From Candidatus Saccharimonadota bacterium (lineage in GTDB: Bacteria; Patescibacteriota; Saccharimonadia; Saccharimonadales; Saccharimonadaceae), in the NCBI GenBank assembly GCA_017515105.1, contig JAFWHO010000004.1, positions 186,001-250,000 on the forward strand: a stretch of DNA of 64,000 nt, read 5' to 3'. Shown here piece after piece: positions 1-64,000 of this stretch. Positions within the stretch are counted from its first letter, which is position 1. Every line of letters starts with the position of its first letter. The notes beneath the pieces were generated by a model. It saw nothing but the letters and a program-made list of their open reading frames with translations. It searched no databases and was not told where the DNA came from. The position numbers were made by a program, and so were the translations under genes.

Positions 1-396
1 AACGGCGACAACGGCGGGAATGGCGGTGGTGACACTTCGCAAACGACTGGGCTCAGCGCTGCAGATTTGGCAAATGTTGACGAAACTATTACTTTCGGTG
101 ATTTTGATGCTATGCAAACTTTGTCAAAGAGCATCCAGAATGGCGAAAAAACCGGGAAGGTAGTGAAGATTGACGGGCTAGTATCAAAGCCAGGTACCAC
201 TTATAGTATCGTCCAGGAAAACGAAGGTGGTACCAAGAAGATCGGCACGAAATTCGTGATTGAAGGCGCAGACACTTCTGCTTATCCGAAGGAAGGCGAC
301 CACGTCGTGATTACCGGTAAGGTAATTGAAGATCCAAATACGGCATTGTCATTCTATATCGAGACTATCGCAGAGAAGGTCGAAGTAAAAGAATAA
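1..396 (+). CDS. C-terminal part of a secreted/membrane protein with a possible OB-fold domain (5' end outside window)
   Basis: The frame is open from base 1 to a TAA at 394-396, so the gene starts upstream and 131 residues are visible. The first ~18 residues are a Gly/Asn/Ser/Thr linker, the same style as the linker after the membrane anchor in the 20710-21384 protein. This suggests an extracellular domain tethered by an N-terminal TM outside the window. The remaining ~105 residues alternate beta-strand-like stretches (GKVVKIDGLV, GTKFVIEGAD, GDHVVITGKV) resembling the tRNA_anti-like OB-fold family; that is a resemblance only. An intrinsic terminator follows at 411-440. Function unknown. An internal TTG at 67 could be read as a start, but the continuous linker upstream argues against it. 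Confidence 0.6.
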   Translation, partial: NGDNGGNGGGDTSQTTGLSAADLANVDETITFGDFDAMQTLSKSIQNGEKTGKVVKIDGLVSKPGTTYSIVQENEGGTKKIGTKFVIEGADTSAYPKEGDHVVITGKVIEDPNTALSFYIETIAEKVEVKE

Positions 397-410
397 TCTG
401 ACTTCAAGAA

Positions 411-440
411 AGCGAGCTCTTATATAAGGCTCGCTTTTTT
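411..440 (+). terminator. Intrinsic terminator after the first partial gene
   Basis: AGCGAGC (411-417) pairs with GCTCGCT (429-435) and is followed by a T-run to 440. Confidence 0.85.
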
Positions 441-475
441 GTTGCCATGGATAGCTTAGATTAAGCAGAAACATC

Positions 476-503
476 TTGACTTTTTATCAGAGTGTGCTAT
501 AAT
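476..503 (+). promoter_or_regulatory. Promoter of the ncRNA candidate upstream of fusA
   Basis: TTGACT at 476-481, a 16-nt spacer and TATAAT at 498-503, with an extended -10 (TGTGC before TATAAT). Predicted start about 510, where a hairpin begins. No ORF with a ribosome binding site follows. Confidence 0.8.
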
Positions 504-509
504 ATTGGT

Positions 510-738
510 GAGGGATTTATTTTGTACCCTAAATTTGCTCTTTTAAAGGAAAGGTGCGCAAAAATATGTGCGCCAATGGAGTGTCGACTATCTGTCGACT
601 TGATAATCGATAATATCTTACTCCATTCTTTTCATGGTCCGCCATGTTACTTTCCCAGCGACATGTCATTAACCTGAAAAGAATAAGTTTTCTTCCTTTT
701 TTGACCTCGGGGTTACCCAACCCCGAGGCCTTTTTTTC
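510..738 (+). ncRNA. Candidate structured small RNA upstream of fusA
   Basis: The unit runs from its own promoter (476-503) to its own terminator (705-738: CCTCGGGGTT pairs with AACCCCGAGG, then T7). Stems in order: AGGG 511-514 with CCCT 527-530 at the start site; GGTGCGCA 553-560 with TGTGCGCC 567-574; AATGGAGT 575-582 with ACTCCATT 620-627, enclosing GTCGAC 583-588 with GTCGAC 594-599; CTTTTC 628-633 with GAAAAG 676-681, enclosing a CATGG/CCATG hairpin. The fusA promoter lies after the terminator, so this is a separate transcript unless readthrough occurs. I do not recognise the family. A fusA leader with attenuator is an alternative reading. Confidence 0.6.
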
Positions 739-747
739 TTTTTAAAA

Positions 748-759
748 GTGTGCTATAAT
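748..759 (+). promoter_or_regulatory. fusA promoter (extended -10)
   Basis: GTGTGC followed by TATAAT at 754-759, the same extended -10 as several other loci here; no good -35 is seen. It leaves a ~65-nt leader before the AAAGGAG ribosome binding site and ATG at 830. Confidence 0.75.
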
Positions 760-829
760 GTCAGGAATCAGTCTTGTTTTTTAAGCGCAAAGCTTGAAAA
801 CAACAAAATAATAATAGTAAAAGGAGCAT

Positions 830-2929
830 ATGGCTACTGGAATTAAAAGTTTGGCTGATATGCGCAATATTGGTATCATTGCACATATTGACGCCGGTAA
901 AACTACGACTTCGGAGGCGATTTTGTATCGCACCGGTCTTAAACATAAAATCGACCTAGTGAAGGGTGGCACTGGTGGTGCTGATACCGACTGGATGGAG
1001 CAAGAGAAGGAACGTGGTATCACGATTACTTCTGCTGCTGTGACCGTTTATTGGAAAAATCATCAAATTAACATCATCGATACCCCGGGACACATCGACT
1101 TTACCGCAGAGGTGGAGCGTTCTCTCCGTGTCCTAGACGGTGCTGTCGTGGTGTTTGATGGTAAAATGGGCGTCGAAGCTCAGTCTGAGACTGTATGGCG
1201 CCAGGCTACCAAGTACGGCATTCCACGTATTTGTTTCGTAAACAAAATCAACCAAATCGGTGGCGATTTCTACAAATCTCTCGATTCGATCCACAAGCGT
1301 TTGTCAAAGAACGCTGTTGCGATTCACCTCCCAATTGGTTTTGAGAAAGATATCTGTGGTGTTGTTGACCTCGTTGATATGAAGGCTTACACCTACAAAG
1401 ATTACGCTGATCACGAGCTTACCGTTGGCGAAATTCCAGCCGACATGGTCGAAAAGGCCAAGAACGCTCGTTCGATGCTCGTTGAAGAGGCTGTACAGGC
1501 TGACGAAGAATTGATGAACAAATTCTTTGAAGAGGGCGAAGATGCCATCACTGTAGATGAACTCAAATCCGCTCTCCGTAAGCGCGTGCTCGATGGCGAT
1601 TTCTTCCTAGTCACCGGTGGCGACGGTCGTGGTGTAATCGTCGAGAAGGTACTTGACCTTATGACTGATTATTTGCCATCACCGCTTGATCGTGATCAGG
1701 GCCAAACCGTTGGCACCGATCCAAAGACCGGCGACCAAATCGTGCGCAAAGCCGACGATTCTGAGCCACTCACAGCTCTTGCCTTTAAGATCGCAACCGA
1801 TCCATTTGTGGGTAAACTCATCTTTATCCGCGTTTACGCTGGTAAATTGAAGTCTGGCGATACCGTGCTTAACGCTTCGACTGGCGACAAGGAAAGAATC
1901 GGTCGCTTGGTGCGTATGCACGCTAATGACCGTAAAGATATTAATGAAATCGGCGCTGGTGACATCGCTGCTGTGGTGGGTCTCAAGAACTGTACCACTG
2001 GTTCTACACTTTGTTCTCCTGCACACCCGATTCTCCTTGAGTCGATCGAATTTCCAGATCCACCGGTATCTATCGCCGTGGAGCCAAAGACCAAAGCCGA
2101 CCAAGAGAAAATGGGTATCGGACTTTCAAAGATGGCCGAGGAAGATCCTACTTTCCGCGTTCACACCGATGAAGAAACCGGCCAAACCATCATTTCTGGT
2201 ATGGGTGAGCTTCACCTTGAAATCATTATTGACCGCTTGAAGAGAGAGCACAATGTGGAAGCTAACACCGGTGCACCGCAAGTGGCCTATCGTGAAACGA
2301 TTCGCTCCACCGCTGAAGCACAAGGTAAGCACGTCAAGCAGTCTGGTGGTCGTGGTCAGTATGGTGACGTTTGGATCAAGTTTGAGCCAAATGAACCAGG
2401 GAAAGGTTTCGAATTTATCGATCAGATTAAAGGTGGTGTGGTTCCTCAAGAGTATCGCAAGCCGGTCCAAAAGGGTATCGAAGATACCCTAGCTGGTGGT
2501 GTTATCGCTGGTTACCCAGTGGTAGACATCAAGGCTACTCTTTACGATGGTTCTTACCATGATGTGGACTCCTCTGAGCTCGCCTTTACCTTGGCAGGTA
2601 GCCTAGCAACCCGCGAAGGTATTAAGAAAGCAAATCCTGTACTCCTCGAGCCAGTGATGAAGCTTGAAATTACCACCCCTGAAGAATTCATGGGTGACGT
2701 GATTGGCGATATCAACTCTAGGCGTGGTCGCATCGACGAGATGGAAGATTTGAACGGTGGCGCTAAGCTAATCAAGGCTTTCTGTCCGCTCGCTAACCTC
2801 TTTGGTTATACTGGCGATCTTCGTGGTATGACCCAAGGTCGCGCTGCTTCTTCGATGGAGCTCTTCGCTTACGAGGAAGTTCCACCTAACGTGGCACAAG
2901 AAATTATTGAATCGAGAAATTCAAAATAG
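830..2929 (+). CDS. fusA: Translation elongation factor G
   Basis: EF-G, the ribosomal translocase and GTPase. At 699 aa it is full length. The GTPase domain has the P-loop [12 protein letters not shown] (about residues 18-29), the RGITITSAA switch I region and DTPGHIDFT (switch II). Domains II-V follow, including [14 protein letters not shown] and the C-terminal [14 protein letters not shown] segment. AAAGGAG lies just before ATG 830. The gene stands alone, with its own promoter and terminator (2941-2977), not in the usual rpsL-rpsG-fusA-tuf string. Oddity: the guanine-specificity motif NKxD reads NKIN at residues 138-141, so the conserved Asp is Asn. Confidence 0.97.
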
Positions 2930-2940
2930 TCTGACTACCA

Positions 2941-2977
2941 AATAAGCACTTCTCCCCGAGAGGTGCTTATTTTTTTA
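2941..2977 (+). terminator. fusA terminator
   Basis: AATAAGCACTTCTC (2941-2954) pairs with GAGAGGTGCTTATT (2959-2972), followed by seven T. Confidence 0.92.
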
Positions 2978-3001
2978 GTCATTAGCCACTATACCATAAA
3001 A

Positions 3002-3030
3002 TTGACTATTCTGCATTTATATGATACTAT
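3002..3030 (+). promoter_or_regulatory. Promoter of the ncRNA candidate at 3037
   Basis: TTGACT at 3002-3007, a 17-nt spacer and TACTAT at 3025-3030. The predicted start (~3037) coincides with the first base of a closing stem. Confidence 0.6.
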
Positions 3031-3036
3031 TCAAGT

Positions 3037-3388
3037 AGTGTGGGCATCGTTGTACTTTTATGTCAGGTGCTTATGGTTCTCCTGGCGGCTAGTCGGCGAA
3101 ATGGATTATTGTTGTCTTTTAGGGGTTAAGTCCCTCGACACTATGCTCTTGGGGCCGAGTAGCGGCAGACGGAATCTAGCCAGCCCATAGAACCGCCTGT
3201 TGGGTTTCAGCCCCCGCTGGGGGTGAAATGTGCTATTATTTAGGCCTGCTGCCGTTTGGTACCTTGTTACTGGGTGGTGGTAAGAAAAATACTAGCGTAG
3301 CCATAACGGTAAAGTCCTTTGGCTGAAACCGCGACCACACTATAACCGGGTCACTGCTCCTATGCGGTGGCCCCTTTTGATTTTTTAG
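3037..3388 (+). ncRNA. Candidate ~350-nt structured RNA, ends closed by a terminal stem
   Basis: The start TAGTGTGG (3036-3043) is perfectly complementary to CCACACTA (3335-3342), so the two ends of a ~300-nt domain close like the P1 helix of a large RNA. A terminator follows immediately: GGGTCACTGC pairs with GCGGTGGCCC around 3348-3374, then a T-rich run to ~3386. No ORF with a ribosome binding site lies inside. Size and closure recall RNase P RNA or tmRNA. The conserved RNase P core (GAGGAAAGTCC) and the tmRNA tRNA-like end (GGTTCGAA-type T-loop, CCA) are absent, and so is the SRP core. Unidentified family. Confidence 0.6.
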
Positions 3389-3404
3389 CGTTTTGTGGTA
3401 TAAT
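3377..3404 (+). promoter_or_regulatory. Promoter of orphan gene 3473
   Basis: TTGATT 3377-3382, a 16-nt spacer and TATAAT 3399-3404 with an extended TGTGG. The -35 box overlaps the T-run of the preceding ncRNA terminator. Confidence 0.75.
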
Positions 3405-3472
3405 AGTAATACGTCTGCTCCGTGTGGGGCAGGCTCGTAGTATGTAGTTTTGCAGTGTTTAAGGAGGAAAAC

Positions 3473-3940
3473 ATGGAGAGAAGACACGCAAAATACGGTA
3501 ATTTTATTGTGAACTCAGCCGGTAAGGTAGTCCCAAGGGCTACCCCTATCGACGACACGGGTATCGACTGGGAGGAAAATGTCGTCGAAGACGACCTCAG
3601 CGTCGTCGAGGAGGTTAATGCAGAGAACGGGTTTACCTTGCACGACGATGATGAGTATAGGCTTGTCCGTGACGTAACGGTGAAGCCGGTGGCGGTCGAG
3701 AGAGGAGACACGATCTACGTGTACTTCAATCCGAGGGACTATGCGATGAAAAAGGCGAAAGCCAAAGCTCGCATAACTCTGGAGGCTCTTGTTCACATGA
3801 ACATCCTCGCAAGCTATGACCTGAAGAGGGTAAGGGGTGGAATCGTAAGGTTATTCTTCAACCCCTTGATTCAGGGTCAGGAGCAAAAACTCCTGGCGGC
3901 AGAAGATTTTGTCAATAGCCTTCGGGGCTGGCGACGGTAA
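3473..3940 (+). CDS. Hypothetical protein (155 aa), orphan
   Basis: The start is ATG 3473 behind AAGGAGGAAA; a GTG at 3422 is upstream but has no ribosome binding site. No membrane segment or signal peptide. The N-terminal half is acidic (DDTGIDWEEN, DDLSVVEEV). The C-terminal half is basic, with predicted strands (GDTIYVYFNPRD) and a helix rich in Lys/Ala. It is flanked by its own promoter and terminator. I do not recognise the family. It belongs stylistically with the other ribosome-binding-site-led orphan genes at 6571, 25749, 41330, 61425 and 61895. Confidence 0.75.
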   Translation: MERRHAKYGNFIVNSAGKVVPRATPIDDTGIDWEENVVEDDLSVVEEVNAENGFTLHDDDEYRLVRDVTVKPVAVERGDTIYVYFNPRDYAMKKAKAKARITLEALVHMNILASYDLKRVRGGIVRLFFNPLIQGQEQKLLAAEDFVNSLRGWRR

Positions 3941-3951
3941 GAGCATCAAAA

Positions 3952-3976
3952 GGGTCTCCGACGGAGGCCTTTTTCG
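3952..3976 (+). terminator. Terminator of the 155-aa orphan gene
   Basis: GGTCTCCG pairs with GGAGGCC around a short loop, followed by TTTTT at 3970-3974. Confidence 0.8.
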
Positions 3977-4034
3977 CTCCCTTTGAGGCAGTCATATCTA
4001 CCACTAATCATATTTTTATCACGCCATAATCCTG

Positions 4035-4294
4035 TTGACACTTTTTCTAAAGTGTTGTATAATCGTTCTGCTGTCTACCATCATGGAGACAAGCTTCTAA
4101 TATAGTCTTGCGGGAGCAGATACGATCTTTTAAAAAACCATACAACTTAATAAATATTTTTTCACCACTGATTCCACAGTGGCAATGATGCAGCCTGCAA
4201 AGATCGTTTTCTCCATTTTGCCTCCCGCAAGATATCGAACATTATACGGGTAAAACCCGTCTTTGGTCCCATCTGATGATGGGGCTGTTTTTTA
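4035..4294 (+). ncRNA. Tandem ncRNA family, unit 1
   Basis: Promoter TTGACA 4035-4040, 17 nt, TATAAT 4058-4063; predicted start ~4070. A 5' hairpin forms at the start (TGTCT/AGACA). TCTTGCGGGAG (4106-4116) pairs with CTCCCGCAAGA (4222-4232), and inside it ACGATCTTT (4122-4130) pairs with AAAGATCGT (4199-4207), with an apical CCACTG/CAGTGG hairpin. Then comes the box GAACATTA (4237-4244), hairpin ACGGGT/ACCCGT (4246-4260) and a terminator (CCCATC/GATGGG, then T6). No coding ORF. The four units share architecture and 3' motifs while the central domain differs, as expected for paralogous trans-acting RNAs. Confidence 0.75.
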
Positions 4295-4302
4295 TGCTAT
4301 AG

Positions 4303-4572
4303 TTGACAAAAATGCCAAAGTGGTGTATAATTTACTCTGCCTCCTTTTGGTGGTTTTATGTGTTGAGTGGAGGGGCGCGCCAAAAAACAACCTTATTTCT
4401 TAGATAGTGACACTACATTTGCTAACAACTATGCCACTTTCTGAACATTCATGATTGATCTGGCCGCCTATGTGGCCGGAGACTCCTTTCTAAAGGCGCG
4501 CCCCACCACAATGAACATTATTGGGTAAAACCCGTTTAGATAGATGCCCCATCGCGTGATGGGGCATTTTTT
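4303..4572 (+). ncRNA. Tandem ncRNA family, unit 2
   Basis: Promoter TTGACA 4303-4308, 17 nt, TATAAT 4326-4331; start ~4338. A 5' hairpin forms at once (CC-T-CC with GG-T-GG). The closing stem GGGGCGCGCC (4372-4381) pairs perfectly with GGCGCGCCCC (4495-4504), with flanking GTGG/CCAC. Box GAACATTA at 4513-4520 is followed by GGGT/ACCC (4523-4533). The terminator is GCCCCATC (4546-4553) with GATGGGGC (4558-4565), then T. No credible ORF inside. Confidence 0.75.
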
Positions 4573-4612
4573 ACGGTTTGGCACAGATGATTGCTTTATC
4601 GCTGTGGATGGC

Positions 4613-4857
4613 TTGACAATAATGCAATAATAATGTATAATCATGGTGTGCTACCAATTGGTAGTGCTAAGTAATTTTTTCATATCTCCGTGGGGTAGGT
4701 GCATTAAAGCTCTTACGTTGTTGGGGGATGGAAGACCGTCTCCCTTGAAAAAGAAAGGAAAAGCGTGTATGTGTATACCTCCTGCACCTACCCCGCAAGA
4801 ACATTAACGGGCATCGCCCGAAATTCAGAGCCTCATCGCATGGTGAGGCTTTTTTCT
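4613..4857 (+). ncRNA. Tandem ncRNA family, unit 3
   Basis: Promoter TTGACA 4613-4618, 17 nt, TATAAT 4636-4641; start ~4648. The 5' hairpin is CTACC/GGTAG. The closing stem GGGGTAGGTGCA (4692-4703) pairs perfectly with TGCACCTACCCC (4783-4794). Box GAACATTA is at 4799-4806, hairpin CGGGC/GCCCG at 4808-4820, and the terminator GCCTCATC/GGTGAGGC at 4830-4849 is followed by T6. A 64-codon frame running from here into unit 4 crosses the terminator and has no ribosome binding site. Confidence 0.75.
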
Positions 4858-4867
4858 CGTCGAAAAC

Positions 4868-5119
4868 TTGACAAAACTAGCAAAGTAATATATAATTATA
4901 TAGCCTCTATGAGGGCTTTGGGTTACGAATGCGGGAGTGGGCTTTTGAATAACATTTAACAACTTCAAGAAAAGGGTATAAGATAGCAAAAGGGTGTCCC
5001 CTACTAATTGTGCCTAGTAAGGGCCGCCAAAGGATCGCCTCCTAAAAGCCCCTTCCGCAACGAACATTATCGGGCAAACGCCCGCCACGATGCCTCATCG
5101 CATGATGAGGCATTTTTTT
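4868..5119 (+). ncRNA. Tandem ncRNA family, unit 4
   Basis: Promoter TTGACA 4868-4873, 17 nt, TATAAT 4891-4896; start ~4903. The 5' hairpin is GCCTC/GAGGGC. The closing stem at 4931-4946 pairs with 5044-5058 (one bulge and wobbles). An inner hairpin is CCCTACTA/TAGTAAGGG. Box GAACATTA is at 5062-5069, hairpin CGGGC/GCCCG at 5071-5084, and the terminator GCCTCATC/GATGAGGC at 5092-5111 is followed by T7. The tuf promoter starts 14 nt further on. Confidence 0.75.
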
Positions 5120-5132
5120 ACCCAGAATACTC

Positions 5133-5161
5133 TTTACAAAACAAAAAAAATAGTCTAAAAT
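5133..5161 (+). promoter_or_regulatory. tuf promoter
   Basis: TTTACA 5133-5138, 17 nt, TAAAAT 5156-5161. The ~60-nt leader holds a hairpin (TTTGGAGC with GCTCCAAA around 5175-5206) before the AAAGGAG ribosome binding site. Confidence 0.8.
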
Positions 5162-5227
5162 AATAGGGTAGAGATTTGGAGCTGGTTTTTATTAGCGCTC
5201 CAAACGTAATAATAAAAAGGAGATTGA

Positions 5228-6412
5228 ATGGCAAATTTTGACCGTTCCAAACCGCATATTAATGTCGGTACCATGGGTCACGTTGACCATGGTAAAACCA
5301 CTTTAACAGCTGCGATTACTAACGTACTCGCAAAGCGCTTGCCTTCTGAAGTTAACAAGGCAGTTGCTTACGATCAGATCGATAACGCCCCTGAGGAAAA
5401 GGCTCGTGGTATCACCATCGCTACTTCTCACCAGGAGTACGAATCTGAGAAGCGTCACTATGCACACGTAGATATGCCTGGTCACGCTGACTACATTAAA
5501 AACATGATTACCGGTGCTGCACAGGTTGATGGTGCTATCCTCGTAGTTGCTGCGAACGATGGTCCTTTGCCACAGACTCGTGAGCACGTTCTTCTTGCTC
5601 ACCAGGTGAACGTACCTAAGATCATCGTCTTCCTCAACAAGATGGACCTCGCTGATCCTGAACTAGTTGAGTTGGTCGAGATGGATGTTCGCGACCTTCT
5701 TAACAAGTACGGTTTCGATGGTGACAACGCTCCTATCATCAAGGGTTCTGCTACTAAGGCTCTCGAAGGTGACAAGGAAAACGAAGACGCTATCATGGAA
5801 CTCGTCACTGCTATGGATGAGTACTTCGATATCCCTGAGCACGATCTCGACAAGCCATTCCTCATGCCTATCGAGGATGTCTTCTCAATCAAAGGCCGTG
5901 GTACTGTTGCTACTGGTCGTATCGAGCAGGGTGTTATCAAATTGAACGACGAAGTTGAAATCGTTGGTCTTAAGGAAACCCAAAAGTCTGTCGTGACTGG
6001 TATTGAGGCCTTCCACAAGACTCTCGACCAAGGTCAAGCTGGTGATAACGCTGGTCTTCTTCTCCGTGGTATTGAGCGCGATCAAATCGAGCGTGGTCAG
6101 GTGATTGCCAAGCCTGGCACTATCACTCCACACACTGAGTTCGAGGCACAGGTTTACATCTTGAAGAAAGAGGAAGGCGGACGCCACACTCCATTCTCCA
6201 AGGGTTACAAGCCACAGTTCTACTTCCGTACTACTGACGTAACCGGTGAAGTTGAGCTTCCAGCTGACAAGGAAATCGTCATGCCTGGCGATCAGGTAAC
6301 CTTCAAGGTTAAACTCTTGCAGCCAGTCGCCATGAACGACAACGACCGTTTCGCTATCCGCGAAGGTGGTAAGACTGTTGGCTCTGGTGTCATCACCAAG
6401 GTTATAAAGTAA
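5228..6412 (+). CDS. tuf: Translation elongation factor Tu
   Basis: EF-Tu, the GTPase that delivers aminoacyl-tRNA to the ribosome. 394 aa is the normal length. Motifs: [10 protein letters not shown] (P-loop), [12 protein letters not shown] (switch I), DMPGHADY (switch II) and an intact NKMD G4 motif. This contrasts with EF-G in the same window, where the equivalent Asp is Asn. Domains 2 and 3 follow with [13 protein letters not shown] and the C-terminal [14 protein letters not shown]. The ribosome binding site is AAAAGGAG before ATG 5228. Monocistronic, with its own promoter and terminator, directly downstream of the four tandem ncRNAs. Confidence 0.98.
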
Positions 6413-6436
6413 GTTTGTAAACTGAAATACAAAAAA

Positions 6437-6463
6437 TCTCCCCACCCCCGGGGAGGTTTTTTG
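6437..6463 (+). terminator. tuf terminator
   Basis: CTCCCC pairs with GGGGAG (6438-6455), followed by T6. Confidence 0.88.
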
Positions 6464-6513
6464 TTGGTGTGAGGTGACGGCGGCTTTTCTCAGCCTAGTA
6501 AAGTGTAGCGGTT

Positions 6514-6524
6514 TATGGTATAAT
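6514..6524 (+). promoter_or_regulatory. Promoter of the membrane-protein gene 6571
   Basis: TATAAT at 6519-6524 with TG one base upstream (extended -10). Confidence 0.65.
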
Positions 6525-6570
6525 TACAGAAGTAATTGCAGAGTTTTTGAAAAGTAAAGGGGGTGTAATT

Positions 6571-7185
6571 ATGAACATTATAAGCAGTTTGGTGGACTTC
6601 ATCCGAGAGACACCGTCTAATATCGCTTTGCTAATACTGATATCCTGGCTAATTTGGCCGGGGTTAATGTTTTTAGTAGGGTGGATCGGAGAGAGCCGGT
6701 TGGTTCCGGTAGGCGAACATCAGTCTACTGCATTCATGCCCGGGGATTTAACCCTTGGAATCATGACAGTGGAGTTGTTGCGCCTTCACGAGAGGACTTG
6801 CAATGATACCAGCTGGTGGGGTTATGACCCAGCCTTTTGGCTGTTCGTTACAATGGTGGTCGCGATGGTCGTATTGGCCTTTGTGATCGAGGGGGATCAG
6901 GAGAATTATCCTCCGAGAGCTTCCTTAAGCCCGACAAAAATTACGCACGACGTGGTCGGGTACTGGTTAATCCCAACATTATTGTTTGGATTGGGGTTAC
7001 CTCAACTAGCCGATGGCATCCGCTTCGGGATCGGTGAATCCTGGCCCATCTGGCTCGAATTTACGATGGCGCTATCTTTCTATGTCGCTTGCGTCGTGAA
7101 CGATTGTCTAAAAGGGGCAACAGAAGAAGATATCGCGATTCGTCATCCGGCGAATTGGCAGCCACTCTGGCGGAGAGCCGAATAA
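6571..7185 (+). CDS. Hypothetical multi-pass membrane protein (204 aa)
   Basis: The start ATG 6571 is chosen because AAAGGGGG lies 7-8 nt upstream; the longer frame from TTG 6547 would start before this ribosome binding site. About four hydrophobic helices are visible, near residues 17-40, 88-106, 130-147 and 158-178, with a Trp-rich loop. The C-terminal ~25 residues are soluble. No catalytic motif is recognised. It stands alone with an extended -10 promoter and a terminator at 7201-7228. Function unknown. Its codon usage (GGG, CGA, GAG) is less biased than that of the neighbouring ribosomal genes. Confidence 0.75.
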   Translation: MNIISSLVDFIRETPSNIALLILISWLIWPGLMFLVGWIGESRLVPVGEHQSTAFMPGDLTLGIMTVELLRLHERTCNDTSWWGYDPAFWLFVTMVVAMVVLAFVIEGDQENYPPRASLSPTKITHDVVGYWLIPTLLFGLGLPQLADGIRFGIGESWPIWLEFTMALSFYVACVVNDCLKGATEEDIAIRHPANWQPLWRRAE

Positions 7186-7200
7186 AACCACGAACTATTT

Positions 7201-7228
7201 AAAAGGTCGCTTGAGAGCGGCCTTTTTG
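7201..7228 (+). terminator. Terminator of gene 6571
   Basis: GGTCGCT (7205-7211) pairs with AGCGGCC (7215-7221, one wobble), then TTTTT. Confidence 0.85.
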
Positions 7229-7265
7229 CCGACGCAAAAAACAGGTATTTCCAAATCTTAAAGAA

Positions 7266-7276
7266 TGTGTTATAAT
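7266..7276 (+). promoter_or_regulatory. rpsJ promoter (extended -10)
   Basis: TGTGT followed by TATAAT 7271-7276. Confidence 0.75.
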
Positions 7277-7302
7277 GTCAAAACAATATCATTAAATATC
7301 AA

Positions 7303-7337
7303 GTCCGAAAAACTCATGTCTTTAGAGGTTATCGGAC
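7303..7337 (+). promoter_or_regulatory. Leader hairpin of rpsJ
   Basis: GTCCGA (7303-7308) pairs with TCGGAC (7332-7337), with an inner AACTC/GAGGTT. It lies in the ~75-nt 5' leader. It could be an autoregulatory site for S10 or simply a stabiliser; this is inference. Confidence 0.5.
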
Positions 7338-7356
7338 AAGAAAGGCTAAAAAACAG

Positions 7357-7683
7357 ATGACAGAAGCAAAAAAGTCTGAGGGTCTCAAGATCCGTATCCG
7401 CCTTAAGGCTTATGATCACAGAGTGATCGACCAAAGTGCCAAGCAGATTGTTGACACCGCTATTCGTACCGGTGCTACTATCAGCGGCCCAATCCCTCTA
7501 CCAACTAAGCGTTCGACTTTCACCGTCGTGAAGTCGCCACACGTTTACAAGACCGGTGGTGAAGCCTTCGAGATGAAGGTGCATAAGCGCTTAATTGATA
7601 TCTCGAACGCTACTCCAAAGACGATTGAAAGCTTGCAAAATCTTTCACTTCCTGCTGGTGTAGACGCTGAAATCAAGATGTAA
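7357..7683 (+). CDS. rpsJ: 30S ribosomal protein S10
   Basis: S10/NusE, 108 aa, normal size. Typical segments are [20 protein letters not shown] near the N-terminus, [20 protein letters not shown] in the middle and [20 protein letters not shown] at the end. It is a component of the 30S head and, as NusE, of antitermination complexes. Here it is a single-gene unit with its own promoter, leader hairpin and terminator; the usual S10 operon (rplC, rplD and so on) does not follow. Confidence 0.97.
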
Positions 7684-7700
7684 TCAAGGTTTTGAGCAAG

Positions 7701-7731
7701 AAAAAGTCCCCCCGATAAGGGGGGATTTTTT
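7701..7731. terminator. Bidirectional terminator between rpsJ and the ManC-like gene
   Basis: TCCCCCC (7707-7713) pairs with GGGGGGA (7719-7725), flanked by A5 on the left and T5 on the right. It can end rpsJ (+) and the convergent minus-strand gene. Confidence 0.88.
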
Positions 7732-8914
7732 ATTCGTTTGGCAGCTGGTGTGAAACTGCGGCTTCCATTACGCCATTTGCTCTTTTGCGGACATAGACGG
7801 CATAATTAGATACGCCAACAAAGGCCACAATCAACTCGTCCGAGATGTTTGATCCCAACACGATGTTGTTTCTGGCACCAAGCAGCGAGAAATCCTTCTT
7901 CAAGAACTTCTCATTCCTGAAGTAGTCTTCGGCGAGCTCCTTGATGCTCTGACTCTTTTCGATGTCTGCGACAACCAAGATCGGCCTGTCGTCGATCGTA
8001 GTAAAGATAACTGCGGTATCTTTAGCGTCACAAACAGAGAGCTCCATAGCTTCTGATGCATAAAGCATGCAACCGCGACATCTCACGCGTTCGAAGGCGC
8101 CCTTGCCAAGGCTGGCATTTTTGTGATGCGGGGTCTTCGGTGAAATCTCGTAGAGAGATTTAAAAGTTCCGCAATCTCTCCAACCAAATTCGCCAACGGC
8201 AATCTTCAGAGTCTCGAATTTACCCAAGAACTCATCAGTGCCAATACCCCAGACATCCTGCTCATCAATCGAGCCGAGCAGTGTGTCGGCTTTCCAGACC
8301 ACGATCCCGGTGTTACACGCGGAATCATCTTGGCGCATAATCTTGTCAGCCAACTTTTCATTGGGCTTCTCGACGAAATCAACTACTTTGTAACATCCTT
8401 CGCCGGCGTCCTCAAAAATAGCGTGTCCGCAGCCCGTTGCTGTGACCAGATCATGAACCTTTACTCCAATCAGCACCGGATAGCCATTTTCGGCCTCCGC
8501 GACAGCTGTTTTGATCGTGTAAGCGAAGTCATCATCGGTTGCTTCCAGATACTGATCCGACGGCGTACAGATGACGACTGCTTCCGGATCAATCTCAGAA
8601 ATAAATTTTGTCGCCTGGTACATAGCTCCCGGATAACCCCAATTAGGATTAATCTGGCAGATGTTCTGCGACAAAACACCGCGGGGCAAAATTTGTTCCT
8701 TAGCCAGTTCGGTCTGACCTTTGTTGGTCGTAATTGCGACGACCTGGTTGGTCTTGACCCCGATTGAGGCAAAGTTATTAATCACCGCCTGGACGAATGT
8801 ATTTTTGTCGTCCAGTTGGCAAAATTGCTTTGGTCTGCCGGGGTGACTAACCGGAAACAGTCTCGTCCCTTCACCACCTGCAATCACTGCTACCCAAACG
8901 TGTTTATTGTCCAT
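7730..8914 (-). CDS. Mannose-1-phosphate guanylyltransferase-like nucleotidyltransferase
   Basis: The N-terminal nucleotidyltransferase fold has the signature VIAGGEGTRLFPVS...RPKQF, typical of ManC/GMP that makes GDP-mannose from mannose-1-phosphate and GTP. Later elements such as CTPSDQYL, VDFVEKPNEKL, CNTGIVVWKAD and GEFGWRDCGTFKSL also fit. The C-terminal ~100 residues are less conserved. Start: ATG 8914 is preceded by GGGGAGGTG, so the longer frame to 9016 is not used. 394 aa, close to GMPs without the isomerase domain. With galU (14938) and the glycosyltransferase (22975) it points to a mannose-containing surface glycan. Confidence 0.88.
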   Translation of the reverse strand: MDNKHVWVAVIAGGEGTRLFPVSHPGRPKQFCQLDDKNTFVQAVINNFASIGVKTNQVVAITTNKGQTELAKEQILPRGVLSQNICQINPNWGYPGAMYQATKFISEIDPEAVVICTPSDQYLEATDDDFAYTIKTAVAEAENGYPVLIGVKVHDLVTATGCGHAIFEDAGEGCYKVVDFVEKPNEKLADKIMRQDDSACNTGIVVWKADTLLGSIDEQDVWGIGTDEFLGKFETLKIAVGEFGWRDCGTFKSLYEISPKTPHHKNASLGKGAFERVRCRGCMLYASEAMELSVCDAKDTAVIFTTIDDRPILVVADIEKSQSIKELAEDYFRNEKFLKKDFSLLGARNNIVLGSNISDELIVAFVGVSNYAVYVRKRANGVMEAAVSHQLPNE

Positions 8915-9018
8915 ATTATCACCTCCCCTGATGGACAAAGATTGATAATGTGCGTAAAAAATTGTCCCTAAAAAACAGGACTTCGCTATTATAACATACT
9001 TTTTACGGAAGAGCAAGC

Positions 9019-9036
9019 TGTGGTATAATGGATATA
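9019..9036 (+). promoter_or_regulatory. Leaderless promoter of the MurF-like gene
   Basis: TGTGG then TATAAT at 9024-9029; 7 nt after the box is the A of ATG 9036. The predicted transcription start equals the start codon. Confidence 0.7.
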
Positions 9037-10307
9037 TGAGTTTTGCAAAATTTAAAAAGCGGTTTTACTTTAAAGTAGCTAGATATTTTCGGTACTTCGC
9101 GAATCGTGCCTTCAAGAGATGGAATCCCCGAGTAATCGCTGTGACTGGATCAGCTGGTAAAACCACTATGATGACAATGCTAGAACACGAAATGGGTGAT
9201 AAAGCCCACTATTCGCATGACGCAAATTCGGCATTCGGTATTCCTTTTGATATGCTTGGGCTAAAAGGGGTTAAGGGGTCCAAATCGCGCTGGATTTGGC
9301 TTTTAATCGCGGCTCCTTTTAGAGGGTTGTTTTACAAGAGGAAACAGGAATTTTACGTAGTTGAGATCGATGGAGAAAGGCCACATGAGGCGGAATTTCT
9401 GGCCGAATGGCTAAAACCAGAGATCACTATCTGGGTATCGATCGGTTTATCTCACGCAGTGCAATTTGAAAAAGAGGTGGCCTCGGGGCGGTTTAAGAAC
9501 GTCGGTGAGGCGATCGTGGCTGAATTTGCCAATCTGCCGAAAAACACCACCAAACGAGTATATATTGACGCCGATTCAAAACTAATGGTAGAAGCAACGA
9601 AGGATATCGCAGCGAAGGTAATACCGATCAAGAAGAATTTGATCAAAAAATACGTGGTCTACCCAGATTCGACCGATTTTACCTATGGGGACACCACTTT
9701 TCACTTTGACCACCCCGAACCTAAGGATATCGCTTACAACCTGTTCGTAGCACAGGATTTGATGAAGTATTTGAAGCTAAAATTCAACCCAGATTTTACC
9801 GGTATCAAGATTGCGCCGGGCCGTAGCTCTTATTTTAAGGGGAAGAAGGGAATTGCGATTGTTGATAGCAGCTACAATGCTCACATGATCTCGATGACCT
9901 CTGTGCTCGATATGGCAAGGAGGATGCACGCCGAGAAGAAATGGTTAGTAATCGGTGATATTGTGGACCAAGGGGAGCTAGAGGAAAAAGAGCATACTAA
10001 GCTCGCGAAATTAATCGCAGACGTTAACCCGGATAAGGTGATTTTGGTGGGTAGACGTACTAAGAAATGGACAGCACCAGAGCTTAAAAAACTTGGAGTC
10101 TCCGTGGCCGCAACTACTGACCCGAAGAAGGCCTTAGAGTACATCGAAAAGCGCATTCATGGGAACGAGACTATCATTTTTAAGGGAAGTCAGTATCTAG
10201 AGTGGATTATTGAGAAACTTTTAGATGACCCAAAAGACGCTAAAAAGCTCTGCCGAAGAGAAAAAGCGGCGGTAGCGCGACGTAAATCTTGGGGGCTAGA
10301 CTCATAA
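9036..10307 (+). CDS. MurF-like Mur ligase lacking the N-terminal substrate domain
   Basis: The ATP-dependent ligase fold of the Mur family: P-loop VTGSAGKTT at about residues 36-44, a MurF-type NSAFGIPFDML segment, a middle-domain Lys/Asp region, and the C-terminal ligase domain (APGRSSYFKGKKGIAIVDSSYNA; WLVIGDIVDQGE). MurF joins D-Ala-D-Ala to the UDP-MurNAc-peptide. Here the P-loop lies ~35 residues from the start. The ~80-residue UDP-binding domain of normal MurF is therefore missing, and the substrate may differ. It heads a tight gene string with a hydrolase, a DegT-type aminotransferase and two FemAB proteins. Leaderless start. Confidence 0.8.
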   Translation: MSFAKFKKRFYFKVARYFRYFANRAFKRWNPRVIAVTGSAGKTTMMTMLEHEMGDKAHYSHDANSAFGIPFDMLGLKGVKGSKSRWIWLLIAAPFRGLFYKRKQEFYVVEIDGERPHEAEFLAEWLKPEITIWVSIGLSHAVQFEKEVASGRFKNVGEAIVAEFANLPKNTTKRVYIDADSKLMVEATKDIAAKVIPIKKNLIKKYVVYPDSTDFTYGDTTFHFDHPEPKDIAYNLFVAQDLMKYLKLKFNPDFTGIKIAPGRSSYFKGKKGIAIVDSSYNAHMISMTSVLDMARRMHAEKKWLVIGDIVDQGELEEKEHTKLAKLIADVNPDKVILVGRRTKKWTAPELKKLGVSVAATTDPKKALEYIEKRIHGNETIIFKGSQYLEWIIEKLLDDPKDAKKLCRREKAAVARRKSWGLDS

Positions 10308-10322
10308 TGAAGGGAGAAATAA

Positions 10323-11003
10323 ATGACTGATTTATACATTATACACGGATGGACTTACACCGTAGAGCCATGGAAAAACACCATAGCAATGCTAAGGGAC
10401 GCCGGGATCAGCGTTAAAATGCTGCACGTACCTGGTTTAACCGAACCTTCGAAAAAAGAGTTTACGATCGATGATTATGTTAAGTGGGCAGACCGCGAAA
10501 TCCCTGATGGTGCTATTGCGCTCGGGCATTCTAACGGGGGTAGAATTTTGCTTAACCTCTGTGCCAATAAACCTGGAAAACTGAAGTATTTGATTTTACT
10601 AGATGCGGCAGGGGTATATGAGCCATCGATGAAGAAAAAACTGGTCGAAAAAGTGGCTAAAATCGGAAAACCCCTAAAGAAAGTCCCAGTAGTTGATAAA
10701 GTTTTCCACAAGGTAACCGGCTCATCAGATTACTCAAGGGCGCCAGAAAACATGAAAGTGACGCTTGCAAACATGCTAGAGTCGGACAAATCTCTTGATT
10801 TTAATAAAGTTGCTACTCCTACCTTCATCCTCTGGGGAAAGAAGGACACCATAACGCCGCCGCGCCAGGCGACCACGATGTACGAGAAATTACCCCATGC
10901 AGAGTTGAAATTTTACGCAAATTGGACCCATGCGCCGTATATTTCTGATCCGGAAGGACTCGCCAGAGCATTAAAAAACATCTTAACGAGGCTAGAGAAG
11001 TGA
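10323..11003 (+). CDS. Alpha/beta hydrolase
   Basis: 226 aa with the oxyanion-type HGW near the N-terminus (IIHGWTY), nucleophile elbow GHSNGG (residues ~68-73), a late Asp (WGKKDTITPP) and a catalytic-type His (NWTHAPY). This is a complete Ser-Asp-His set of the alpha/beta-hydrolase fold. The substrate cannot be told from sequence. The ribosome binding site is GAAGGGAG before ATG 10323. Its stop overlaps the GTG start of the next gene, so it is co-translated with the wall-related cluster; hydrolysis of an ester or amide in a precursor is an inference. Confidence 0.85.
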   Translation: MTDLYIIHGWTYTVEPWKNTIAMLRDAGISVKMLHVPGLTEPSKKEFTIDDYVKWADREIPDGAIALGHSNGGRILLNLCANKPGKLKYLILLDAAGVYEPSMKKKLVEKVAKIGKPLKKVPVVDKVFHKVTGSSDYSRAPENMKVTLANMLESDKSLDFNKVATPTFILWGKKDTITPPRQATTMYEKLPHAELKFYANWTHAPYISDPEGLARALKNILTRLEK

Positions 11004-12112
11004 GACATTATTTCCTAGGAATGGCTGCAGGTTATAGTGGTGGTGAATGGTTGCAGCATTTATTTACGATGGGGCGAAAGAAAGACCTCGTGGAGCTTAC
11101 GAGTTTTCTCGGCAAAAAATACGACGGAGAGGCTATTTTATGTAAAAACGGCCGTTCTGGCCTAGTTTATGCTCTGAAGGCTTATTTTAGCCCTGGGGAC
11201 GCCGTAATCGTGAATGGGTTTACCTGTTATGCAGTTTACGAAGCGGTTAAAGCAGCTAAACTCAAGCCTATTTTCGTAGATATCGAGAAAAAGGATTTGA
11301 ATTTCTCAATAAAAACCCTTGAGAAGGTTATTTCCGCTAAGCCGGCCGGGATTATCGTACAAAACAGCCTAGGTAACCCCGTAGACATGAAAGCAATTGA
11401 AAAATTCGCTAAAGAGCACAAATTGGCAATTATAGAGGATTTGGCTCATTGTACAGGGGTGAAATACCCGGATGGCAGGGAAGCTGGTACTGTGGGTGTA
11501 GCGACAGTGTTGTCGTTTGGTAAAGATAAATCGATCGATACGGTCTCGGGTGGGGCGGTAATACTCCGTGCGCCGCATGATAAGCCCGTAGAAGCGCCTT
11601 CAAAGGCCCCTAAGGCGTCTGATTTTATAAGAGCGCGGTTTTACCCAATGTTCGGCGCATTTTGCCGTACGCTGACGTATATTGGGTTAGGCGGGGCGAT
11701 GATGCGCTTATTCGTGAAGATTCACTGGGTGGAGAAATCCGCCGACAACAGATTAGATACCACTAGGAGGCTCAGCAAATTTGAAGCAAAATTGGCATTG
11801 AAACAGTTACAGGAGTTAAAGAGAAGCGGCGAAGATCCGCTGAGGGATTTCTATCTGGTAGAAAACCGCGCGGAACTTCTCACGAAACTTCAAAAGAAAG
11901 GCTACTATTTCGGTGGATTTTGGTACGAAAAGCCAGTTTCACCAGAGCGATACTACAAAAAAGTCCATTTCGATGAGGCAGCCTGCCCTAACGCCGTAAG
12001 TGTTTCAGAGCGAATTATTAATGTACCGAAGTTTTATACCAGAACGGAACTTAAACCAGCCCTAAAGCTAATTAAGGAATATGTAAAGGAGGGTGAAAAT
12101 GAGCAAAGATGA
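11000..12112 (+). CDS. DegT/DnrJ/EryC1-type PLP aminotransferase
   Basis: A PLP fold of the sugar-aminotransferase (AHBA synthase-like) family. It has GRSGLVYALKAYFSPGDAVI near residues 51-70, the aspartate region IIEDLAHCTG, and the Schiff-base lysine context LSFGKDKSIDTVSGG (Lys in SFGKDK). 370 aa, normal length. It starts with GTG 11000 overlapping the previous stop (GTGA). The family transaminates nucleotide-linked keto-sugars or similar carbonyl compounds. In a Mur ligase/FemAB setting it could make an unusual amino group donor or amino sugar (inference). Confidence 0.85.
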   Translation: MRHYFLGMAAGYSGGEWLQHLFTMGRKKDLVELTSFLGKKYDGEAILCKNGRSGLVYALKAYFSPGDAVIVNGFTCYAVYEAVKAAKLKPIFVDIEKKDLNFSIKTLEKVISAKPAGIIVQNSLGNPVDMKAIEKFAKEHKLAIIEDLAHCTGVKYPDGREAGTVGVATVLSFGKDKSIDTVSGGAVILRAPHDKPVEAPSKAPKASDFIRARFYPMFGAFCRTLTYIGLGGAMMRLFVKIHWVEKSADNRLDTTRRLSKFEAKLALKQLQELKRSGEDPLRDFYLVENRAELLTKLQKKGYYFGGFWYEKPVSPERYYKKVHFDEAACPNAVSVSERIINVPKFYTRTELKPALKLIKEYVKEGENEQR

Positions 12113-13112
12113 CCCGGCCGTGAAGGATTTTACCGAAAAAGATTGGCAAAAGATTGCCAAGAAGCATAAAGAAGCAAACTTTTTGCAGTCGCCAAATTAT
12201 GGCAAAATGAATGAAATATTAGGGGAAAAGGTGATAATCGAAGGGTTTGACGGTGCTGGCCATGCCCTGATGATCGTGCGGGATGCCAAGCGTGGAAAAT
12301 ATCTAGAAATACCTTGTGGCCCATTAATTGACTGGGGTGACAAAGAGGTAGTAAAGAAAGCTTTTGCAAAAATCAGCGAGATCGCAAAGCAGGAAAAATG
12401 TGTATTCGTAAGAGTACGACCCCAGTTAACCCGATCTAAAGACAATATGGACAAATTAAAAGCGCTTGGTCTAGTGGAATCGCCGATGCATCTTGCAGCT
12501 GAGCATACCGTAATAGTTGATTTGACCTCTAGTGAGGATGATTTACTAGCCAAAATGCGTCGCCAAACCAGATATGAAGTGCGAAGAGCCGACAAACTGG
12601 GCGTTACGGTTACCCACGACAATTCGGAGGAAATTTTCGAGGAATTTCACAAAGTCCAGGCCGAGACCGCAAAGCGCCAGGGATTTGTGCCGCCTTCTCT
12701 TAAAACTCTGATGGCAGAGCGCGAAGCATTTGGTGACGATGCGACGATTTATATTGCTAAAACTGCCGAAGGTGAGGAAATTGCCTATGGCCTCGTGATC
12801 AGAGGTGCAGACGAAGGAGATTATTATGAGGCCGCCTCTACGCCACTCAATCGCAAACTCCCTGGAGCTTACGCTCTTCTTTGGCAGGCAATGCGAGACC
12901 TAAAGCAGGATGACTATAAGAGGTTCAACCTCTGGGGAATTGCGCCACCAGGGCAACCAAATCACCGCTATGCTGGGGTGACCACCTTTAAGACTGGTTT
13001 TGGTGGCGAAGTAGTGGAATATGTACCGGCGCATGATCTCGTGATTTCCAAGATGGGGTATTTGAAAGACTTAGTGGTTGAGAGAGCTCGCAAAAAGAGG
13101 AGACATTTATAA
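12099..13112 (+). CDS. FemAB-family peptidyltransferase, copy 1
   Basis: FemA/FemX family (lipid II:glycine/alanine transferase; tandem GNAT domains) that adds amino acids from aminoacyl-tRNA to the stem-peptide lysine. Seen: the N-terminal EANFLQSPNYG, CVFVRVRPQL, and the C-terminal FNLWGIAPPGQPNHRYAGVTTFKTGFGG typical of the family. 337 aa. ATG 12099 is preferred over GTG 12093 because AAGGAGGG sits at 12086-12093. It overlaps the aminotransferase by 14 nt and its TAA overlaps the next ATG (TAATG), so translation is coupled. It lacks the long coiled-coil insertion of staphylococcal FemA. Confidence 0.88.
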   Translation: MSKDDPAVKDFTEKDWQKIAKKHKEANFLQSPNYGKMNEILGEKVIIEGFDGAGHALMIVRDAKRGKYLEIPCGPLIDWGDKEVVKKAFAKISEIAKQEKCVFVRVRPQLTRSKDNMDKLKALGLVESPMHLAAEHTVIVDLTSSEDDLLAKMRRQTRYEVRRADKLGVTVTHDNSEEIFEEFHKVQAETAKRQGFVPPSLKTLMAEREAFGDDATIYIAKTAEGEEIAYGLVIRGADEGDYYEAASTPLNRKLPGAYALLWQAMRDLKQDDYKRFNLWGIAPPGQPNHRYAGVTTFKTGFGGEVVEYVPAHDLVISKMGYLKDLVVERARKKRRHL

Positions 13113-14146
13113 TGGCAGAGGCTAAAACGCTAAGAGCCGAGGACGCCTCGTCTCGCGAGGTTTGGGACAGATTTATCAAATCGCATGAAGAGTCAAATTT
13201 CTTGCAATCGTGGGATTTTTACGAATTCCATGCTGCGAGAGGAAAAAAGGTTGTCCGGAGACTATTCTTCCGCGATAAAACTATCGTGGGCGCGTACGCT
13301 GGAGTCGTAGAAACAGCAAAGCGCGGGACCTATATGGCGATTGCGGGTGGCCCGATTGTGGATTGGACTGACAAAAAACTAGTTAAAGCCATGTTTGAAG
13401 ATATCCGTACAGAGGGGCTGAAGTATGATTGTGTATTTGTTAGAGTGCGTCCACAACTTGAATTATCTGATAAATCCCTTAAATTGATGGCAGAATTGGG
13501 CCTCAAGAAAGCCCCAATGTATCTATCAGTAGAATTTGCGGGGGTACTAGACCTTAAGAAATCCGAAGAGGAGATACTGGCTGGAGCATCGCAGGGATTC
13601 CGAAGAAAACTTAGGAAAGCCGCCAAAAACGACATCGAAATTACAGCAGAGACGAGCGATGCGGCGATTAAGGAATTCTGCAGACTAGAGAAGCTCCACG
13701 CAAAAAGACAGGAGTATGTGGCATTTTCAAGTGATTTTCTAACCAAACAGTTCGAAGCGTTTCGCGAAGGCAAAGAGGTGATAATCTACACCGCGAAGAA
13801 AGACGGTGAGACTTTGGCGCAGAATTTCATGATTTTTTACGGGCCAGAGGCTAGTTACCACTACGGGGTATCCTCGCAGCTTGGCACCAAGTACTCGGCA
13901 GCTCCGCTTCTACACATGGAGGCAATGAAAGAGGCGAGAAAACGTGGTTGTATTCGCTACAATCTGTGGGGGATTGTAGAGCCAGAAGAGAAATCGCATA
14001 GATTCTATGGAGTTTCGGAGTTTAAGAGGTCTTTCGGGTGCGAAGAGCTCCGCTATACGCCAGCGCACGATATGGTCCTCAAGACATTTTCTTATCAGAA
14101 GACAAAGATCGTAGAGACCTTACGGAAGAAAATCCGCCACGTCTAG
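13112..14146 (+). CDS. FemAB-family peptidyltransferase, copy 2
   Basis: Paralogue of the preceding gene (same NFLQSWDFYEFHA opening, CVFVRVRPQLE, and YNLWGIVEPEEKSHRFYGVS near the end), 344 aa. A second FemAB in tandem suggests stepwise addition of two residues to a cross-bridge, as in FemA/FemB or MurM/MurN pairs (family knowledge). It starts on the ATG overlapping the previous stop. It is the last gene of the 9036-14146 string. No clear terminator is seen before the promoter of 14246. Confidence 0.88.
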   Translation: MAEAKTLRAEDASSREVWDRFIKSHEESNFLQSWDFYEFHAARGKKVVRRLFFRDKTIVGAYAGVVETAKRGTYMAIAGGPIVDWTDKKLVKAMFEDIRTEGLKYDCVFVRVRPQLELSDKSLKLMAELGLKKAPMYLSVEFAGVLDLKKSEEEILAGASQGFRRKLRKAAKNDIEITAETSDAAIKEFCRLEKLHAKRQEYVAFSSDFLTKQFEAFREGKEVIIYTAKKDGETLAQNFMIFYGPEASYHYGVSSQLGTKYSAAPLLHMEAMKEARKRGCIRYNLWGIVEPEEKSHRFYGVSEFKRSFGCEELRYTPAHDMVLKTFSYQKTKIVETLRKKIRHV

Positions 14147-14245
14147 ACTCTAGAGGAACATCGCGAGCATAATACTGTGTATTTTTTTTGCATTGTTCGT
14201 TAATTAGTGGTAAAATAAGCATAAGTAATAAAGGATTTAATTTCT

Positions 14246-14893
14246 ATGGCAAAAATCAATCGCAAATACATCGATAAACACTGGCTAGTCTTCCTGATCG
14301 GAGGCGGAATTGCAGCAGTTCTTGGCTGCTTTATCCTGTTTGGCGGGATCCAAAGTATCGAGAGCGCAGCTATCATGGTCAGCGTGTTCTTGCTGCTTAT
14401 GGGTGTAATCGATGCGGTTAGCGCCCTTTACAACTCAAACAAAAAGCGCGGTTGGTTTACTTCTGTTCTTGACGCCTTAGTTGACGTAATTGCCGCAATA
14501 ATCCTACTATTCTTTACAAAGAATATCCTCGCAAATATTGTACTCGTGCTCTCAATTTACACGATCGTTTCTGGGGTAATCGATATTTTCCACGGGTTCT
14601 TGTCAACTGTCGACCCGACCGATCGTTTTATCCGCACTCTCGCTGGCGCTTGTGGATGTGTGATGGGTATCGTGATATTAAATGCTGGTAATTTCGAAAT
14701 CACTACCTTCATCAGATTCTTTGGTGCATACGAAGTAATCGTAGGGGTGACTAGCTTGATTTACGGTGTACATAACAGATCACAGAATATCGAGGACAAA
14801 ATCGCAAGAAAAGAGTCTGCAAGGAAACCGGTTGCAAAGAAGACGGCTGCAAAGAAAACAACCGCCAAAAAGACCACCAAAAAGAAGAAGTAA
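14246..14893 (+). CDS. HdeD/DUF308-like membrane protein with basic tail
   Basis: Six or so hydrophobic helices in the first ~180 residues (WLVFLIGGGIAAVLGCFILF, an AAIMVSVFLLLMGVIDAVSA-type helix, and so on), arranged like the tandem DUF308 repeats of HdeD. The last ~35 residues are an AKKTTAKKTT-type Lys/Ala/Thr tail that may bind DNA or acidic lipids. A similar tail ends TopA in this window. The ribosome binding site AAAGGA is somewhat distant (11 nt). Role unknown; HdeD proteins are linked to acid stress, which need not hold here. Confidence 0.75.
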   Translation: MAKINRKYIDKHWLVFLIGGGIAAVLGCFILFGGIQSIESAAIMVSVFLLLMGVIDAVSALYNSNKKRGWFTSVLDALVDVIAAIILLFFTKNILANIVLVLSIYTIVSGVIDIFHGFLSTVDPTDRFIRTLAGACGCVMGIVILNAGNFEITTFIRFFGAYEVIVGVTSLIYGVHNRSQNIEDKIARKESARKPVAKKTAAKKTTAKKTTKKKK

Positions 14894-14905
14894 AGTAAGT
14901 TTATT

Positions 14906-14916
14906 TGTGCTATAAT
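14906..14916 (+). promoter_or_regulatory. galU promoter (extended -10)
   Basis: TGTGC then TATAAT at 14911-14916; AAGGAGG precedes ATG 14938. Confidence 0.75.
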
Positions 14917-14937
14917 TAAGACTTAAGGAGGCTCTTA

Positions 14938-15801
14938 ATGAAAGCAATAATAACAGACGCGGGTTTTGCTAGCCGCTTTTTACCAATCACAAAAACAATT
15001 CCTAAAGCCATGATCCCGATTGGCGCAAAGCCATCGATGCAGCTTTGTGTCGAAGAATGTGTGGATGCTGGGATCGACGAGATCATCATCGTCGCAACAC
15101 CAAACACTAAGTCTAAGGAAATCTACGACGATTATTTCCATGGCAAGGCCGAGAATGTCAAGGCATTACTAGAGAAACAAGGCAAAGCCGAAAGGTTTGA
15201 GCCTGTCGAGAAGGTGCTCAATTTCCCGAAAATTACCGTGATCGAACAGGACCCTTCACTTCCTTATGGAAATGGTTCTCCGATCGTTTCAGCCAAAGAA
15301 TTCGTGAAAGACGACGAAGCTTTCGTAGTGCTTTATAGCGATGATTTGGTTTTTGGCAAGGGTGACGTTCAGACTTTGCTCGACACCTACAAAGAAAACC
15401 CAGGTGCAAAGGCAGTGATGACTGCACAGGAAATGCCGGAAGAAGTCTGGCATAAGTATGGCATGATTGCCTTGAAGGAAAATGGAACTTTGAGCCACAT
15501 CGTAGAAAAGCCAAAAACTCCTGATCTATCCCCAAGCAATTTGACTTCTTATGGACGTTATTTGCTAACCCCAGAGGTATTTGACTATCTTGTACCATCC
15601 AACACTGGTCTTGATGGCGAGCTGTGGACAGTTGATGCTATCACCAAGCTCGCTGAGATCGGTGATGTGATCGTAGCGAAAAGCAGAGGCAAATGGATCA
15701 CAGCAGGTGACCCAAAGAACTATTTTATGGCACACCTTGAATATGTCTTGTCAGAGACCGACTACGCTGATGACGTAAAGAAATTTATCGCCGAAAGATA
15801 A
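14938..15801 (+). CDS. galU: UTP-glucose-1-phosphate uridylyltransferase
   Basis: GalU makes UDP-glucose for glycan and lipid glycosylation. The signature FLPITKTIPKAMIPI is at residues ~18-32, and the sugar-binding segments VEKPKTPDLSPSNLTSYGRY and GELWTVDAITKL fit the family. 287 aa is typical. The usual N-terminal VAGLGTRFLP reads TDAGFASRFLP: the first Gly-rich turn is altered (G-L-G-T to G-F-A-S), a mild oddity. Strong ribosome binding site. The downstream 95-aa gene has its own TACAAT-type -10. Confidence 0.9.
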   Translation: MKAIITDAGFASRFLPITKTIPKAMIPIGAKPSMQLCVEECVDAGIDEIIIVATPNTKSKEIYDDYFHGKAENVKALLEKQGKAERFEPVEKVLNFPKITVIEQDPSLPYGNGSPIVSAKEFVKDDEAFVVLYSDDLVFGKGDVQTLLDTYKENPGAKAVMTAQEMPEEVWHKYGMIALKENGTLSHIVEKPKTPDLSPSNLTSYGRYLLTPEVFDYLVPSNTGLDGELWTVDAITKLAEIGDVIVAKSRGKWITAGDPKNYFMAHLEYVLSETDYADDVKKFIAER

Positions 15802-15831
15802 TCCGTGGTACAATAAACCTAAGGAGGAAAA

Positions 15832-16119
15832 ATGAACGTAGCCGAATGGATAATTGTAGCAATCTTAAGTATAACACTGTTGGTGTTTTTGATTGTTGGT
15901 ATCGTCTTACTCGTAAAACTAATCGGGTTAACCAAAGAAGCAGGAAAAATTGTCGAGGAGGGGCAAGATATCGCCAAGAACGCTAATGGTGTAGTGTCAA
16001 ACGTTAAGGGGATGACTTCGATCGGTGGGACAGTAGAAATGTTTGTAGACAATTATGTCAATCCAAAGATAAAGGAAAAATTGAAGAATAAAAAGGAGGC
16101 TAAAGATGGCAGCAAATAG
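15832..16119 (+). CDS. Small single-TM protein (95 aa)
   Basis: One hydrophobic helix at about residues 5-32 followed by an amphipathic helix (LTKEAGKIVEEGQDIAKNAN) and a basic tail; it resembles DUF948/YtxH-like small envelope proteins. AAGGAGG precedes the ATG at 15832. The 3' end overlaps the next gene by 14 nt, so the two are co-translated and may act together at the membrane. Function unknown. Confidence 0.7.
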   Translation: MNVAEWIIVAILSITLLVFLIVGIVLLVKLIGLTKEAGKIVEEGQDIAKNANGVVSNVKGMTSIGGTVEMFVDNYVNPKIKEKLKNKKEAKDGSK

Positions 16120-16444
16120 TAAAAAAACTAAGGGTGGCACCGGTAAGTTCTTCTTAGGCGCAGCGCTTGGGGCAATTGCTGGCGCAATTGCGGGCAAGTT
16201 TATCTCTTCGAAAGTTAACGAGAATGAATGCGATTGCGAAGATAAATGCGACTGCGGCGACGAATGTAAATGCGGCGACAAGTGCGAATGTGGCGACAAG
16301 TGCGAATGTAAGAAAGAAAAGCCAGCGGCTGCACCTAAAAAGGTTACAAAACCAGAGGTGAAAGCTGAAGCGAAGCCAAAAGCTGCAGCAAAAACCGAAG
16401 CAAAAGCAAAAGCTGAAACTAAGTCCAAGACTAGCAAAAAGTAG
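16106..16444 (+). CDS. YtxH-like membrane-anchored protein with a regular Cys-rich repeat
   Basis: 112 aa. Residues ~13-33 form a small Gly/Ala hydrophobic segment (FFLGAALGAIAGAIAGKF), as in YtxH-type proteins. Ten Cys follow at 42, 44, 48, 50, 54, 56, 60, 62, 66 and 68: five CxC pairs spaced exactly 6 residues apart with Asp/Glu/Lys/Gly between. The C-terminal ~40 residues are Lys/Ala/Glu-rich. The CxC pattern is like metallothioneins and suggests soft-metal binding or redox work at the membrane (inference). AGGAGG precedes the ATG; it overlaps the preceding gene. Confidence 0.75.
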   Translation: MAANSKKTKGGTGKFFLGAALGAIAGAIAGKFISSKVNENECDCEDKCDCGDECKCGDKCECGDKCECKKEKPAAAPKKVTKPEVKAEAKPKAAAKTEAKAKAETKSKTSKK

Positions 16445-16467
16445 CGATACTTTGATATAATTTTGAT

Positions 16468-19400
16468 ATGGTAGAGTTGAAGGCGAGTGATTTTGTGCAT
16501 CTGCACAACCATACACACTATTCTTTGCTGGATGGTTTGACTAAGATTCCGGAACTAGTGAAACTCGTCAAAGAGGAGGGAATGGAAGCGGTAGCGGTGA
16601 CTGACCACGGCACGATGTCGGGGTTAGTTGAGCTATACAAGGAATGTAATGACGCTGGGATCAAGCCGATTTTAGGGCTCGAGGCCTACGTAGCCGCGCG
16701 CCGGAAAACCGATAAAGACCCAGCGCACGATAAACAGAGATTTCATATTACTCTACTCGCCATGAACAACAAGGGTTTTGAAAACCTTTGCCGAATCATG
16801 TCTAACGCCGAGATCGAAGGGAAATATTACAAACCGCGTACCGACCACGAAGATTTGGAAAAATACAATGAGGGGATCATCTGCTTGTCTGGTTGTATGG
16901 GGTCGGAAATCTCTGAGGCGATCCGAGCCGGGGATGACGAGAGGGCCTTGTCGCTAATCGATTGGCATCGGAATGTTTTTAAAGACAGATTTTATTTGGA
17001 GATGCAGGATCACGGTCATCCGAAATCAACCACGCACTCAGAGGAGCAGAAAAAGGTTAACGATTGGCTAATGGCACATGCCGAGGAACTGAAATTGCCT
17101 CTGGTCGTAACTTGTGACGCCCACTATTTAAGCCACGACGACCAAGACGCACACGAGGTGCTGCTTTGTATTGGTACGGCGGCGAATTTATCTGATACTA
17201 ATAGGATGACTTTGAAAGATTTCGATCTTCATGTTGTTTCGGCAAATGAAATTATTGAGCACTGGAAAGATACTTGCCCAGAGGCGGTCCTAAACACTAA
17301 GAAGATTGCTGAGAGATGCAATGTGGATCTACAGCTAGGGCGAATTTTAATTCCAAAATTCCCGGTACCGGACGGTGAAGATGAGAAGTCGTATCTGGAT
17401 AAACTGGTGTTCCGCGGACTGGTTTACCGGTATGGTGGCAAGAAACTGAACGAAACAGAGGCCCTCAGCGTAGAAGATTGTCGCAAACTTCTTGAAAAAA
17501 TCGATAAGGACCGCGATGAAGAGCATAAGATTTTACCTCGAATCGATTACGAGCTCTCGGTTGTGGACAAAATGGGCTACAACGGGTACTTCCTAATCGT
17601 GCAGGACTTTATTAACTGGGGCAAATCACAAAGAATCGTGTACGGGCCCGGGCGTGGCTCGGCGGCTGGGGCGATTTTGGCGTATGCACTCCGTATTACA
17701 GAGCTTGACCCCTTGAAATACGACCTTCTCTTTGAGCGATTCTTGAACCCTGATCGTATTTCGATGCCTGATATCGATACAGATATCCAGGATACAAGGC
17801 GCGATGAGGTGATTCAGTATTGTTCGGATAAATACGGGTTTGACCGAGTATCGAATATTGCGACATTTGGTAAAATGATGGCCAAAAACGCCGTGCGTGA
17901 CGTAGCTAGGGTGCTAGAAGTGCCGTATGCTGAGGCGGATAGGCTAGCCAAAATGGTGCCTGACCCCGTACAAGGCCACCACGTACATCTTGCGGACGCT
18001 ATCCGTGATGTACCGGATTTGAAACAAGAATACGAGACGAACCCGACCTCTAAAGAGGTGATTGATTTCGCTTCCAGGCTAGAGGGGACGATTAGGAACC
18101 ACGGCGTGCATGCTTGTGGCGTGATTATCGCCCCTGATGATTTGGTGAAATTCTTGCCGCTTGAAGTATCGGCCAAGGGGCCAATTGCGGCGCAGTTCCC
18201 AATGGGGCAGGTGGAAGAGCTTGGGCTTCTTAAGATGGACTTCCTTGGGCTTTCTAACCTTTCCGTAATCAACAACGCCCTTAGGATGATTCGAAAAGTT
18301 TATAATACGGAGATTGATTTGTCTAATCTACCTCTGGACGACCCAGAAACTTATGCACTTTTGCAACGGGCGGAGACGACAGGGGTATTCCAGCTAGAAT
18401 CGGCAGGTATGAAGCGGTATTTGAAAGACCTTAAAGCCTCAACATTTGAGGACATCATCGCTATGGTGGCGCTCTATCGCCCAGGACCGATGCAGTTTAT
18501 CGATTCGTTTATTCGACGTAAGCACGGCGAGGAGCCAATCACTTATTTACACCCGGGACTAGAAGGTGCACTCAAGAATACCTACGGAATATTGATCTAT
18601 CAGGAGCAGTTCATGCAGATCTCCCGAACTTGGTGTGGTTTTACCGGTGGTCAGGCAGATACTTTGCGTAAAGCGGTGGGCAAGAAAAAGATTGATCTCA
18701 TGAAAAAGGTGAAGCCGCAATTTATCGAGGGGGCTGTAAAAATCGGTGGCGCGACAGAGGAAATCGCCGAGACCTTCTGGGGTCAATTGCTGGAATTTGC
18801 GAATTACTGCTTTAATAAGTCGCACGCAGCGTGTTACGCTCTAATTGCGTATTGGACAGCCTATCTTAAAGCGCACTTCCCAGATGCGTTTATGGCAGCA
18901 TTAATGACAGCGGATATGCGGTGGACGGATAGACTTGCGATTGAAATGGCTGAATGTAAGAAAATGGGGCTCAAAGTACTCGGCCCTGACATCAACCAGT
19001 CATATGGTGATTTTGGTATTGTGGGCGGCGAGAAGACAATTAGGTTTGGGCTCTCTGGTATCAAGGGAATGGGGAAGGCCCTAGTGGAAGATATTGTGAT
19101 CCCGGAGCGCGACAAAAATGGGCCATTTAAATCGGTTTGTGATTTTGCCAAAAGGGTTGATTCGACCAAATTTAACAAGAAGTCTTGGGAAGGCGCGATC
19201 AAAACTGGGGCTTTTGATAGATTTGGGTATTCAAGATCAGATCTTCTCTTTAACCTCGAATCGGTGCAGGCCTATGGGGCTAAAATTCAAAAAGACGTGG
19301 GCTCTGGGCAGACAGACCTATTTGGTATGATGGGGGATGCTGGCGTAATCCCAGAGGTGGAGATTAAACAGGCGCCGGTGCAACACCCCGAGAAAGAGCA

Positions 19401-20196
19401 GCTGCTTTGGGAGCGTGATTTGATGGGGCTATATCTCTCTGCGCACCCACTCGACAAATATGACACTTACTTCGAAGAGCAAACTCACCCGATGAGCATG
19501 GTTTCGGCCGAATACGATAATAAAATGGTGACAATTGGGGGAATTATCACCGCAGTACGTACGATTTTGACGAAAAAAGGCGACAAAATGGCCTTCGTCA
19601 AAATAGAGAATAAGACCGATGAGACGGAATTTATCGTTTTTCCTTCGGTGTTTGCGGAATGTGGCGGCAAACTCGAGGTAGATAATGTCGTGAGGGTAAA
19701 AGGCAAAGTCAACGCGACAGACAAAGATGGACGAATTAGCTCTGATGTCAAACTGCTTGCGGAGGCCGTTGAGCTAATTTCTGATGAAGATTTAGCCTCT
19801 TATAAATCTACTGGTACGAAACTGGCTGCACCAGTGGCGGCCCCGGGGGGTGGAAGAAGGCGTGGTCGCTCCTCGGCAGAGAAGGTTTATGGAGGGAATG
19901 GAGCGCGGTCTGAAACTCCGAAAATCGAGGATGCGCCTAGGGTCCTAAAAGAACCGCCAAAAGACCCGAGAAAAGAAAGACTTTATATTTTGATTGAAGA
20001 CGCTTCGGATACTGAAGTTTTGACCGCAATACGAAGACTAGCGGATCTATATCTTGGGATGCAAGAGGTGGTGTTGGTATTAAAGGAAGGCGAGGAGAAG
20101 CGCCCCTTGAGGATGCCATTTAAGGTAGATATATCCGAAGATCTCTTGAAGAAGCTTCGTGACTTGGTGGGCGAAGATAAGGTAAAAGTAAACTAA
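16468..20196 (+). CDS. dnaE: DNA polymerase III alpha subunit
   Basis: The replicative polymerase, 1242 aa. Order: PHP domain (HNHTHYSLLDG; VTDHGTMSG; CDAHYLSHDDQDAHE, with metal-type His/Asp kept); the polymerase core with GPGRGSAAG and the catalytic MPDIDTDIQDTRRDEV (Asp-x-Asp); the fingers (YQEQFMQISRTWCGFTGGQAD); tandem helix-hairpin-helix; and the OB-fold (MVTIGGIITAVRTIL). A C-terminal ~60-residue region resembles the DnaE tail. The start is leaderless: TATAAT 16456-16461 ends exactly 7 nt before ATG 16468. The linker after the OB-fold is Gly/Arg-rich. Confidence 0.97.
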   Translation: MVELKASDFVHLHNHTHYSLLDGLTKIPELVKLVKEEGMEAVAVTDHGTMSGLVELYKECNDAGIKPILGLEAYVAARRKTDKDPAHDKQRFHITLLAMNNKGFENLCRIMSNAEIEGKYYKPRTDHEDLEKYNEGIICLSGCMGSEISEAIRAGDDERALSLIDWHRNVFKDRFYLEMQDHGHPKSTTHSEEQKKVNDWLMAHAEELKLPLVVTCDAHYLSHDDQDAHEVLLCIGTAANLSDTNRMTLKDFDLHVVSANEIIEHWKDTCPEAVLNTKKIAERCNVDLQLGRILIPKFPVPDGEDEKSYLDKLVFRGLVYRYGGKKLNETEALSVEDCRKLLEKIDKDRDEEHKILPRIDYELSVVDKMGYNGYFLIVQDFINWGKSQRIVYGPGRGSAAGAILAYALRITELDPLKYDLLFERFLNPDRISMPDIDTDIQDTRRDEVIQYCSDKYGFDRVSNIATFGKMMAKNAVRDVARVLEVPYAEADRLAKMVPDPVQGHHVHLADAIRDVPDLKQEYETNPTSKEVIDFASRLEGTIRNHGVHACGVIIAPDDLVKFLPLEVSAKGPIAAQFPMGQVEELGLLKMDFLGLSNLSVINNALRMIRKVYNTEIDLSNLPLDDPETYALLQRAETTGVFQLESAGMKRYLKDLKASTFEDIIAMVALYRPGPMQFIDSFIRRKHGEEPITYLHPGLEGALKNTYGILIYQEQFMQISRTWCGFTGGQADTLRKAVGKKKIDLMKKVKPQFIEGAVKIGGATEEIAETFWGQLLEFANYCFNKSHAACYALIAYWTAYLKAHFPDAFMAALMTADMRWTDRLAIEMAECKKMGLKVLGPDINQSYGDFGIVGGEKTIRFGLSGIKGMGKALVEDIVIPERDKNGPFKSVCDFAKRVDSTKFNKKSWEGAIKTGAFDRFGYSRSDLLFNLESVQAYGAKIQKDVGSGQTDLFGMMGDAGVIPEVEIKQAPVQHPEKEQLLWERDLMGLYLSAHPLDKYDTYFEEQTHPMSMVSAEYDNKMVTIGGIITAVRTILTKKGDKMAFVKIENKTDETEFIVFPSVFAECGGKLEVDNVVRVKGKVNATDKDGRISSDVKLLAEAVELISDEDLASYKSTGTKLAAPVAAPGGGRRRGRSSAEKVYGGNGARSETPKIEDAPRVLKEPPKDPRKERLYILIEDASDTEVLTAIRRLADLYLGMQEVVLVLKEGEEKRPLRMPFKVDISEDLLKKLRDLVGEDKVKVN

Positions 20197-20248
20197 TAAT
20201 CCAGCCGACTCTTTTCGTGCCACCCCTGTGTCGTGGTATAATGTTAGT

Positions 20249-20665
20249 ATGAAAAAGAAAAAAGTATCGGATTCGGTGACCGTCAATCGTAAGGCAAGGT
20301 ACGATTATATTTTGGGCGACGAGCTCACCGTAGGGATGGTGCTATCTGGAATGGAAGTGCGTTCAATTCGTGACCATCACGTCCAGCTCAAAGGTTCCTT
20401 CGTGACCATCAAAAACTCCGAACTTTGGCTTAATAACCTTACTCTTGGTGCAGAAACAGCGAGAAATATCAAGCTACTCGCAACCAGGAAGCAGATCGAG
20501 GCCCTCGCACGCGAAAAGGTCGCTGGCTCAACTATCGTCCCCGTGAGGCTCCTAGGGGGGTCTAGACATATCAAACTCGTAATCGCAGTAGGCAAAGGCA
20601 AGAAGAAATACGACAAGCGCGAAACGATCAAAAAGCGCGACATCGAACGAGGAAGATATAACTGA
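20249..20665 (+). CDS. smpB: tmRNA-binding protein SmpB
   Basis: SmpB binds tmRNA for trans-translation ribosome rescue. 138 aa with the OB-type core (KARYDYILGDELTVGMVLSG, EVRSIRDHHVQLKGSFV, ELWLNNL) and the C-terminal KKYDKRETIKKRDIERG that enters the mRNA channel; the tail is a little short. Start: a GTG at 20228 is in frame, but the -10 TATAAT (20237-20242) lies between it and ATG 20249. The -10 ends 7 nt before that ATG, so ATG 20249 is a leaderless start. No tmRNA gene was recognised in the window. Confidence 0.93.
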   Translation: MKKKKVSDSVTVNRKARYDYILGDELTVGMVLSGMEVRSIRDHHVQLKGSFVTIKNSELWLNNLTLGAETARNIKLLATRKQIEALAREKVAGSTIVPVRLLGGSRHIKLVIAVGKGKKKYDKRETIKKRDIERGRYN

Positions 20666-20709
20666 TTTCTTTGGTGATAGAAGTGATATAATTAAAAAAA
20701 GGAGGCTAT

Positions 20710-21384
20710 ATGGCTAATACAAAATCATCTAGCAGTGAAGGGAAGGCAAACTCACAATCTATCATCATCGCAATACTTTCTACCGTGATCGTATGCGCCG
20801 CGATCGTGATAGTGATTTTAATTTCAACTGGCGTAATTAAGGTCGGGGGAGCGACGAGCGATAATGGCGGCGACACCGATATCACTTCAGTGGATGGCGG
20901 CAATGGCACTGGCGGGACCGGTGGAACTGGTGGGGCTGGGACTAGCACTGGCGGGATAATCGACAATACTTACCCGAGAGTTACGGTAAACAATGCCAAT
21001 CTAGCTAAAGTCGATGATCTAGAATTTTATTTGCCAAAGACTTTTGAAGCGGGCGGCAAAAATAGCGAAGGTGCCTACACATACAACCTCGTAAACGACG
21101 ATGGTTGGGCGCAAGTTTTGGTATATGTTGAAAAAACCAACTTGTCTCCTGAAAAGTATTTGAACAAAATTAGTTCGTATTTAGACATTACGGATAAAGA
21201 TTATCAAATGAACGGAACTAGCTGGGTGCAAGGCGAAAATGCATCGGCGCTGGCTTACGCCACTGAGCTTGATGGCACTATTTATGCGGTATATTATGCT
21301 GTAAAGCTCGATTCCGATAGCACAGCTGAAGCGATGTCAATGATCCCGAAGACGCTCTACATGGCTAGGATTTACCAAAAATAG
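20710..21384 (+). CDS. Single-TM extracellular protein with Gly/Thr linker
   Basis: 224 aa. One TM at about residues 19-41 (IIIAILSTVIVCAAIVIVIL) and no cleavage site, so an N-in anchor. A Gly/Thr/Asp-rich linker follows to ~residue 85, then a ~135-residue folded domain of unknown family (VDDLEFYLPKTFEAGG; WVQGENASALAYATEL). The linker matches that of the protein cut at the left edge of the window. AAAAGGAGG ribosome binding site, with its own TATAAT at ~20684-20690. Function unknown; probably cell-surface exposed. Confidence 0.72.
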   Translation: MANTKSSSSEGKANSQSIIIAILSTVIVCAAIVIVILISTGVIKVGGATSDNGGDTDITSVDGGNGTGGTGGTGGAGTSTGGIIDNTYPRVTVNNANLAKVDDLEFYLPKTFEAGGKNSEGAYTYNLVNDDGWAQVLVYVEKTNLSPEKYLNKISSYLDITDKDYQMNGTSWVQGENASALAYATELDGTIYAVYYAVKLDSDSTAEAMSMIPKTLYMARIYQK

Positions 21385-21397
21385 GGAGCTTCAGGAC

Positions 21398-22180
21398 GTG
21401 AAGATTTATTCGTGGAACGTGAACGGACTAAGAGCGGTGCTCAGGAAGGGGGCTCTGCAGAGCTTTATCAATAAATACGATCCGGATATTCTGTGTTTGC
21501 AAGAGACCAAGGCCAAACAAGGTCAGGCAGAAGTGGATCTGCCGGAATATGAGGAACTTTGGAATTCGGCGGAGCGCCCTGGGTACGCTGGGACGGCGAT
21601 TTTTACTAAAATCAAACCTTTGTCGGTGCGAAACAATTTGCCGACCACCAAGGTGTTTGCGGATAGTTTCGGGGATCCTTTGACGGAAGGAAGAGTGCTT
21701 ACGGCGGAGTTTGAAAAGTTCTTCCTGGTAAACGTTTATACGCCAAATTCCAAGAATCAGCTGGAAAGATTGGGGCTTAGAAATGAAAAGTGGGACCCGG
21801 AATTTTTGAAGTATTTGAAAGATTTGGAGAAAGAGAAACCAGTAGTTGTCTGCGGAGATTTTAACGCGGCGCACGAGGAGATCGATATCGCGCGGCCGAG
21901 GACCAACCATCATTCGGCAGGATTCACCGATGAAGAAAGGCAGGGGATTACGAATATTGTGGAGTCGGGATTAATCGATAGTTTTAGGACTCTCAATCCC
22001 GATGCGGTGAGGTATACTTGGTGGTCACACTGGGGCAATGCAAGAGCTAACAATGTGGGGTGGAGAATTGATTATTTCTTCGTGTCCAAGAGTTTGAAGC
22101 CTAATCTGAAATCGGCAGAGATTTACGAGGACGTAGAAGGGTCGGATCACTGCCCAGTATCAATTGATTTGGAGGTTTAG
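21398..22180 (+). CDS. xthA: Exodeoxyribonuclease III (AP endonuclease)
   Basis: EEP-fold nuclease of base excision repair. Seen: WNVNGLRAVL, CLQETKA (metal-binding Glu), GDFNAAHEEIDIARP (catalytic Asp/Asn), and GWRIDYFFVSKSL with final SDHCPV (catalytic His). 260 aa, standard. It starts with GTG 21398 after a short AGGA. Its TAG is directly followed by the ATG of the next gene. Confidence 0.95.
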   Translation: MKIYSWNVNGLRAVLRKGALQSFINKYDPDILCLQETKAKQGQAEVDLPEYEELWNSAERPGYAGTAIFTKIKPLSVRNNLPTTKVFADSFGDPLTEGRVLTAEFEKFFLVNVYTPNSKNQLERLGLRNEKWDPEFLKYLKDLEKEKPVVVCGDFNAAHEEIDIARPRTNHHSAGFTDEERQGITNIVESGLIDSFRTLNPDAVRYTWWSHWGNARANNVGWRIDYFFVSKSLKPNLKSAEIYEDVEGSDHCPVSIDLEV

Positions 22181-22966
22181 ATGGATTTTTTTGAAAAGTT
22201 AGAATCAAATCCGTACGAGGATTTGAGATGGAATATACCAGAGAAAAAACAGGGCACCATTAATGTAATTGGTGGAAATGTGGGGCATTTTCGGACCGAG
22301 ATTAAGACGGCTGAATATGTCGCCGAGAATTATCCTGTTCAAGACGTGAGGCTGGTGCTTCCTGATGCCCTGAAGGGCAAAATCCCAGATATGCCGAATT
22401 TCGTGTTTTTGCCCTCGGTGGATGCGGGTGGATTTTCGGAAAGTCAGGAATTAATTGATGAGTTTAGTAAGGCTGATTTTAACCTGGTGCTAGGTGATTT
22501 GTCCCGAAATACGGTGACCGGAAAGGCGGTAGCGAGCGCGGTTAAAACTTCCGAAAAAATGACTCTTGTTACGCGTGATGCGGTGGATCTATTAGCCGAG
22601 AACTCACCCGACAGATGGTTGATGAACGAAAACGTGATCGTCATGGCTTCGATGAGTCAACTAATGAAGCTAATGCGCGCGGTGTACTATCCGAAAGTAA
22701 TGTTGTTGTCGTCCTCACTGATGCGAGTGGCGGAAACCTTGCACAAATTTACGCTAAGCTACCCAGTAAGCATCGTAACGCTCCATAATGGGCAGGTGTT
22801 AATTGCCAGGAATGGTATCGTGAAAGCACTAGACCTTGCCAACACTGGCTACTCGGCAATGACTTTCTGGGGTGGCGAAGTGGCGGGGAAAATTGTGAGC
22901 ATGAATCTTTATAGCCCTAATAAGTTTATCGAGGCTAGCGTGGCCGCGGTGTGGGCCGGAAAATAA
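22181..22966 (+). CDS. Divergent NAD(P)HX dehydratase (NnrD/ribokinase-fold)-like protein
   Basis: 261 aa. The layout resembles the carbohydrate-kinase-like domain of NnrD/YjeF C-terminal: INVIGGNVGHFRTEIKTAEYV, VLGDLSRNTVTGKAVA, LVTRDAVDLL, and a late Gly-rich turn. The canonical GTGDVLAG catalytic segment is not present; in its place is GYSAMTFWGGEVAG. It is therefore either a strongly divergent repair enzyme or a non-catalytic relative. GGAGG ribosome binding site with zero spacing from xthA, so same transcript. Assignment is tentative. Confidence 0.5.
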   Translation: MDFFEKLESNPYEDLRWNIPEKKQGTINVIGGNVGHFRTEIKTAEYVAENYPVQDVRLVLPDALKGKIPDMPNFVFLPSVDAGGFSESQELIDEFSKADFNLVLGDLSRNTVTGKAVASAVKTSEKMTLVTRDAVDLLAENSPDRWLMNENVIVMASMSQLMKLMRAVYYPKVMLLSSSLMRVAETLHKFTLSYPVSIVTLHNGQVLIARNGIVKALDLANTGYSAMTFWGGEVAGKIVSMNLYSPNKFIEASVAAVWAGK

Positions 22967-22974
22967 ATCCGGGG

Positions 22975-24216
22975 CTATTTTTTAGACTTGGCGATTTCTG
23001 ATTCAAATATTTTTTCAAGTTGTTTAATTCTTTTGGACATTAAGACTTCGTTGCGATGCCTTAGCATCACTTGGCTCATTTTTTCAATTCTTTCGGGGTG
23101 CGAAAGGAGATCGTTTAGAGCGTCGGCGATCGCTTCTTCTGTTTCGTTTTTGGACATTACAAAGCTTCCTTTCGGCACGATTTCTTGCATGTCAGGGTCG
23201 CAGAACAGGACTGGTACGCCGTGGGCTTCCGCCTCGATCAGGGTCATGCCGAAGGTGTCAAAATCGTATGAAACCAGAACATCCAGATGGGCATTTTCGA
23301 TGGACGACTGGATTTTTTTGAATGAAATGTCGCCATGAAATACAGCGTTCAGGTGGTGGTGTCTCGCAAAACGCTTAGCCTTGGCTAGATGATTACCGCC
23401 ACCGTAGACGTCGAGTTGATATTTACCAGTAACCCTGGTGAGGGCCTTGAGGAACGGCATAATGCGTTTTTCACTGGATACACGGGAATGCCAAATTATT
23501 CTCATGGTCTCACCCGGGTTCACGGTTTTTAGCTTAGGAGACTCCGGGTATTTAGCGTCTGGGTAGCCGTTAGGGAATACTTCACTTGGACTCGTGAGGC
23601 CAAAATGGATTAGCTTCTTACGGAAATGCTCGGACGGAGTCAAGACTAAGTCGGCGCAGTTTGCGTGATTTACCATCAGCGCCCACATTTTGGCACGCGC
23701 AACAGTATCTGCTAAGTTGTTGTCGCGCTGAACTTTGGTCTTATGGGGAAGATACCAGGAATGAAACCAGCAAAGGAAAAATGCCACAATAGTGCGAAAA
23801 CCAAACGACACAAGATTAGCCTCACCAACATCCTCGCGGCCGTGCATAACCTGGATTGTGGGGATATTTAGCTCTTTGCCGAGGCGCAGCCCAGCGATAG
23901 AGCAGCCACCTTCGTAGTGGATGTAAAAAATATCAAAATCCTTGATCTCGGGGTGGTTTGCCATCAGCCATTTTTCGACTATTTTGGGACGACGAGCGAT
24001 CGGTACAATGCCCCTAAAAAACACCTTGCATGAGGGAACCGGAAAGATGTTTTGACTTCTTAATCGCTTTTTTTCTTGTTCGGATTTTGGATAGCTGCTG
24101 CTAAAAACATACACGGTGTGCCCGAGCGATTCGAGGGCCTTTTTTTGGGTATTGATCGATGTCACGATACCGCCAGTAAGGTCTAAAAAACAATCCGAAA
24201 AAAACGCTATTTTCAT
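22975..24216 (-). CDS. Glycosyltransferase family 4
   Basis: A GT-B fold glycosyltransferase: N-terminal FFSDCFLDLTGGIVTSINTQ (acceptor domain), IIWHSRVSSEKRIMPFLKAL at the donor domain and the nucleotide-sugar motif SYDFDTFGMTLIEAEAHGVP (E-x7-E type). 413 aa. It likely transfers a hexose to a lipid or glycan at the inner face of the membrane. Leaderless: a minus-strand TAAAAT (24228-24223) ends 7 nt before ATG 24216. It converges on gene 22181 with an 8-nt gap and no obvious terminator. Confidence 0.9.
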   Translation of the reverse strand: MKIAFFSDCFLDLTGGIVTSINTQKKALESLGHTVYVFSSSYPKSEQEKKRLRSQNIFPVPSCKVFFRGIVPIARRPKIVEKWLMANHPEIKDFDIFYIHYEGGCSIAGLRLGKELNIPTIQVMHGREDVGEANLVSFGFRTIVAFFLCWFHSWYLPHKTKVQRDNNLADTVARAKMWALMVNHANCADLVLTPSEHFRKKLIHFGLTSPSEVFPNGYPDAKYPESPKLKTVNPGETMRIIWHSRVSSEKRIMPFLKALTRVTGKYQLDVYGGGNHLAKAKRFARHHHLNAVFHGDISFKKIQSSIENAHLDVLVSYDFDTFGMTLIEAEAHGVPVLFCDPDMQEIVPKGSFVMSKNETEEAIADALNDLLSHPERIEKMSQVMLRHRNEVLMSKRIKQLEKIFESEIAKSKK

Positions 24217-24241
24217 GGTTTTATTTTACCACGTCACGTGA

Positions 24242-24247
24242 TATAAT
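24242..24247 (+). promoter_or_regulatory. -10 box of metK
   Basis: TATAAT at 24242-24247 just before the riboswitch; predicted start ~24254. Confidence 0.65.
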
Positions 24248-24261
24248 CGTAGGGTTATCAT

Positions 24262-24356
24262 TTAATATCAAGAAGGGGCGAGGGACCGGCCCGGTGACCC
24301 CCTACCAACCTAGCGTAAGCCAAGGTGGTAATTCCGGCCAAGAAAGGAAAGATATG
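24262..24356 (+). promoter_or_regulatory. SAM riboswitch (SAM-I/IV clan) in the metK leader
   Basis: The leader carries the class signature: ATCAAGAAGGGG, the kink-turn P2 region GAGGGACCGGCCCGGTGA then CCCCC, CCAACC, and GGTGGTAATTCC (24270-24340). ATATC (24265-24269) can pair with GATAT (24351-24355) as P1. That would bury the metK start codon (ATG 24354) when SAM is bound, so control is probably translational. No terminator hairpin with T-run is seen, which agrees. Assignment to SAM-I rather than SAM-IV is not settled. Confidence 0.88.
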
Positions 24357-25319
24357 TTCTACAGAACTGCGGAGAGCGTTTCTCCAAAACACCCAGACAA
24401 ACTATGCGACCGAATCAGCGATGCGATTTTGGACGCTTATCTTGCTGCCGACCCAGATGCTAGAGTCGCGGCGGAGACTTGCGGCGGACACGGCGTAGTG
24501 TTCGTAACAGGCGAAATTACATCCAAAGCCGACGACGTGGATGTCCCGGCCATCGTTCATCGCATTGCGGGCGACGATGTCGAGGTGCACACGAAGATTG
24601 TCAAACAATCGCCAGAAATTGCACAAGGCGTAGACACCGGTGGCGCAGGTGACCAGGGAATTATGATTGGCTATGCCTGTGATGAGACCCCTGAGCTATT
24701 GCCGCGCGAAGTGGTGCTAGCCCGCCGATTAAACCAATTCATTTACGACAAGCATCCATACGATGGTAAGACCCAGGTCACCATTGCGCCGGATGGCTCG
24801 ATCGATTCTATCGTAGCAAGCTTTCAGAATGTTTCGCATGATGAGCTCGAAAAACTAGTGAGTGATTTTATCGCTAAAGAAAAATTGGAAGGCAAATTGG
24901 AGCTACATCTAAACCCTGCCGGTGACTGGAACCAAGGTGGCTTTGACGCCGATACCGGGCTCACTGGTCGTAAACTAATCGTAGATAACTACGGCCCACG
25001 CGTAGCTATTGGCGGTGGATGTTATTCTGGTAAAGACCCATCCAAGGTGGATCGTTCCGCGGCTTATATGGCACGCCGTATTGCGGTGGATTACCTAAGG
25101 GAGCGCAAAGCGCATGAGGTCTTGGTGAGACTAGCCTATGCAATTGGTTATGCCGAGCCTCTCGAAAAAACAGTAATCATTGACGGCAAACCAGAAGAAA
25201 TTGAAGGCTACGACCTTACTCCGCGTGGAATTATCAAATATCTAGATTTGAAGCGCCCAATCTACGAAAAAAGCGCCGAGTACGGCCACTACGGCGAAGG
25301 ATTTGACTGGGATAAATAA
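24354..25319 (+). CDS. metK: S-adenosylmethionine synthetase
   Basis: Makes SAM from methionine and ATP. Motifs: SVSPKHPDKLCDRISDAILD at the N-terminus, TGGAGDQGIMIGYACDET (central GDQG loop), GLTGRKLIVDNYG and GGGCYSGKDPSKVDRSAAYM. 321 aa is shorter than the ~380 of most MetK; the shortening appears spread over loops and the C-terminus. ATG 24354 follows AAAGGAAAG; the longer frame from GTG 24294 would put the riboswitch inside the protein and is rejected. Feedback control is by the SAM riboswitch in its leader. Confidence 0.95.
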   Translation: MFYRTAESVSPKHPDKLCDRISDAILDAYLAADPDARVAAETCGGHGVVFVTGEITSKADDVDVPAIVHRIAGDDVEVHTKIVKQSPEIAQGVDTGGAGDQGIMIGYACDETPELLPREVVLARRLNQFIYDKHPYDGKTQVTIAPDGSIDSIVASFQNVSHDELEKLVSDFIAKEKLEGKLELHLNPAGDWNQGGFDADTGLTGRKLIVDNYGPRVAIGGGCYSGKDPSKVDRSAAYMARRIAVDYLRERKAHEVLVRLAYAIGYAEPLEKTVIIDGKPEEIEGYDLTPRGIIKYLDLKRPIYEKSAEYGHYGEGFDWDK

Positions 25320-25337
25320 CTAAAAGGAGGGCAAAAA

Positions 25338-25535
25338 ATGAACAATGCCCCAGACGACAATAAGGAACTCGACATACGACCCGAAGAGAAAGAAAGTAAT
25401 GAGTCGACTGGGGCAGAAATTTATCCATACGATGAATTCGTCTACGGCAATATGAACGGTGACGGTTTTGGCAAGATGCTTGTTGCGGCGAAGGAATTCA
25501 TGAGAAGCTTGGGGCGATACCCTGAGATGCCTTGA
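25338..25535 (+). CDS. Small acidic hypothetical protein (65 aa)
   Basis: AAAGGAGGG ribosome binding site before ATG 25338, 18 nt after metK stop, so co-transcribed with metK and under the same riboswitch if control were transcriptional. Asp/Glu/Asn-rich, no TM, ending in a short helix (GFGKMLVAAKEFMRSLG). No family recognised. Confidence 0.6.
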   Translation: MNNAPDDNKELDIRPEEKESNESTGAEIYPYDEFVYGNMNGDGFGKMLVAAKEFMRSLGRYPEMP

Positions 25536-25598
25536 CATTTTGTAGTTTGTATGTTATCACTAAAATAGTGACGTATTCTTTTTGCGTCATAGTATTTT

Positions 25599-25745
25599 TA
25601 TAATCGTTTTTGGAATGTCATAGCAAATTGCTTAGCAGCGCAGAGCACAGGATCAACATCGTGTGTCGTGCGCTGCTAAGCAGCAATAAGTCCCATTGTC
25701 TGTTGCGGTTCGAAAATGAACTACACATATCATGAAAGGAGATTT
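25599..25745 (+). promoter_or_regulatory. Promoter and long-hairpin leader of gene 25749
   Basis: TATAAT at 25599-25604. The leader contains GCTTAGCAGCGC (25630-25641), which pairs perfectly over 12 bp with GCGCTGCTAAGC (25670-25681), with an inner CAC/GTG pairing. AAAGGAG precedes ATG 25749. The hairpin has no T-run, so it is a leader structure and not a terminator. Confidence 0.55.
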
Positions 25746-25748
25746 GTT

Positions 25749-26726
25749 ATGCTAAACTTTCAAAAAGTAATACCTGAGAACTGGTCTGGAGTTTACGCTC
25801 CGACCGAAGAAGACCTCGCTTTTCTCGGTTTCTTCAACCTTGAGTTTTTAAAAAGGTATTGGAGAAAACAGGAGAGAATAACCGTCGGCCAAATCAAGAA
25901 AGTGCAGGCCCAGGTCGAGATGTTGGACGGTAAAACCATCGACGACGTCAAAGCGATGGCGGCCGAATTTGATCACCCGGCATTTCCCGAAATCGGTGTG
26001 CGCGATGGTAGTTGGGGGCGTCACCTTGAACCCCTCGATGACGATTTGAGAAATCGTGAACCGGGAGCTACCACACTAAATTATTGTGGTTGGTGCAGGT
26101 TTGGTTGCGGTGGTATATGCCGTCACGGGTACAAAATAACCACAATGTGCCTACTGATCCCGAAGGATCGAAACAACGGCAGTGGCGCATACGGGTTTGA
26201 AGAGTTTACCTTCAATACGCCATGTGCAATCGCAAACGGTACCCAGGAGCTCCTGGAAACCTGCGTGATGTACCTCAAGACTAGGCTTGCTGAGCTCAAG
26301 GAAAGGAAGGCCGAGATCGGTGAGATGATTAGCCTCATCATGGACTTGAAGGAGTCCGCCGAGAAGAAGCCTTATCTTGCAGGGCATAGGAACGCGGGAT
26401 GGTTCGAGGTCGGAGAAGACGTTATCTGTTTCGTTTCTAATAACTTCCAAGGCGCCCTCAAGAAAGGTATCTTCGTGACCGGAAAGGTCATCGATGGATA
26501 TCGACATGGCGATAGGTGCATCTCAGTCCGTACAGACGAAAAAGTCCACAATGGAAGCTTCTTAGAGGGGCACGGCCTTGGTTTCGGCCTGTGTAGACCA
26601 GAAGTTCTTCACGAGTGGGAATACAATTATCTCAAAACCCACCCTGAATACCTGAAGGTCTGGCTCCGAGCCAGCGCTGGCTTGAGCGAATTCGACCCCG
26701 CCGAGATGGCAGAGGCGTTCCGCTGA
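25749..26726 (+). CDS. Hypothetical soluble protein with a Cys-rich motif (325 aa)
   Basis: ATG 25749 follows AAAGGAGAT; the longer frame to 25716 has no ribosome binding site. No TM. Residues ~112-125 carry CGWCRFGCGGICRHGY, four closely spaced Cys that could bind a metal or an Fe-S cluster, with a further Cys at TMC. A predicted helical coil follows (LKERKAEIGEMISLIMDLKE). It stands alone with promoter, structured leader and terminator (26747-26784). No family recognised; the balanced codon use resembles the other orphan genes. Confidence 0.72.
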   Translation: MLNFQKVIPENWSGVYAPTEEDLAFLGFFNLEFLKRYWRKQERITVGQIKKVQAQVEMLDGKTIDDVKAMAAEFDHPAFPEIGVRDGSWGRHLEPLDDDLRNREPGATTLNYCGWCRFGCGGICRHGYKITTMCLLIPKDRNNGSGAYGFEEFTFNTPCAIANGTQELLETCVMYLKTRLAELKERKAEIGEMISLIMDLKESAEKKPYLAGHRNAGWFEVGEDVICFVSNNFQGALKKGIFVTGKVIDGYRHGDRCISVRTDEKVHNGSFLEGHGLGFGLCRPEVLHEWEYNYLKTHPEYLKVWLRASAGLSEFDPAEMAEAFR

Positions 26727-26746
26727 ATAAAACCAAAAAACGATTA

Positions 26747-26784
26747 TGCCCCCTACAGATAACATGGTAGGGGGTATTTTTTTG
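26747..26784 (+). terminator. Terminator of gene 25749
   Basis: CCCCCTAC (26749-26756) pairs with GTAGGGGG (26767-26774), then TATTTTTTT. Confidence 0.88.
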
Positions 26785-26876
26785 TACTGAAGACTCGTGG
26801 TGGGGCGAAATAAACCAGGTTTTAACAGATTATAGGGAGAATATTTGACTTTTTGTCGGAAAAAGCATAAATACTA

Positions 26877-26905
26877 TTGACTTATTTGTCGAAGTGTGCT
26901 ATAAT
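26877..26905 (+). promoter_or_regulatory. Promoter of the 565-nt ncRNA candidate
   Basis: TTGACT 26877-26882, 17 nt, TATAAT 26900-26905 with extended TGTGC. Predicted start ~26912. Confidence 0.85.
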
Positions 26906-26911
26906 TAAGAC

Positions 26912-27472
26912 ATACTCCGAGTTATGGGAGACGAAAGTCGCGTAACTTAAAAGAATACAAGATTCTAATACGTTTGTTTGTAAGAGGCGTTTTCTGATAA
27001 TCATGCACTGATTGTTAAACTCGATATGGCATCATCAGTTGAACATCCAGTTAGCTGGATGGAATCCTGAAAACTATGCGTTATCGAAAAGAAAACAAGT
27101 CTTAAGGCTGAACCGTAGCTCGTTAGGCGAGTGCAACTTCTTATTGCTCCCGTCATAGCGGGAAATATTAGAAGTCGTCTAAGCGGGGATGCTTGGCAAA
27201 ACGAGAGGAATCTTTGGTGGTTTTAAACCATATTCTTTATCGGTAGTAAGTAGTTTAAGTGAAAAAAACATTTTTGGATGAACGTATGACTATGATCATA
27301 TCGTCGGAAGAAAATGCGAAGTCATTTTGTACTTATCTATACAATCATTCAGGTTGCAAAAGAGCTTTGCGGAGTAGTACTGCTCGACCTGGAAAAAAAT
27401 AGAAAAAGGCATAATGATGTTTTTCACAACCCGAAAGGGTTTCAAGCCGCCATATAGGCGGCTTTTTCTATG
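26912..27472 (+). ncRNA. Candidate large structured RNA (~560 nt)
   Basis: Strong promoter at 26877-26905, intrinsic terminator AGCCGCC/GGCGGCT (27445-27463) plus T5, and no credible ORF between. Many local stems: CTCC/GGGAG at the 5' end; AGTTATG with CGTAACT enclosing a GAC-GAAA-GTC hairpin; CATCCAG/CTGGATG (27044-27061); GCTCG/CGAGT; CTTCTTATT/AATATTAGAAG enclosing CCCG/CGGG; TATGA/TCATA; a three-way junction closed by CAGGT (27350-27354) with ACCTG (27387-27391); and AACCC-GAAA-GGGTT before the terminator. The RNase P core (GAGGAAAGTCC), tmRNA ends and group I intron core were looked for and not found. Family unidentified. Confidence 0.65.
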
Positions 27473-27646
27473 TGCAATATTTCGCTCAATTGTTGGGGAT
27501 TTAACTGGCAAAATTATAGATATAAATCGTAGTTCTTGGAGTGTTTTTGTTGCAAAAATGGCATAAAAATAGCCCTCTATTTTAGCAAGGGGTTTAACAG
27601 ACATTTATAGATTGCGTAATAGATAAAAATACTTTTATAAACCGTT

Positions 27647-27733
27647 TGGTGGGCGGCGTGGGACTTGAACCCACACGGTATTGCTACCACAAGATTTTGA
27701 GTCTAGCGCGTCTACCAGTTCCGCCAGCCGCCC
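27647..27733 (-). tRNA. tRNA-Leu (anticodon CAA)
   Basis: Acceptor GGGCGGC with GCCGCCC, discriminator A and encoded CCA; a long variable arm (class II, GTGGTAGCAATACC) and T-loop GGTTCAAGTCC. The anticodon loop CTCAAAA gives anticodon CAA, decoding UUG. The second pair of the anticodon stem is a T-T mismatch. Confidence 0.95.
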
Positions 27734-27769
27734 AGTGGTGTAATTATATCATAAAAGGGCATAATATGC

Positions 27770-27782
27770 TATAATTGGGCCA
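27770..27782 (+). promoter_or_regulatory. Leaderless promoter of the sortase gene
   Basis: TATAAT 27770-27775 ends 7 nt before ATG 27782. Confidence 0.7.
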
Positions 27783-28990
27783 TGGATTCTGATAAAGGTG
27801 GGCAGTCTTCGAGTGATTTGCAAAGACAAACAGCCGCATCGATCGCCAGAAAGAAAGTTCTGGCGGCTTATGCTGAGGCGGCCCAAAAATCCGCCAAAGA
27901 GAATACTAAGGAGCAGGGGAAATTAAAAGACACCCCTATCGCACCGCGTATTAATTCTGAGTCATGGAAAAAATACCACTCGGCCTGGCAGGGTTATTAT
28001 CAGAAATACTACAATGATTACTATTCCAAAGCCGCTAAGGACTACATCGCTAAGGAACGCTTGAAAGACGCCAGGGAAAAGGCAGAGGAAGAAGAAATCC
28101 TGGAATCTCTCACGAAATACAGCAGAAAGACCGATAACAAGGCGGGGTTATCTCTAGATCCATTGAATACTAAGAGCGCGGATCAAAACTCCGAAAATAG
28201 TAGCTATGCCGCCTCAAATCTGAAGCGCAAAATCCGCAAAAAGGCGACCGAAAGCGCCAAGAAAACCAGAAGACATCGTAAGCTGATCCCGATTCTAGCT
28301 GGCGTGGCGGTAGCGCTGACGATATTGTTCCTGCAATACAACCGTTTAATTTTTGCCCCAATTATGGCTTATGTATCACCGGGGAATGTCCCAGCATCGC
28401 AGATCGAGGCGATTGACCCAACTGTGACTGGTCAGGTTTCAGCGGACCCAAGACTGATAATACCAAAATTAAACGTGGATGTACCAGTTAGTTTCGGGAT
28501 ACCGCTTTCTGACGTAATGAGCGCAATGAACCATGGTGTTGCTCATTACCGAATCGCCGGAGCGTCTGCATACCCAGGCGAAATTGGTAATCTTGTAATT
28601 ACTGGGCATTCAGCGGGCGACGTTTACAGTTCGAACCCGTACAAATATATCTTCTCAGGCCTCGAGAGACTCGAAGACGGCGATTTAATTTACGTTAACT
28701 ACAATTCCGTACGATATACATACCGAGTGATCAAAAAAGAAGTAGTAGACCCGACAAATGTTGCTGCGCTAGTAGTTAACACTGATAAACCACTCCTTAC
28801 GCTTGTGACCTGTACACCACTCGGTACATCGAGGAATCGTTTGTTAGTGACGGCTGAGCAAATTTCGCCAAGCTACGAGGGCGCATCAGAATCCGACGAG
28901 ATCAAGACGGACAGCAACGATACGCAGTCACTGCCATCCAACGAACCATCCTTCTTTGAAGGGGTGTGGAACTTCATGACTGGGCAATAA
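27782..28990 (+). CDS. Sortase with long cytoplasmic N-terminus
   Basis: A cysteine transpeptidase that anchors or polymerises surface proteins. The catalytic domain (residues ~225-365) has the His motif NLVITGHSAGD, the Cys motif LTLVTCTPLG and a late Arg (RNRLLV). One TM at ~residues 171-186. The first ~165 residues are cytoplasmic, charged and Tyr-rich (WQGYYQKYYNDYYSK). After the catalytic domain a Ser/Asp-rich tail ends in a Trp/Phe segment. 402 aa. It could process surface proteins in this window with sorting-like signals (32641, 35262); that link is inference. Confidence 0.9.
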   Translation: MDSDKGGQSSSDLQRQTAASIARKKVLAAYAEAAQKSAKENTKEQGKLKDTPIAPRINSESWKKYHSAWQGYYQKYYNDYYSKAAKDYIAKERLKDAREKAEEEEILESLTKYSRKTDNKAGLSLDPLNTKSADQNSENSSYAASNLKRKIRKKATESAKKTRRHRKLIPILAGVAVALTILFLQYNRLIFAPIMAYVSPGNVPASQIEAIDPTVTGQVSADPRLIIPKLNVDVPVSFGIPLSDVMSAMNHGVAHYRIAGASAYPGEIGNLVITGHSAGDVYSSNPYKYIFSGLERLEDGDLIYVNYNSVRYTYRVIKKEVVDPTNVAALVVNTDKPLLTLVTCTPLGTSRNRLLVTAEQISPSYEGASESDEIKTDSNDTQSLPSNEPSFFEGVWNFMTGQ

Positions 28991-29042
28991 AAATATTATT
29001 CAATACCCAATTAGCCATCAAGAAATCACAATAAAACTGTTT

Positions 29043-30149
29043 TTATTCTACGATTTGTTCTCGCATCAAAGTATCATCACTGAAGTAGTATAACCATCTA
29101 TCACGTGTTAAATAAACGGGGAAACGCGAAGAAACGCCGGTAGTTAATGAACGGCGATTGAGGCCATCAAAGTCATAGACGAAGAGTTCGCCTTCTTTGA
29201 CTGAGTAAATCGTGCTGCCGTCCAGCCAGCCAAAGGTTTCGCCGTCAACGGCCCAGTTTGTTATTTGCATTGTTTCCATATCCAAAGTTGCGATGGTCGA
29301 ACCGGCCGAAAAAACTATGAATTCGCCGTCATCACCAGCGTGAAACCCGGAAGGCATGAAGGCGAGATCGGTGATAAGCACCGGTTCTTCGACATCTTTT
29401 TTGTACATGGTAATAGTCGAACCATCAACGACGGTGAGGTAATTGTCATCATAGAACTTAGTAAATATTGTCTCGGCGGACTCGCTAACCTTCAAGTCTG
29501 GGTTAAAGGCTTTCAATGGATCCTCTTCGGTTGGTTTTTTTGGTTTTTTGAATAGTTCATACAATAAATCTCTAGTGACCGGCTTAATCTCGGGCTTTTC
29601 GGAATCAAGATTCAACACTTGCCATCCAGCGATCGGCTCGGAATCTTGACTAGTGGATGGAAGAGCGTATTGCTCAGTATCCAACGTAGTCAAATCGCCA
29701 GAATAAAGAAATAGCTGGTTCCGCTTGCCATTAGTGAAAACTTTGGTGGTGCCGAGAGTGTCCGCGATTTTAGTCTTCTCGCGTTTCAAAAGGAAGAGTC
29801 TCGGGTAGCGAATACGGTAAAGCAGGCCTTCGGAGATGTTGATCGTTTTCGTCCAAGAATCGTAGCCATCTTTTGTAAGCAAAACTGTATGCTCGCCACT
29901 CGGTAGTACCTTAGACGTATTAGTGACCTGAAGCCAGCCAGATTCGCCATCGATCGCGATGTCTGCCCCCGTCGGAGCGGAAGAGATTTGTAGCATTCCT
30001 TGACGCTCAACCTTAAAATCAGAGTTTAGCCAATAGCCAGATACGACCAAAGCCAAAACAATCACTGTGGCGATAATAGTAAGCACCATCAAGGCCTCAG
30101 AGAAGATTATTTTTATGCTTTGACGTTTCTTGGCTGCGTCAGGATCCAT
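29043..30149 (-). CDS. PEGA-domain membrane-anchored protein
   Basis: 368 aa from ATG 30149; a minus-strand TATAAT (30162-30157) ends one base short of the leaderless spacing, so the longer frame to 30248 is rejected. One TM at ~residues 15-38, then a PEGA domain (LQISSAPTGADIAIDGESGW... GEHTVLLTKDGYDSW, a beta-rich surface-layer-type domain), then a region of beta-propeller-like repeats (FMPSGFHAGDDGEFIVFSAG; TFGWLDGSTIYSV). Probably an extracellular structural or binding protein. It lies between the sortase and another anchored protein. Confidence 0.82.
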   Translation of the reverse strand: MDPDAAKKRQSIKIIFSEALMVLTIIATVIVLALVVSGYWLNSDFKVERQGMLQISSAPTGADIAIDGESGWLQVTNTSKVLPSGEHTVLLTKDGYDSWTKTINISEGLLYRIRYPRLFLLKREKTKIADTLGTTKVFTNGKRNQLFLYSGDLTTLDTEQYALPSTSQDSEPIAGWQVLNLDSEKPEIKPVTRDLLYELFKKPKKPTEEDPLKAFNPDLKVSESAETIFTKFYDDNYLTVVDGSTITMYKKDVEEPVLITDLAFMPSGFHAGDDGEFIVFSAGSTIATLDMETMQITNWAVDGETFGWLDGSTIYSVKEGELFVYDFDGLNRRSLTTGVSSRFPVYLTRDRWLYYFSDDTLMREQIVE

Positions 30150-30242
30150 AACCCATATTATAACATAATAATTAATAAAAAATACCCTTGCGCTTTCCTG
30201 AAAAAAAGAGTATGATTTATCTAAGAATAAGCGAGGTATTAA

Positions 30243-31166
30243 ATGCAAAAGACAGAATCAAGAGAGCAGAGTAAAAGCGTTCGTCGCCGTGCTATGCCTT
30301 CCACCACCCTAAATCGTCGTTACGTAAAGAGACCTACGAGTAGTTCCAGGGTGGCAGTATCTGTCAAACAAAATGCAAAAACTCAGCAGACCAGCCAGGC
30401 TCAACGGAGTAGCCAAATTCAGCATTTCAATAACACCGTCAGCTCCACCAGCATAAAAAAGACTAGACCGGCCAAAACCACCGAAGTGGGGCAGGTTGCT
30501 TCTCACCCTATGCATGAAACTGCTAAGGCACGAATGAAAGTTCGTAGCGCTGCAGCGTCAAAACCGTCCACTGGCATAGTTTCCACGATGACCGCAAAAG
30601 AATTAAAAGATCAAGCGATTCGCAAAGCCCTTGAAAACGCCGCAAAAGACAATGCTACCCAGGAACAATACGACAAGCAGTCCAAGAAATCTTTCTTCGG
30701 TCAATTCAGGCTTGGCAGAGTAATGCTTGCTCTTACTTGTACTGCGGTTGCAGTGTTTGCTATTGTTTATTTTGTGAATCTTAATATGCCTGATATTTCT
30801 CTCCGAGTTGCAGCTATGCAGACAGGGATTGAGGCAAGCTACCCTAATTATATTCCGCGTGATTACACATTGTCAGAAATCGCTTCTGAGGATGGTAGGG
30901 TCACATTAAAATTTGTAAACAGTACAAACAGTGATGGTTTTACACTGGTTGAAGAAAAATCATCTTGGGATTCCAGCGCTCTTCAGAACAACTACGTCAG
31001 AGATGAATTCCCGGAAAGCTATTCAACTATCCGCGAGCAGGGGCTAACCATCTATGTTTACGATAGTAACGCAGCGTGGGTAAACGGCGGTGTGGTCTAT
31101 AAACTAACCGCCCCAAAAGACACTTTAACTAAGAAGCAAATCAAGACAATTGCTACATCAATGTAG
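30243..31166 (+). CDS. Single-TM protein with basic cytoplasmic region and DUF4367-like extracellular domain
   Basis: 307 aa. Residues 1-~155 are basic, Ser/Thr/Gln-rich and probably disordered and cytoplasmic. TM at ~160-178 (VMLALTCTAVAVFAIVYFV). The remaining ~125 residues form a compact domain (YPNYIPRDYTLSEIASEDGR; GLTIYVYDSNAAWVNGGV) resembling the DUF4367 family seen on sporulation and envelope proteins. GAGGT precedes the ATG. It converges on gltX with a 1-nt gap. Function unknown. Confidence 0.72.
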   Translation: MQKTESREQSKSVRRRAMPSTTLNRRYVKRPTSSSRVAVSVKQNAKTQQTSQAQRSSQIQHFNNTVSSTSIKKTRPAKTTEVGQVASHPMHETAKARMKVRSAAASKPSTGIVSTMTAKELKDQAIRKALENAAKDNATQEQYDKQSKKSFFGQFRLGRVMLALTCTAVAVFAIVYFVNLNMPDISLRVAAMQTGIEASYPNYIPRDYTLSEIASEDGRVTLKFVNSTNSDGFTLVEEKSSWDSSALQNNYVRDEFPESYSTIREQGLTIYVYDSNAAWVNGGVVYKLTAPKDTLTKKQIKTIATSM

Positions 31167-31167
31167 T

Positions 31168-32607
31168 TTAAATAGCGCGAGCTACAGCGTTTAGGCGCGA
31201 CAAAGTCTTGTCGCGACCTAAAACTTCCATAGTGAGGTTAAGGGCTGGGCTAAATGGCGCAAAACTAATTGCAATTCTAATCAGGCTAAATAGTTCGGCG
31301 GGTTTTTTGCCGGTCTTTTCTAGCAAGCCATTCAGCACACCCTGCAAATGGTCGGCATCCCACTCTGATAGAGAAGACAAGGCCGCAATCGACTCCTTAA
31401 GAAGCGATTCGATCTCCGCTTCAGAAAGTTTTTTGACGAATTTATTCTTGGTTAATAGATCTAGGTCGATTTCCGGCTCTTTAAAGAAATAGTCGGTCAT
31501 ACTTCTTAGGTCTGAGAGAGTTTTTAGTCGATCATAGACAATTGAAAGGACCTTTTTCTTGTAGTCTTCATCAAAATTTGCTGCGACTTCTGGCCAAAAA
31601 TCTCGCGTGCGATCATATAACGCACCGACGCCCTGTTCGTCAAAAATACGTCTTAGCCATTGTCCGTTCATCCAGAGTAGTTTGACTTCGTCATAGCGTG
31701 CGCCAGAAGTCTGAATTCGATCAAGCGAGAAACTATCGATCAGTTCGTCTTTAGTATAAATTTCTTGTTCGGTGCCATCGTTCCAGCCAAGGCAGGCGAG
31801 GTAGTTCAGCATAGCCTCTGGCAAAATGCCGTCGTCGCGGTATTCGGTAACTGATTTAGCGCCATCGCGTTTGCCAAGTTTTTTATTGCCTTGAGGAGCA
31901 AGGATATGAGGCAGGGAAACAAACTTCGGCCAAGGAAGATTTAACGCGTCATAAAGCGCCAAATAATTAGGCGTACTGGACAGGTATTCTACGCCGCGCA
32001 TAACGTGCGTAACACCCATTTCGGCATCATCCACAATGTGGGCAAAGTTATACGTGGGGTAACCATCTTTTTTGATCAGTATAATATCGTCCTGGACTTC
32101 TGGCCCGGCGTGCATGTCGCCCATTACTTCGTCGTGCCATTTATAATCCTTAGGATCAGCTTTAAACCGAAGCGGCATGCCAAGCTCCCATTTAGGTGGG
32201 TTCTCGGGCCGGAAATTCCGGTAGAGAAACGGAGTTTTGTTTTTGGTACATTCGTTACGATATGCTTCAATAGTTTCAGGTGGAGTAGGGTCAGCATATG
32301 CACGACCAGAATCGATAAGCTTCTTAGCCCATTCTAAGTAAATCTCTTTTCGTTCGCTTTGGAAATAGGGAGCATTTGGACCGCCAACGATTGGGCCCTC
32401 GTCCCATTCGAGTCCTAACCACTTCAAAGTATCCTCAATCAGTTCGGTCGCGCCTTCAACGTAACGAGCTCTATCTGTGTCCTCAATCCGAAGAATAAGC
32501 TTACCTTTTTTTTGGCGCGCAATTAAATACGGATAAATGGCGGAACGCACATTTCCAATATGAATATAGCCAGTTGGGCTAGGCGCAAATCTAGTAACAA
32601 CACTCAT
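31168..32607 (-). CDS. gltX: Glutamyl-tRNA synthetase
   Basis: Class I synthetase, 479 aa. HIGH motif as RFAPSPTGYIHIGN at the N-terminus, RIEDTD, the Glu-binding region, and the KMSKS motif as KLGKRDGAKS. A helical anticodon-binding C-terminal half follows. Leaderless: minus-strand TATAAT (32620-32615) ends 8 nt before ATG 32607. A tRNA-Glu gene lies 2.4 kb away. Whether it is discriminating (Glu only) or also charges tRNA-Gln cannot be judged from the sequence alone. Confidence 0.96.
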   Translation of the reverse strand: MSVVTRFAPSPTGYIHIGNVRSAIYPYLIARQKKGKLILRIEDTDRARYVEGATELIEDTLKWLGLEWDEGPIVGGPNAPYFQSERKEIYLEWAKKLIDSGRAYADPTPPETIEAYRNECTKNKTPFLYRNFRPENPPKWELGMPLRFKADPKDYKWHDEVMGDMHAGPEVQDDIILIKKDGYPTYNFAHIVDDAEMGVTHVMRGVEYLSSTPNYLALYDALNLPWPKFVSLPHILAPQGNKKLGKRDGAKSVTEYRDDGILPEAMLNYLACLGWNDGTEQEIYTKDELIDSFSLDRIQTSGARYDEVKLLWMNGQWLRRIFDEQGVGALYDRTRDFWPEVAANFDEDYKKKVLSIVYDRLKTLSDLRSMTDYFFKEPEIDLDLLTKNKFVKKLSEAEIESLLKESIAALSSLSEWDADHLQGVLNGLLEKTGKKPAELFSLIRIAISFAPFSPALNLTMEVLGRDKTLSRLNAVARAI

Positions 32608-32640
32608 GACCTATATTATATCACGATTTCGGGGGACTCG

Positions 32641-33588
32641 TTACTGGTCTTCTTCTTTGTCCTTATCTCTATTTTTCGACGCAATAAAGAATCCAACACC
32701 TGCTAGTGCGGCTACGCCGGAAGTGATCGCGAGACCGGTTGCAAGAGATGTGCCACTTGCGACATTTTCCACATTTTCTTGTCTAGTAGTAACACCTTGA
32801 GGAGGGGTATATCCATTATATGCGCTACGGTTATCGCCGTCGCTCACTTCAGTAGTAATAGAATTGGTGTGGTTGCCAGAATTTGTTCTCCTGTAAGTGT
32901 ACGTGGTGGCACCGTTCGTAGTACCACCAGTCGTAGTTCCACCGCCACTATAAATTGGGACGTTATCCATAGGATTCGGTCTAGCTGGATCAACCGGAGT
33001 TATCGGATTATCGTTGTCAATATTGCCAGTAACTACACTGATAACCACCGTACTGGCATATTTACCGGATGGAGTAGCTGTACTCGCCTTGGCACCAAAG
33101 AAGATATCTCTGCTATTGATGGTTTGGCTTTGATCGCTGGAAATAAGCGTGATTGGAGTACCACTGGCGCCAGTCATGGCGCTATAAGTACTAGAATTGT
33201 CCCCGGCATCGGTGTCATTTAACGAATAGCCCCAGCGGTCAGCAGGGAAGCTACCTCTCGGGTAATTGCTGGTTAGCGTAGGGATTGTACCTTTGTCGGC
33301 AACATGGACAAGGTCCGTACTAGTGGATTTCGTAGCCATAGAGGCAACAAAGCCATTATCATCGTTGGTGTTAACCGTAATGCTAACTTTGTTCCTTAGG
33401 AATGTATTGACGTCACCCACCGCCCATTCTGAAGGCGTAGTGATGGAAACGCTCAAAAAATCTTTCACATTTACTTGGAACTCAACTTCTTGCTCTGCGG
33501 CTGAAACAACAGGACCCTGGCTAAAGGCTATTAGTCCGAGCACAAATACCACTGCTGAGCCCATGATGACCTTAGATTTCATAAGCAT
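32641..33588 (-). CDS. Secreted surface protein with C-terminal membrane anchor
   Basis: 315 aa. N-terminal signal peptide (VIMGSAVVFVLGLIAFSQGPVVSA-type, cleavage near residue 30). The extracellular part is Thr/Ser/Asn/Gly-rich (GGGTTTGGTTNGATTYT). It ends in a hydrophobic helix and a charged tail (IASKNRDKDKEEDQ), the layout of a cell-wall sorting or retention signal, though no exact LPxTG is present (the residues before are VASGTSLATG). Possibly a pilin- or adhesin-like substrate of the sortase at 27782. Leaderless start: TATAAT 33600-33595, ATG 33588. Confidence 0.75.
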   Translation of the reverse strand: MLMKSKVIMGSAVVFVLGLIAFSQGPVVSAAEQEVEFQVNVKDFLSVSITTPSEWAVGDVNTFLRNKVSITVNTNDDNGFVASMATKSTSTDLVHVADKGTIPTLTSNYPRGSFPADRWGYSLNDTDAGDNSSTYSAMTGASGTPITLISSDQSQTINSRDIFFGAKASTATPSGKYASTVVISVVTGNIDNDNPITPVDPARPNPMDNVPIYSGGGTTTGGTTNGATTYTYRRTNSGNHTNSITTEVSDGDNRSAYNGYTPPQGVTTRQENVENVASGTSLATGLAITSGVAALAGVGFFIASKNRDKDKEEDQ

Positions 33589-33685
33589 AATTCGATTATA
33601 GCATAAGTTCTTCTTTTTTGCTTAGTTTTTATGTTTTTTATAAAAATGTGGAAAAGTTAAAGTTTTTATGTATAATAGTAAGTGG

Positions 33686-34900
33686 ATGAAAAAAGTTAAG
33701 TTTGATAGCGAATCCCAAACTAAAGATTTCACTTCTTCTCCCAGCGAGAAAAAGTGGACTATTCTTCTGATAATTGGATTGGTTGCCCTCGCTGGCGGCG
33801 CCGCAATGCTAGCATTTGCATTGCTAAGCCACGGTGGCGAGAAGGTAGCTCCTACCTTTCCGGATATGTCATCCAAAGACGACGAGAAACAAACCTATAG
33901 TAGTCTGACCGGTGAAGCACTTGCGGACGCAGGGCTCGTTAATGCGCCGGTATTTTGCATTCAGACTCCAAATGGCACTGATGGGGCTAGGCCTCAGGCG
34001 GGGCTAAACACTGCTGGTGTAGTGTTTGAGGCGATCGCCGAAGCCGGAATCACGAGGTTTGCTGCTATTTATCAGAACCCGACCTCCGCCGTAATCGGGC
34101 CGATTAGGTCACTTAGGATGTATTATTTACAGTGGGATACGCCGTTTAATTGTACTATCGTGCACGCAGGCGGGGCTGATGATGCATTGGCCGCTGTAAG
34201 AAGTGGCGGATATCGCGATTTAACTGAGAATTACACTTATATGTATAGAGGAACTTACGGCAACCGTCTCTGGAATAACCTCTTTACAACTTCGACACTT
34301 TTAAAACAGTATAATTCCGACAATGGTTACAATACTTCAGACGTGAATGGCTTTACTAGAATGACACCGGAAGAATCAAACAAAGCACGAATTGACGATT
34401 TGGTGACCGAGAAGCTAGATATTACTGCGCCAGCTAAAGGTAATACTTCTGAGTTGACCGCAAAAGTCACAAATATTGGACTAAGATTTGGTGGTTGGGC
34501 TAATTTCAATGTAAACTATACTTACGACGCTAACTCAAATAAATATCTGCGTTCATACGAATCGGGTGCAAGCCATGATGTATACAACTGCCCGAATGAA
34601 GATTTGGGAGAGAAAAACCCAGAAGACGTGTGCGAACTCACGCAAATGGCGCCTTCAGTAGTAATTGCCATGGTCGTAAACGAGAAAAAGGCTTGGGACA
34701 ATTATCATGAAGACATCACGGCAATAGGATCGGGGGATGCGTATGTTTTCCAAAACGGCAACGCGGTGCGCGGTACCTGGAAAAAGGGTTCAGCAGAAGA
34801 TCAAATTAAATTCTATAATTCAGATGGGGAAGAAATTAAACTAGCCCCCGGACAAACATTTGTGTCAGCTGTCCCAAATTACGGAAGTGTTGATTTTTAG
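33686..34900 (+). CDS. DUF3048 (YerB-like) membrane-anchored protein
   Basis: 404 aa. TM at about residues 25-47, then the DUF3048 hallmarks ARPQAGLNTAGVVFEAIAEAG, ITRFAAIYQ, and AVIGPIRSLRMYYLQW, with the C-terminal half ending in LAPGQTFVSAVP. YerB-type proteins are extracytoplasmic and of unknown function. The start is ATG 33686: TATAAT 33671-33676 predicts a transcript beginning 3 nt before it. ATG 33668 lies in front of the -10 and is rejected. Confidence 0.85.
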   Translation: MKKVKFDSESQTKDFTSSPSEKKWTILLIIGLVALAGGAAMLAFALLSHGGEKVAPTFPDMSSKDDEKQTYSSLTGEALADAGLVNAPVFCIQTPNGTDGARPQAGLNTAGVVFEAIAEAGITRFAAIYQNPTSAVIGPIRSLRMYYLQWDTPFNCTIVHAGGADDALAAVRSGGYRDLTENYTYMYRGTYGNRLWNNLFTTSTLLKQYNSDNGYNTSDVNGFTRMTPEESNKARIDDLVTEKLDITAPAKGNTSELTAKVTNIGLRFGGWANFNVNYTYDANSNKYLRSYESGASHDVYNCPNEDLGEKNPEDVCELTQMAPSVVIAMVVNEKKAWDNYHEDITAIGSGDAYVFQNGNAVRGTWKKGSAEDQIKFYNSDGEEIKLAPGQTFVSAVPNYGSVDF

Positions 34901-34961
34901 ATTCGGCTATGCTATAATAAATACGTGCACCTAACCCCCCTTGGGTGCACATCGTGTATCT

Positions 34962-35038
34962 GGCTCCTTCGTCTAGTGGTCCAGGACGTCTGGTTCTCAT
35001 CCAGAAAATCGCGGGTTCGACTCCCGCAGGAGTCACCA
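34962..35038 (+). tRNA. tRNA-Glu (anticodon CTC)
   Basis: Acceptor GGCTCCT with AGGAGTC (one G-T pair), discriminator A, encoded CCA. D-arm TCGTCTAGTGGTCCAGGACG is typical of tRNA-Glu. Anticodon loop TTCTCAT gives CTC (decodes GAG). T-loop GGTTCGACTCC. Confidence 0.96.
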
Positions 35039-35120
35039 GTGAATAAAATGAAGACCTGAAAGGTCTTATTTTTATTCACTAAGACGACGCCCGGGAGTGT
35101 TTCTCCCGCAGGAGTCACCA
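35021..35120 (+). repeat. Direct repeat of the tRNA-Glu 3' end
   Basis: The 18 bases CTCCCGCAGGAGTCACCA at 35021-35038 (tRNA 3' end including CCA) recur exactly at 35103-35120, 82 bp downstream. The sequence before the second copy (CGGGAG...CTCCCG) looks like a degraded T-arm. A second terminator-like hairpin (AAGCCC/GGGCTT) follows. It may be an attachment-site scar or the remnant of a duplicated tRNA. Confidence 0.7.
35049..35075 (+). terminator. Terminator of tRNA-Glu
   Basis: AAGACCT (35051-35057) pairs with AGGTCTT (35061-35067), followed by a T-rich run; the flanks GTGAATAAAA and TTTTTATTCAC extend the stem. Confidence 0.75.
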
Positions 35121-35172
35121 AGCGGAAAAAGAAGCCCTTTAGGGCTTGTTTTTGTGCTTGGTTATTTCTGTA

Positions 35173-35252
35173 GGAAATGGAACCCGCGAAGCGGGTTCGC
35201 CCGCCGAAGGCGGATAACGAGTATCACCCAGCCGCAAACACGACTGGGCGAT
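35173..35252. other. Cluster of three short hairpins at the 3' end of the giant gene
   Basis: GAACCCGC/GCGGGTTC, CCCGCC/GGCGG and CACCCAGCC/GACTGGGCG inverted repeats in a row between tRNA-Glu and the stop of the minus-strand giant gene. They may stabilise or end that transcript; no clear T-run on the minus strand. Confidence 0.45.
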
Positions 35253-35261
35253 TATTATTCT

Positions 35262-38200
35262 TTACTGCGCGACACAGCGGACTGGCCTTGCGCGGTAAGC
35301 TGGGTCCGAACCAGAATTCCCCGGATAAATTGAAGGATTATATTTGGTTGTTACGGCGTTCTCAAGGAAGCCTACCCCGTGAGGGTCAGATGGGCCCCCC
35401 GCCCAGAGGAATATAGCTTTATTTCTATTAGTATTAGAAATATCCTTATAACCAGAATAGGTAGAGTAAAACATAGCATCACCAGACGAAACCAAATTGA
35501 GTGGGAATTTTGTCCAGCTATCACTAAATGTAACGGTGCGGGAATAGTTGTAAGAAAGGTTGAACATTTTTTTATCAAGGCTAGCAAACTCGCCACTAGC
35601 AGTTGAATTTTTACTGCCATTAGGAAGGCGCCATCCACTAGGACAGATATCACCAGTCGGGGCATTGTCGGCGCCAGCGAGGCTAACTGCATAGTGCCCA
35701 GCTGTTGCGGTGTAATAGTTGTAGTGGACGCCGTGAGAATACCACGAGTAGCCTATCCCATTTGGATAGCCGTTTACTGCTGGGTTTATCTGTTTCCACT
35801 CTTTATTTGGGCTGGATGGGTTGGACATGATGATATTTTGCTCATAGAATGATAGTTGGTCTATACAAGATGCAATAGAATCGTCGCAGAGTGGAATATG
35901 AATGCCGCCTTTTCCTTTTACGCTAGCCACTCTTGATAAGAAGCCACTTGTAGGATTATTAGTATTTGTCGCATCGATGATTGTATTAGTATCGGCGAGA
36001 TTAAGGCGAAGATTCTCGACCATCCACCATTTATCGTCTGCCTGCTTGATTACCGCATAAGTATCATGGTTACGTTCGTCTTCGAGAGCGATTATTTTGG
36101 TATTTGGGTTGGCGGCTTCAAAGGCGGCTTTATCAAAAGTTTGGAAAGTATAGGTGGTGTCTTTTGGAATCCAGACTGCATAGAGCGTAATGATGCGGTC
36201 TTCATCTGCCCTTGCGGCTAGGTCTGGAGTTAGAGTAATATATTCGTTTGGTCCATAGATAGTTGGTTTATTCAAAGTGTTATTCGCTCTTTCGCCAGCG
36301 TCAGTATCAGCAGACCAACCAATGAAGCCGTAATCATTCTTTATATAATTTGGCGAGTAAAGTTTTGTCACCATACCAACTTTCCCAACCGTATTAGTTA
36401 TTTCTGTGCGTCCATCTACCGTGTCATACATTTCACCCGAATCTGCACCATTACCATCGTAAACGATAGTATAGGCTGGTTTCCAGACAGCATAAAGAGT
36501 TACTTCTAAAGTGCCGTCGGTTGGGAGAGTAAAGATACCGCCATCTTCATACATTGGTGTAGTCGCATTCCTATCGGTACTCCAACCTTCGACATAATAT
36601 TTAGGTCGTACAAAAGCATTATCCCTTAGTGTAACAGTTGCGGATGCCCATGAATAGGTTGAATCCGCCATTGTTCCTTCGCCATAGCCGTTATTATCAT
36701 AGTGGACAACGAACTTTTTGCGCCAAACGGCATATAAAGTAGTTACATCCCTTTCTCTTGGTGGTGTAAAGCTATCTCTGTCTTGATATGTTGGCTCAGT
36801 TGCGTCCATGTCTTCAGACCAGCCCATGAAGCTGTAGTCTGTACGCGTGAAATTATTATATCTCAAGTTGGCAGCAGTGTCATATTCAAACACTTGATCA
36901 GCCATCGAGCCGGAAGTTGCGCCATTACCATCAAATTTGACGGTTGGTTTGGCGCGCCAGACGGCATAGAGCGTTGTCTCGGTTGTTTCGGTCGGAGCTA
37001 TAAAGTTAGCTTTATTGCCGTAAGTTTCTACGGTCGCGTTAGGGTCTTCGGACCAACCGGCAAAGGTGAAGTTGGTCTTAGCATAGCTATTATTGGAAAG
37101 AGTGACCGTCGCGCCAGTTGCAACAACCTGATCACTCATCGAGCCGGAGGTTGCGCCGTTACCATCGTAAATAATGCGGTGTTGCTTACGCCATATAGCA
37201 AAGAGCGTTGTTTCTCCTGAATTGTTTGGTACGGTAAAGTTAGCGCGGTTTGCGTATGTTGCCTCGGTGGCATCTTTATTAGTTGACCAGCCGATAAACT
37301 GATAGTTAGTGCGCGAATAATTATAGCTTGGGAGAGTAATACTCGATCCAGGTGCGTAATAATAGGTATCACTCATCGAGCCAGAGGTTGCACCGTTGCC
37401 GTCAAAGATGAGATGGTGCTTCTTGCGCCAGACAGCATAGAAAATAGTTTCTTCTGAATTAGTTGGGACCGTGAAACTGGTGCGATTCGCGTATTCTATC
37501 CTAGTTGCATCTTTATTTGTTGACCAACCAAGAAAATCGTAGTTGGTGCGTGTATAGTTGTTGTTTGGAAGGCTGATAGATGAACCCTTGGAATAGTAGT
37601 AATCGATCATTGATCCGGAAGTTGAACCGTTACCATCAAAGACGAGGCGGTGTTTTTTGCGCCAAACAGCATAAAGAGTGGTTGTTTCATAGTTATCTGG
37701 AGCGGTGAAAGTACCTTGGTTCCTGAATTCTGCTTCGGTGGCGTCTTTATCAGTTGACCAGCCAAGAAATTCATAGTTAGTGCGATAGTAACTATTCGAA
37801 TTGAGCTGACTTTGTCGGCCGCCATCTACTTTTTGGTCTTGCATGGTACCAGAAGTTGCGCCGTTACCATCAAATGTAATAGTGTGGATTTTAACCCAAA
37901 TAGCATATAGATCTTTTGACTCACCATCTGCTCCGGAGAGGTTATTAGTCACCTCGGCCTCGTTGAGATAGTCTGGAGACAAGGCATTTTCGTCTTCAGA
38001 CCAACCAATAAATGCTTGGAGATCGTTCGCAACCGGTTCTCGATATTGCCCGGCAACTAGTTCACGTTCACAGACTGTAGTGGTCTGATTGGTCGTTATG
38101 AGATTACCATCTGCGTCTAACGGCTCAATCTTTGAATAATATCCATAATCGCCATTAGAAGAGTCGGAATAGAATGCAATAGTTACCGTATCGCCCGAGA

Positions 38201-40280
38201 CGATAGCCGTGACAGGATCCGAAATACTATGGCTACCATCATAAGTGGCGATTTGTCCGTCATCCATACCACCTGAGATATTGCCCGAATAATCGCCCGC
38301 GAAGATATACACATAATCGTAGCCACTTTCTGTACTATAGGCAGTCGTGACGCGCAGAGAAGAAGCCCCTTCAAAAGTAATTACGTCCTTGGTTGTGAGA
38401 TAGTCACTATAATCGCGGATTCTGTTGCCGGTGTCATCAACGTTATCGGTGTGCGAATACTTAACCATTGGAACCTGAACCTCGCGACAATCTGTGGCGA
38501 ATTTTATAGTGTTCAAATCAGAATTATTTTCAAAGTTCAAACCATTACCATGCATTTTAATGCTGAACGTCTCGCGCTCTTCCCAAATAGCATAGATGTT
38601 AACTGTTTCACCAAGTTCACCATTGATAGCCTTTAAGGCATCGTTGAGGTTTTTGTAATCGGCGCGAGTGGCCGAACTGTTGAAACTCCAGCCATAGAAT
38701 ACTTGGGTATCGTCAGTCTCAGGTTCTTTGTAGCTACCAGAAACTACGTCAATATCACAAACCGTAGTCGTATTACCGACGGGGTTACCGTCTGCATCAT
38801 ATCCTTCAATGGCAGCATAATAACCATAAAAGTTTTCACTAGAATCAGAATAGAATGAGAGTGTAACGGTATCGCCGTCTATATTAAATGTTTCTGTATT
38901 GATGCCACTATCATCGGAAAAGGTGTAGAGCTGCCCATAATCCGGGTTTTCATTTGGGCTGCTAAGCGAGCCGTTATAAGTGCCCCTAAAGACATAAAGT
39001 CCATCATACCCGCTTTCGATTTTATATTTTAGGCTCACCTTCAAGCTCGTCGCGCCAGGGATTGTTACTGTGTCATTAGTCGATGTGTAAGATGAGTAGT
39101 TTAAATATTCGCCCTCATCGTCGTCGTAGATTTGCTCGCCGTCATCGTCGAGATTTGAAGTGTGAGACACGGTTTTAAGCGTCTCTTCGTGACAATTTTT
39201 GTTAAATTCGATAACGTTGGATGTTTTATTATTGGAAAAACTTAGCCCATTGCTATCGAAATTAGCAACTATGGCTGAAGGAGTATATTTAGGATAAAGT
39301 TTTAGATCTTCGGTTATTTCTGTTGAAGAATCAAACTGAGAACCGTTTTCGTACGTCCAACCATTTGCAGTAAATCCAGCTTTTTTTGGAACTTCTTTAG
39401 TATTATTTGTTCCATAGGGGATCGCTACAGTTTCTTCTCCCTCGCCCAACATATAAGTTACTGCAACTTTGTCACTAAAATTAAAATTCCCAACAAAGGC
39501 AATTTTATTAACCCCGATGGAAATGGCCTTAATTGAAGTTGTAGTGGCAAGAGCCGCAACTACAATAATTAAGCCAGCGATGAGTTTTAAATATTTTTTA
39601 TGTTTTTTAGCAATCAAAATCATACAGACAGTTAGACCGGCGGCTAAAATGACTACAATAATTACATTGTTTTTGATGGCATTTATCTTATTTATAGTAC
39701 CGCTGCCAGTATTTGGAACAATAGATGTATTGTTTGCCGCGTTTGGGGTAGTCGATGCATCATCTGCCGTATTTGGAACAATTAATATCTCGTCTTGTTC
39801 GCCGTCATAATAATTTATCGCGAAGTATATGCCAGATGTTTGAATGCGCTCGCTCAGATCTTCTATTTCATTCTGGTATTTCACCGTCACGACAAAATCA
39901 AATGATTCGCCAGCTTTTACTAACGTATCGGCATAGGAATCATGCTCGTAAATGATATACGGGTTTTCGTTATTGTTGCTGATAGATTCGATAGTGCGAT
40001 CTTTAGTATCGGAGTTTTTGAGGGTAATAGTATATTTGGCAATATCACCTAGCTTATGAAAAGTGACATTCGTTGCAATACTGGTTTCGTCAAAATTCGT
40101 AATGCTACCTTCGGCGGTTTCGGAAAGCTCAGTCAGCTCGACATTTTCAACTTTAAACAAATTTGCCGCGGCAAACGTAGAAAACGTAAACGAAAGAGAG
40201 AAAAGAAATCCTACAGCAAAGACAGCAGTAACTATTTTCACTAAAGAAGCCGCAACACTGCGACGTATGCGTCCTTTCAC
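35262..40280 (-). CDS. Giant repeat surface protein (1672 aa) with InlB-type repeats and a FISUMP-like C-terminus
   Basis: N-terminal signal-like helix (residues ~13-38), a ~150-residue extracellular domain, then VPNTG at 188-192 followed by a TM (206-223), KKHKK and a second TM (~232-246). After ~300 come two CUB-like/discoidin-like domains with Asp-Gly-rich loops (SGYDGLYVF, SGYDYVYIFAG), then seven ~70-residue Listeria-Bacteroides (InlB B) repeats with FDGNGATSGSM and TLYAVWR. The C-terminal ~250 residues carry WWMVENLRL and CPSGWRLP, hallmarks of the Fibrobacter-succinogenes major paralogous domain. GTG 40280 start with AGGAA upstream. Likely a host-contact adhesin (inference). Confidence 0.85.
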   Translation of the reverse strand: MKGRIRRSVAASLVKIVTAVFAVGFLFSLSFTFSTFAAANLFKVENVELTELSETAEGSITNFDETSIATNVTFHKLGDIAKYTITLKNSDTKDRTIESISNNNENPYIIYEHDSYADTLVKAGESFDFVVTVKYQNEIEDLSERIQTSGIYFAINYYDGEQDEILIVPNTADDASTTPNAANNTSIVPNTGSGTINKINAIKNNVIIVVILAAGLTVCMILIAKKHKKYLKLIAGLIIVVAALATTTSIKAISIGVNKIAFVGNFNFSDKVAVTYMLGEGEETVAIPYGTNNTKEVPKKAGFTANGWTYENGSQFDSSTEITEDLKLYPKYTPSAIVANFDSNGLSFSNNKTSNVIEFNKNCHEETLKTVSHTSNLDDDGEQIYDDDEGEYLNYSSYTSTNDTVTIPGATSLKVSLKYKIESGYDGLYVFRGTYNGSLSSPNENPDYGQLYTFSDDSGINTETFNIDGDTVTLSFYSDSSENFYGYYAAIEGYDADGNPVGNTTTVCDIDVVSGSYKEPETDDTQVFYGWSFNSSATRADYKNLNDALKAINGELGETVNIYAIWEERETFSIKMHGNGLNFENNSDLNTIKFATDCREVQVPMVKYSHTDNVDDTGNRIRDYSDYLTTKDVITFEGASSLRVTTAYSTESGYDYVYIFAGDYSGNISGGMDDGQIATYDGSHSISDPVTAIVSGDTVTIAFYSDSSNGDYGYYSKIEPLDADGNLITTNQTTTVCERELVAGQYREPVANDLQAFIGWSEDENALSPDYLNEAEVTNNLSGADGESKDLYAIWVKIHTITFDGNGATSGTMQDQKVDGGRQSQLNSNSYYRTNYEFLGWSTDKDATEAEFRNQGTFTAPDNYETTTLYAVWRKKHRLVFDGNGSTSGSMIDYYYSKGSSISLPNNNYTRTNYDFLGWSTNKDATRIEYANRTSFTVPTNSEETIFYAVWRKKHHLIFDGNGATSGSMSDTYYYAPGSSITLPSYNYSRTNYQFIGWSTNKDATEATYANRANFTVPNNSGETTLFAIWRKQHRIIYDGNGATSGSMSDQVVATGATVTLSNNSYAKTNFTFAGWSEDPNATVETYGNKANFIAPTETTETTLYAVWRAKPTVKFDGNGATSGSMADQVFEYDTAANLRYNNFTRTDYSFMGWSEDMDATEPTYQDRDSFTPPRERDVTTLYAVWRKKFVVHYDNNGYGEGTMADSTYSWASATVTLRDNAFVRPKYYVEGWSTDRNATTPMYEDGGIFTLPTDGTLEVTLYAVWKPAYTIVYDGNGADSGEMYDTVDGRTEITNTVGKVGMVTKLYSPNYIKNDYGFIGWSADTDAGERANNTLNKPTIYGPNEYITLTPDLAARADEDRIITLYAVWIPKDTTYTFQTFDKAAFEAANPNTKIIALEDERNHDTYAVIKQADDKWWMVENLRLNLADTNTIIDATNTNNPTSGFLSRVASVKGKGGIHIPLCDDSIASCIDQLSFYEQNIIMSNPSSPNKEWKQINPAVNGYPNGIGYSWYSHGVHYNYYTATAGHYAVSLAGADNAPTGDICPSGWRLPNGSKNSTASGEFASLDKKMFNLSYNYSRTVTFSDSWTKFPLNLVSSGDAMFYSTYSGYKDISNTNRNKAIFLWAGGPSDPHGVGFLENAVTTKYNPSIYPGNSGSDPAYRARPVRCVAQ
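36900..37880 (-). repeat. Tandem ~210-bp coding repeats (InlB-type)
   Basis: Within the giant gene, successive ~70-codon units each carry a GNGxTSGSM core and end in LYAVWR. The central five are the most alike. Similarity at protein level with diverged DNA suggests an old expansion and not recent slippage. Confidence 0.75.
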
Positions 40281-40454
40281 TCTAAAATTCCTATTTACTT
40301 ATGTTTAATTTTAACACAATTTTTATTTTCATATGAAAAATTTTTATGTTTTTTGTGCATTTTTTGTTATTTTGCATATTTGTATCACAAACGGTGTGGC
40401 GCTTAGCAATGAGGAGGTGCAAATTCTTTATTTAAAACATGGTAGAATTGAGGT

Positions 40455-41201
40455 ATGATAAAATACGATCCTGAAAGAAAAACTGTCTTTAGCCCAAGCG
40501 ACCTAAAGCTAGACGCAAAGTCAGACAAGTGTCTAATGATTTTTGATGACGAGATTTGGGAAGATCTTGTGCTGCCAAACCAAGATTTTGAGACGTTTCC
40601 GGTCACTAACGCTTTTGGGCGCACTTTTGATACTTATCGCTACATTGAAGTGGATGGCGAGAAGATTCTTTTAGTTTATCCTACTATGGGCGCGGCTGGA
40701 GCAGTTTGTGACATGGAGCTTTTGATTGCGAGCGGGATTAAAAGTTTTGTCGCTTTTGGGACTTGCGGGAGGTTGGATAAAAATATTGCCAAAAATACGA
40801 TTATTCTTCCAACTGCGGCTTTTCGTGAAGAGGGAACAAGTTATCATTATTTGCCAGACTCTGACGAAATTGGTGTAGATGAGGCCGCTTTAGAAACTGC
40901 AAGAAAAGCTTTTAGCGAGAATGGATTTACTTTTGTTGAGGGAAAAATTTGGACAACTGACGCGGTTTACCGCGAAACTTTTGATAAAGTTAGAATAATG
41001 AGAGAACGTGGCTGCATCGGAGTAGATATGGAACTTTCTGCCTTGCTTGCGCTTGCTGAATATCGTAGTGTTAAATTTACAGAGTTTCTGATTGGCGAAG
41101 ATTCTGTGGACGGAGAAGTAAAAGAACTTTTGGAACGTGACAACGAGAAAATCTTTAGTACTGCTATTTCACTACTTAAGAGAGTTTCGTATAATATATA
41201 A
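40455..41201 (+). CDS. Nucleoside phosphorylase (PNP/UDP family)
   Basis: 248 aa of the PNP_UDP_1 fold: MGAAGAVCDMELLIASG and FVAFGTCGRLD (phosphate and base site), GIKSF, and IGVDMELSALLALAEY (nucleoside-binding Glu-rich segment). The family cleaves purine nucleosides or uridine with phosphate; the exact base preference is not clear. A salvage role fits a parasite or epibiont. Leaderless: -10 TAGAAT (40443-40448) ends 7 nt before ATG 40455. Confidence 0.88.
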   Translation: MIKYDPERKTVFSPSDLKLDAKSDKCLMIFDDEIWEDLVLPNQDFETFPVTNAFGRTFDTYRYIEVDGEKILLVYPTMGAAGAVCDMELLIASGIKSFVAFGTCGRLDKNIAKNTIILPTAAFREEGTSYHYLPDSDEIGVDEAALETARKAFSENGFTFVEGKIWTTDAVYRETFDKVRIMRERGCIGVDMELSALLALAEYRSVKFTEFLIGEDSVDGEVKELLERDNEKIFSTAISLLKRVSYNI

Positions 41202-41248
41202 TTAATATCCTTGCGTCGATGATTATTGATCTATCTGTTAAATTAGTA

Positions 41249-41329
41249 TATAATATAAATGCGCACAAATAATTTGTGTAGTTTTTTTAACAGTTTTTGT
41301 CCAAATCGTTGAAAGGGGGTGTATGGACA
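41249..41329 (+). promoter_or_regulatory. Promoter and leader of the HEAT-repeat gene
   Basis: TATAAT at 41249-41254. ACAAAT/ATTTGT with a following T-run (~41264-41287) is a possible attenuator. AAAGGGGG precedes the start. A three-codon frame, ATGGACAATGA, overlaps the start codon (ATG 41323 and ATG 41330). Confidence 0.5.
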
Positions 41330-42481
41330 ATGATAAAAGTTACCAAGAGGAATGTAAATTATAAGACCATCGGACGATGGCTTAAAAAACGTAGTCGAGG
41401 CAAATGGTTCGATGCCTGGGAGGCCGCGTTTGAGGCTTCCGTGGATATGGAAATACCTTTAGACGTCGCTAAAGAGTGGTTAGAATCGAAAAATTCAGAC
41501 TTTAGGATCGTGGCACTAAAAGGGTGCATAGGCAAGGATACACCACTGGAATTTATTGAGCAAGGGCTCAGCGATGAGGATTGCGATGTCAGGATTGCGG
41601 CGCTCGAAGCCTGCAAGGGCAAAAAGGATGTCCCGCTGGAAATCATAGAAAAGGGATTATATGACAAAGATCCAGATGTCATAATCGCGGCACTGGAAAC
41701 TTGTGTGGGAAGAGATGTGCCATTTGATTTTATCGGGGGCGAACTGTACGACGATAACTGTTGCATTAGAAAAGCCGCAGTGAGTGCTTGCGCGGGGAGA
41801 GATGTGCCATTTGAAATCCTTGAGCCTATTATATTGGGAGACCCAATTTTTTCTGTTAGCGCCGCCGCACTTAATGCTTGTGCTGGCAGAAAAGATGTGC
41901 CATTAGAAATCATCCGAGATGGGATATACTCCTGTAACACAGCAGCCAAGGTTGCAGCATTGAACGTTTGTGCAGGCAGAGAAGATGTGCCGTTGAATTA
42001 TATTGGCACGAGATTATATAGCGGTATCTTTTGGGAAGTAAAAGTCGCGGCCCTTAATGCCTGTGTTGGTAGAAAAGATGTACCATTGTCTATTGTTGAG
42101 CGCGGGTTGCATGATAATAATGACTACGTAAAATCTGCTGCGATGAATGTATATGAAAAGAACTTTCCAAATCTTTTCAAACATTTCAAGAAGAGGACAT
42201 TTGAGCCGCCTGCTCGAGTCTTCCAGAGATGCCACAATGACGTAATAGTGGTTGCGGAAATTCCGCAAGACGCTTTTGTAAGAGGGGACCCCGGAACGAG
42301 GTGCAGGTCCAACAAAGCAAAAATCGTCGATATTTATGGTAAATGTGACGGAGAAAAAGTGGGTGTACCAGAAAATGGGGAAGGAGATTTCTTTCTTGTA
42401 GGCGACGAAGTTGAGGTAGACAATTTTGATCCTGGGTTTCATAAATATGGCTCCGGTTTTCACTTTTATTGTCTTTTATAA
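41330..42481 (+). CDS. HEAT-like repeat protein (383 aa)
   Basis: Start ATG 41330 behind AAAGGGGG. About eight ~31-residue helical repeats run from residue ~35 to ~285, each with a consensus AALxACxGRxDVPLExIxxGLYD. The near-invariant Cys-x-Gly and Asp-Val-Pro are unusual for HEAT repeats. A ~100-residue C-terminal domain follows (VIVVAEIPQDAFV... GDFFLVGDEVEVDNFDPGFH), of unknown fold. No TM. It is likely a protein-binding scaffold. Monocistronic with terminator at 42495-42519. Confidence 0.75.
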   Translation: MIKVTKRNVNYKTIGRWLKKRSRGKWFDAWEAAFEASVDMEIPLDVAKEWLESKNSDFRIVALKGCIGKDTPLEFIEQGLSDEDCDVRIAALEACKGKKDVPLEIIEKGLYDKDPDVIIAALETCVGRDVPFDFIGGELYDDNCCIRKAAVSACAGRDVPFEILEPIILGDPIFSVSAAALNACAGRKDVPLEIIRDGIYSCNTAAKVAALNVCAGREDVPLNYIGTRLYSGIFWEVKVAALNACVGRKDVPLSIVERGLHDNNDYVKSAAMNVYEKNFPNLFKHFKKRTFEPPARVFQRCHNDVIVVAEIPQDAFVRGDPGTRCRSNKAKIVDIYGKCDGEKVGVPENGEGDFFLVGDEVEVDNFDPGFHKYGSGFHFYCLL

Positions 42482-42494
42482 AAAATGGAAGATT

Positions 42495-42519
42495 AACCCG
42501 CCACTTGAGGCGGGTTTTT
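42495..42519 (+). terminator. Terminator of the HEAT-repeat gene
   Basis: AACCCGCC (42495-42502) pairs with GGCGGGTT (42509-42516), then T5. Confidence 0.88.
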
Positions 42520-42582
42520 CCATAGTGATTATTTTGAGCACACCTCTTTTCAAGAGTAAGTTTTTATGTTATAATTTAAGAT

Positions 42583-43950
42583 ATGAAAAGGTTGCCTATC
42601 GTAGCGTTAATTGGACAGACAAATGCTGGAAAATCTAGCATTTTAAATCGGATGGCGCATAAAAATATCGCCATTGTGGCACGCGAAGAGGGAACTACGC
42701 GTGATAACGTGGTGGCGACGATCGACGATTCGTTTATTCTCGTTGACACGGCTGGGCTAAAAGACCCGTCGGACGATTTTGAAGCTTCGATTCAAGATCA
42801 GATTCAGGATGCGATTGAGTCGGCGGATGTGATTTTAGTGACGTTAGATTCGGCGAAATATTTTGACCACCGTGATGCCAAAATCGCCAAAAATGCTCTA
42901 AGATCCGGTAAACCAGTTTATCTAGTTTTGAACAAATGCGATCTTGGTGAATCTTTACCAGTTGAGGAGTTTAGAGCTCTCGGAATTGCTCCGGAAAACA
43001 TTTACTATACTTCTGCTACGACTGGACAGGGTATTAGTAATTTGAAATCAAAAATAGAGGCGAGTCTTTCGGCGAGACCACGCAAAAAAGAATACGAAAA
43101 TCTTTTAAAAATTGCCTTGATTGGACGCCCAAATGTAGGAAAATCTTCGCTTTTCAATACGCTAGGCAAAAAACAGCAGGCGATCGTGAGTTCAAGACAG
43201 GGCACGACGCGCGATATCAACCGCGTAAATATCAAGTACAAGGGAAGAGATTTAGAGATTTTGGATACTGCGGGCCTTAGAAAACCAGGTAAGCGTGAAG
43301 TAGGGATTGAGAAATTCTCCGCCATTCGCACCCTTTCAGCCATCGAAGAGGCGGATATTTGCTGCCTGCTTGTCGACGCGACAGAACCACATAGTAAACT
43401 CGATCAATCTTTGGCTGGGCAAATCGTAGAGGCCGGCAAGGGAATTATCATGGTTGTAACGAAATCTGACTTGCTAGAAGATGCTGAGCCGACTAATTAC
43501 TTTGGCGAGGAAAATGTCGAAAACCGCACCGCGGCAGATTTCCTAATCGATGCCTTAGAGAAGGATTTTAATTTTCTTCCTTATGCGCCAGTGGTTTTGA
43601 CCTCTTCGGAGACTGGGGAAAATGTAACACAACTCTTTGAACTGGCCTTAACAATTGATGAAGGTCGTCATACCGAGGTTAAAACTTCTGAACTAAATAA
43701 GATTTTGAATGACGCTATTGTTTCACATCCGCCAGCAGGGCTTAAAAACACCCGTCCAAAGCCAAAATATATCGTGCAGACCGATGTTTGCCCACCATGG
43801 TTCGTGGTACACGGGCATGAGTTGGGGCTTCTACACTGGTCGTGGAAGAGGTTTTTGGAACGCAAAATTCGCGAAAAATACCCATTTGTTGGCACGCCTA
43901 TCATGTTCTCTTTCCGAAATGATGGCAACGATAAGAAAGAAAAGGCATGA
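42583..43950 (+). CDS. der: Ribosome-assembly GTPase Der (EngA)
   Basis: Two tandem GTPase domains: GQTNAGKSS (residues ~11-19), DTAGL and NKCD in the first; GRPNVGKSS, DTAGLR and TKSD in the second. The KH-like C-terminal domain follows (NDAIVSHPPAG, PPWFVVHG). 455 aa, normal. It acts in 50S assembly. Near-leaderless start: TATAAT 42570-42575, ATG 42583. Its stop overlaps the pth start (ATGA). Confidence 0.96.
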   Translation: MKRLPIVALIGQTNAGKSSILNRMAHKNIAIVAREEGTTRDNVVATIDDSFILVDTAGLKDPSDDFEASIQDQIQDAIESADVILVTLDSAKYFDHRDAKIAKNALRSGKPVYLVLNKCDLGESLPVEEFRALGIAPENIYYTSATTGQGISNLKSKIEASLSARPRKKEYENLLKIALIGRPNVGKSSLFNTLGKKQQAIVSSRQGTTRDINRVNIKYKGRDLEILDTAGLRKPGKREVGIEKFSAIRTLSAIEEADICCLLVDATEPHSKLDQSLAGQIVEAGKGIIMVVTKSDLLEDAEPTNYFGEENVENRTAADFLIDALEKDFNFLPYAPVVLTSSETGENVTQLFELALTIDEGRHTEVKTSELNKILNDAIVSHPPAGLKNTRPKPKYIVQTDVCPPWFVVHGHELGLLHWSWKRFLERKIREKYPFVGTPIMFSFRNDGNDKKEKA

Positions 43951-44468
43951 AACTCGTTGTAGGCCTCGGGAATCCAGGGAATCAATATAACTTTACGCGG
44001 CACAACGTGGGGTTTTTGGCGCTGGATTTTTATTTTAAGGTACATAAGGCTGCTTGGGGCACCAAACCGCGTTTTGGGGCCATTTCGGGGAGAATTGGGG
44101 ATGTTTTATTCATTAAGCCCCAGGAGTTTTACAATGATAGTGGCAAAGTAGTGGCAGAATATATGAGGTATTACAAGATACCCGCCTCTGATATTTTGGT
44201 GATTTGTGATAATTTTGATCTGGAGTTCGGTAAAGTGAGGTTTCGCTCATCTGGTGCCGCAGGGGGAAATAACGGGTTAAAATCTGTAGATGAGGCGCTA
44301 GGAAGCTCTGATTACGCTAGAATCAGGGTAGGAACAGAGAACGACGAACTCCGTCGTAAGATGGGGGATGTTGATTTTGTGCTATCCAAATTCACCCCTG
44401 AAGAGAAAACAAAATTACCAGAGATTTTGAGGGAAATTTCAGGGAAAATTGACGAGTTTATCTCATAG
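43947..44468 (+). CDS. pth: Peptidyl-tRNA hydrolase
   Basis: Recycles peptidyl-tRNA released by stalled ribosomes. 173 aa. GLGNPGNQYNFTRHNVGF carries the conserved Asn and catalytic His. The substrate Asn is in FYNDSG (family usually M-N-x-S-G), and GAAGGNNGLKSV is present. The first ATG overlaps the der stop, so the two are translationally coupled. Its stop overlaps the convergent dprA stop (TCATAG). Confidence 0.95.
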   Translation: MKLVVGLGNPGNQYNFTRHNVGFLALDFYFKVHKAAWGTKPRFGAISGRIGDVLFIKPQEFYNDSGKVVAEYMRYYKIPASDILVICDNFDLEFGKVRFRSSGAAGGNNGLKSVDEALGSSDYARIRVGTENDELRRKMGDVDFVLSKFTPEEKTKLPEILREISGKIDEFIS

Positions 44469-45389
44469 AAGACTCCATTTGTTCATCCCGAGCGAGCGGA
44501 CGCGGGATTTGATTTCTAAGAGAGTAATTGTTTGGCTAAATACCTCTGGCGGGAGCTTAGACGCCTTCATGATATCTTCGCCGGAACGAAGCCCGTTGGC
44601 AATGGCCTGAAGAATGATTGTCTCTACATCGGTATCACCAATAAGATCTTGAATTTTTAGCTGTTTTTGCTTCTTGGTATATTCCTCGGGAAATAGCTCT
44701 CTTAAGATATCATCTGGCTCTGTATAGGGAAAAGCGCCCTGCTTGATTAACTTATTACACCCCTGAGAATAGGGGTTAGTAATGTTGCCGGGGACCGCGA
44801 AGACGGTTTTGCCCTGAGCCAGGGCATGAGTAGCAGTATTGAGGGAACCGGATTTTTCGGCAGCCTCTACAACCACCACGATATCCGAAAGACCGGAGAT
44901 GAGGCGGTTACGCTCCAAAAAACTGGTTCTCGTAAAAACCTTCGTGTCAGGGGCATATTCCGAGAGAATGGCGCCGTTTTTCTCAATAATTTCGCGGGCT
45001 AGGGGACGATGCGCGGTGGGATAAATCCGGTCAATCGGGGTACCGAGTATGGCTACTGTACGACCATTTGCCGCTAAACATCCCCTATGAGCAATGGAAT
45101 CTATCCCATAGGCTAGGCCAGATACGATTATTACCCCTTTCTTTGCGAGTTCGTAGGCCAGTTTATAGGCTACTTCTTCGCCGTATTTGGTATTATGACG
45201 CGACCCCACTATAGCTACGCTCTTTATTTGCCCCTGTTTTTTTGTTTTTGACATGTTTTCTGGCAGTTTACCACGAAAATACAATGTTTTAGGCTTAAGC
45301 GCAATAGCCTCTAACACCTCTGTGTATTTGTGTTCTAGGGGTGAGATTTGATTGATTTTTGTAAAAAAGTCTGTAAAAAGTGTTGACAT
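44463..45389 (-). CDS. dprA: DNA processing protein DprA
   Basis: The RecA-loader for transforming single-stranded DNA. The Rossmann-type core has VAIVGSRHNTKYGEEVAY, VSGLAYGIDSIAHRGCL, TVAILGTPIDRIYP and SGSLNTATHALAQG. The C-terminal ~65 residues form a winged-helix-like domain. 308 aa from ATG 45389, chosen because AGGAGA precedes it; the longer frame to 45449 is rejected. A competence gene fits natural DNA uptake in this lineage. The + strand promoter of the adjacent ncRNA candidate overlaps its start codon. Confidence 0.93.
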   Translation of the reverse strand: MSTLFTDFFTKINQISPLEHKYTEVLEAIALKPKTLYFRGKLPENMSKTKKQGQIKSVAIVGSRHNTKYGEEVAYKLAYELAKKGVIIVSGLAYGIDSIAHRGCLAANGRTVAILGTPIDRIYPTAHRPLAREIIEKNGAILSEYAPDTKVFTRTSFLERNRLISGLSDIVVVVEAAEKSGSLNTATHALAQGKTVFAVPGNITNPYSQGCNKLIKQGAFPYTEPDDILRELFPEEYTKKQKQLKIQDLIGDTDVETIILQAIANGLRSGEDIMKASKLPPEVFSQTITLLEIKSRVRSLGMNKWSLL

Positions 45390-45411
45390 AGTTTCTCCTG
45401 TGTGATATAAT
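45383..45411 (+). promoter_or_regulatory. Consensus promoter overlapping the dprA start codon
   Basis: TTGACA 45383-45388, 17 nt, TATAAT 45406-45411 on the + strand, divergent from dprA; predicted start ~45418. Confidence 0.85.
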
Positions 45412-45417
45412 AAAGTC

Positions 45418-45727
45418 AGTTGGAGCTTGAAAAAAGCTCCACACCGCACCTAAATAATTAAAATTTTGGCTATACTACTTGTAGTGTAGCAGAAATTGCG
45501 AGCTTTTGAAACCCTTTCGACTTAAGAATTTCTTCATGGTTCTTAATGTTTATAAGTATTACCTCCACTTTGAAAGGATCATTTCGAAGGCTTAGCAATC
45601 CCTCTAACCGGCGGGCCCCTAGATGTGTGAGGTGGGCTATCGCTCCGGGGGTTACCCGGTAATAAAAGGAAGCGTTAGAGGGCCAAAATACCCTCAGGTG
45701 ATGCCCACCCTTACCTGAGGGTTTTTT
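45418..45727 (+). ncRNA. Candidate ~310-nt structured RNA between dprA and topA
   Basis: Consensus promoter, then consecutive stems: TGGAGCTT (45421-45428) with AAGCTCCA (45434-45441) at the start site; GCTATACT (45469-45476) with AGTGTAGC (45483-45490); AGCTTTTGAAA (45501-45511) with TTTCGAAGGCT (45582-45592), enclosing TTAAGAA/TTCTTAA; CCCTCTAAC (45600-45608) with GTTAGAGGG (45674-45682), enclosing a GC-rich domain; terminator ACCCTCAGG/CCTGAGGGT (45690-45722) with T6. No ORF with a ribosome binding site. It lacks the SRP RNA GGAAG tetraloop core; 6S-like folding cannot be excluded. Confidence 0.65.
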
Positions 45728-45774
45728 GACGCTTTAAACTGCTTATGCTTGACCGTTATGTTATCATAATATAT

Positions 45775-48132
45775 ATGGCAAAAAACTTAGTGATAGTAGA
45801 GAGCCCGGCGAAGGCACATACGATCGAGAAATATCTTGGGTCGGATTTTAAAGTGTTGGCGTCAGTGGGGCATATTAGAAAAGACACCAAGGTGGATAAA
45901 TCTACTTTTGATGTGACCTACGAAATTGATCCGGGGCACAAATCTATTATTACTGAGCTCAAGAAAGAAGCAAAAAACGCTGACAAAATCTGGCTCGCAA
46001 CTGATGAAGACCGCGAAGGAGAGTCTATTTCTTGGCACCTATTGGAAGTTTTGGATTTACCAAAAAACACAGCGCGTATTACTTTTCACGAAATTACAAA
46101 GTCGGCACTTGAAGATGCTATTAAGAATCCGCGCGCGGTAGATATGGATATGGTGTCGTCGCAACAAGCGCGCCAGACTTTGGATATGCTAGTTGGTTAT
46201 GATTTGTCTGATATTGTAAGGCGCAAAGTCCCGGGTGCGATTTCGGCCGGGCGCGTGCAGTCGCCGGCATTACGCCTCATCGTGGAGCGCGAGAAGGAAA
46301 TTGAGAAATTTGACTCTAAATTCAGTTTTAAAGTGACCGGAAAATTTGCTAAAGACAAGGCTGATTTTGACGCCGCCCTAGAAGGCGCCCAACCAGAATC
46401 CGAAGAGAAAGCCAAGATTTTGCTTGAGGAACTCTGTGGCGCTAAATTCTTGGTGGATGACGTTGAAGAAGCCGAGGGAAGCAAAGCGAATCCGGTACCA
46501 TTTACGACCGCGGCTCTCCAAATTGAGGCAAACAGCAAACTTGGGTTCTCATCCCGCACGACGATGAGCGCGGCGCAAGGCTTGTATCAGGCTGGTCTCA
46601 TCACTTATCATAGAACGGACTCCTTGAACCTTTCTACGCAAGCGGTTTCGTCTATAGCGAAATATATTGAAGGGGAATTTGGTAAAGAATACCTTAAAGT
46701 CCGGCATTTTAAGACCAAGGATGCCCAGGCGCAAGAAGCGCACGAAGCAATTCGCCCAACTGATATCACCAAGACTGCGGCAGGAAAAAATGACTACGAA
46801 AAACGGCTTTATCGCTTGATTTGGGCTCGCACAGTGGCAACCCAAATGGCAAACGCGAAAATCGCCAAGACCACCATTCGTATAAAGCCTGAAAATGCCG
46901 CAAAAGAGGCGAATCAGGGCTTCATTGCGAAGGGCGAGGTGGTGATTTTCGATGGTTTTCTTAGGGTTTATGGGAAGAGTAAAGAACTGGAGTTACCGAA
47001 GGTTAAGAAAGGCGACTATTTGGACCTTCTTAGCTTGGTGGCGAAGCAAGCTTTTGCGAAACCGCCAGCTCGCTATACTGAAGGTTCCTTGGTAAAGAAA
47101 TTGGAAGAACTCGGCATCGGACGCCCATCCACCTACGCTTCAATTATGACCGCCATTCAGGCTCGTAAATACGTCGAGAAGGGTGAGTCAGAAGGCCAGG
47201 AGCGCGAGGTTGTGGAGCTTTCAATCAAGCCGGGGGCGTCGAACGAGGTTCAGCGCGAAGTGGTCAAAGAAAAATACGGCGCGAATAAGGGCAAGTTACT
47301 TCCAACGCCAATTGGCGAGCTAGTTTCGGGGTTCCTAACCGATAATTTCAAGAACATCGTGGATTATAAATTTACTGCCAACATCGAAAAAGATTTGGAT
47401 CTTGTAGCAGAAGCAAAGTTAGAGCGCGTAAAGATGCTAAAAGACTTCTATGGGCCGTTTCGCGATACGGTACTCGTAGCCAACGGAGTAGAACGCTATA
47501 ATAATTCCAAACTTCTCGGTCACCACCCAGACAATGGCAAGCCAATTTATGCCAAAGTTGGCAAAAACGGCGGATTTATCCAGTTGGGTGACAACGAGAA
47601 GGAGGCAGGTGAGAAACCAAGATTTGCACCACTACCGAAGCGAAAATCAGTAAAAACTGTGACCTTAGAGCAAGCCTTGAAACAACTGGCTTTGCCGGCG
47701 CTCCCGAGAGAACTAGGCAAAGCACCGGATGGAGCGATGCTGATTGCCGCAAACGGGCCATTCGGACCATATCTTAAAGGTGGCAAATATAATATACCGA
47801 TGAAAGACTACGACCCCTATACGGTGACGTTTGAGGAAGCCTTGCCGCTTTATCAAAAGAAACTTGATTCTATGGTAGCCGATTGGGGCGATGTACAGAT
47901 TATTATTGGCGCCTACGGCCCATATGTAAAAGGTCCGGGCCGCAGAAATAATGTCAAAATCCCGAAAGATGTAGATCCTAAGACCATAACCGAGGAAGCA
48001 GCCCGCAAGATGCTTGAAGAAAAGCCTAAAACCACACGCCGCGGTGCGAGAGGCGGCAGGAAAAAAGCAGCTACGAAGAAAACTGCCACGAAAAAGACAG
48101 CTACAAAGAAAAAATCCACCGCAAAAAAGTAG
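45775..48132 (+). CDS. topA: DNA topoisomerase I
   Basis: Type IA topoisomerase that relaxes negative supercoils. 785 aa. TOPRIM domain at the N-terminus (LVIVESPAKAHTIEKYLG; ATDEDREGESISWHL with the DxDxE metal motif), and the active Tyr in LITYHRTDSLNLS (family usually YMRTDS). Two C-terminal repeats of the GxKYNIP/YGPYVKG type lack the Cys zinc fingers. The tail is an AATKKTATKK Lys/Thr repeat. ATG 45775 is chosen over 45745 because MAKNLVIVESPAK is the family N-terminus; the start is close to a weak -10, nearly leaderless. Confidence 0.96.
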   Translation: MAKNLVIVESPAKAHTIEKYLGSDFKVLASVGHIRKDTKVDKSTFDVTYEIDPGHKSIITELKKEAKNADKIWLATDEDREGESISWHLLEVLDLPKNTARITFHEITKSALEDAIKNPRAVDMDMVSSQQARQTLDMLVGYDLSDIVRRKVPGAISAGRVQSPALRLIVEREKEIEKFDSKFSFKVTGKFAKDKADFDAALEGAQPESEEKAKILLEELCGAKFLVDDVEEAEGSKANPVPFTTAALQIEANSKLGFSSRTTMSAAQGLYQAGLITYHRTDSLNLSTQAVSSIAKYIEGEFGKEYLKVRHFKTKDAQAQEAHEAIRPTDITKTAAGKNDYEKRLYRLIWARTVATQMANAKIAKTTIRIKPENAAKEANQGFIAKGEVVIFDGFLRVYGKSKELELPKVKKGDYLDLLSLVAKQAFAKPPARYTEGSLVKKLEELGIGRPSTYASIMTAIQARKYVEKGESEGQEREVVELSIKPGASNEVQREVVKEKYGANKGKLLPTPIGELVSGFLTDNFKNIVDYKFTANIEKDLDLVAEAKLERVKMLKDFYGPFRDTVLVANGVERYNNSKLLGHHPDNGKPIYAKVGKNGGFIQLGDNEKEAGEKPRFAPLPKRKSVKTVTLEQALKQLALPALPRELGKAPDGAMLIAANGPFGPYLKGGKYNIPMKDYDPYTVTFEEALPLYQKKLDSMVADWGDVQIIIGAYGPYVKGPGRRNNVKIPKDVDPKTITEEAARKMLEEKPKTTRRGARGGRKKAATKKTATKKTATKKKSTAKK

Positions 48133-48200
48133 ACGAGAATTTAGGCAGCTTATTGCCCCAAATTACTGGCTTTACCTCTGGTAATAGCTACTACAATATA

Positions 48201-48234
48201 ATATGGTGACAAAACAATTATTTCACCATTTTTT
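48201..48234 (+). terminator. topA terminator
   Basis: ATGGTGA (48203-48209) pairs with TTCACCAT (48222-48229), followed by T6. Confidence 0.75.
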
Positions 48235-48320
48235 AGTGGTTATGTTTATGTTTTTAATATTATTTTTTATTTTTGTAAAAAGTGTGGTACAATATAAGTG
48301 AGATAAATGATAATTCGTAG

Positions 48321-48349
48321 TTGACACAAAGTAAATACTATGATATTAT
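48321..48349 (+). promoter_or_regulatory. Promoter of the sigma4/HARE-HTH gene
   Basis: TTGACA 48321-48326, 17 nt, TATTAT 48344-48349; ~40-nt leader with AAAGAAAGG. Confidence 0.75.
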
Positions 48350-48396
48350 ATGTAAAATTGATAATATTAACTGGGGTGGATTAAAGAAAGGTATCG

Positions 48397-49425
48397 ATGG
48401 AACAAAACGCCGAAATCCTCAAAAAAGCAATACGTGGCAGTTTGAAAATTATCGAACAAGACCGCGAAAAAGAAATCATCTCCCGTCGTTTCGGACTGAC
48501 TGGCAGGAAAGAAACCTTGGAGCAGATTGGCGAAATGTTGTCGATCACAAGAGAAAGAGTCAGGCAGCTAGAGAAAGCGATTCTAATTAGGTTGCAAATT
48601 GCGGCAGAAGAGGGGCAAATCCCAGAACTCGCTCCGGCCGAAAAGCTATTAATTCGCAATCTAACGGAAATGGGGAGAATTGCCAAGACATCCGCTCTCG
48701 CCGATAAGGTGTACGGGCGCAAAACCACCGCGTCTGAGAGGACCGGTATTACTTTTATTGCCACCTTTTCAAAGAGTTTAACTATTATTGAAGAGAACGA
48801 TAAATATTATGGCGCAATCGGCATTGCCGACTACGGTAATAGCTTAGATGTCCGAATTAAGGTTGACGAAATTGTGAAAGTAATTCGCGAAAATAAGCAG
48901 CCGATGACGATCGAAGAACTGGACGAAAAATTGAACTACGAACACCCAGATCATATCAAGGCTATTGCTTCTGTTTCGAAATTACTCTCGACTTTGAACG
49001 GCCTTTGGGGTCTTGCTAAATGGCCTTCAGTCAACCCGAAAAATATCCGTGACAAAATTTTCGTGATTCTTGAAGCTCACAAGGAGCCAATGCACTTCTC
49101 TGACATCGCAAAAGAGATCAAAGAATCTAATTTCAAGCGTAAAAATGTCACCGTGCAGGCGATCCACAATGAGTTAATCAAGGATAGCCGTTTCGTATTA
49201 ATTGGAAGAGGAATTTATGCACTTTCGAGCTGGGGTTATAAGAAGGGAACTATCTCTGACATAATCCGTTCGATCCTGGAGAAATCCGAAACACCGCTAA
49301 GCCGCGAAGAAATCGTGAAGCAGGTGTTGAAGATGCGCAAAGTGAAAGAGACGACCGTATTACTTAACTTGCAAAATAAGAAATTGTTTAAGAAAGTTGA
49401 CAAGAATTTATATACTCTCGTTTAA
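48397..49425 (+). CDS. Sigma-70 region 4-like protein fused to HARE-HTH domains
   Basis: 342 aa. Residues ~25-66 match sigma-70 region 4 (ISRRFGLTGRKETLEQIGEM then ITRERVRQLEKAI), the helix-turn-helix that reads -35 boxes, but no region 2 is present. After a linker there are three winged-helix repeats resembling HARE-HTH/RNA polymerase delta domains (VRIKVDEIVKVIRENKQPMT; AHKEPMHFSDIAKEIKES; SETPLSREEIVKQVLKM). It could be an RNA polymerase-associated regulator and not a full sigma factor. It lies directly before the coupling ATPase. Confidence 0.78.
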   Translation: MEQNAEILKKAIRGSLKIIEQDREKEIISRRFGLTGRKETLEQIGEMLSITRERVRQLEKAILIRLQIAAEEGQIPELAPAEKLLIRNLTEMGRIAKTSALADKVYGRKTTASERTGITFIATFSKSLTIIEENDKYYGAIGIADYGNSLDVRIKVDEIVKVIRENKQPMTIEELDEKLNYEHPDHIKAIASVSKLLSTLNGLWGLAKWPSVNPKNIRDKIFVILEAHKEPMHFSDIAKEIKESNFKRKNVTVQAIHNELIKDSRFVLIGRGIYALSSWGYKKGTISDIIRSILEKSETPLSREEIVKQVLKMRKVKETTVLLNLQNKKLFKKVDKNLYTLV

Positions 49426-49459
49426 TCCGCTCCAGAAAAAAGTGTGATAGAATAATATT

Positions 49460-52400
49460 ATGGATGCGATTATACATTTCGTTTTAATGCCGATTTTCTG
49501 GATACCGGTAGTGGGTGGGCTTGCCTATTTGACTTACAGGAATTACAAAAAGCTAAACAAGCTAAAGGTACTAAATGTTGATTCGGTGCTTCTCATGCTC
49601 GAGATCCCGAAAACTAACGACAAAAAAGAGCTTGCAGCTGAGCAGCTTTTTGCTAGTCTTCATGGTATTTTGCGCGACAAAAGGGAGCTAAAGAATTCCG
49701 GCGGTGTGCAAGAACATTTGTCTTTCGAAATCGTAGCGACGACCGGGCAAATCAGGTTTTATGTGTGGGTGCCAAAAGTTTTGCAAAGTTTCGTAGAGGG
49801 ACAAATCTATTCGCAGTATCCGACCGTACAGATTTACAAGATGAATGAAGACTACGTGGATGATCGCACAAAATATCCGGTTTGCTATTCAACGGAGCTC
49901 GGACTAGTTGATAATGAAGCATTACCGATTAAGACGTTTGAAAACTTTGAGGTAGATCCGTTAGCTGGTATCACTGGTACGCTGGCTAAGCTTAATCCTG
50001 ACAATACCGAAGAATTGTGGGTTCAGATTTTAACTCGCCCGATTCCGGACGATTGGCACAAGGACACGACTGATAAATGGATCAAGAGAATTAAATCTGG
50101 GTCTAAATCTTTGTTTTCGGGAAGTGGGATTGACTGGTCTTGGATATCAGAAGTCTTCTTAGCTCTATTTCGTCCGCCAGCCGGAGGAACTGATTCTGAG
50201 GTTAAAATAGAACTATCTGAGCGCGACAAAAATCGCATCGCTAAGGCCGAGGAGAAGGCTACTAAGCTGGGTTACGAGGTCAAAATTCGCCTGGTTTATC
50301 TTGGGCAAAACGAAGCAGATGCGAAGCTCAATATGCAGGCGCTCGTCGGTACTTTCAAGCAGTACAACTCGACCAACCTCAATGGTTTCCGGCAGCTTGG
50401 TGGCAGCTTTAATAAAGACGACCTCGATGCATACAAAATGCGCCAATTCTCCAATCGTGGCTTTATTCTAAATATTTCGGAGCTGGCCAGTGTTTATCAT
50501 TTGCCACATACTTCGGTGGAAACACCAAATATCGTTTGGGCGTCATCGAAGACAGCTGAGCCACCAGCCAAATTACCAACTATAACTGGAGATCCTAAGA
50601 CCGATGAGAATATTTCCGCCTTTGGTCTAACGAATTTCCGTGGAATCAACCACCAGTTTGGTTTGCTCCGAAAGGATCGTTCGCGTCACGTATATATTAT
50701 TGGTCAAACCGGGGCAGGGAAAAGCGGTCTTCTAGAACTAATGGCGCTTTCTGATGTGTTTTATAATCAAGGTTATTGCATCATCGATCCGCATGGCGAT
50801 TTCGCGATCGACAACCTACGTTTCGTGCCAGAATCCAGGATTAAAGACGTGGTTTATTTCAACCCGGCAGACACTGCTTTCCCTGTTGCGTTTAACCCGC
50901 TCGAGGTATCAGACCCAGCTAAGAAACCGAATATCTGTTCTGAGGTAATTGGCGTTTTGAAGCGTATGTTCGGCGATTCTTGGGGCCCTAGGCTTGAACA
51001 TATTTTGAGATATACCCTACTGGCGCTTCTCGACCGCCCTTCAACGACACTGCTTGACATTTCAAGACTTCTGACCGACAAGGATTTCCGTAAAGAGACT
51101 TTGGAATACTGCCAGGACGTCACGGTTTTGCAGTTCTGGAAACACGAATTCGGTCAATGGAACGAGAAACAAGTCAACGAGTCAATCGCACCGGTCCTTA
51201 ACAAGGTGGGCGCCTTCACGGCTAACCCGATCATCCGTAATATTATTGGTCAAGAAAAATCTTCCTTTGATATCCGTAAAATCATGGATGAGGGGAAAAT
51301 CTTGGTCGTTAATTTATCCAAAGGTTTAATCGGCGAGGATAATGCAGGGATTCTAGGGTCATTCCTCGTTACCAAGGTACAACTTGCGGCGATGTCACGC
51401 TCCGATATTGATAGAATCGAAGACAGACGCCCGTTCTATCTTTACGTAGATGAGTTCCAGAACTTCGCGACGGAGTCATTCTCGGTGATTCTATCTGAGG
51501 CTCGTAAGTATGGTCTTAACCTTACTGTGGCCAACCAGTATGTTGCTCAGATGACTGACACCGTTCGCGATGCAGTGTTTGGTAACGTGGGTACGACTAT
51601 TTCGTTCCGCGTCTCGGCGGACGACGCACCGGTGCTAGTCAAACAATTTGAGCCAACCTTTGAAGAGTCTGACATTATCCAACTTAATAATCGTCACTTT
51701 ATTATTTCAATGATTATCAACGGTGAGAAAGTGCCGGCCTTCTCTGCTACGACGTTACAAATTCCGAATACTCCAGCAGATAACTTTGACGCCATCGTGG
51801 CGCATTCTCGCGAGTATTTCGCTCGCCCAAGGCTGGAAGTTGAGAAAGAAATCCGCGAGACAATTGAACAGTCTGAGAAGTACAAGCGCGAGCTATCTGA
51901 CTCTGGTAGGCAACCTGAACCCAAACTAGTCATAGACACTAACGAAAAACCCGTATTTAGGCCCGTAAATACGGAGGACGGTCCTAAACGCTCTCGCGAC
52001 AATGGTTTCTCTATCCATCCCGAACATAAACCGAACGTAAGGTTTGTGCCTACACCGCAAGCCGATCTCCGTAAATCGGGTCTCAGCCCGAACGCCGCCG
52101 AAGGTAAAGAGCGACTAGGATTAAAGGATCTAGCTAAACTAGTAGGAGCGCAGGGAATCGATGACTCTCTTGAAGAAAAGGGAAAGAGTGCTCCTAAACA
52201 TAAGGTCAACAACAAGAAAACTGCTAATAGGGCAAATGATAATGCCTTCAATAAGACCGCTGATAAGGCCATAGACAAGCCAGCCGATAAACCGTCCAAG
52301 AACAAAAAACGTAACGCCAAAAAGCGTGACGCAGCCGCTAGGAAAGGGAAAAAGCAATCTGAGAAATCCTCAGAAACTCCCGTAGTTCCCCCTGATGAGG

Positions 52401-52651
52401 CCAAAAAAACTCCTGTAAAGACTGGTAAGACCCCTGTTAAGACTGCTCCCACCCATGACACCTCTGTTTCTGGTGACAAAAATGGTGTAGTTCCCGCCCC
52501 TGTTCGCCCAGAGGTAGAATATCAGGAAAAAGACACTATCTCGATCCACCCGTCACACCACCCTCTACCCCTGTCCACCCCTGTTAAAAGGACTGAGGAC
52601 TTCGCCGACAAAGATAATTCAGTAGACGGATTTTTAAGCATTAAGCACTAA
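49460..52651 (+). CDS. VirD4/TraG-type coupling ATPase (T4SS-like) with long disordered tail
   Basis: 1063 aa. One TM at residues ~7-25. A ~350-residue N-terminal domain is followed by Walker A (IIGQTGAGKSGLLELMAL, ~residues 415-430), IDPHGDF, the helical insert (ILRYTLLALLDRP) and Walker B (FYLYVDEFQNFATESF) with TVANQYVAQM downstream, typical of TraG/VirD4 and DUF87-like ATPases. From ~residue 800 the tail is Lys/Pro/Thr-rich and low complexity (KTPVKTGKTPVKT). It probably moves DNA or protein across the envelope. Leaderless: TAGAAT 49448-49453, ATG 49460. Confidence 0.88.
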   Translation: MDAIIHFVLMPIFWIPVVGGLAYLTYRNYKKLNKLKVLNVDSVLLMLEIPKTNDKKELAAEQLFASLHGILRDKRELKNSGGVQEHLSFEIVATTGQIRFYVWVPKVLQSFVEGQIYSQYPTVQIYKMNEDYVDDRTKYPVCYSTELGLVDNEALPIKTFENFEVDPLAGITGTLAKLNPDNTEELWVQILTRPIPDDWHKDTTDKWIKRIKSGSKSLFSGSGIDWSWISEVFLALFRPPAGGTDSEVKIELSERDKNRIAKAEEKATKLGYEVKIRLVYLGQNEADAKLNMQALVGTFKQYNSTNLNGFRQLGGSFNKDDLDAYKMRQFSNRGFILNISELASVYHLPHTSVETPNIVWASSKTAEPPAKLPTITGDPKTDENISAFGLTNFRGINHQFGLLRKDRSRHVYIIGQTGAGKSGLLELMALSDVFYNQGYCIIDPHGDFAIDNLRFVPESRIKDVVYFNPADTAFPVAFNPLEVSDPAKKPNICSEVIGVLKRMFGDSWGPRLEHILRYTLLALLDRPSTTLLDISRLLTDKDFRKETLEYCQDVTVLQFWKHEFGQWNEKQVNESIAPVLNKVGAFTANPIIRNIIGQEKSSFDIRKIMDEGKILVVNLSKGLIGEDNAGILGSFLVTKVQLAAMSRSDIDRIEDRRPFYLYVDEFQNFATESFSVILSEARKYGLNLTVANQYVAQMTDTVRDAVFGNVGTTISFRVSADDAPVLVKQFEPTFEESDIIQLNNRHFIISMIINGEKVPAFSATTLQIPNTPADNFDAIVAHSREYFARPRLEVEKEIRETIEQSEKYKRELSDSGRQPEPKLVIDTNEKPVFRPVNTEDGPKRSRDNGFSIHPEHKPNVRFVPTPQADLRKSGLSPNAAEGKERLGLKDLAKLVGAQGIDDSLEEKGKSAPKHKVNNKKTANRANDNAFNKTADKAIDKPADKPSKNKKRNAKKRDAAARKGKKQSEKSSETPVVPPDEAKKTPVKTGKTPVKTAPTHDTSVSGDKNGVVPAPVRPEVEYQEKDTISIHPSHHPLPLSTPVKRTEDFADKDNSVDGFLSIKH

Positions 52652-52687
52652 AAAACAGAAATAAAAGGAAAGAGCCAGAATTTAAAA

Positions 52688-52719
52688 AGGCCTTGGCAAA
52701 AAAATGAACGCCAAGGCCT
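52688..52719 (-). terminator. Hairpin with T-run on the minus strand
   Basis: AGGCCTTGGC (52688-52697) pairs with GCCAAGGCCT (52710-52719). The T-run (TTTTTAAA) follows on the minus strand, so it would end transcripts coming from the dcw cluster; on the + strand there is only a hairpin. Confidence 0.6.
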
Positions 52720-52920
52720 GGATGTTTGTGGGTCTTTCTTCACATAGTTTTAACGTCGCACAATATGGATTTTAGGACATTACGCTTATGGTTAAAAGAC
52801 GGTTAAGTTATCGTCTTATATGGGGGTATATTTCTGGGTGGGCGGGAAATAACGCGTAATTATGATTTTAATGCTGGACGTGTGGCGTTATTATATAAAC
52901 TAAAACTGGCTTTTAATATG

Positions 52921-53156
52921 TAGCCAAATAAACAGGTCCGTAGAAAGGACTTGGCAGTTAGTGAATCCTACAAGACTCGTCAGATACTCGCGCCTTATGC
53001 AAACACTGGGTTCATTGATTTAATCGTCGAGAAAAGCCTTACTTGATCGAAGCGCGTTTAAGAAAGCACTCAGGGGGCGCTCGCATAACTGGAGTCTTGT
53101 AGGATTCACAACGGGCCAAATCATTTTTATTTTCTACGGACCTGTTTATTTAGCTA
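52921..53156. repeat. Large nested inverted repeat (possible long-hairpin RNA or MITE-like element)
   Basis: A 26-bp arm at 52921-52946 is complementary to 53131-53156 at 25 of 26 positions (core AAATAAACAGGTCCGTAGAA). Inside it, 18 bp GTGAATCCTACAAGACTC (52961-52978) pairs perfectly with 53092-53109. The ~110-nt apex holds no ORF. A weak TATAAA at 52894-52899 could drive a + transcript; from the minus strand it would lie in the dcw 3' UTR. No clear target-site duplication was seen. Confidence 0.6.
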
Positions 53157-53430
53157 CCCCTGTTAAATGTCGCTTTTTGTGGGTTTTTGGCCGGATTTTT
53201 GTCGATTTGACATTTCCCCACTTTATTTCCCTATTATGTGTTTTCCCCTGTTATTTTCTATATATTTCCCCACTTTATATATACGTCTTTCCTAAAAACC
53301 GAACTAAAACCGAACTGGAATAGGGCACTATTGGAATTAAATACCGGCCCTTTCCTACCCCTGTTGTGCCAGAGGTGGCCCGGCGTAGAAATTCTACCCC
53401 TGTTAATACAGGGGTGGTTTGGTTCCCTTT
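53157..53430. other. Repeat-rich AT-rich intergenic region at the end of the dcw cluster
   Basis: No credible gene. ATTTCCCCACTTTAT occurs twice (53212-53226 and 53264-53278). CCCCTGTT occurs at 53157, 53245, 53358 and 53397; the last forms the palindrome ACCCCTGTTAATACAGGGGT (53396-53415). AAAAACCGAAC is at 53294 and AAAACCGAAC at 53306. AAAAACCGAAC and CCCCTGTTA recur on the other side of the cluster (61163-61237). Confidence 0.6.
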
Positions 53431-54036
53431 TTAGCGCCAGAAGGCGCGGCCGTCGATGCGGACGTCGATGTATTCGAACTCGGTTTTTCCCTGTTCGGTG
53501 AGGTAGCGGAGCATGCGATCGGCGTCTTCAACAGATACGCCGGCGCCGCGGTCAGTGATCATTTTAAAGTAGCCATTGTAGCCGTCTAGGTAGAAGTGGA
53601 TCTCCCGGATGCTGCCGACTGGGATAACCGCCCTGATTGGCTTGTAGTCTTTTTCTTTGAAGGCGGTTTCGACCTGGCCGATGTATTCCTTCATGTGGCT
53701 AGTGATCTTGTCGTTGGATGACGAGGATTCGTCGACAATCTCAATGGTTGGGTTGTAAGTGACAACGTACTCGCTAGGAGCGGGGGCAGAAGAATCCCCT
53801 CCGCCGCTGACGAATGTAATGACTAGTACGACAACAACGGCGACAAACATAGCAAAAAGAATGATCGAAGTGGTGACCCGCAGGGTCTTTTTGTGCTTGT
53901 CTTTTTTGCGAGCAGCGGCGCGCTCGTTGGCTGTTTCTAAACGTTCGCGTTTAGCGCCAATAGTACGACCTTGCCTTAAGGTAGACTTCTTGTGCTCGCG
54001 GCGACTAACGAGTTTAGGCTGGCCACCCTCATTCAT
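53431..54036 (-). CDS. FtsQ/DivIB-like division protein
   Basis: 201 aa. A basic cytoplasmic N-terminus (SRREHKKSTLRQGRTIGAKR) and one TM at ~residues 54-76, then a ~120-residue extracellular domain without recognisable POTRA motifs (IRAVIPVGSIREIHFYLDGYNG...). It is the last gene of the dcw cluster, the position where ftsQ normally stands, directly after murG (1-nt gap). Assignment rests on topology and place; sequence similarity is weak. Confidence 0.5.
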   Translation of the reverse strand: MNEGGQPKLVSRREHKKSTLRQGRTIGAKRERLETANERAAARKKDKHKKTLRVTTSIILFAMFVAVVVVLVITFVSGGGDSSAPAPSEYVVTYNPTIEIVDESSSSNDKITSHMKEYIGQVETAFKEKDYKPIRAVIPVGSIREIHFYLDGYNGYFKMITDRGAGVSVEDADRMLRYLTEQGKTEFEYIDVRIDGRAFWR

Positions 54037-54037
54037 G

Positions 54038-55267
54038 CTAGGAGGCCTCTCCTAGAACAATGTCGGCAAGCAAAGCGGCGGATTCAGGCTTAGCTCTTTC
54101 GTGTAAGCGGTCTGCCATATCGGCACGGAGACGTGGCGAGCGGACGAGACGATGGATTTCGCTTAGCAAGAGCTCTGGCTTTTCGATCATTTTGGAATCC
54201 ATGATGACTGAGGCGGCTTCCTGCTTTTCAAGCTGTTCGGCGTTTTTAACCTGGTGGCTACCTGGCAATCGTTCGAACGGCACTAAGATAACAGCTTTTT
54301 TGAGCGCAGCTAGCTCGGCAATAGTAGTAGCGCCGGCGCGAGACACGATGACGTCTGCGGCGCCCATTAATTCGTTCATCGTGGTGTTAAATTCCCACAT
54401 GCGGAAGTTTGATTCGAGGCTGGCTTTGTCCCAGTTTTCGTATTTTTTGAGATCCACCATATTCTCGTAGTGCTTGCGACCAGCAACGAGGCCGACGGAC
54501 GTGAATTTAAGCAATTCTGGTAAAATAGTGCGAGTGGCTTCATTTAAATTCTCGGAGCCCTGAGAGCCACCAGTAATGACAACCAAAGGCTTTTCGGAAT
54601 TAAAAGAAAAGGCTTTTTTAAGAGAAATCTGCTTGGTAGGGCTGACAGATTTGAAATCGTTGGAGATTGGAATGCCGGTCCAGACATAGTTGGGGTGTTT
54701 TTCCTTAACCTCTTCTGACAAAGGCATACCGAAGGCGACTTTTTTGGCGTGGCGAATCAGGATGCGGTTTGCGAGTCCGAGAGTGGAATCGGATTCGTGG
54801 ATGACGTAAGGGATCCTAAAAACCCTTGCCGCTAGACCGACTGGTAAGCAGACAAAACCGCCCTTCAAAAACATGACGTTTGGGCGACGAGATTTCGGGA
54901 TTAGACGGAAGAATGCCGTAAATAGGCCAAAAATGAAGCCGAAGAAACCGACGATGTTGCCAAAAATAAAATCCTTCAATGTAACATCAAAATGGACAAA
55001 ATAATCTTTGAATTTCCAGTTAGAATAGCGGTGGAATTTACCGGCCGGAATACGACGTACGCGAATATATGGAGTCTTTTTACGACGCTCTTCTTCGCCC
55101 CATTCTACGCCAAGCTCAGTGGTAAGTTTGGTGACGTTTTTGTAATATTTGAAATCTGTCCAGAATTCAACGCCCGCACGGGGCTTTTTTTCTAATATCT
55201 CATGAACTACGGCGACGGCTGGAGTTATGTGACCCCCGGACCCGCCCCCGACTACTAATATCTTCAT
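54038..55267 (-). CDS. murG: UDP-GlcNAc transferase MurG
   Basis: Adds GlcNAc to lipid I to give lipid II at the inner membrane face. 409 aa, slightly long. GGGSGGHITPAVAV at residues 7-20, VIHESDSTLGLANRIL, VITGGSQGSENLN and SRAGATTIAELAALKKAVILVPFERLPGSHQ (UDP-GlcNAc site). The start ATG 55267 lies inside ftsW: the two genes overlap by 68 nt in different frames. The Gly-rich loop begins at residue 7, so a later start is not possible. Confidence 0.95.
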   Translation of the reverse strand: MKILVVGGGSGGHITPAVAVVHEILEKKPRAGVEFWTDFKYYKNVTKLTTELGVEWGEEERRKKTPYIRVRRIPAGKFHRYSNWKFKDYFVHFDVTLKDFIFGNIVGFFGFIFGLFTAFFRLIPKSRRPNVMFLKGGFVCLPVGLAARVFRIPYVIHESDSTLGLANRILIRHAKKVAFGMPLSEEVKEKHPNYVWTGIPISNDFKSVSPTKQISLKKAFSFNSEKPLVVITGGSQGSENLNEATRTILPELLKFTSVGLVAGRKHYENMVDLKKYENWDKASLESNFRMWEFNTTMNELMGAADVIVSRAGATTIAELAALKKAVILVPFERLPGSHQVKNAEQLEKQEAASVIMDSKMIEKPELLLSEIHRLVRSPRLRADMADRLHERAKPESAALLADIVLGEAS

Positions 55268-56429
55268 TCTTTATTACCTCTCTACTAGTATAACACGAAA
55301 GTTGCAAAACGAGGCCAATTGCAAAGGCGATGAAGACCATACTGGTGCCACCATACGAGATTAATGGCAGCGTAATACCAGTGACGGGCACTAGGCCGGT
55401 CATGGCCATAACATTCACTACTACGCCGGCTAAGAACCAGCAAAAGACGCCAACTACGATCAGGCGATCGTCGTCCGCCCTGGTATACTCAGCGACTTTT
55501 AGCATACGAAGAAGTATCGCCACGAAGACCACCAGGATCAAGAATAAGCCAATGAAGCCAAACGTCTCGCCGAGAATGGCAAAGACGGAGTCGTTGATCG
55601 ATTCTGGCAAATAGCCGGTGGCTTGGACTGAGTTACCGATCCCGACACCAAAAAGCCCGCCGGTGCCGATGGCCAACATGGCGTTATCTACGTGATAAGT
55701 TGAGTCGGTTGATTCTCCGTTGGTTAAGGTGGTAATCCAAGCGTCAACGCGCTCCATACGGTGAGACGAAGTGACTACGGCACCAACCGAAACGCCTAAT
55801 ACTAAAACTAACATGATTAAATATTGGCTGGCCGGGATTCCGGAGACAAGGAGTGTGCCGAAGATGATTGCGATGAGGGTAACGCCGGTGCCAAGGTCAC
55901 CCTGGGCGATAACCACAAAGAATAATGACAGGCCACACACGATGAGAAGCGGAAGCCAGAACTCTTTCCATTTACCGAGGTTGCCTTCTTCTTTTTTACG
56001 GGAAAGAAAATCTGCGAGATAAACGACTAGAGCAAGTTTGACGATTTCTGCGGGTTGGAAGCTAAAACCACCGAGGTTAAACCAACGACACTCGCCTAGT
56101 TCGCATTTGGCTAGGCTAGATCCCGCCAAAGAGAGTACCCATAGAAGAGCGGAAAGGATTAGTGCAACAATCATGAAAGGCTTAGCGTATTTCTTGACGT
56201 ATTTAGCCGGAATCCATTTGAAGGCAGCAAAGAAAGCGATTAGGGACAAAGCGATTGAACGGAGTTGCCCGAGGAAGAAATAGTTAGACTCGTAATCAGT
56301 GCCGTAGGTATTGTTGAGGACGTTGGCGCGCATAGGACCAATGGCGTAAATAATAATTAAGCCGAGAGCCATTAAAGCTAGCGTTGCAAAAAGTATTACG
56401 AGGTCTGATTTATGTTTGCGATTCATCAT
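55200..56429 (-). CDS. ftsW: Septal glycan polymerase FtsW (SEDS family)
   Basis: Multi-pass (about 10 TM) SEDS glycosyltransferase. Seen: WIPAKYVKKYAKPFMIVA, FQPAEIVKLALVVYLADFLSRK, AQGDLGTGVTLIAIIFG (catalytic Asp region), GLFGVGIGNSVQ and TGLVPVTGITLPLISYGGTS near the end. 409 aa. Starts at ATG 56429 overlapping the mraY stop (ATGA). The last ~20 Arg/Ser-rich residues are encoded within the start of murG. FtsW rather than RodA is chosen from the dcw setting. Confidence 0.93.
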   Translation of the reverse strand: MMNRKHKSDLVILFATLALMALGLIIIYAIGPMRANVLNNTYGTDYESNYFFLGQLRSIALSLIAFFAAFKWIPAKYVKKYAKPFMIVALILSALLWVLSLAGSSLAKCELGECRWFNLGGFSFQPAEIVKLALVVYLADFLSRKKEEGNLGKWKEFWLPLLIVCGLSLFFVVIAQGDLGTGVTLIAIIFGTLLVSGIPASQYLIMLVLVLGVSVGAVVTSSHRMERVDAWITTLTNGESTDSTYHVDNAMLAIGTGGLFGVGIGNSVQATGYLPESINDSVFAILGETFGFIGLFLILVVFVAILLRMLKVAEYTRADDDRLIVVGVFCWFLAGVVVNVMAMTGLVPVTGITLPLISYGGTSMVFIAFAIGLVLQLSCYTSREVIKNEDISSRGRVRGSHNSSRRRSS

Positions 56430-57448
56430 ATGATGCCACCCGTTGCAGCGATGAAGATACCGATAATGGCAAAGACGCCGGCAACGATCCAGAAGCGCAT
56501 GACGATTTTAGCTTCACCCCAACCGATGGCTTCGAGATGGTGGTGGAGTGGTGCGGAAATAAAGATTTTGCGATGGAAAAGCTTTTTGGAAGTAAGCTGA
56601 AGGAGTGATGAACCAGCTTCAATAACGAATGGTAGACCGATAATAGGTAGAAGCAAGAATGCATTGGTCATCATAGCTACAACGCCTAATCCAGCGCCGA
56701 GAGCAAATGAACCGGTGTCGCCCATCATGAAACGAGCAGGTGGGACGTTGAACCAAATATACGAAAGCAGCCAACCGACGACGGTAAGACAGAAACCAAA
56801 CAGAAGAATGTTGCCCTGAAGAAGGGCGATGATACCATATGAGCCGTAGGCGATCATGGCAAGGCCACCAGAAAGACCGTCTAGACCATCAGAAATATTG
56901 ACGGCATTCGATGTGGCAACCACGGCAAAGGCAAAGATAATTGTCATCCAAACCACGCCGACGTTGAAGTCTCCCACAAAAGGCACCCTGATGTCGGTCC
57001 AACCAAGTTTAACCGAGAAGAACCAACCAAGCAGTAACCCAACAATGGTGATAAGGGCAAATTTAACTGGACCGCGAAGGCCAGCTGCACCGCGACCAGA
57101 GCCAAAAATGTTAATAACGTCATCAATGACGCCGACAAGTGCACCGCCAAGAAAACCGACGAGCGGTAGCCAAGTTTGACCACGATCGAAATTAAATACC
57201 CAGGTAACAACCGTTACGGCGATGACGCCAATAAGGCCGGCCATGGTCGGGAAAGCGTGGTTGAATTTGTGAGCATGGAGTTTGCTCATGATCGGCAGAG
57301 CTTTACCGTCAACTGTGGTTTTCTTTTGCTTTTTCCAGAATTTGTACTTGTACGCAACGTGTGTATAAAACGGAGTTAGAGCCATAGACAGCAAGAATCC
57401 GGTTAGCGCTAAGAGTAATCCGTGAAAAATTTCGTCATTTAATGCCAT
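56426..57448 (-). CDS. mraY: Phospho-MurNAc-pentapeptide transferase MraY
   Basis: Makes lipid I. 340 aa, ~10 TM. Motifs: PTMAGLIG, DDVINIFGSGRGAAGLRGPVK (first Asp pair), NISDGLDGLSGG (second Asp cluster) and APLHHHLEAIGW. Start: ATG 57448 is leaderless, with minus-strand TATAAT 57460-57455 ending 7 nt upstream. The longer frame from GTG 57466 begins before the -10 and is rejected. The promoter lies over the 3' end of ftsI, an internal promoter of the cluster. Confidence 0.95.
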   Translation of the reverse strand: MALNDEIFHGLLLALTGFLLSMALTPFYTHVAYKYKFWKKQKKTTVDGKALPIMSKLHAHKFNHAFPTMAGLIGVIAVTVVTWVFNFDRGQTWLPLVGFLGGALVGVIDDVINIFGSGRGAAGLRGPVKFALITIVGLLLGWFFSVKLGWTDIRVPFVGDFNVGVVWMTIIFAFAVVATSNAVNISDGLDGLSGGLAMIAYGSYGIIALLQGNILLFGFCLTVVGWLLSYIWFNVPPARFMMGDTGSFALGAGLGVVAMMTNAFLLLPIIGLPFVIEAGSSLLQLTSKKLFHRKIFISAPLHHHLEAIGWGEAKIVMRFWIVAGVFAIIGIFIAATGGII

Positions 57449-57455
57449 ATCCATA

Positions 57456-59207
57456 TTATACCGCACCTGGCTTTATTTTCATATAATCGATTAGGTAATT
57501 TGAAAGCGTGTCAAAAAGGTCCATAGCGTCGCTACTACTGATACTCTTTCCTTCCCCCCACATTTTGGTCATGATAATATATTTTGGCATTTCGCCGCTC
57601 GTAGCCACAAAGCCAATGTAAGAGCCTACTAGCTCGGAGAAAGAGTCGTCATAGGCACCATCTCGGACAACCTGAGCGGTACCGGATTTACCACCAACGT
57701 CGTAGCCGGCGCGATCGATGCCGCCACGTTTCTTGTAGCTACGGTTGTTAATGAGCATTTCGCGCATCATGGCGGAGGTTTCGTCGGTGAGGATTTTGTC
57801 TTCAACTTTTTCGGTGTTATCAATGATTTCTTTGTTTGATTCGACATCGGCGAGGACGGACGGCGTACGCCAAGTACCGCCGTTCACGACGGCTGAGAAT
57901 GCGGTGGCGGTTTGAAGCATGGTGATACTGAGGTTCTGGCCGAAAGTGAGGTTGGCATAGGTGGAGTCGCGGCCCCAGCCTTCGTTTGGATCAGGGATGA
58001 AGCCTTCAGCCTCGGCTAACTCTACACCGGTAACGTGGCCAAGGCGGAATTTATTGTAGTAGTAGTCAAATAGCTTTTCCCTGCCTTGTTGGTTGATGTG
58101 GGAGGGATCGTCACCGAGGAGTTTGAGCGCATAAATTGAGCCGGTATTTAGGGACCAATATAAAGCATCTCGCATAGTAAGCGTGCCGTAAAGTTTGCTA
58201 CGCTGCTCGGCGTTCCAGATTTTCCATTCGTCAACAATTTCGTAGTGCTGGTTAAAGTAGGTGGTGTCTGGGGTCATTTTACCCTCGTTAATAGCGGCAG
58301 AAAAAGCGAAGTTTTTACAGATAGAAGCCGGCTCGTATGGGATGTCGGTAACGTAGTTATTGAAGGCGGCGGCATCTTTCACATTACTATAATTATTTGG
58401 GTCATAGTTTGGAAGATTGGCCATAGTGAGGATTTTGCCGGTGTTTGGGTCCATAACGAGGACAGATGCGTTGGTGGCGGCGGTTTTATCGATAGCTTCC
58501 GCAGTCAGTTCTTCGATGCCCTTCTCGAGGCTACGGTCAATACTGAGGACGATATTTGCGCCGTCACTCGCGGGGATTTTGATATTATCGGTGCCGATTG
58601 AGAGAGCAACATTGTTAACGTCTGAGGTGGTTTTGATGAGGCCGTCTTTACCAGCTAAGGCCTCATTTAGCGAGCCTTCGACGCCGTACTGCCCAAGACC
58701 TTCGTTGTTGACAAAGCCAAGTAGGCCTGAGGCAAATTCACCTTCGGGATAAACGCGTTGGTTGTTTTTCTTGAGCCAAATGGCGGGGATTTCGGACTTT
58801 GCGATTTCCTCGGCGGTCTCACGCGGAACGTTTTTCGCGATAATGGCATAGCGTAATCCTTCCTGGTTATAAACTTCGTCTAGATTTGCCACTTGATAGT
58901 CCTTAGCGTAAGTGTTCATAACTTTTTCGGCATCCTCTTTTTTGGTGACGGTTGGGTCAATCACTATCTGATAGGCGGCCTGGTTCAGCACGACTGCAAC
59001 CGGCTCGTCGTGGTCCATCATATAGATTTCGCCACGTTTTGCGGTGATGGTTTCGAGGAGCGTGTGCTGCTCATTGGCTTTGGCCACCCATGCGTCATGC
59101 TCAAAAATTTGGATGAAAAATAGTCGCGCAGTGATAATCACCAAAGCGACTAAGGTAATATTTCGTAAAATGGATAATCTGTGTTTGACTTGTTTATTCT
59201 GTGGCAT
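57456..59207 (-). CDS. ftsI: Penicillin-binding protein 2/FtsI (transpeptidase)
   Basis: Class B PBP of the divisome, 583 aa. TM at residues ~13-33; dimerisation domain with GEIYMMDHDEPVAV and RVYPEGEFASGLLGFV; transpeptidase domain with SxxK as EPASICKNFAFS, SxN as WSLNTGS and the KTG box as GGKSGTAQV. The active Ser and Lys are present. ATG 59207 overlaps the end of ftsL by 14 nt; the longer frame to 59243 has no ribosome binding site. Confidence 0.94.
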   Translation of the reverse strand: MPQNKQVKHRLSILRNITLVALVIITARLFFIQIFEHDAWVAKANEQHTLLETITAKRGEIYMMDHDEPVAVVLNQAAYQIVIDPTVTKKEDAEKVMNTYAKDYQVANLDEVYNQEGLRYAIIAKNVPRETAEEIAKSEIPAIWLKKNNQRVYPEGEFASGLLGFVNNEGLGQYGVEGSLNEALAGKDGLIKTTSDVNNVALSIGTDNIKIPASDGANIVLSIDRSLEKGIEELTAEAIDKTAATNASVLVMDPNTGKILTMANLPNYDPNNYSNVKDAAAFNNYVTDIPYEPASICKNFAFSAAINEGKMTPDTTYFNQHYEIVDEWKIWNAEQRSKLYGTLTMRDALYWSLNTGSIYALKLLGDDPSHINQQGREKLFDYYYNKFRLGHVTGVELAEAEGFIPDPNEGWGRDSTYANLTFGQNLSITMLQTATAFSAVVNGGTWRTPSVLADVESNKEIIDNTEKVEDKILTDETSAMMREMLINNRSYKKRGGIDRAGYDVGGKSGTAQVVRDGAYDDSFSELVGSYIGFVATSGEMPKYIIMTKMWGEGKSISSSDAMDLFDTLSNYLIDYMKIKPGAV

Positions 59208-59541
59208 AACCTGATACCGTAGCATGCTCCATGTTGGCCGCAACGGTACTGTTTTTTGCTGTGGCCACCGAGTTAAGACGTGCCCTTTCTACTGCGAGAT
59301 CATCTTTTTTGACATTCATTTCGGTAATTTCGGATTCAACGGAGGAAATTTCGTAATCAAAGCTGGTGGCTTTGGTGCCTTCAGCGACATAAATAAGACC
59401 AAAAACGAGGGTAAGCATACAAATAATAGCAATCTGCGAGATAGAACCAAGGCTGCGCTTGGTATGACGGACTGTATTTCGGTTTCTGACAAAGCTCTGA
59501 GACATGGGCTCTCTTCTTGTCACGTAGGTTTGATTAAACAT
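59194..59541 (-). CDS. ftsL: FtsL-like division protein
   Basis: 115 aa: basic cytoplasmic N-terminus (RRE...RNRNTVRHTKRS), one TM at ~residues 36-54 (IAIICMLTLVFGLIYVA), then a coiled-coil extracellular segment (FDYEISSVESEITEMN; AVERARLNSV). This is the classic FtsL/DivIC layout, between rsmH and ftsI where ftsL belongs. GAGGAAA precedes ATG 59541. Sequence similarity in this family is always low, so topology and place carry the call. Confidence 0.82.
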   Translation of the reverse strand: MFNQTYVTRREPMSQSFVRNRNTVRHTKRSLGSISQIAIICMLTLVFGLIYVAEGTKATSFDYEISSVESEITEMNVKKDDLAVERARLNSVATAKNSTVAANMEHATVSGYATE

Positions 59542-59587
59542 TTTTGATTTTTCCTCGCTTATTGTTTATTTTTATTTTTATCAATTC

Positions 59588-59783
59588 TTTTTATTCTTGT
59601 CTTAGTCCGGGGTCTTTTCAAAAGCAGAGCTATAAGTAACTTTTGATAGTGTCCCCGGGAAGGTCATACATGTTTCACACACTCTGTGAAAACTCTTTTT
59701 GGCGGACCACACTCTGGTCCATGTCAGCCAGTCCCGGAATACTCTCGGGCTCGTGTTAACTCACCCGAGAGCTAAGGGGGAGA
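59588..59783 (-). promoter_or_regulatory. Highly structured transcribed region between the 21-aa ORF and ftsL
   Basis: On the minus strand, hairpins follow in series: CTCTCGGG with CCCGAGAG; GGACCA with TGGTCC; TTTTCACAGA with GTGTGAAA; and a long one, CCGGGG...TATCAAAAG with CTTTTGAAA...CCCCGG. No T-run follows, so it is not a simple terminator. It lies in the rsmH-ftsL transcript and could be a riboregulator of ftsL/ftsI or a processed RNA. Confidence 0.55.
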
Positions 59784-59849
59784 CTAGCGGAAATTTACCT
59801 TAACAGTTTGTTTGCGGGACTTGTTCGCAACAACGATTTGTTTTGGCAT
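59784..59849 (-). CDS. 21-aa basic microprotein ORF in the dcw cluster
   Basis: AGGAGG sits 5 nt before ATG 59849, the best-placed ribosome binding site of the cluster. The frame encodes MPKQIVVANK followed by 11 further residues and TAG. It is basic (4 Lys, 2 Arg), with alternating hydrophobic/polar residues (QIVVAN, TVKVNF) fit for a short beta hairpin. Not in the family lists known to me; too short for similarity to be decisive. It could be a genuine small protein or a leader peptide whose translation controls the downstream RNA structure. Confidence 0.55.
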   Translation of the reverse strand: MPKQIVVANKSRKQTVKVNFR

Positions 59850-59880
59850 TTTGCCTCCTTTTTTTATGTTTTTATTTTTA

Positions 59881-60756
59881 TCAATTCCGCTTCGCTACTC
59901 GCAGCTTTGCGCTTCTAGCTCGCGGGTTGATAACTAACTCCTGTTCCTCCGCAATGATTGGTTTTTTATTAACGATGGTTAGCTCTGACTCTTCGCCGAA
60001 GCTAGACGCTGTTTTGAAAAATTCCTTGACAAGGCGATCTTCTAAACTGTGGAATGTGATAATTCCGAGACGGCCACCTGGGTTTAGTAATTTCGGTAAA
60101 TACGGGAGAGTTTTTTCGATCTGGCCCAGTTCATCGTTGACCGCGATACGGATAGCCTGGAAGGCCTTAGTAGCGGGATGAACTTTGGAATGCTTGTTAG
60201 TTTTTGATTTGATCAAATCTGCAAGCTCCGTGGTGGTATTAATGGGGCGATGATGCACAATTTCTCTTGCCAGCATCGCAGCGCGACCAGGGCTTTCTTC
60301 GCCATACTTTACTAATATCATCACTAATTCTTTCTCGCTGCTGTGATTCACAATATCCGCTGCTGTTCTTTTTTGCCTCTGGTCCATCCGCATATCCAAC
60401 GGGGCTTCATTTTTGAATGAAAAACCACGCTCTTCCTTGTCTAATTGCGGAGAAGAAACTCCAAAATCCGCAAGTATTATATCAAAAGTCTTTCCACACT
60501 CGAAAAGCTGCAGCACCGCATTATAAAAATCTGTATGCATTATGGTGATATCGTGCGGGAATTTCTGCTTTAAATTACTAACAGCAAATTCATCACGATC
60601 CACAAGGCATGAATCTTTATAATTCTGTGTCACATCCAAAATCTTACTAGCGTGTCCCCCGTAGCCGGCAGTTAAATCTAGATATTTATCTCCGGGATGC
60701 GGTTCTAGGGTCGCTAGGACTTCCGATAACAATACTGGAATATGTAATTTCTCCAT
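59881..60756 (-). CDS. rsmH: 16S rRNA (cytosine1402-N4)-methyltransferase RsmH
   Basis: SAM-dependent methyltransferase (MraW), 291 aa. HIPVLLSEVLATLEPHPGDK at the start, DLTAGYGGH (SAM site), ILADFGVSSPQLD, RGFSF, and GRLGIITFHSLEDRLVKEFF near the end. First gene of the dcw cluster; mraZ is absent in front of it. Leaderless: minus-strand TATAAT 60768-60763 ends exactly 7 nt before ATG 60756. Confidence 0.96.
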   Translation of the reverse strand: MEKLHIPVLLSEVLATLEPHPGDKYLDLTAGYGGHASKILDVTQNYKDSCLVDRDEFAVSNLKQKFPHDITIMHTDFYNAVLQLFECGKTFDIILADFGVSSPQLDKEERGFSFKNEAPLDMRMDQRQKRTAADIVNHSSEKELVMILVKYGEESPGRAAMLAREIVHHRPINTTTELADLIKSKTNKHSKVHPATKAFQAIRIAVNDELGQIEKTLPYLPKLLNPGGRLGIITFHSLEDRLVKEFFKTASSFGEESELTIVNKKPIIAEEQELVINPRARSAKLRVAKRN

Positions 60757-60762
60757 GTATAT

Positions 60763-60770
60763 ATTATAAT
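60763..60770. promoter_or_regulatory. Shared palindromic -10 for rsmH (-) and an ncRNA candidate (+)
   Basis: ATATTATAATAT gives TATAAT on both strands: 60768-60763 for rsmH and 60765-60770 for the + transcript starting ~60777. The two starts are ~20 nt apart. Confidence 0.65.
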
Positions 60771-60776
60771 ATGTCG

Positions 60777-61033
60777 TTTGAGACCGTTCAACTAGAAACT
60801 TCAGCGGTTTTGTTTCTGCTTTGATTTTTGTTTTAAGAACACAAGTTGTCCACCACGATTTACCAGCGCGAAGCTAATCATATAATCGCAGCCGTTGAGA
60901 GACTTATTGTGTTTAGACCATATAGAGTTTTATTGGGAGGTGTGTTAGGGAAAGAACGCACGATTTTTTTGTCGCATCTCGCTTGAATTTTAATGCGCGC
61001 GAAGCTCCTAGATGGTCGATCTCAAACTTTTTT
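60777..61033 (+). ncRNA. Candidate ~257-nt structured RNA divergent from rsmH
   Basis: The predicted start falls on the closing stem: GTTTGAGACCG (60776-60786) pairs with CGATCTCAAAC (61017-61027, one wobble), directly followed by T6. The 3' arm therefore doubles as the terminator and the whole transcript is one closed domain. AGCGCGAAGCT and GCGCGAAGCT occur at ~60869 and ~60996. No ORF with a ribosome binding site. Not recognisable as SRP RNA, 6S, tmRNA or RNase P by core motifs. Confidence 0.6.
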
Positions 61034-61340
61034 AAGGAACGATTTTGTTTAGCGTTTTTGTATTATTGTTCGCTGAATTCAGTTTATTATATTTTTTTTG
61101 AAAATGCAAGTGTTTTTTTAAAGATTTTTTAGTTTTTTTGTTTTACACAATTGTGGAAAACTCCCCTGTTAATTTCCCGAACATTTTGTGCTGCAAAAAC
61201 CGAACACTTGTTTTTACTGGGGTGGCAAAAACCGAACACGTGGGGTTGATTTTTTGGCGGATTGTGGTGTGGCGGTGGGTTTTATGGGGGGGTGGGGTGC
61301 TTGGTGTTTCCCTGTTTCTCTCTTAGTGTTTCCCCAGTTC
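61034..61340. other. Intergenic stretch without a supported gene
   Basis: AT-rich to ~61140, then G-rich. Two AAAAACCGAAC copies (61195-61205 and 61227-61237) and CCCCTGTTA (61163-61171) echo the motifs at the other end of the dcw cluster. The open frames here lack ribosome binding sites. Confidence 0.5.
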
Positions 61341-61369
61341 TTGACGTTGTGCTATTTTTGTTATATAAT
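61341..61369 (+). promoter_or_regulatory. Promoter of gene 61425
   Basis: TTGACG 61341-61346, 17 nt, TATAAT 61364-61369. Confidence 0.8.
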
Positions 61370-61424
61370 ACTGGTTATGTAGACAGTTTGCCATCTGCAA
61401 AAAAAAGGAAGAGAGGTGAGTTTA

Positions 61425-61664
61425 ATGGCAAAGGACCCTTACGAAAAAGCAAATAGGATGCTGGAGGAGTTAGAGAAAGATTATTTCCCTACCCTTAGCA
61501 TTTACAGAGAAAAAGGAGGAGATATCGATGTTTTCGCTGATTTCCGGAACAGGTTGCTGGAGCTCGAAGATTATATAGAGGATCTCCCTCCCGATGATCG
61601 GCAATTTGAGATTCGTAACGAAATCGTTGCGTTTACGAATGCGATTAATTGCTTAATCCATTAA
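61425..61664 (+). CDS. Small hypothetical protein (79 aa)
   Basis: ATG 61425 follows GAGAGGTGAG. Acidic and helical (ANRMLEELEKDYFPTL; LLELEDYIEDLPPDDRQ), no TM. Monocistronic with its own consensus promoter and terminator. No family recognised. The leader carries GTAGACAGTTT, also found in the leader of gene 61895. Confidence 0.65.
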   Translation: MAKDPYEKANRMLEELEKDYFPTLSIYREKGGDIDVFADFRNRLLELEDYIEDLPPDDRQFEIRNEIVAFTNAINCLIH

Positions 61665-61671
61665 CTTTTGG

Positions 61672-61704
61672 GCCGGCCCCCATATTTCCGGAGCCGGCTT
61701 TTTA
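61672..61704 (+). terminator. Terminator of gene 61425
   Basis: GCCGGC (61672-61677) pairs with GCCGGC (61693-61698), extended by CCC/GGA, then T5. Confidence 0.85.
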
Positions 61705-61760
61705 TTGTCCTGTGGGGGGTATTTTTGATCTATTTACCCCTGTTTACGCTTATGCTTATA

Positions 61761-61789
61761 TTGACTTTTTTGCCACTTTGTGCTATAAT
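61761..61789 (+). promoter_or_regulatory. Promoter of gene 61895
   Basis: TTGACT 61761-61766, 17 nt, TATAAT 61784-61789 with extended TGTGC; a ~100-nt leader follows. Confidence 0.85.
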
Positions 61790-61894
61790 TATAAGCATAA
61801 GCTTAGATCCAATAATCAAAGTTTACGCACATTACAAGCTAGGGTTTATTTCCGAGCCGATGTGACGTAGACAGTTTTCAAGGAGGAGACTAAT

Positions 61895-62464
61895 ATGGAA
61901 AATAGAACGAAATCATTACTTAATGGCAGAGAGATCGGCTCCGAGAGCAAAAGAGGCCGCGTTGAGAGAGGCAGAAAAAGAGACGATCTCTATCTGCTTT
62001 ACAAAAACGAGATGGTCGCTAGCGAGATCGAAGAGATCGACGAGATCGAAGATGCCGTTGAGGAAACCGAGGAGATCGAAGACGATATCGATGAAATCAA
62101 CGAGATCGAAGATGTCGAGTATGTCGAGGACGCTGAAGGCAAACAGAGCTGCAGAAAAAACCTTGCGCGAATTCTCTTTGTCTTCGCTATCATGATGGCA
62201 TGCTTGACTGCATTCAAGATCCTCGATAAGCAGTCGAGCGGGGGATCCGTTCCCTCAACTCCTCCTATCACGAGGGCGAAGTTTGTAGAGACCCTCGGGA
62301 AGCTCTATGGCTCAGACGTAGTCGAAGAGGTTACCTCACAAGTAGCCGCTGAATCAGAAGACAAGTCTGAGTCTGAGGACTTATCGAGAAAATTCGCCAC
62401 GGAGAGCATGAAAAAGCTTTCGAAAAAGATAGCGGAAGCAAAGGCGAAAGGCCTCATAAGATAA
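61895..62464 (+). CDS. Hypothetical single-TM protein with acidic Ile-Glu repeats (189 aa)
   Basis: AAGGAGGAG before ATG 61895. The N-terminal ~35 residues are basic (KRGRVERGRKRDD). Residues ~43-80 are an acidic EIEEIDEIED-type repeat, probably a charged helix or coil. One TM at ~92-109 (ILFVFAIMMACLTAFKIL), then an ~80-residue helical extracellular domain. No family recognised. It has its own promoter and terminator (62480-62508) and precedes the DUF4868-like gene. Confidence 0.68.
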   Translation: MENRTKSLLNGREIGSESKRGRVERGRKRDDLYLLYKNEMVASEIEEIDEIEDAVEETEEIEDDIDEINEIEDVEYVEDAEGKQSCRKNLARILFVFAIMMACLTAFKILDKQSSGGSVPSTPPITRAKFVETLGKLYGSDVVEEVTSQVAAESEDKSESEDLSRKFATESMKKLSKKIAEAKAKGLIR

Positions 62465-62479
62465 AGTCCTAGCAACAAA

Positions 62480-62508
62480 AACCTGAACTGAAAAGTTCAG
62501 GTTTTTTC
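62480..62508 (+). terminator. Terminator of gene 61895
   Basis: ACCTGAACT (62481-62489) pairs with AGTTCAGGT (62494-62502), then T6. Confidence 0.9.
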
Positions 62509-62520
62509 TTGTTTTAATAG

Positions 62521-62531
62521 TGTGTTATAAT
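62521..62531 (+). promoter_or_regulatory. Promoter of gene 62556 (extended -10)
   Basis: TGTGT then TATAAT 62526-62531; GTGAGGT lies before ATG 62556. Confidence 0.7.
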
Positions 62532-62555
62532 TGGAAAAACTAAGTGAGGTATAAA

Positions 62556-63533
62556 ATGGATAATACAGAATTTGATGTTTTCTTGTGGGCGAACGAGATC
62601 GACGAAATAAAGAATAATGTTTCGGCGGAGTTGTTTTTGTTTAACAAGAACTACACCCCATATAAGATTAAGTATTCTGATAAGTTAACAGGGGCAGTGA
62701 AGGCGATGTTCATGCAGGAGGCAATCTCCTATATCATTACTGAGGCCGATAAGGGCCTAGAGTGTCGCGAATATGAGAAGGCTGATGGCGAGGATAAGGT
62801 GATTTATCGTACTTCCCTTTCCAAGGTGGGGCGAGCGGAAACTTTGATTCATTTGATTGAAAACGAATACAAGGATATCGATTATTTCTCGGAAAATGAG
62901 TATGACTTTAAGAAGGTAAAAGGTATTATCGCGAAGTTTACTTACCCAGGTGAAGAAGGTATGAAGACTTTTTATATCGCGAAGATTTTGCCGGCTTCGG
63001 CGGCGCTTAAAGGGGCAACTTCTTGGGAGATTAACGGTGAATCGTTTGAGCCGTTCTCGGCTGAGATTGCTCTTAAAATGCCAGATGACAACCAGGTGGC
63101 AATTGTGGATGGCACGATTGTGGTGTTTAACCAGGCGAAATTTGAGAATTTGTTCCAATATGATTACAAATCCCAGGTAATAGCAGAGGCGAAGGCAAAG
63201 GAACTAACTGAAAAATATAAGTTGTCGTTTGCGGAAGGACTGACACTTGATTCCCTCCTTGCGGACAAGAAGCCGATTTTGAAAAAGGTCCAAGCAATGG
63301 ATATCGCAGAAGAAATGCCTCAAGATAAATTGCTTGATTATGCCGACGAGATGCAGCTTGAGCTGATGACCGACGATGATGGTTCGATCATTATTATGGA
63401 TGATAAAGATTTGACGATGTTTGTAAATCTTTTGAACGAAGATTATTATGTTTCTCCGGTAAACGGTAGGAGATACGAAATCAAATCCAAAAAACTACTC
63501 GGTGAGCCAGATGGTGAACCACCAAGAGGTTAA
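62556..63533 (+). CDS. DUF4868-like protein (KwaB-related?)
   Basis: 325 aa, soluble. The layout resembles DUF4868: a beta-rich N-terminal half, a central VAIVDGTIVVFNQAKFENLFQYD (a typical 'self-described value then FExxF' segment), a helical stretch, and the C-terminal MFVNLLNEDYYVSPVNGRRYEIKSKKLL, close to the LLnDdYl.S.ltg..Y.v.sK ending of the family. KwaB of the Kiwa anti-phage system carries DUF4868, but many members have no known role. No KwaA-like 4-TM gene is adjacent. ATG 62556 is preferred to GTG 62544. It converges on the next gene with no gap. Confidence 0.55.
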   Translation: MDNTEFDVFLWANEIDEIKNNVSAELFLFNKNYTPYKIKYSDKLTGAVKAMFMQEAISYIITEADKGLECREYEKADGEDKVIYRTSLSKVGRAETLIHLIENEYKDIDYFSENEYDFKKVKGIIAKFTYPGEEGMKTFYIAKILPASAALKGATSWEINGESFEPFSAEIALKMPDDNQVAIVDGTIVVFNQAKFENLFQYDYKSQVIAEAKAKELTEKYKLSFAEGLTLDSLLADKKPILKKVQAMDIAEEMPQDKLLDYADEMQLELMTDDDGSIIIMDDKDLTMFVNLLNEDYYVSPVNGRRYEIKSKKLLGEPDGEPPRG

Positions 63534-64000
63534 TTACTTCAAGCTAGCGGCTGGATCATTTAAGAGTTCTTGTATTCTGTTAAAGGCTTTTGAGAGTGGG
63601 TAGCCGTCTACGAACATGTGGTCTACGGTGATACTCATAGTGAGCTCGTATTTGCTGCCCTTTTCGGTGTATTTACCCCAACAAACGCGAGGAATGCTGG
63701 CTGAAGATTTGTCGTCTGGGATTGGGTCTTTAAACGAAGTGAAATCTGCCCATGGCACACAAGTAATATAGTACTCGCTATAGCAATTCTCGGGGTTGTA
63801 GTTTTCTTTTTTGATTTCTGATTGTTTCTTGGCACTCTCGATTTCTCGGGATGCTATTTCGTAGAATTCTTTGAAACTGTTGCCCTTTTCGTGACGGACG
63901 TTTTCAAAAACACCAGCCTCGGTCATAACCGTGTAGGCAGGGGTGACATTGTCGTAAATTACCGGCGCGTCGTCAACGAAGCGCATGCGCATTTCTTCGA
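63534..64000 (-). CDS. Chloramphenicol acetyltransferase-like protein (5' end outside window)
   Basis: The frame is open to the window edge, so the N-terminus is missing. The visible 155 residues contain MRMRFVDDAPVIYDNVTPAYTV and the catalytic-type MSITVDHMFVDGYPLSKAFNRIQELL, matching the HHxxxDGxH active-site region of CAT family trimers, here with DHMFVDGYP (first His of the pair replaced by Asp; the catalytic second His kept). Such CAT-like proteins acetylate diverse substrates; drug resistance should not be assumed. Confidence 0.8.
   Translation of the reverse strand, partial: EEMRMRFVDDAPVIYDNVTPAYTVMTEAGVFENVRHEKGNSFKEFYEIASREIESAKKQSEIKKENYNPENCYSEYYITCVPWADFTSFKDPIPDDKSSASIPRVCWGKYTEKGSKYELTMSITVDHMFVDGYPLSKAFNRIQELLNDPAASLK

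Follow-up and report, generated by a model that had tools for sequence, protein, structure and literature searches.

What is encoded in the spacer between fusA and tuf of this Candidatus Saccharimonadota genome (811 kb in 4 contigs, 99% complete)? The window analysed here is a stretch of 64,000 nucleotides (contig JAFWHO010000004.1, positions 186,001 to 250,000), and four head-to-tail units lie at 4035–5121 between its fusA (830–2929) and tuf (5228–6412) genes. Each unit runs in the same order: a TTGACA-N17-TATAAT promoter, a 5′ hairpin, a 12–16 bp long-range helix round a divergent body, the box GAACATTA, a GGG/CCC hairpin and a terminator with its T tract (Table 1). An earlier note on this DNA had described four promoter-to-terminator units, and the promoters, GGG/CCC hairpins and terminators were all found where it had placed them; its four box positions were confirmed by sequence. 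Perfect TTGACA-N17-TATAAT sites number 27 genome-wide, and four of the 27 are the array promoters, all on the same strand and within 834 bp. Copies of the box with a GGG/CCC hairpin after it number four in the whole 811-kb genome, all of them inside the array; the reversed control has none.

Table 1. Features of the four array units (positions in the window).
Unit	Feature	Position	Strand	Basis
1	promoter TTGACA-N17-TATAAT	4035..4063	+	sequence
1	5′ hairpin at predicted start	4070..4094	+	fold
1	closing helix 5′ arm TCTTGCGGGAG	4106..4116	+	fold, shuffle test, covariation
1	divergent body	4117..4221	+	fold, body comparison
1	closing helix 3′ arm CTCCCGCAAGA	4222..4232	+	fold, shuffle test, covariation
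1	box GAACATTA	4237..4244	+	sequence
1	box-proximal hairpin ACGGGT/ACCCGT	4246..4260	+	fold, 3′-module model
1	terminator + T tract	4266..4293	+	fold, sequence
2	promoter	4303..4331	+	sequence
2	5′ hairpin (weak)	4339..4354	+	fold
2	closing helix 5′ arm GTGGAGGGGCGCGCC	4367..4381	+	fold, shuffle test, covariation
2	divergent body, extra GAACATT at 4443 missing from other bodies	4382..4494	+	fold, sequence
2	closing helix 3′ arm GGCGCGCCCCACCAC	4495..4509	+	fold, shuffle test, covariation
2	box GAACATTA	4513..4520	+	sequence
2	hairpin GGGT/ACCC	4522..4534	+	fold, 3′-module model
2	terminator + T tract	4546..4572	+	fold, sequence
3	promoter	4613..4641	+	sequence
3	5′ hairpin	4648..4667	+	fold
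3	closing helix 5′ arm GTGGGGTAGGTGCA	4690..4703	+	fold, shuffle test, covariation
3	divergent body	4704..4782	+	fold
3	closing helix 3′ arm TGCACCTACCCCGC	4783..4796	+	fold, shuffle test, covariation
3	box GAACATTA	4799..4806	+	sequence
3	hairpin CGGGC/GCCCG	4808..4820	+	fold, 3′-module model
3	terminator + T tract	4830..4855	+	fold, sequence
4	promoter	4868..4896	+	sequence
4	5′ hairpin	4902..4917	+	fold
4	closing helix 5′ arm TGCGGGAGTGGGCTTTT	4930..4946	+	fold, shuffle test, covariation
4	divergent body	4947..5043	+	fold, body comparison
4	closing helix 3′ arm AAAAGCCCCTTCCGCA	5044..5059	+	fold, shuffle test, covariation
4	box GAACATTA	5062..5069	+	sequence
4	hairpin CGGGC/GCCCG	5071..5084	+	fold
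4	terminator + T tract	5092..5119	+	fold, sequence

The four units are without coding potential, as the genome scan found no Shine-Dalgarno-led ORF of more than 13 codons inside them. Orphan transcription units are uncommon in this genome; the same scan returned eight non-coding promoter-to-terminator candidates, and the array accounts for half of them (four of eight). From their promoters and terminators we infer that the four units are transcribed. The array is flanked by fusA, tuf, rpsJ and two orphan proteins, at 3473–3937 (155 aa) and 6571–7182, that are inserted among these genes. Neither orphan protein has a Pfam match or a significant PHROG match; the 155-aa protein has no PDB or phage match either, and no link was found between it and the array RNAs. 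In relatives the fusA–tuf spacer is short or contains unrelated ORFs, the latter in several species of the genus. Two other elements were seen in this region: a tuf leader hairpin, TTTGGAGCTGGTTTTTATTAGCGCTCCAAA (window 5160–5205), whose conservation ahead of tuf extends across several species of the genus, is a possible cis-regulatory element outside Rfam, and one congener locus (L040) has a long near-perfect MITE-like palindrome upstream of tuf, in the corresponding spacer.

The predicted minimum free energies of units 1–4 are −73, −88, −83 and −78 kcal/mol with z-scores of −6.0, −5.6, −5.7 and −3.7 against dinucleotide shuffles, and the closing helix beside the box outscores 300/300, 300/300, 300/300 and 299/300 shuffles, respectively. 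A model (R1) trained only on the 3′ modules of units 1–3, with unit 4 held out, recovers unit 4 at 63.5 bits. The earlier note had taken compensatory changes in the array as selection on structure, which needs a correction: the 3′ module contains only two double-sided pair changes, and since both divide the units 2:2 (units 1–2 versus 3–4), each may be a single event. The closing helix adds three further double-sided pair changes. Across its nine basal pairs plus the terminator four pairs have changed on both sides, 91% of the cells of the closing helix and terminator are paired (38–50% in slid controls), and their covariation score is reached by 0/500 shuffles, in a test for which the helix arms were joined by hand, so that the result leans towards structure. 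Together the closing-helix and 3′-module changes are stronger evidence for structural selection, still from four sequences, and selection on structure is thus supported by four paralogues of one genome. Outside the helices, nothing is as conserved as the box. Its state in the predicted folds differs between units: unpaired in unit 1 and mostly so in unit 3, largely paired in unit 2, and half-paired in unit 4. That the box and its adjacent hairpin are conserved in sequence while the helices covary points to a sequence-specific readout.

Are the divergent bodies related to one another? The closing stems had been called unrelated in sequence, and this does not hold for units 1 and 4, which are clearly homologous: they have a common helix base, TGCGGGAG/CTYCCGCA, and a body homology that only 3/300 shuffles equalled, so at least some of the bodies are diverged paralogues and not unrelated inserts. 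The homology between the bodies of units 2 and 4 is weak (13/300 shuffles as good), and the body of unit 3 has no detectable homology to the others by the same shuffle comparison. The units 1/4 body homology and the recovery of held-out unit 4 bear out the earlier reading of the units as paralogous ncRNAs. At the level of sequence, these are four non-coding structured RNA genes of ~210–240 nt, each with promoter-like and terminator-like sequences, and descendants of one ancestor by tandem duplication; the RNA molecules themselves appear to be well supported.

Does the family extend beyond this genome? The window has no Rfam 15 match at or above gathering score, in agreement with the earlier remark that the units match no known family. 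When the array region was compared with Rfam at E ≤ 10, only weak terminator-like matches to PyrR, NsiR1 and Spot 42 were found (17.8–23.4 bits versus gathering scores of 39–80; E 0.75–1.6), and as all lie under their gathering scores we attribute them to chance or terminator similarity. The homologues that had been expected in related genomes were absent from those searched with R1 or with sequence patterns. From 118 genus, 295 family, 393 class and 380 phylum genomes (overlapping samples) R1 retrieved only look-alikes, for the most part terminators, and the matches of 23–34 bits that were inspected look like terminators of other genes, tRNA ends or coding DNA. Exact or gapped box patterns gave no homologue in family and genus genomes, and the box-hairpin pattern matched twice in the other 173 congeners, in neither case with an array-type promoter or closing helix and in one case within a long ORF. 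One congener locus (L060) combines a promoter and a long helix with a terminator resembling those of the array; it lacks the box, has no tandem copy and is not counted as a homologue. A DNA pattern search of 85,000 GTDB species gave 41 single scattered matches in unrelated phyla, which is in the chance range; two patterns applied to IMG/VR gave eleven single matches and none, with no supported homologue (one match, L052, has a weak R1 score of 20.8 bits and reads as coding DNA), and the phage and plasmid searches gave no match to the array. The array family is at present an orphan that occurs in one of 174 congeneric genomes, and the absence of homologues, which the earlier note had named as a refuting outcome, shows taxonomic restriction, not absence of the RNA.

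What might such RNAs do? An invariant 8-nt box close to the terminator and a tandem multicopy layout, which is typical of sibling sRNAs, would suit base-pairing siblings in the style of LhrC, Qrr or NmsR, in which GAACAUUA would be a common mRNA seed that the structures present and stabilise; the folds predicted for units 1 and 3 leave the box largely open, and the genome encodes an R3H (KhpB-like) protein. However, target statistics give no support to this idea or to the trans-acting role through the box proposed in the earlier note: among 444 translation start regions, TAATGTTC occurs 0 times, the box complement UAAUGUUC, which holds a start codon, was not found, and the heptamer TAATGTT occurs once versus 4.8 times for permuted words (start sites were roughly called, and weak targets could escape these statistics). 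This lack of enrichment of box antisense at translation starts favours a protein over seed pairing. In addition, the best box duplex lies at an internal ATG of a gene and does not stand out from shuffles, of which 13/60 and 21/60 did equally well, no unit has an antisense match to its own genome longer than those of controls, no Hfq was detected in the genome by phmmer with two approximate seed sequences, and the box is predicted to be paired in unit 2 and half-paired in unit 4. We consider a shared seed rather unlikely.

Alternatively, each body could be antisense to, or a decoy for, its own target (an mRNA, a protein or an infecting phage), with the 3′ module serving stability and termination only. 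It fits this idea that the bodies are the most variable part and yet the helix that presents them is kept; however, their antisense matches in their own genome do not go beyond shuffled controls and they have no phage or plasmid match, and such body-specific regulators seem unlikely. The units could also be selfish or neutral tandem duplicates, transcribed and functionless, from a recent duplication in a variable spacer, as might be suggested by their occurrence in only one of 174 congeneric genomes and in a spacer with orphan ORFs. Neutral copies would be expected to lose elements, and these strongly diverged copies have kept promoters, closing helices, box, hairpin and terminators intact with compensatory changes, which argues against this possibility and makes it very improbable. 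A divergent guide, RT-associated or housekeeping RNA (tracrRNA, TIGR array, retron, DGR RNA, 6S, SRP, RNase P or tmRNA) is hardly credible: the order of long helix, nexus-like hairpin and terminator is superficially tracrRNA-like, and neither tmRNA nor class A RNase P RNA was recognised in the genome, but the whole genome has no reverse transcriptase (PF00078) and no Nop-domain Tas protein, the units have neither a short repeat-spacer array nor tRNA-like ends, and Rfam at E ≤ 10 gave only the weak terminator-like matches above.

By this elimination (seed targets, RT-linked RNAs and TIGR arrays are all argued against) we favour, tentatively and at somewhat less than even confidence, a protein-bound family: sibling RNAs that act as ribonucleoproteins, with a 3′ handle that stays constant and a body that diverges. 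The constant 3′ module (base of the closing helix, GAACAUUA, GGG/CCC hairpin and terminator) would serve as the docking site of a single protein or RNA chaperone, and the long helix would present a freely diverging body that either provides each sibling with a partner of its own or simply drifts; extra gene copies could give a higher dose or a wider repertoire. The array would be a lineage-specific acquisition in the fusA–tuf spacer, where congeners often carry unrelated ORFs. We infer every step of this mechanism, and against it count the variation in box accessibility among predicted folds and the small sample of only four sequences from one genome. A more specific version, in which the array represents a new class of small RNP whose 3′ module with GAACAUUA is bound by a putative CPR protein and whose hypervariable, helix-enclosed bodies form a tandem repertoire of specificities, is distinctly doubtful.

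Other structured elements were seen elsewhere in the genome. Three larger ncRNA-like units, with their own promoters and terminator and a closing stem of the type TA(G/T)TGTGGG...CCCACAATA, lie at window 3002–3385, C1:82756–83095 and C1:83134–83725; the latter two are in tandem near the spc ribosomal operon, the window copy has a fold z-score of only −1.7, and none of the three has an Rfam match. A GC-rich palindromic repeat of ~68 nt inside a helicase-like ORF (C2:23781–23848), of which a congener has one intergenically, is perhaps a mobile palindromic repeat. No tmRNA was found in the genome by ARAGORN or at the Rfam cut-off (17 of the 20 genomes searched, a set that includes this one, have tmRNA) and no class A RNase P RNA either; assembly gaps or divergence may account for this.

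Little spare DNA is expected in the reduced genomes of the CPR group, and our search of the literature available to us found no study of regulatory RNAs in that group. If this interpretation is true, the presence beside tuf of four structured RNA genes with strong promoters, packed into ~1.1 kb, diverging under structural constraint and absent from all congeners examined, would mean that even reduced CPR genomes gain and multiply RNA genes specific to their lineage. The array is compact and lends itself to testing in any host-dependent culture that the species permits.

How does the array compare with known systems? With PyrR, NsiR1 and Spot 42 it shares a terminator-like hairpin only, and it differs from retron, DGR and other RT-associated RNAs in that its genome encodes no reverse transcriptase (above). 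A 6S RNA would be recognised by an Rfam match or as a single long rod closed at its very ends; the array has no Rfam 6S match, and the closing helix of its units encloses neither the 5′ hairpin nor the 3′ module. ROOL, GOLLD and OLE are much longer than the array units. These large ornate RNAs are described as non-coding and highly structured (PMC12286853), as the array units are, but the array has four different tandem paralogues and no Rfam match. The TIGR arrays of TIGR-Tas are reported as tandem RNA units from phage and parasitic bacteria (PMC12045711); the array differs from them in having no short repeat-spacer units, a promoter and terminator per unit, and no Nop-domain protein in its genome. 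Sibling sRNAs include the multicopy LhrC1-5 of Listeria, which have a conserved segment (PMC5880928), and those of Neisseria (PMC5362039). The array units are unlike sibling sRNAs in their ~210–240 nt length, with a long-range helix round a large divergent body, and in that no start-site targets of the box and no Hfq were detected and only one genome has them. They are like them in being paralogous genes with a conserved segment and, as far as sequence can tell, the array is a set of four tandem genes, each with its own promoter and terminator.

Follow-up and report, generated by a model that had tools for sequence, protein, structure and literature searches.

A large structured RNA candidate as the single cargo of small cassettes at tRNA 3' ends in Saccharibacteria

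A 64,000-nucleotide stretch of a Candidatus Saccharimonadota genome (the window) contains a gene for a large RNA that very probably travels alone as cargo in a small mobile cassette plugging into tRNA 3' ends, and the RNA itself seems genuine and unlike the kinds so far described. The host is a tiny parasitic bacterium and, to our knowledge, the routes by which bacteria with very small genomes gain genes are poorly known. The RNA is tied to a gene-shuffling system in such bacteria.

RESULTS

Position and Signals of the RNA Gene

The elements of the RNA gene are as follows.

26877..26905, plus strand: promoter TTGACT-17-TATAAT, with TG ahead of the second hexamer
26912..27469, plus strand: structured RNA gene, ~558 nt, start inferred from the promoter and end from the terminator
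27102..27198, plus strand: conserved core of the RNA (model R1), found in 8/8 copies
27259..27441, plus strand: 3' domain of the RNA (model R2), found in 7/174 genus genomes and weak in G081
27444..27469, plus strand: intrinsic terminator, with an 8-bp stem and T run at 27444-27464

The initial annotation had placed an ORF-free region between a near-consensus extended promoter and a terminator, and both signals were found. The promoter is of the sigma-70 type with an extended -10 element, agrees with the consensus at 11 of 12 positions and was the top one of six promoter-like matches in 6 kb, a number below the mean of shuffled sequences (9.9). A related promoter stands ahead of the RNA in all eight copies, and the terminator hairpin is kept in six of the seven aligned copies, the seventh (G093) having a different end. 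The RNA gene is probably transcribed. The promoter stretch alone (26860-26914) matched many genus genomes by blastn, which suggests a strong promoter type common in the genus. The sense strand was indeed free of ORFs of 60 or more amino acids. An antisense ORF of 102 amino acids (27296-27604) overlaps the 3' end of the RNA, and its length is not kept, the largest ORFs in the other three complete RNA cassettes having 55-74 amino acids.

Folding and Covariation of the RNA

The many local helices that had been noticed in this region were borne out by a predicted fold of -168.7 kcal/mol, compared with -134.4 ± 6.7 for shuffled sequences (z -5.1), and none of 100 shuffles folded as well. The diverged copies G081 and G093 gave z values of -5.7 and -4.5, respectively. 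In the seven aligned copies, with an RNAalifold consensus of 183 pairs, paired cells reached 96.5% versus 94.0 ± 0.3% in shuffles, and the covariation score was 0.170 versus 0.127 ± 0.005. The covariation among relatives that had been proposed as a check was also observed, because 23 pairs were changed on both sides versus 9.3 ± 2.0 in shuffled alignments, a value reached by none of 500 shuffles, and slid partners gave only 2-11 such changes; further pair types showed no excess over shuffles (246/500). Much of the covariation signal comes from G093 because the other six copies are close, being 88-97% identical to one another.

Comparison with known families by cmscan against Rfam 15 yielded no gathering match in the RNA region and nothing credible up to E 10, and the models of ROOL, GOLLD, OLE and group I/II introns, against which the region was to be checked, were unmatched. 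Group I or II introns, tmRNA and RNase P RNA gave no match in the region up to E 10. In the entire window only two tRNAs and a SAM riboswitch (24262-24358, upstream of metK, 63.6 bits) reached the gathering score. In the host genome (G000), the bacterial type A RNase P RNA model RF00010 was unmatched and the tmRNA model RF00023 gave no match over the cut-off. The homologs and the compensatory changes support the reading of this region as a large noncoding RNA that is structured and falls outside Rfam. It represents a new candidate family among large bacterial RNAs, backed by covariation.

The small CCC/GGG hairpin before the terminator is kept as a hairpin across the aligned copies. The GAACAT motif followed by a hairpin at 27041 does exist, but the hexamer is neither enriched (25 in the window versus 33.8 expected) nor kept in relatives, which read GATCGT, GATCTT or GGACAT at this position. 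Kinship with the tandem RNAs upstream of tuf at 4.0-5.1 kb, which these motifs had been thought to echo, was rejected on the GAACAT counts, which are at chance level, and on blastn (best E 0.26). These tandem RNAs are four units of ~200 nt at 4010-5120, each showing by eye a promoter, paired ends, GAACATT, a CGGG/CCCG-type hairpin and a terminator, and they gave no Rfam match at the gathering score.

Copies of the RNA in Other Genomes

A blastn search of 174 genus genomes, in which short matches to about query 1-60 (promoter only) were excluded from the homologs, revealed five full-length copies (G176, G151, G092, G174 and G122) whose 86-90% DNA identity spans promoter, RNA and terminator in every case, as well as a diverged copy in G093 (72% identity). 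An eighth copy, in G081, was found with core model R1; here only the core is well shared (the 3' domain reached 13 bits, E 0.02), and the copy comes with a promoter and a terminator of its own and runs up to the 3' end of a tRNA-Ala gene. Model R1 thus detected 8/174 genus genomes and model R2 7/174, whereas in the order R1 matched 5/392 genomes, all of this genus (1/156 genera). A scan of the GTDB genome collection with a 5' motif returned six contigs, every one with Saccharibacteria in its title. A further DNA match in G011 (E 5.5e-4) was discarded as a 26-base chance match on a contig that is protein-coding by eye. Given its rarity (8/174), the RNA has no essential role in the genus.

The RNA Gene Is the Sole Cargo of a Cassette at a tRNA 3' End

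The initial annotation, supported as to a large noncoding RNA outside Rfam and unsupported as to kinship with the tandem family, had missed that the gene lies in a cassette at a tRNA 3' end with the following borders.

26798..27646, plus strand: the complete 849-bp RNA cassette, running from the core of the left end up to the base ahead of the tRNA-Leu 3' end
26798..26827, plus strand: cassette left end, of the TGGTGGGG..TTAAT..ACCAGGTTTTAACA type, compared in the 33 cassettes with a left end
27488..27653, plus strand: right-end element shared by the cassette family, with TTATAAACCGTTTGGTGGG as its terminus at the tRNA 3' end
27647..27733, minus strand: tRNA-Leu(CAA), the insertion target, beside a sortase gene and conserved in relatives

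Similarity with G176, G092 and G174 stops at 26798 and ~27653, and this 849-bp unit abutting the tRNA-Leu 3' end holds no cargo other than the RNA; the corresponding cassettes measure 854 bp in G176 and 850 bp in both G092 and G174. TGGTGG, which is complementary to the CCACCA end of the tRNA, occurs at both borders, and the TGGTGGG of the left end repeats the tRNA 3' end. In G122, which has variant ends, the left border reads TGGCTGAGC, like its own tRNA-Gln, and G151 has an internal deletion and has lost the left end. Six of the eight RNA copies lie at a tRNA 3' end, the tRNA at their right being tRNA-Leu in the window, tRNA-Val in G176 and G151, tRNA-Gln in G122, tRNA-Ala in G081 and, in G092, a tRNA-Val of which only part is present at the edge of the contig. 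The G174 cassette stands within an array that ends at tRNA-Met, and no neighboring tRNA was found for the G093 copy. The orientation of the RNA towards the right end is identical in the five copies having this right end, which is missing from G093 and G081.

The metK/tRNA-Leu/sortase interval is occupied by different DNA in most relatives, and in five (L016, L019, L021, L025 and L032) metK directly precedes tRNA-Leu. The ORFs flanking the RNA look chromosomal by eye. As to a phage or prophage location, scans of viral contigs with four RNA motifs found none of them, and blastn against phage records gave only a 37-base match to the promoter region.

Three side observations concern these loci. 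Upstream of its tRNA-Leu, L031 has a fragment of the tRNA-Leu 3' end repeated in tandem, the pattern that an insertion site used again and again would leave. In G174 (L107/L042), another cassette comes after that of the RNA, with a similar left end, a deformylase-like ORF (by eye) and a different right end at tRNA-Met, which suggests that right ends fall into sub-families. The variable interval that holds the RNA cassette also contains, on the metK side of it, a gene for a 336-amino acid protein with a Cys-rich stretch (25716-26726), for which neither a Pfam match nor a viral relative was found and PHROG gave nothing below E 0.47.

The Cassette Family across the Genus

The right end (query 27473-27653) matched 65/174 genus genomes, occurred at four places in the host's own genome and appeared twice within ~0.7-2.4 kb in several genomes. 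After excluding matches that stop before query position 170 or lack the terminal TGG, 48 distinct right ends were left in the loci examined, of which 28 abut a tRNA and 15 the left end of the next cassette, the other 5 abutting sequence whose start resembles a tRNA 3' end. For 33 of the 48 a left end was recognizable by a pattern requiring a starting TGG, and these define the complete cassettes, of 577-1710 bp; the RNA copies of G151 and G122 are not among them. The RNA lies inside 4 of the 33, where the largest ORF covers 19-36% of the unit, and is absent from the other 29, which have the same ends. In 27 of these 29 the largest ORF takes up at least 55% of the unit, L078 being a doubtful case with both strands open, and in the remaining two it takes up 34% and 28%. 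Most other cassettes hold one protein gene. Six of eight cargo proteins scanned had a Pfam match, to the CYTH, NUDIX, serine hydrolase, short-chain dehydrogenase, peptidase S51 and methyltransferase families.

In the order, the right-end family was present in at least 31/392 genomes and at least 2/156 genera, figures that are lower bounds because the query (L108:634-798, minus strand) spans part of the right end. It was not found in plasmids and phages; two viral contigs (L128 and L129) matched by chance an 18-mer of the right end and not the right end itself. Since protein cassettes share the ends without the RNA, and G093 and G081 have the RNA without the right end, cargo and mobility parts are separable, and both the role of the RNA and the mover of the cassettes are directly testable.

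Recombinase and Transfer

No recombinase was found among the listed cargo ORFs of the 33 complete cassettes, as judged by eye and, for eight of them, with Pfam. A PF00589 protein is encoded in 164/174 genus genomes, and nearly all of the 14 genomes whose loci were searched hold one Xer-type protein, some having others too; in the host genome the Xer-type recombinase lies in the region G000:C4:279662-280195. The cassette right end was at none of 25 PF00589 loci from these 14 genomes, and G174, which carries the RNA, had no PF00589 match. The RNA of the window is 92.2, 92.4 and 88.3% identical to those of G151, G092 and G122, respectively, and the Xer-type proteins of the same pairs are 68.9, 71.1 and 64.6% identical. 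RNA identity of 88-92% against 65-71% for these proteins therefore shows that the RNA has been transferred horizontally.

DISCUSSION

The cassette would insert at the 3' ends of tRNA genes in one orientation, through site-specific recombination in which TGGTGG..., a short sequence of the tRNA end, is the crossover site, and a circular form would carry the junction TTATAAACCGTTTGGTGGGG..TTAAT. Because the target is a tRNA end and the unit holds no recombinase, we infer that it is most likely mobilized in trans by a tyrosine recombinase, either the host Xer-type enzyme or one from a helper element. Three features, namely the size of the RNA, the conservation of its core and the fact that no peptide is conserved, suggest that it acts in trans as RNA. 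It might be a large folded molecule that serves the host or the element as a scaffold or by binding, and it would not be part of the moving machinery.

An RNA of the mobility apparatus itself (a guide, priming or packaging RNA) might be expected to stand alone inside the ends, as in 4 of 33 complete cassettes, and to keep its orientation towards the right end, as in the five copies with this end. However, 29 of the 33 same-end cassettes dispense with it, it is present in 8/174 genomes versus 65 for the right end, and two copies do without this right end, which makes such a role improbable. Because most cassettes lack the RNA and two copies lack the right end, we regard it as cargo. It is equally hard to believe that the RNA is a very divergent member of a large class found near tRNA genes, such as ROOL or GOLLD; the similar size, tRNA neighborhood and mobile context (PMC12286853) would agree with membership, but the models of ROOL, GOLLD and OLE were unmatched in the window at gathering score or E 10 and in two divergent copies at E 5, the four RNA motifs were not found in viral contigs, and phage records offered only the 37-base promoter-region match.

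Compensatory changes and a conserved promoter are not what a degenerate coding sequence, or ordinary intergenic DNA folding by chance, would leave behind, nor are fold z values of -5.1, -5.7 and -4.5 in three diverged copies. Although the antisense 102-amino acid ORF (27296-27604) would speak for such an origin, it is not kept and the indels are non-triplet, so that this origin is highly improbable. The preferred reading is a large RNA carried as cargo by a tRNA-end cassette.

The RNA resembles ROOL and GOLLD, yet it is not a member by model test. One ROOL has 659 nt and GOLLD often more than 800 nt, and both are described as often lying near tRNA islands in phages and prophages (PMC12286853). 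The likeness to these accounts lies in large size, many helices, mobile context and nearby tRNA genes; unlike ROOL and GOLLD, the present RNA has no Rfam match, resides in sub-kilobase Saccharibacteria cassettes at tRNA 3' ends, and is outside phages and prophages as far as searched.

Among mobile systems, tycheposons are elements of 4-200 kb with a tyrosine recombinase (PMC10872708). They and other tRNA-anchored islands (Islander, PMC4383910) share with the present cassettes the tRNA 3' end as target and a short tRNA-end repeat on the far side, but none of the 33 complete cassettes combines 4-200 kb with such a recombinase; the units are ~0.6-1.7 kb long, carry no recombinase gene and mostly hold one gene each. 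A search of the literature, within the portions that it covered, found no account of such cassettes or of this RNA. CALIN, integron arrays without integrase (PMC11389934), are similar in their single-gene cassettes, common ends, tandem arrays and lack of a cassette recombinase, and tandem single-gene cassettes without a recombinase are indeed what was found here. The present cassettes differ in being anchored at tRNA 3' ends and in their ends, a 30-nt left and a ~165-bp right element. It is an evenly balanced proposition that Saccharibacteria possess an undescribed cassette system of recombinase-less single-gene units stacking at tRNA 3' ends, a counterpart in function of the integron, and that among its cargoes there is a large RNA of a new class, which would confer its benefit as RNA alone.

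Follow-up and report, generated by a model that had tools for sequence, protein, structure and literature searches.

An apparently unannotated microprotein gene directly after rsmH in Saccharimonadia loci and a covarying intercistronic RNA, possibly a processing site, behind it

Saccharibacteria live as ultrasmall episymbionts, and their genomes are reduced. In the 64,000-nt stretch of a Saccharimonadota contig analysed here (the window), rsmH and an ftsL-like gene are separated by a segment that carries a 21-codon open reading frame (micro-ORF) and a run of hairpins, flanked by 19-bp direct repeats. What is this segment? A sequence-only reading had offered three answers: a mobile insert, a small division protein, or a leader peptide joined to an RNA switch that controls ftsL-ftsI. 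The neighbourhood also holds mraY-, ftsW- and murG-like genes. The features that matter here are, in the direction of transcription:

59881..60756, minus strand: rsmH (mraW), the upstream gene (Pfam PF01795, E 7.2e-92)
59869..59887, minus strand: direct repeat copy that runs across the stop codon of rsmH
59854..59859, minus strand: Shine-Dalgarno AGGAGG of the micro-ORF, read from the sequence, 4 nt before the ATG
59784..59849, minus strand: micro-ORF of 21 aa, MPKQIVVANKSRKQTVKVNFR, stop TAG, supported by class-wide conservation and by dN 0.17 against dS 1.69
59741..59772, minus strand: P0 hairpin, a few nt past the micro-ORF stop, from folding
59599..59724, minus strand: structured RNA core (model R1), from covariation and a covariance model match at E 6e-23, the window sequence being one of the model's own rows
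59700..59720, minus strand: P1, an acceptor-like helix GGACC..GGUCC followed by GCCA (59703-59700), with U(-1) at 59721
59673..59691, minus strand: P2 hairpin UUUCACA..UGUGAAA, from folding, outside the covariation count
59659..59668, minus strand: conserved single-stranded UAUGACCUUC, present as UGACCUUC in 43 of 46 rows
59607..59658, minus strand: P3, a long hairpin of three helices with 16 covarying pairs and a conserved loop, UUACUUAUAGCUCUG
59569..59587, minus strand: direct repeat copy before ftsL, in an A-rich linker
59194..59541, minus strand: ftsL-like gene of 115 aa, a probable ftsL by its place before ftsI and its hydrophobic segment
57456..59243, minus strand: ftsI (PBP3-like; PF00905 and PF03717)

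The repeats could suggest a mobile element. The two copies are identical and their starts lie exactly 300 bp apart, as first described. None of 500 dinucleotide shuffles produced an exact repeat as long as 19 bp, and this is the sole 19-mer that recurs within the 64-kb window; a repeat longer than in any shuffle speaks for an insertion with target duplications of 19 bp at its ends. Against this stands the comparison of the linker at the end of rsmH with the linker preceding ftsL in 49 loci of the genus (a few genomes are represented twice, and 48 loci have a located ftsL start). The two linkers share exact A-rich matches of 5–17 nt in every one of these loci except the two copies of this genome, where the match reaches 19 nt. 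Because shorter A-rich matches are common in the genus, the 19-bp repeat is the extreme case of a common A-rich linker and marks no insertion. Moreover, the ORF occupies the same place in all same-genus and class loci that were read, and among these loci no empty site lacking the micro-ORF was seen inside the class. A search of 50,697 phage records yielded no match, and no viral relative of the locus, sought through FtsL, was confirmed. Conservation at one place rules out the mobile insert, to which we assign virtually no probability. The segment would instead be an ancestral gene unit of the class.

The micro-ORF is a conserved coding gene in the genus. It was present after rsmH in all 34 same-genus loci in which rsmH was found, this genome included; the set began with a spacer search in 60 genomes, followed by reading of the loci, and two same-genus genomes whose fetched places lacked rsmH stand outside the count. 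In the genus loci whose upstream sequence was read, GGAG or GGAGG precedes the micro-ORF. The AGGAGG of the window is strong and sits slightly close to the ATG (4 nt), at a spacing that the sequence-only reading had called ideal. Most loci follow the peptide consensus MP[KR]QIxVxNKSRxQxxKVxFR and end in TAA, TAG or TGA. Across 39 distinct 21-codon ORFs the proportions of synonymous and nonsynonymous differences were 0.67 and 0.16, giving dN 0.17 and a dS of 1.69 that is near saturation. Change is thus mostly synonymous and the gene is under purifying selection, which is the pattern that the sequence-only reading had set as a check. Its suggestion of a small division protein held insofar as a conserved coding gene exists; a role in division is conjectural, and the micro-ORF lies nearer to rsmH than to ftsL.

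The peptide itself offers few structural clues. Its predicted structure has a pLDDT of 73 and a pTM of 0.16 with zero strands assigned, although the sequence pattern can be read as two strand-like stretches (I-x-V and V-x-V). A search of the PDB returned nothing up to E 10, and a Pfam scan of the 14 of 30 family members long enough to be searched gave one weak match, in one member (PF22640, E 0.016). Two further ideas were discarded. Mimicry of the C-terminal tail of RsmH (NPRARSAKLRV against NxSRAYKVKV) fails since the SR core is absent from most of 30 family genomes, and a frameshift or bypass fusing the micro-ORF to ftsL fails since the length of the gap spans all three frames.

The gene extends well beyond the genus. 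One fixed pattern found the micro-ORF in 155 of 156 in-class rsmH loci, a count biased by the fact that these loci were largely found via the peptide or the spacer itself and one in which five genomes occur twice; a further 11 of the 167 loci fetched had a missing or partial rsmH and stand outside it. The sole in-class miss, L271, has a related ORF that begins MR. The same pattern found the micro-ORF in none of 26 rsmH loci from other classes of the phylum, where there is often no gap, or even an overlap, between rsmH and the following ORF, and in four of 78 named loci; three of the four are titled Saccharibacteria and the fourth, titled only 'bacterium', was counted as a Saccharibacterium by assumption. 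A less biased set is formed by 30 genomes from the family, of which 26 had no profile match, three had weak matches taken as chance and one, G161, had a true match; all 30 carry a version of the micro-ORF at rsmH, mostly diverged (e.g. MPIHITVQYADQPQVVAVRVK). Likewise, in the other orders of the class the micro-ORF is present at four of four rsmH loci (e.g. MSIKISNLSTKAVSVKVKVRKK; a fifth genome gave no rsmH match), and it is present at all 39 loci with a readable rsmH among 40 further places in the order.

In profile searches, the genus peptide profile matched 85 of 197 genomes of the order at E up to 1, and of 36 further match places that were fetched, 30 lay directly after rsmH and six elsewhere. 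An order-wide profile had matches in 148 of the 197 with an E threshold of 0.1, no fewer than three of which are chance matches; among the 49 without a match, the locus was read in 26. At the same threshold a phylum-wide profile hit 31 of 379 genomes; 18 of them belong to the order, the remaining 13 are weak partial matches, and the rsmH loci of three of these 13 (G393, G453 and G567), when read, lacked the micro-ORF. A microprotein gene of 19–27 aa beside rsmH therefore appears, from these sequences, to be kept across the whole class. Genes of this size fall under the usual limits of gene callers, and the family, which immediately follows rsmH across the Saccharimonadia loci read, is apparently unannotated. 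Among the matches listed, open-licence literature on Saccharibacteria contained no report of the micro-ORF or of the RNA behind it. A gene fixed at one place through a class likely matters to bacteria with reduced genomes, and the micro-ORF with its hairpin is a good candidate for basic, unstudied Saccharibacteria biology.

The sequence between the micro-ORF and ftsL is structured. As the sequence-only reading had it, about 195 nt of dense hairpins follow the ORF with no T-run after them, and the spacer folds beyond shuffles (z −4.76 for 339 nt and −4.52 for 201 nt). In the genus, P0 is followed by a conserved core of P1, P2 and P3. A covariance model of this core matched all 15 same-genus genomes sampled (one weakly, E 0.0018; four of the 15 had supplied training rows to the model) and a genome of a sister genus (G140, E 2.9e-5), and matched four further genomes at only E 0.24–0.81, which we take as chance. 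Among fetched loci the model matched 47 of 51, including three of five from the sister genus; the match is absent from L020 and L037 of the same genus and from L054 and L055 of the sister genus. All 21 pairs of P1 and P3 changed on both sides, and the hairpins thus covary, as the proposed check had asked. Cells with changes on both sides numbered 267; shuffles gave 66 and slid controls no more than 71. Pairing was possible in 92.6% of cells, against 63.5% when shuffled and at most 57.5% with slid partners, all counted on a model-fitted alignment, which favours covariation. This larger covarying RNA was found in the genus and one sister genus.

Several details of the RNA vary between loci. The P3 loop contains CUCU, and RGAGU lies upstream; both occur in 37 of 46 rows, but in three rows the loop changes while RGAGU stays; a pseudoknot between them is a lead. 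In L023, L033 and L037 the terminal loop of P3 is different (e.g. CGAUGCGGUGGUGCGG), as if exchanged. L055 and L056 of the sister genus carry TTTATTTTGACCGATA three times after the micro-ORF, and the same-genus spacer of L026 measures ~720 nt by ORF calling, with extra sequence ahead of the RNA core. With E up to 10, Rfam 15 gave nothing in the spacer, and its two weak snoRNA matches fall inside rsmH; five relatives gave no Rfam match at E up to 1. The Rfam candidate structured RNAs resemble this element in being covarying intergenic RNAs near core genes, and it differs from them in having no Rfam match. Could the ~200-nt RNA be an independent small RNA or a riboswitch-like element excised from the transcript? 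Its conserved unpaired motifs (UGACCUUC and the loop CUUAUAGCUCUG) suggest a binding partner. However, the genus copies sit between the micro-ORF and ftsL, and elsewhere in the order sample the model finds only the E 0.24–0.81 matches, so we regard this as very improbable.

Helix P1 has a distinctive sequence. In most rows of the genus and sister genus it reads AYAU, then GGNCC...GGNCC, then RCCA, and among 46 distinct rows U(-1) is found in 43, G as the 5′ base of the first pair in 45 and RCCA in 41. By sequence, P1 resembles the acceptor end of a tRNA (U(-1), G1 and R-CCA), an RNase P signature. Such mimicry would direct an RNase P-type cut just 5′ of P1, which in the window would fall between 59721 and 59720. 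Several papers bear on this proposal. A 3′ RCCA is a key RNase P determinant, though not an absolute one (PMC12710915, PMC10731613, PMC11143913), and RCCA and U(-1) are both common, again not absolute, in substrates of the enzyme (PMC10731613, PMC11143913). PMC10731613 also states that RNase P measures 12 bp in pre-tRNA and that it cleaves a hairpin in an operon mRNA, E. coli hisCD. The hisCD site resembles P1 in being a hairpin between cistrons of an operon mRNA, and P1 has the 3′ RCCA that RNase P uses; P1 differs in being kept in a pair of genera with U(-1), G1 and RCCA, in its helix of five pairs and in that its cut is putative. Cleavage at the acceptor-like helix, should it occur, would make this a conserved example of RNase P acting on an mRNA from the division cluster.

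As a control in the window, CCA was looked for 0–2 nt after 50 non-coding hairpins on both strands, P0 included, and found after one. That hairpin, at 61672-61698 on the minus strand, is followed at once by CCAAAAG. A search of 60 genomes of the order found class A RNase P RNA in 51, one same-genus genome included. It counts against RNase P that its RNA (RF00010) was not found in the present genome, which is 99% complete, perhaps through an assembly gap; a weak class B match in this genome was rejected, as it falls in an apparent coding region.

Outside the genus the arrangement of micro-ORF and hairpin recurs in other forms. The ATG of the micro-ORF overlaps the rsmH stop or lies at most 4 nt from it in 34 of 108 non-genus loci, and its start is within 30 nt of that stop in 95 of the 108. 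Peptide length (19–27 aa), the last residues and the stop codon (TAA, TAG or TGA) all vary. Of 107 non-genus spacers, 102 have a hairpin of 9 bp or more between the micro-ORF and ftsL, where shuffling gives 41 on average; a 7-bp threshold gives 104 of 107, which is weaker evidence than the 9-bp count as shuffles reach 64. The median folding z of these spacers is −4.86, with 89 of 107 below −3. The strongest hairpin begins a median of 13 nt past the micro-ORF stop (8–20 nt in 60 of 107 spacers), and many of these hairpins are followed by A-rich single-stranded sequence. P0 is possibly their counterpart, by position only.

The acceptor-like end is shared by some of these hairpins. Of the 107 non-genus spacers, 40 have RCCA immediately after a stem of 8 bp or longer, compared with 1–19 of 107 for eleven other tetramers. 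Set beside the roughly 12 bp of coaxial helix expected of an RNase P substrate, P1 has five pairs, which falls short and counts against the enzyme, and the RCCA hairpins of other families have 8–16. The 40 RCCA hairpins have G1:C72 in 24 cases and U(-1) in just nine, with no U(-1) preference, and the other 67 spacers lack RCCA at the helix. Because 67 of 107 lack it and U(-1) is not preferred, either RCCA is not the general function of the non-genus hairpin or RNase P is wrong.

We conjecture, tentatively and with somewhat less than even confidence, that the segment encodes a small protein whose synthesis accompanies that of RsmH, and that behind it lies a site of intercistronic processing, possibly for RNase P. 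A microprotein of 19–27 residues would be translated from its own ribosome-binding site, in many lineages with a start codon no later than the end of rsmH, and would act in trans after being made together with RsmH. Its partner is a guess; RsmH, the 30S subunit and the FtsL of the class are candidates. The structured RNA behind the micro-ORF would serve as the processing element. In the genus, P1 would mimic the acceptor end of a tRNA, and a cut immediately 5′ of it by RNase P, or by some other enzyme that recognises acceptor ends, would free an rsmH-microORF mRNA and leave an ftsL-ftsI mRNA with a structured 5′ end. A bolder form, in which a near-universal class protein tied to rsmH is accompanied in some lineages by an acceptor mimic through which RNase P cuts the division operon in two, has our low confidence. 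If true, a tRNA-processing enzyme would set ribosome maturation (RsmH) apart from septum synthesis (ftsL-ftsI).

The main rival is a cis-acting leader peptide, in which the nascent peptide or its ribosome senses a condition, alters the hairpin region and so controls ftsL-ftsI. Leader peptides such as TnaC, SpeFL and ErmCL comprise a short ORF with a strong ribosome-binding site and then RNA structure, and the micro-ORF likewise is short, strongly preceded and followed by structure. The regular pairing of micro-ORF and hairpin fits a cis-acting leader as well, with a hairpin of at least 9 bp after the ORF in nearly all non-genus spacers and the strongest one at a median of 13 nt past the stop, and the covarying RNA of the genus is elaborate enough for a switch. 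The 26 loci of other classes agree with it too: they have no micro-ORF, and the ORF that comes next often touches rsmH or overlaps it. On the other hand, TnaC stalls at its stop codon, and the variable stops, last residues and length of the micro-ORF argue against stalling of that kind. The hairpins of the window lack a U-run and the ftsL start lies under no stable local hairpin; neither an intrinsic terminator nor a masked ribosome-binding site was seen in the predicted fold of the window. The micro-ORF is also close to rsmH, and it is kept through a class, which to our knowledge is unusual for leader peptides. The RNA that the leader-and-switch proposal of the sequence-only reading calls for is real and covarying, and we consider the proposal possible though rather unlikely.

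The remaining alternative parts the two features, joining a small protein gene to an unrelated hairpin that purely stabilises mRNA by protecting the 3′ end of the rsmH-microORF transcript, with no role for RNase P. Strong hairpins in nearly all spacers, many of them followed by A-rich single strand, are in keeping with such an arrangement, as is the lack of RCCA from 67 of the 107 non-genus spacers. It leaves unexplained both the near-invariant U(-1), G1 and RCCA of the genus and the excess of RCCA outside it, and we judge it unlikely. The protein half of the preferred reading has precedents of its own: conserved bacterial small proteins of under 50 aa are known as a kind, and the micro-ORF is similar in being tiny, apparently unannotated, under purifying selection and placed in a core-gene operon. 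It differs in that 19 aa is near their lower limit and that PDB and Pfam yield nothing convincing. Some Saccharibacteria are culturable, so translation of the micro-ORF and processing of the RNA are directly testable.

The neighbouring genes and sequence offer some further observations. RsmH has its closest named relatives, among the matches listed, in ruminant-gut Saccharibacteria (73–74% identical). Pfam gives nothing for the ftsL-like protein (59194-59541) at E 0.01, and an N-terminal motif near RNxNTVxF is common to many of its relatives. Upstream of an ORF at 61416, the short motif GCAAAAACCGAACAC occurs twice at 61193-61239.
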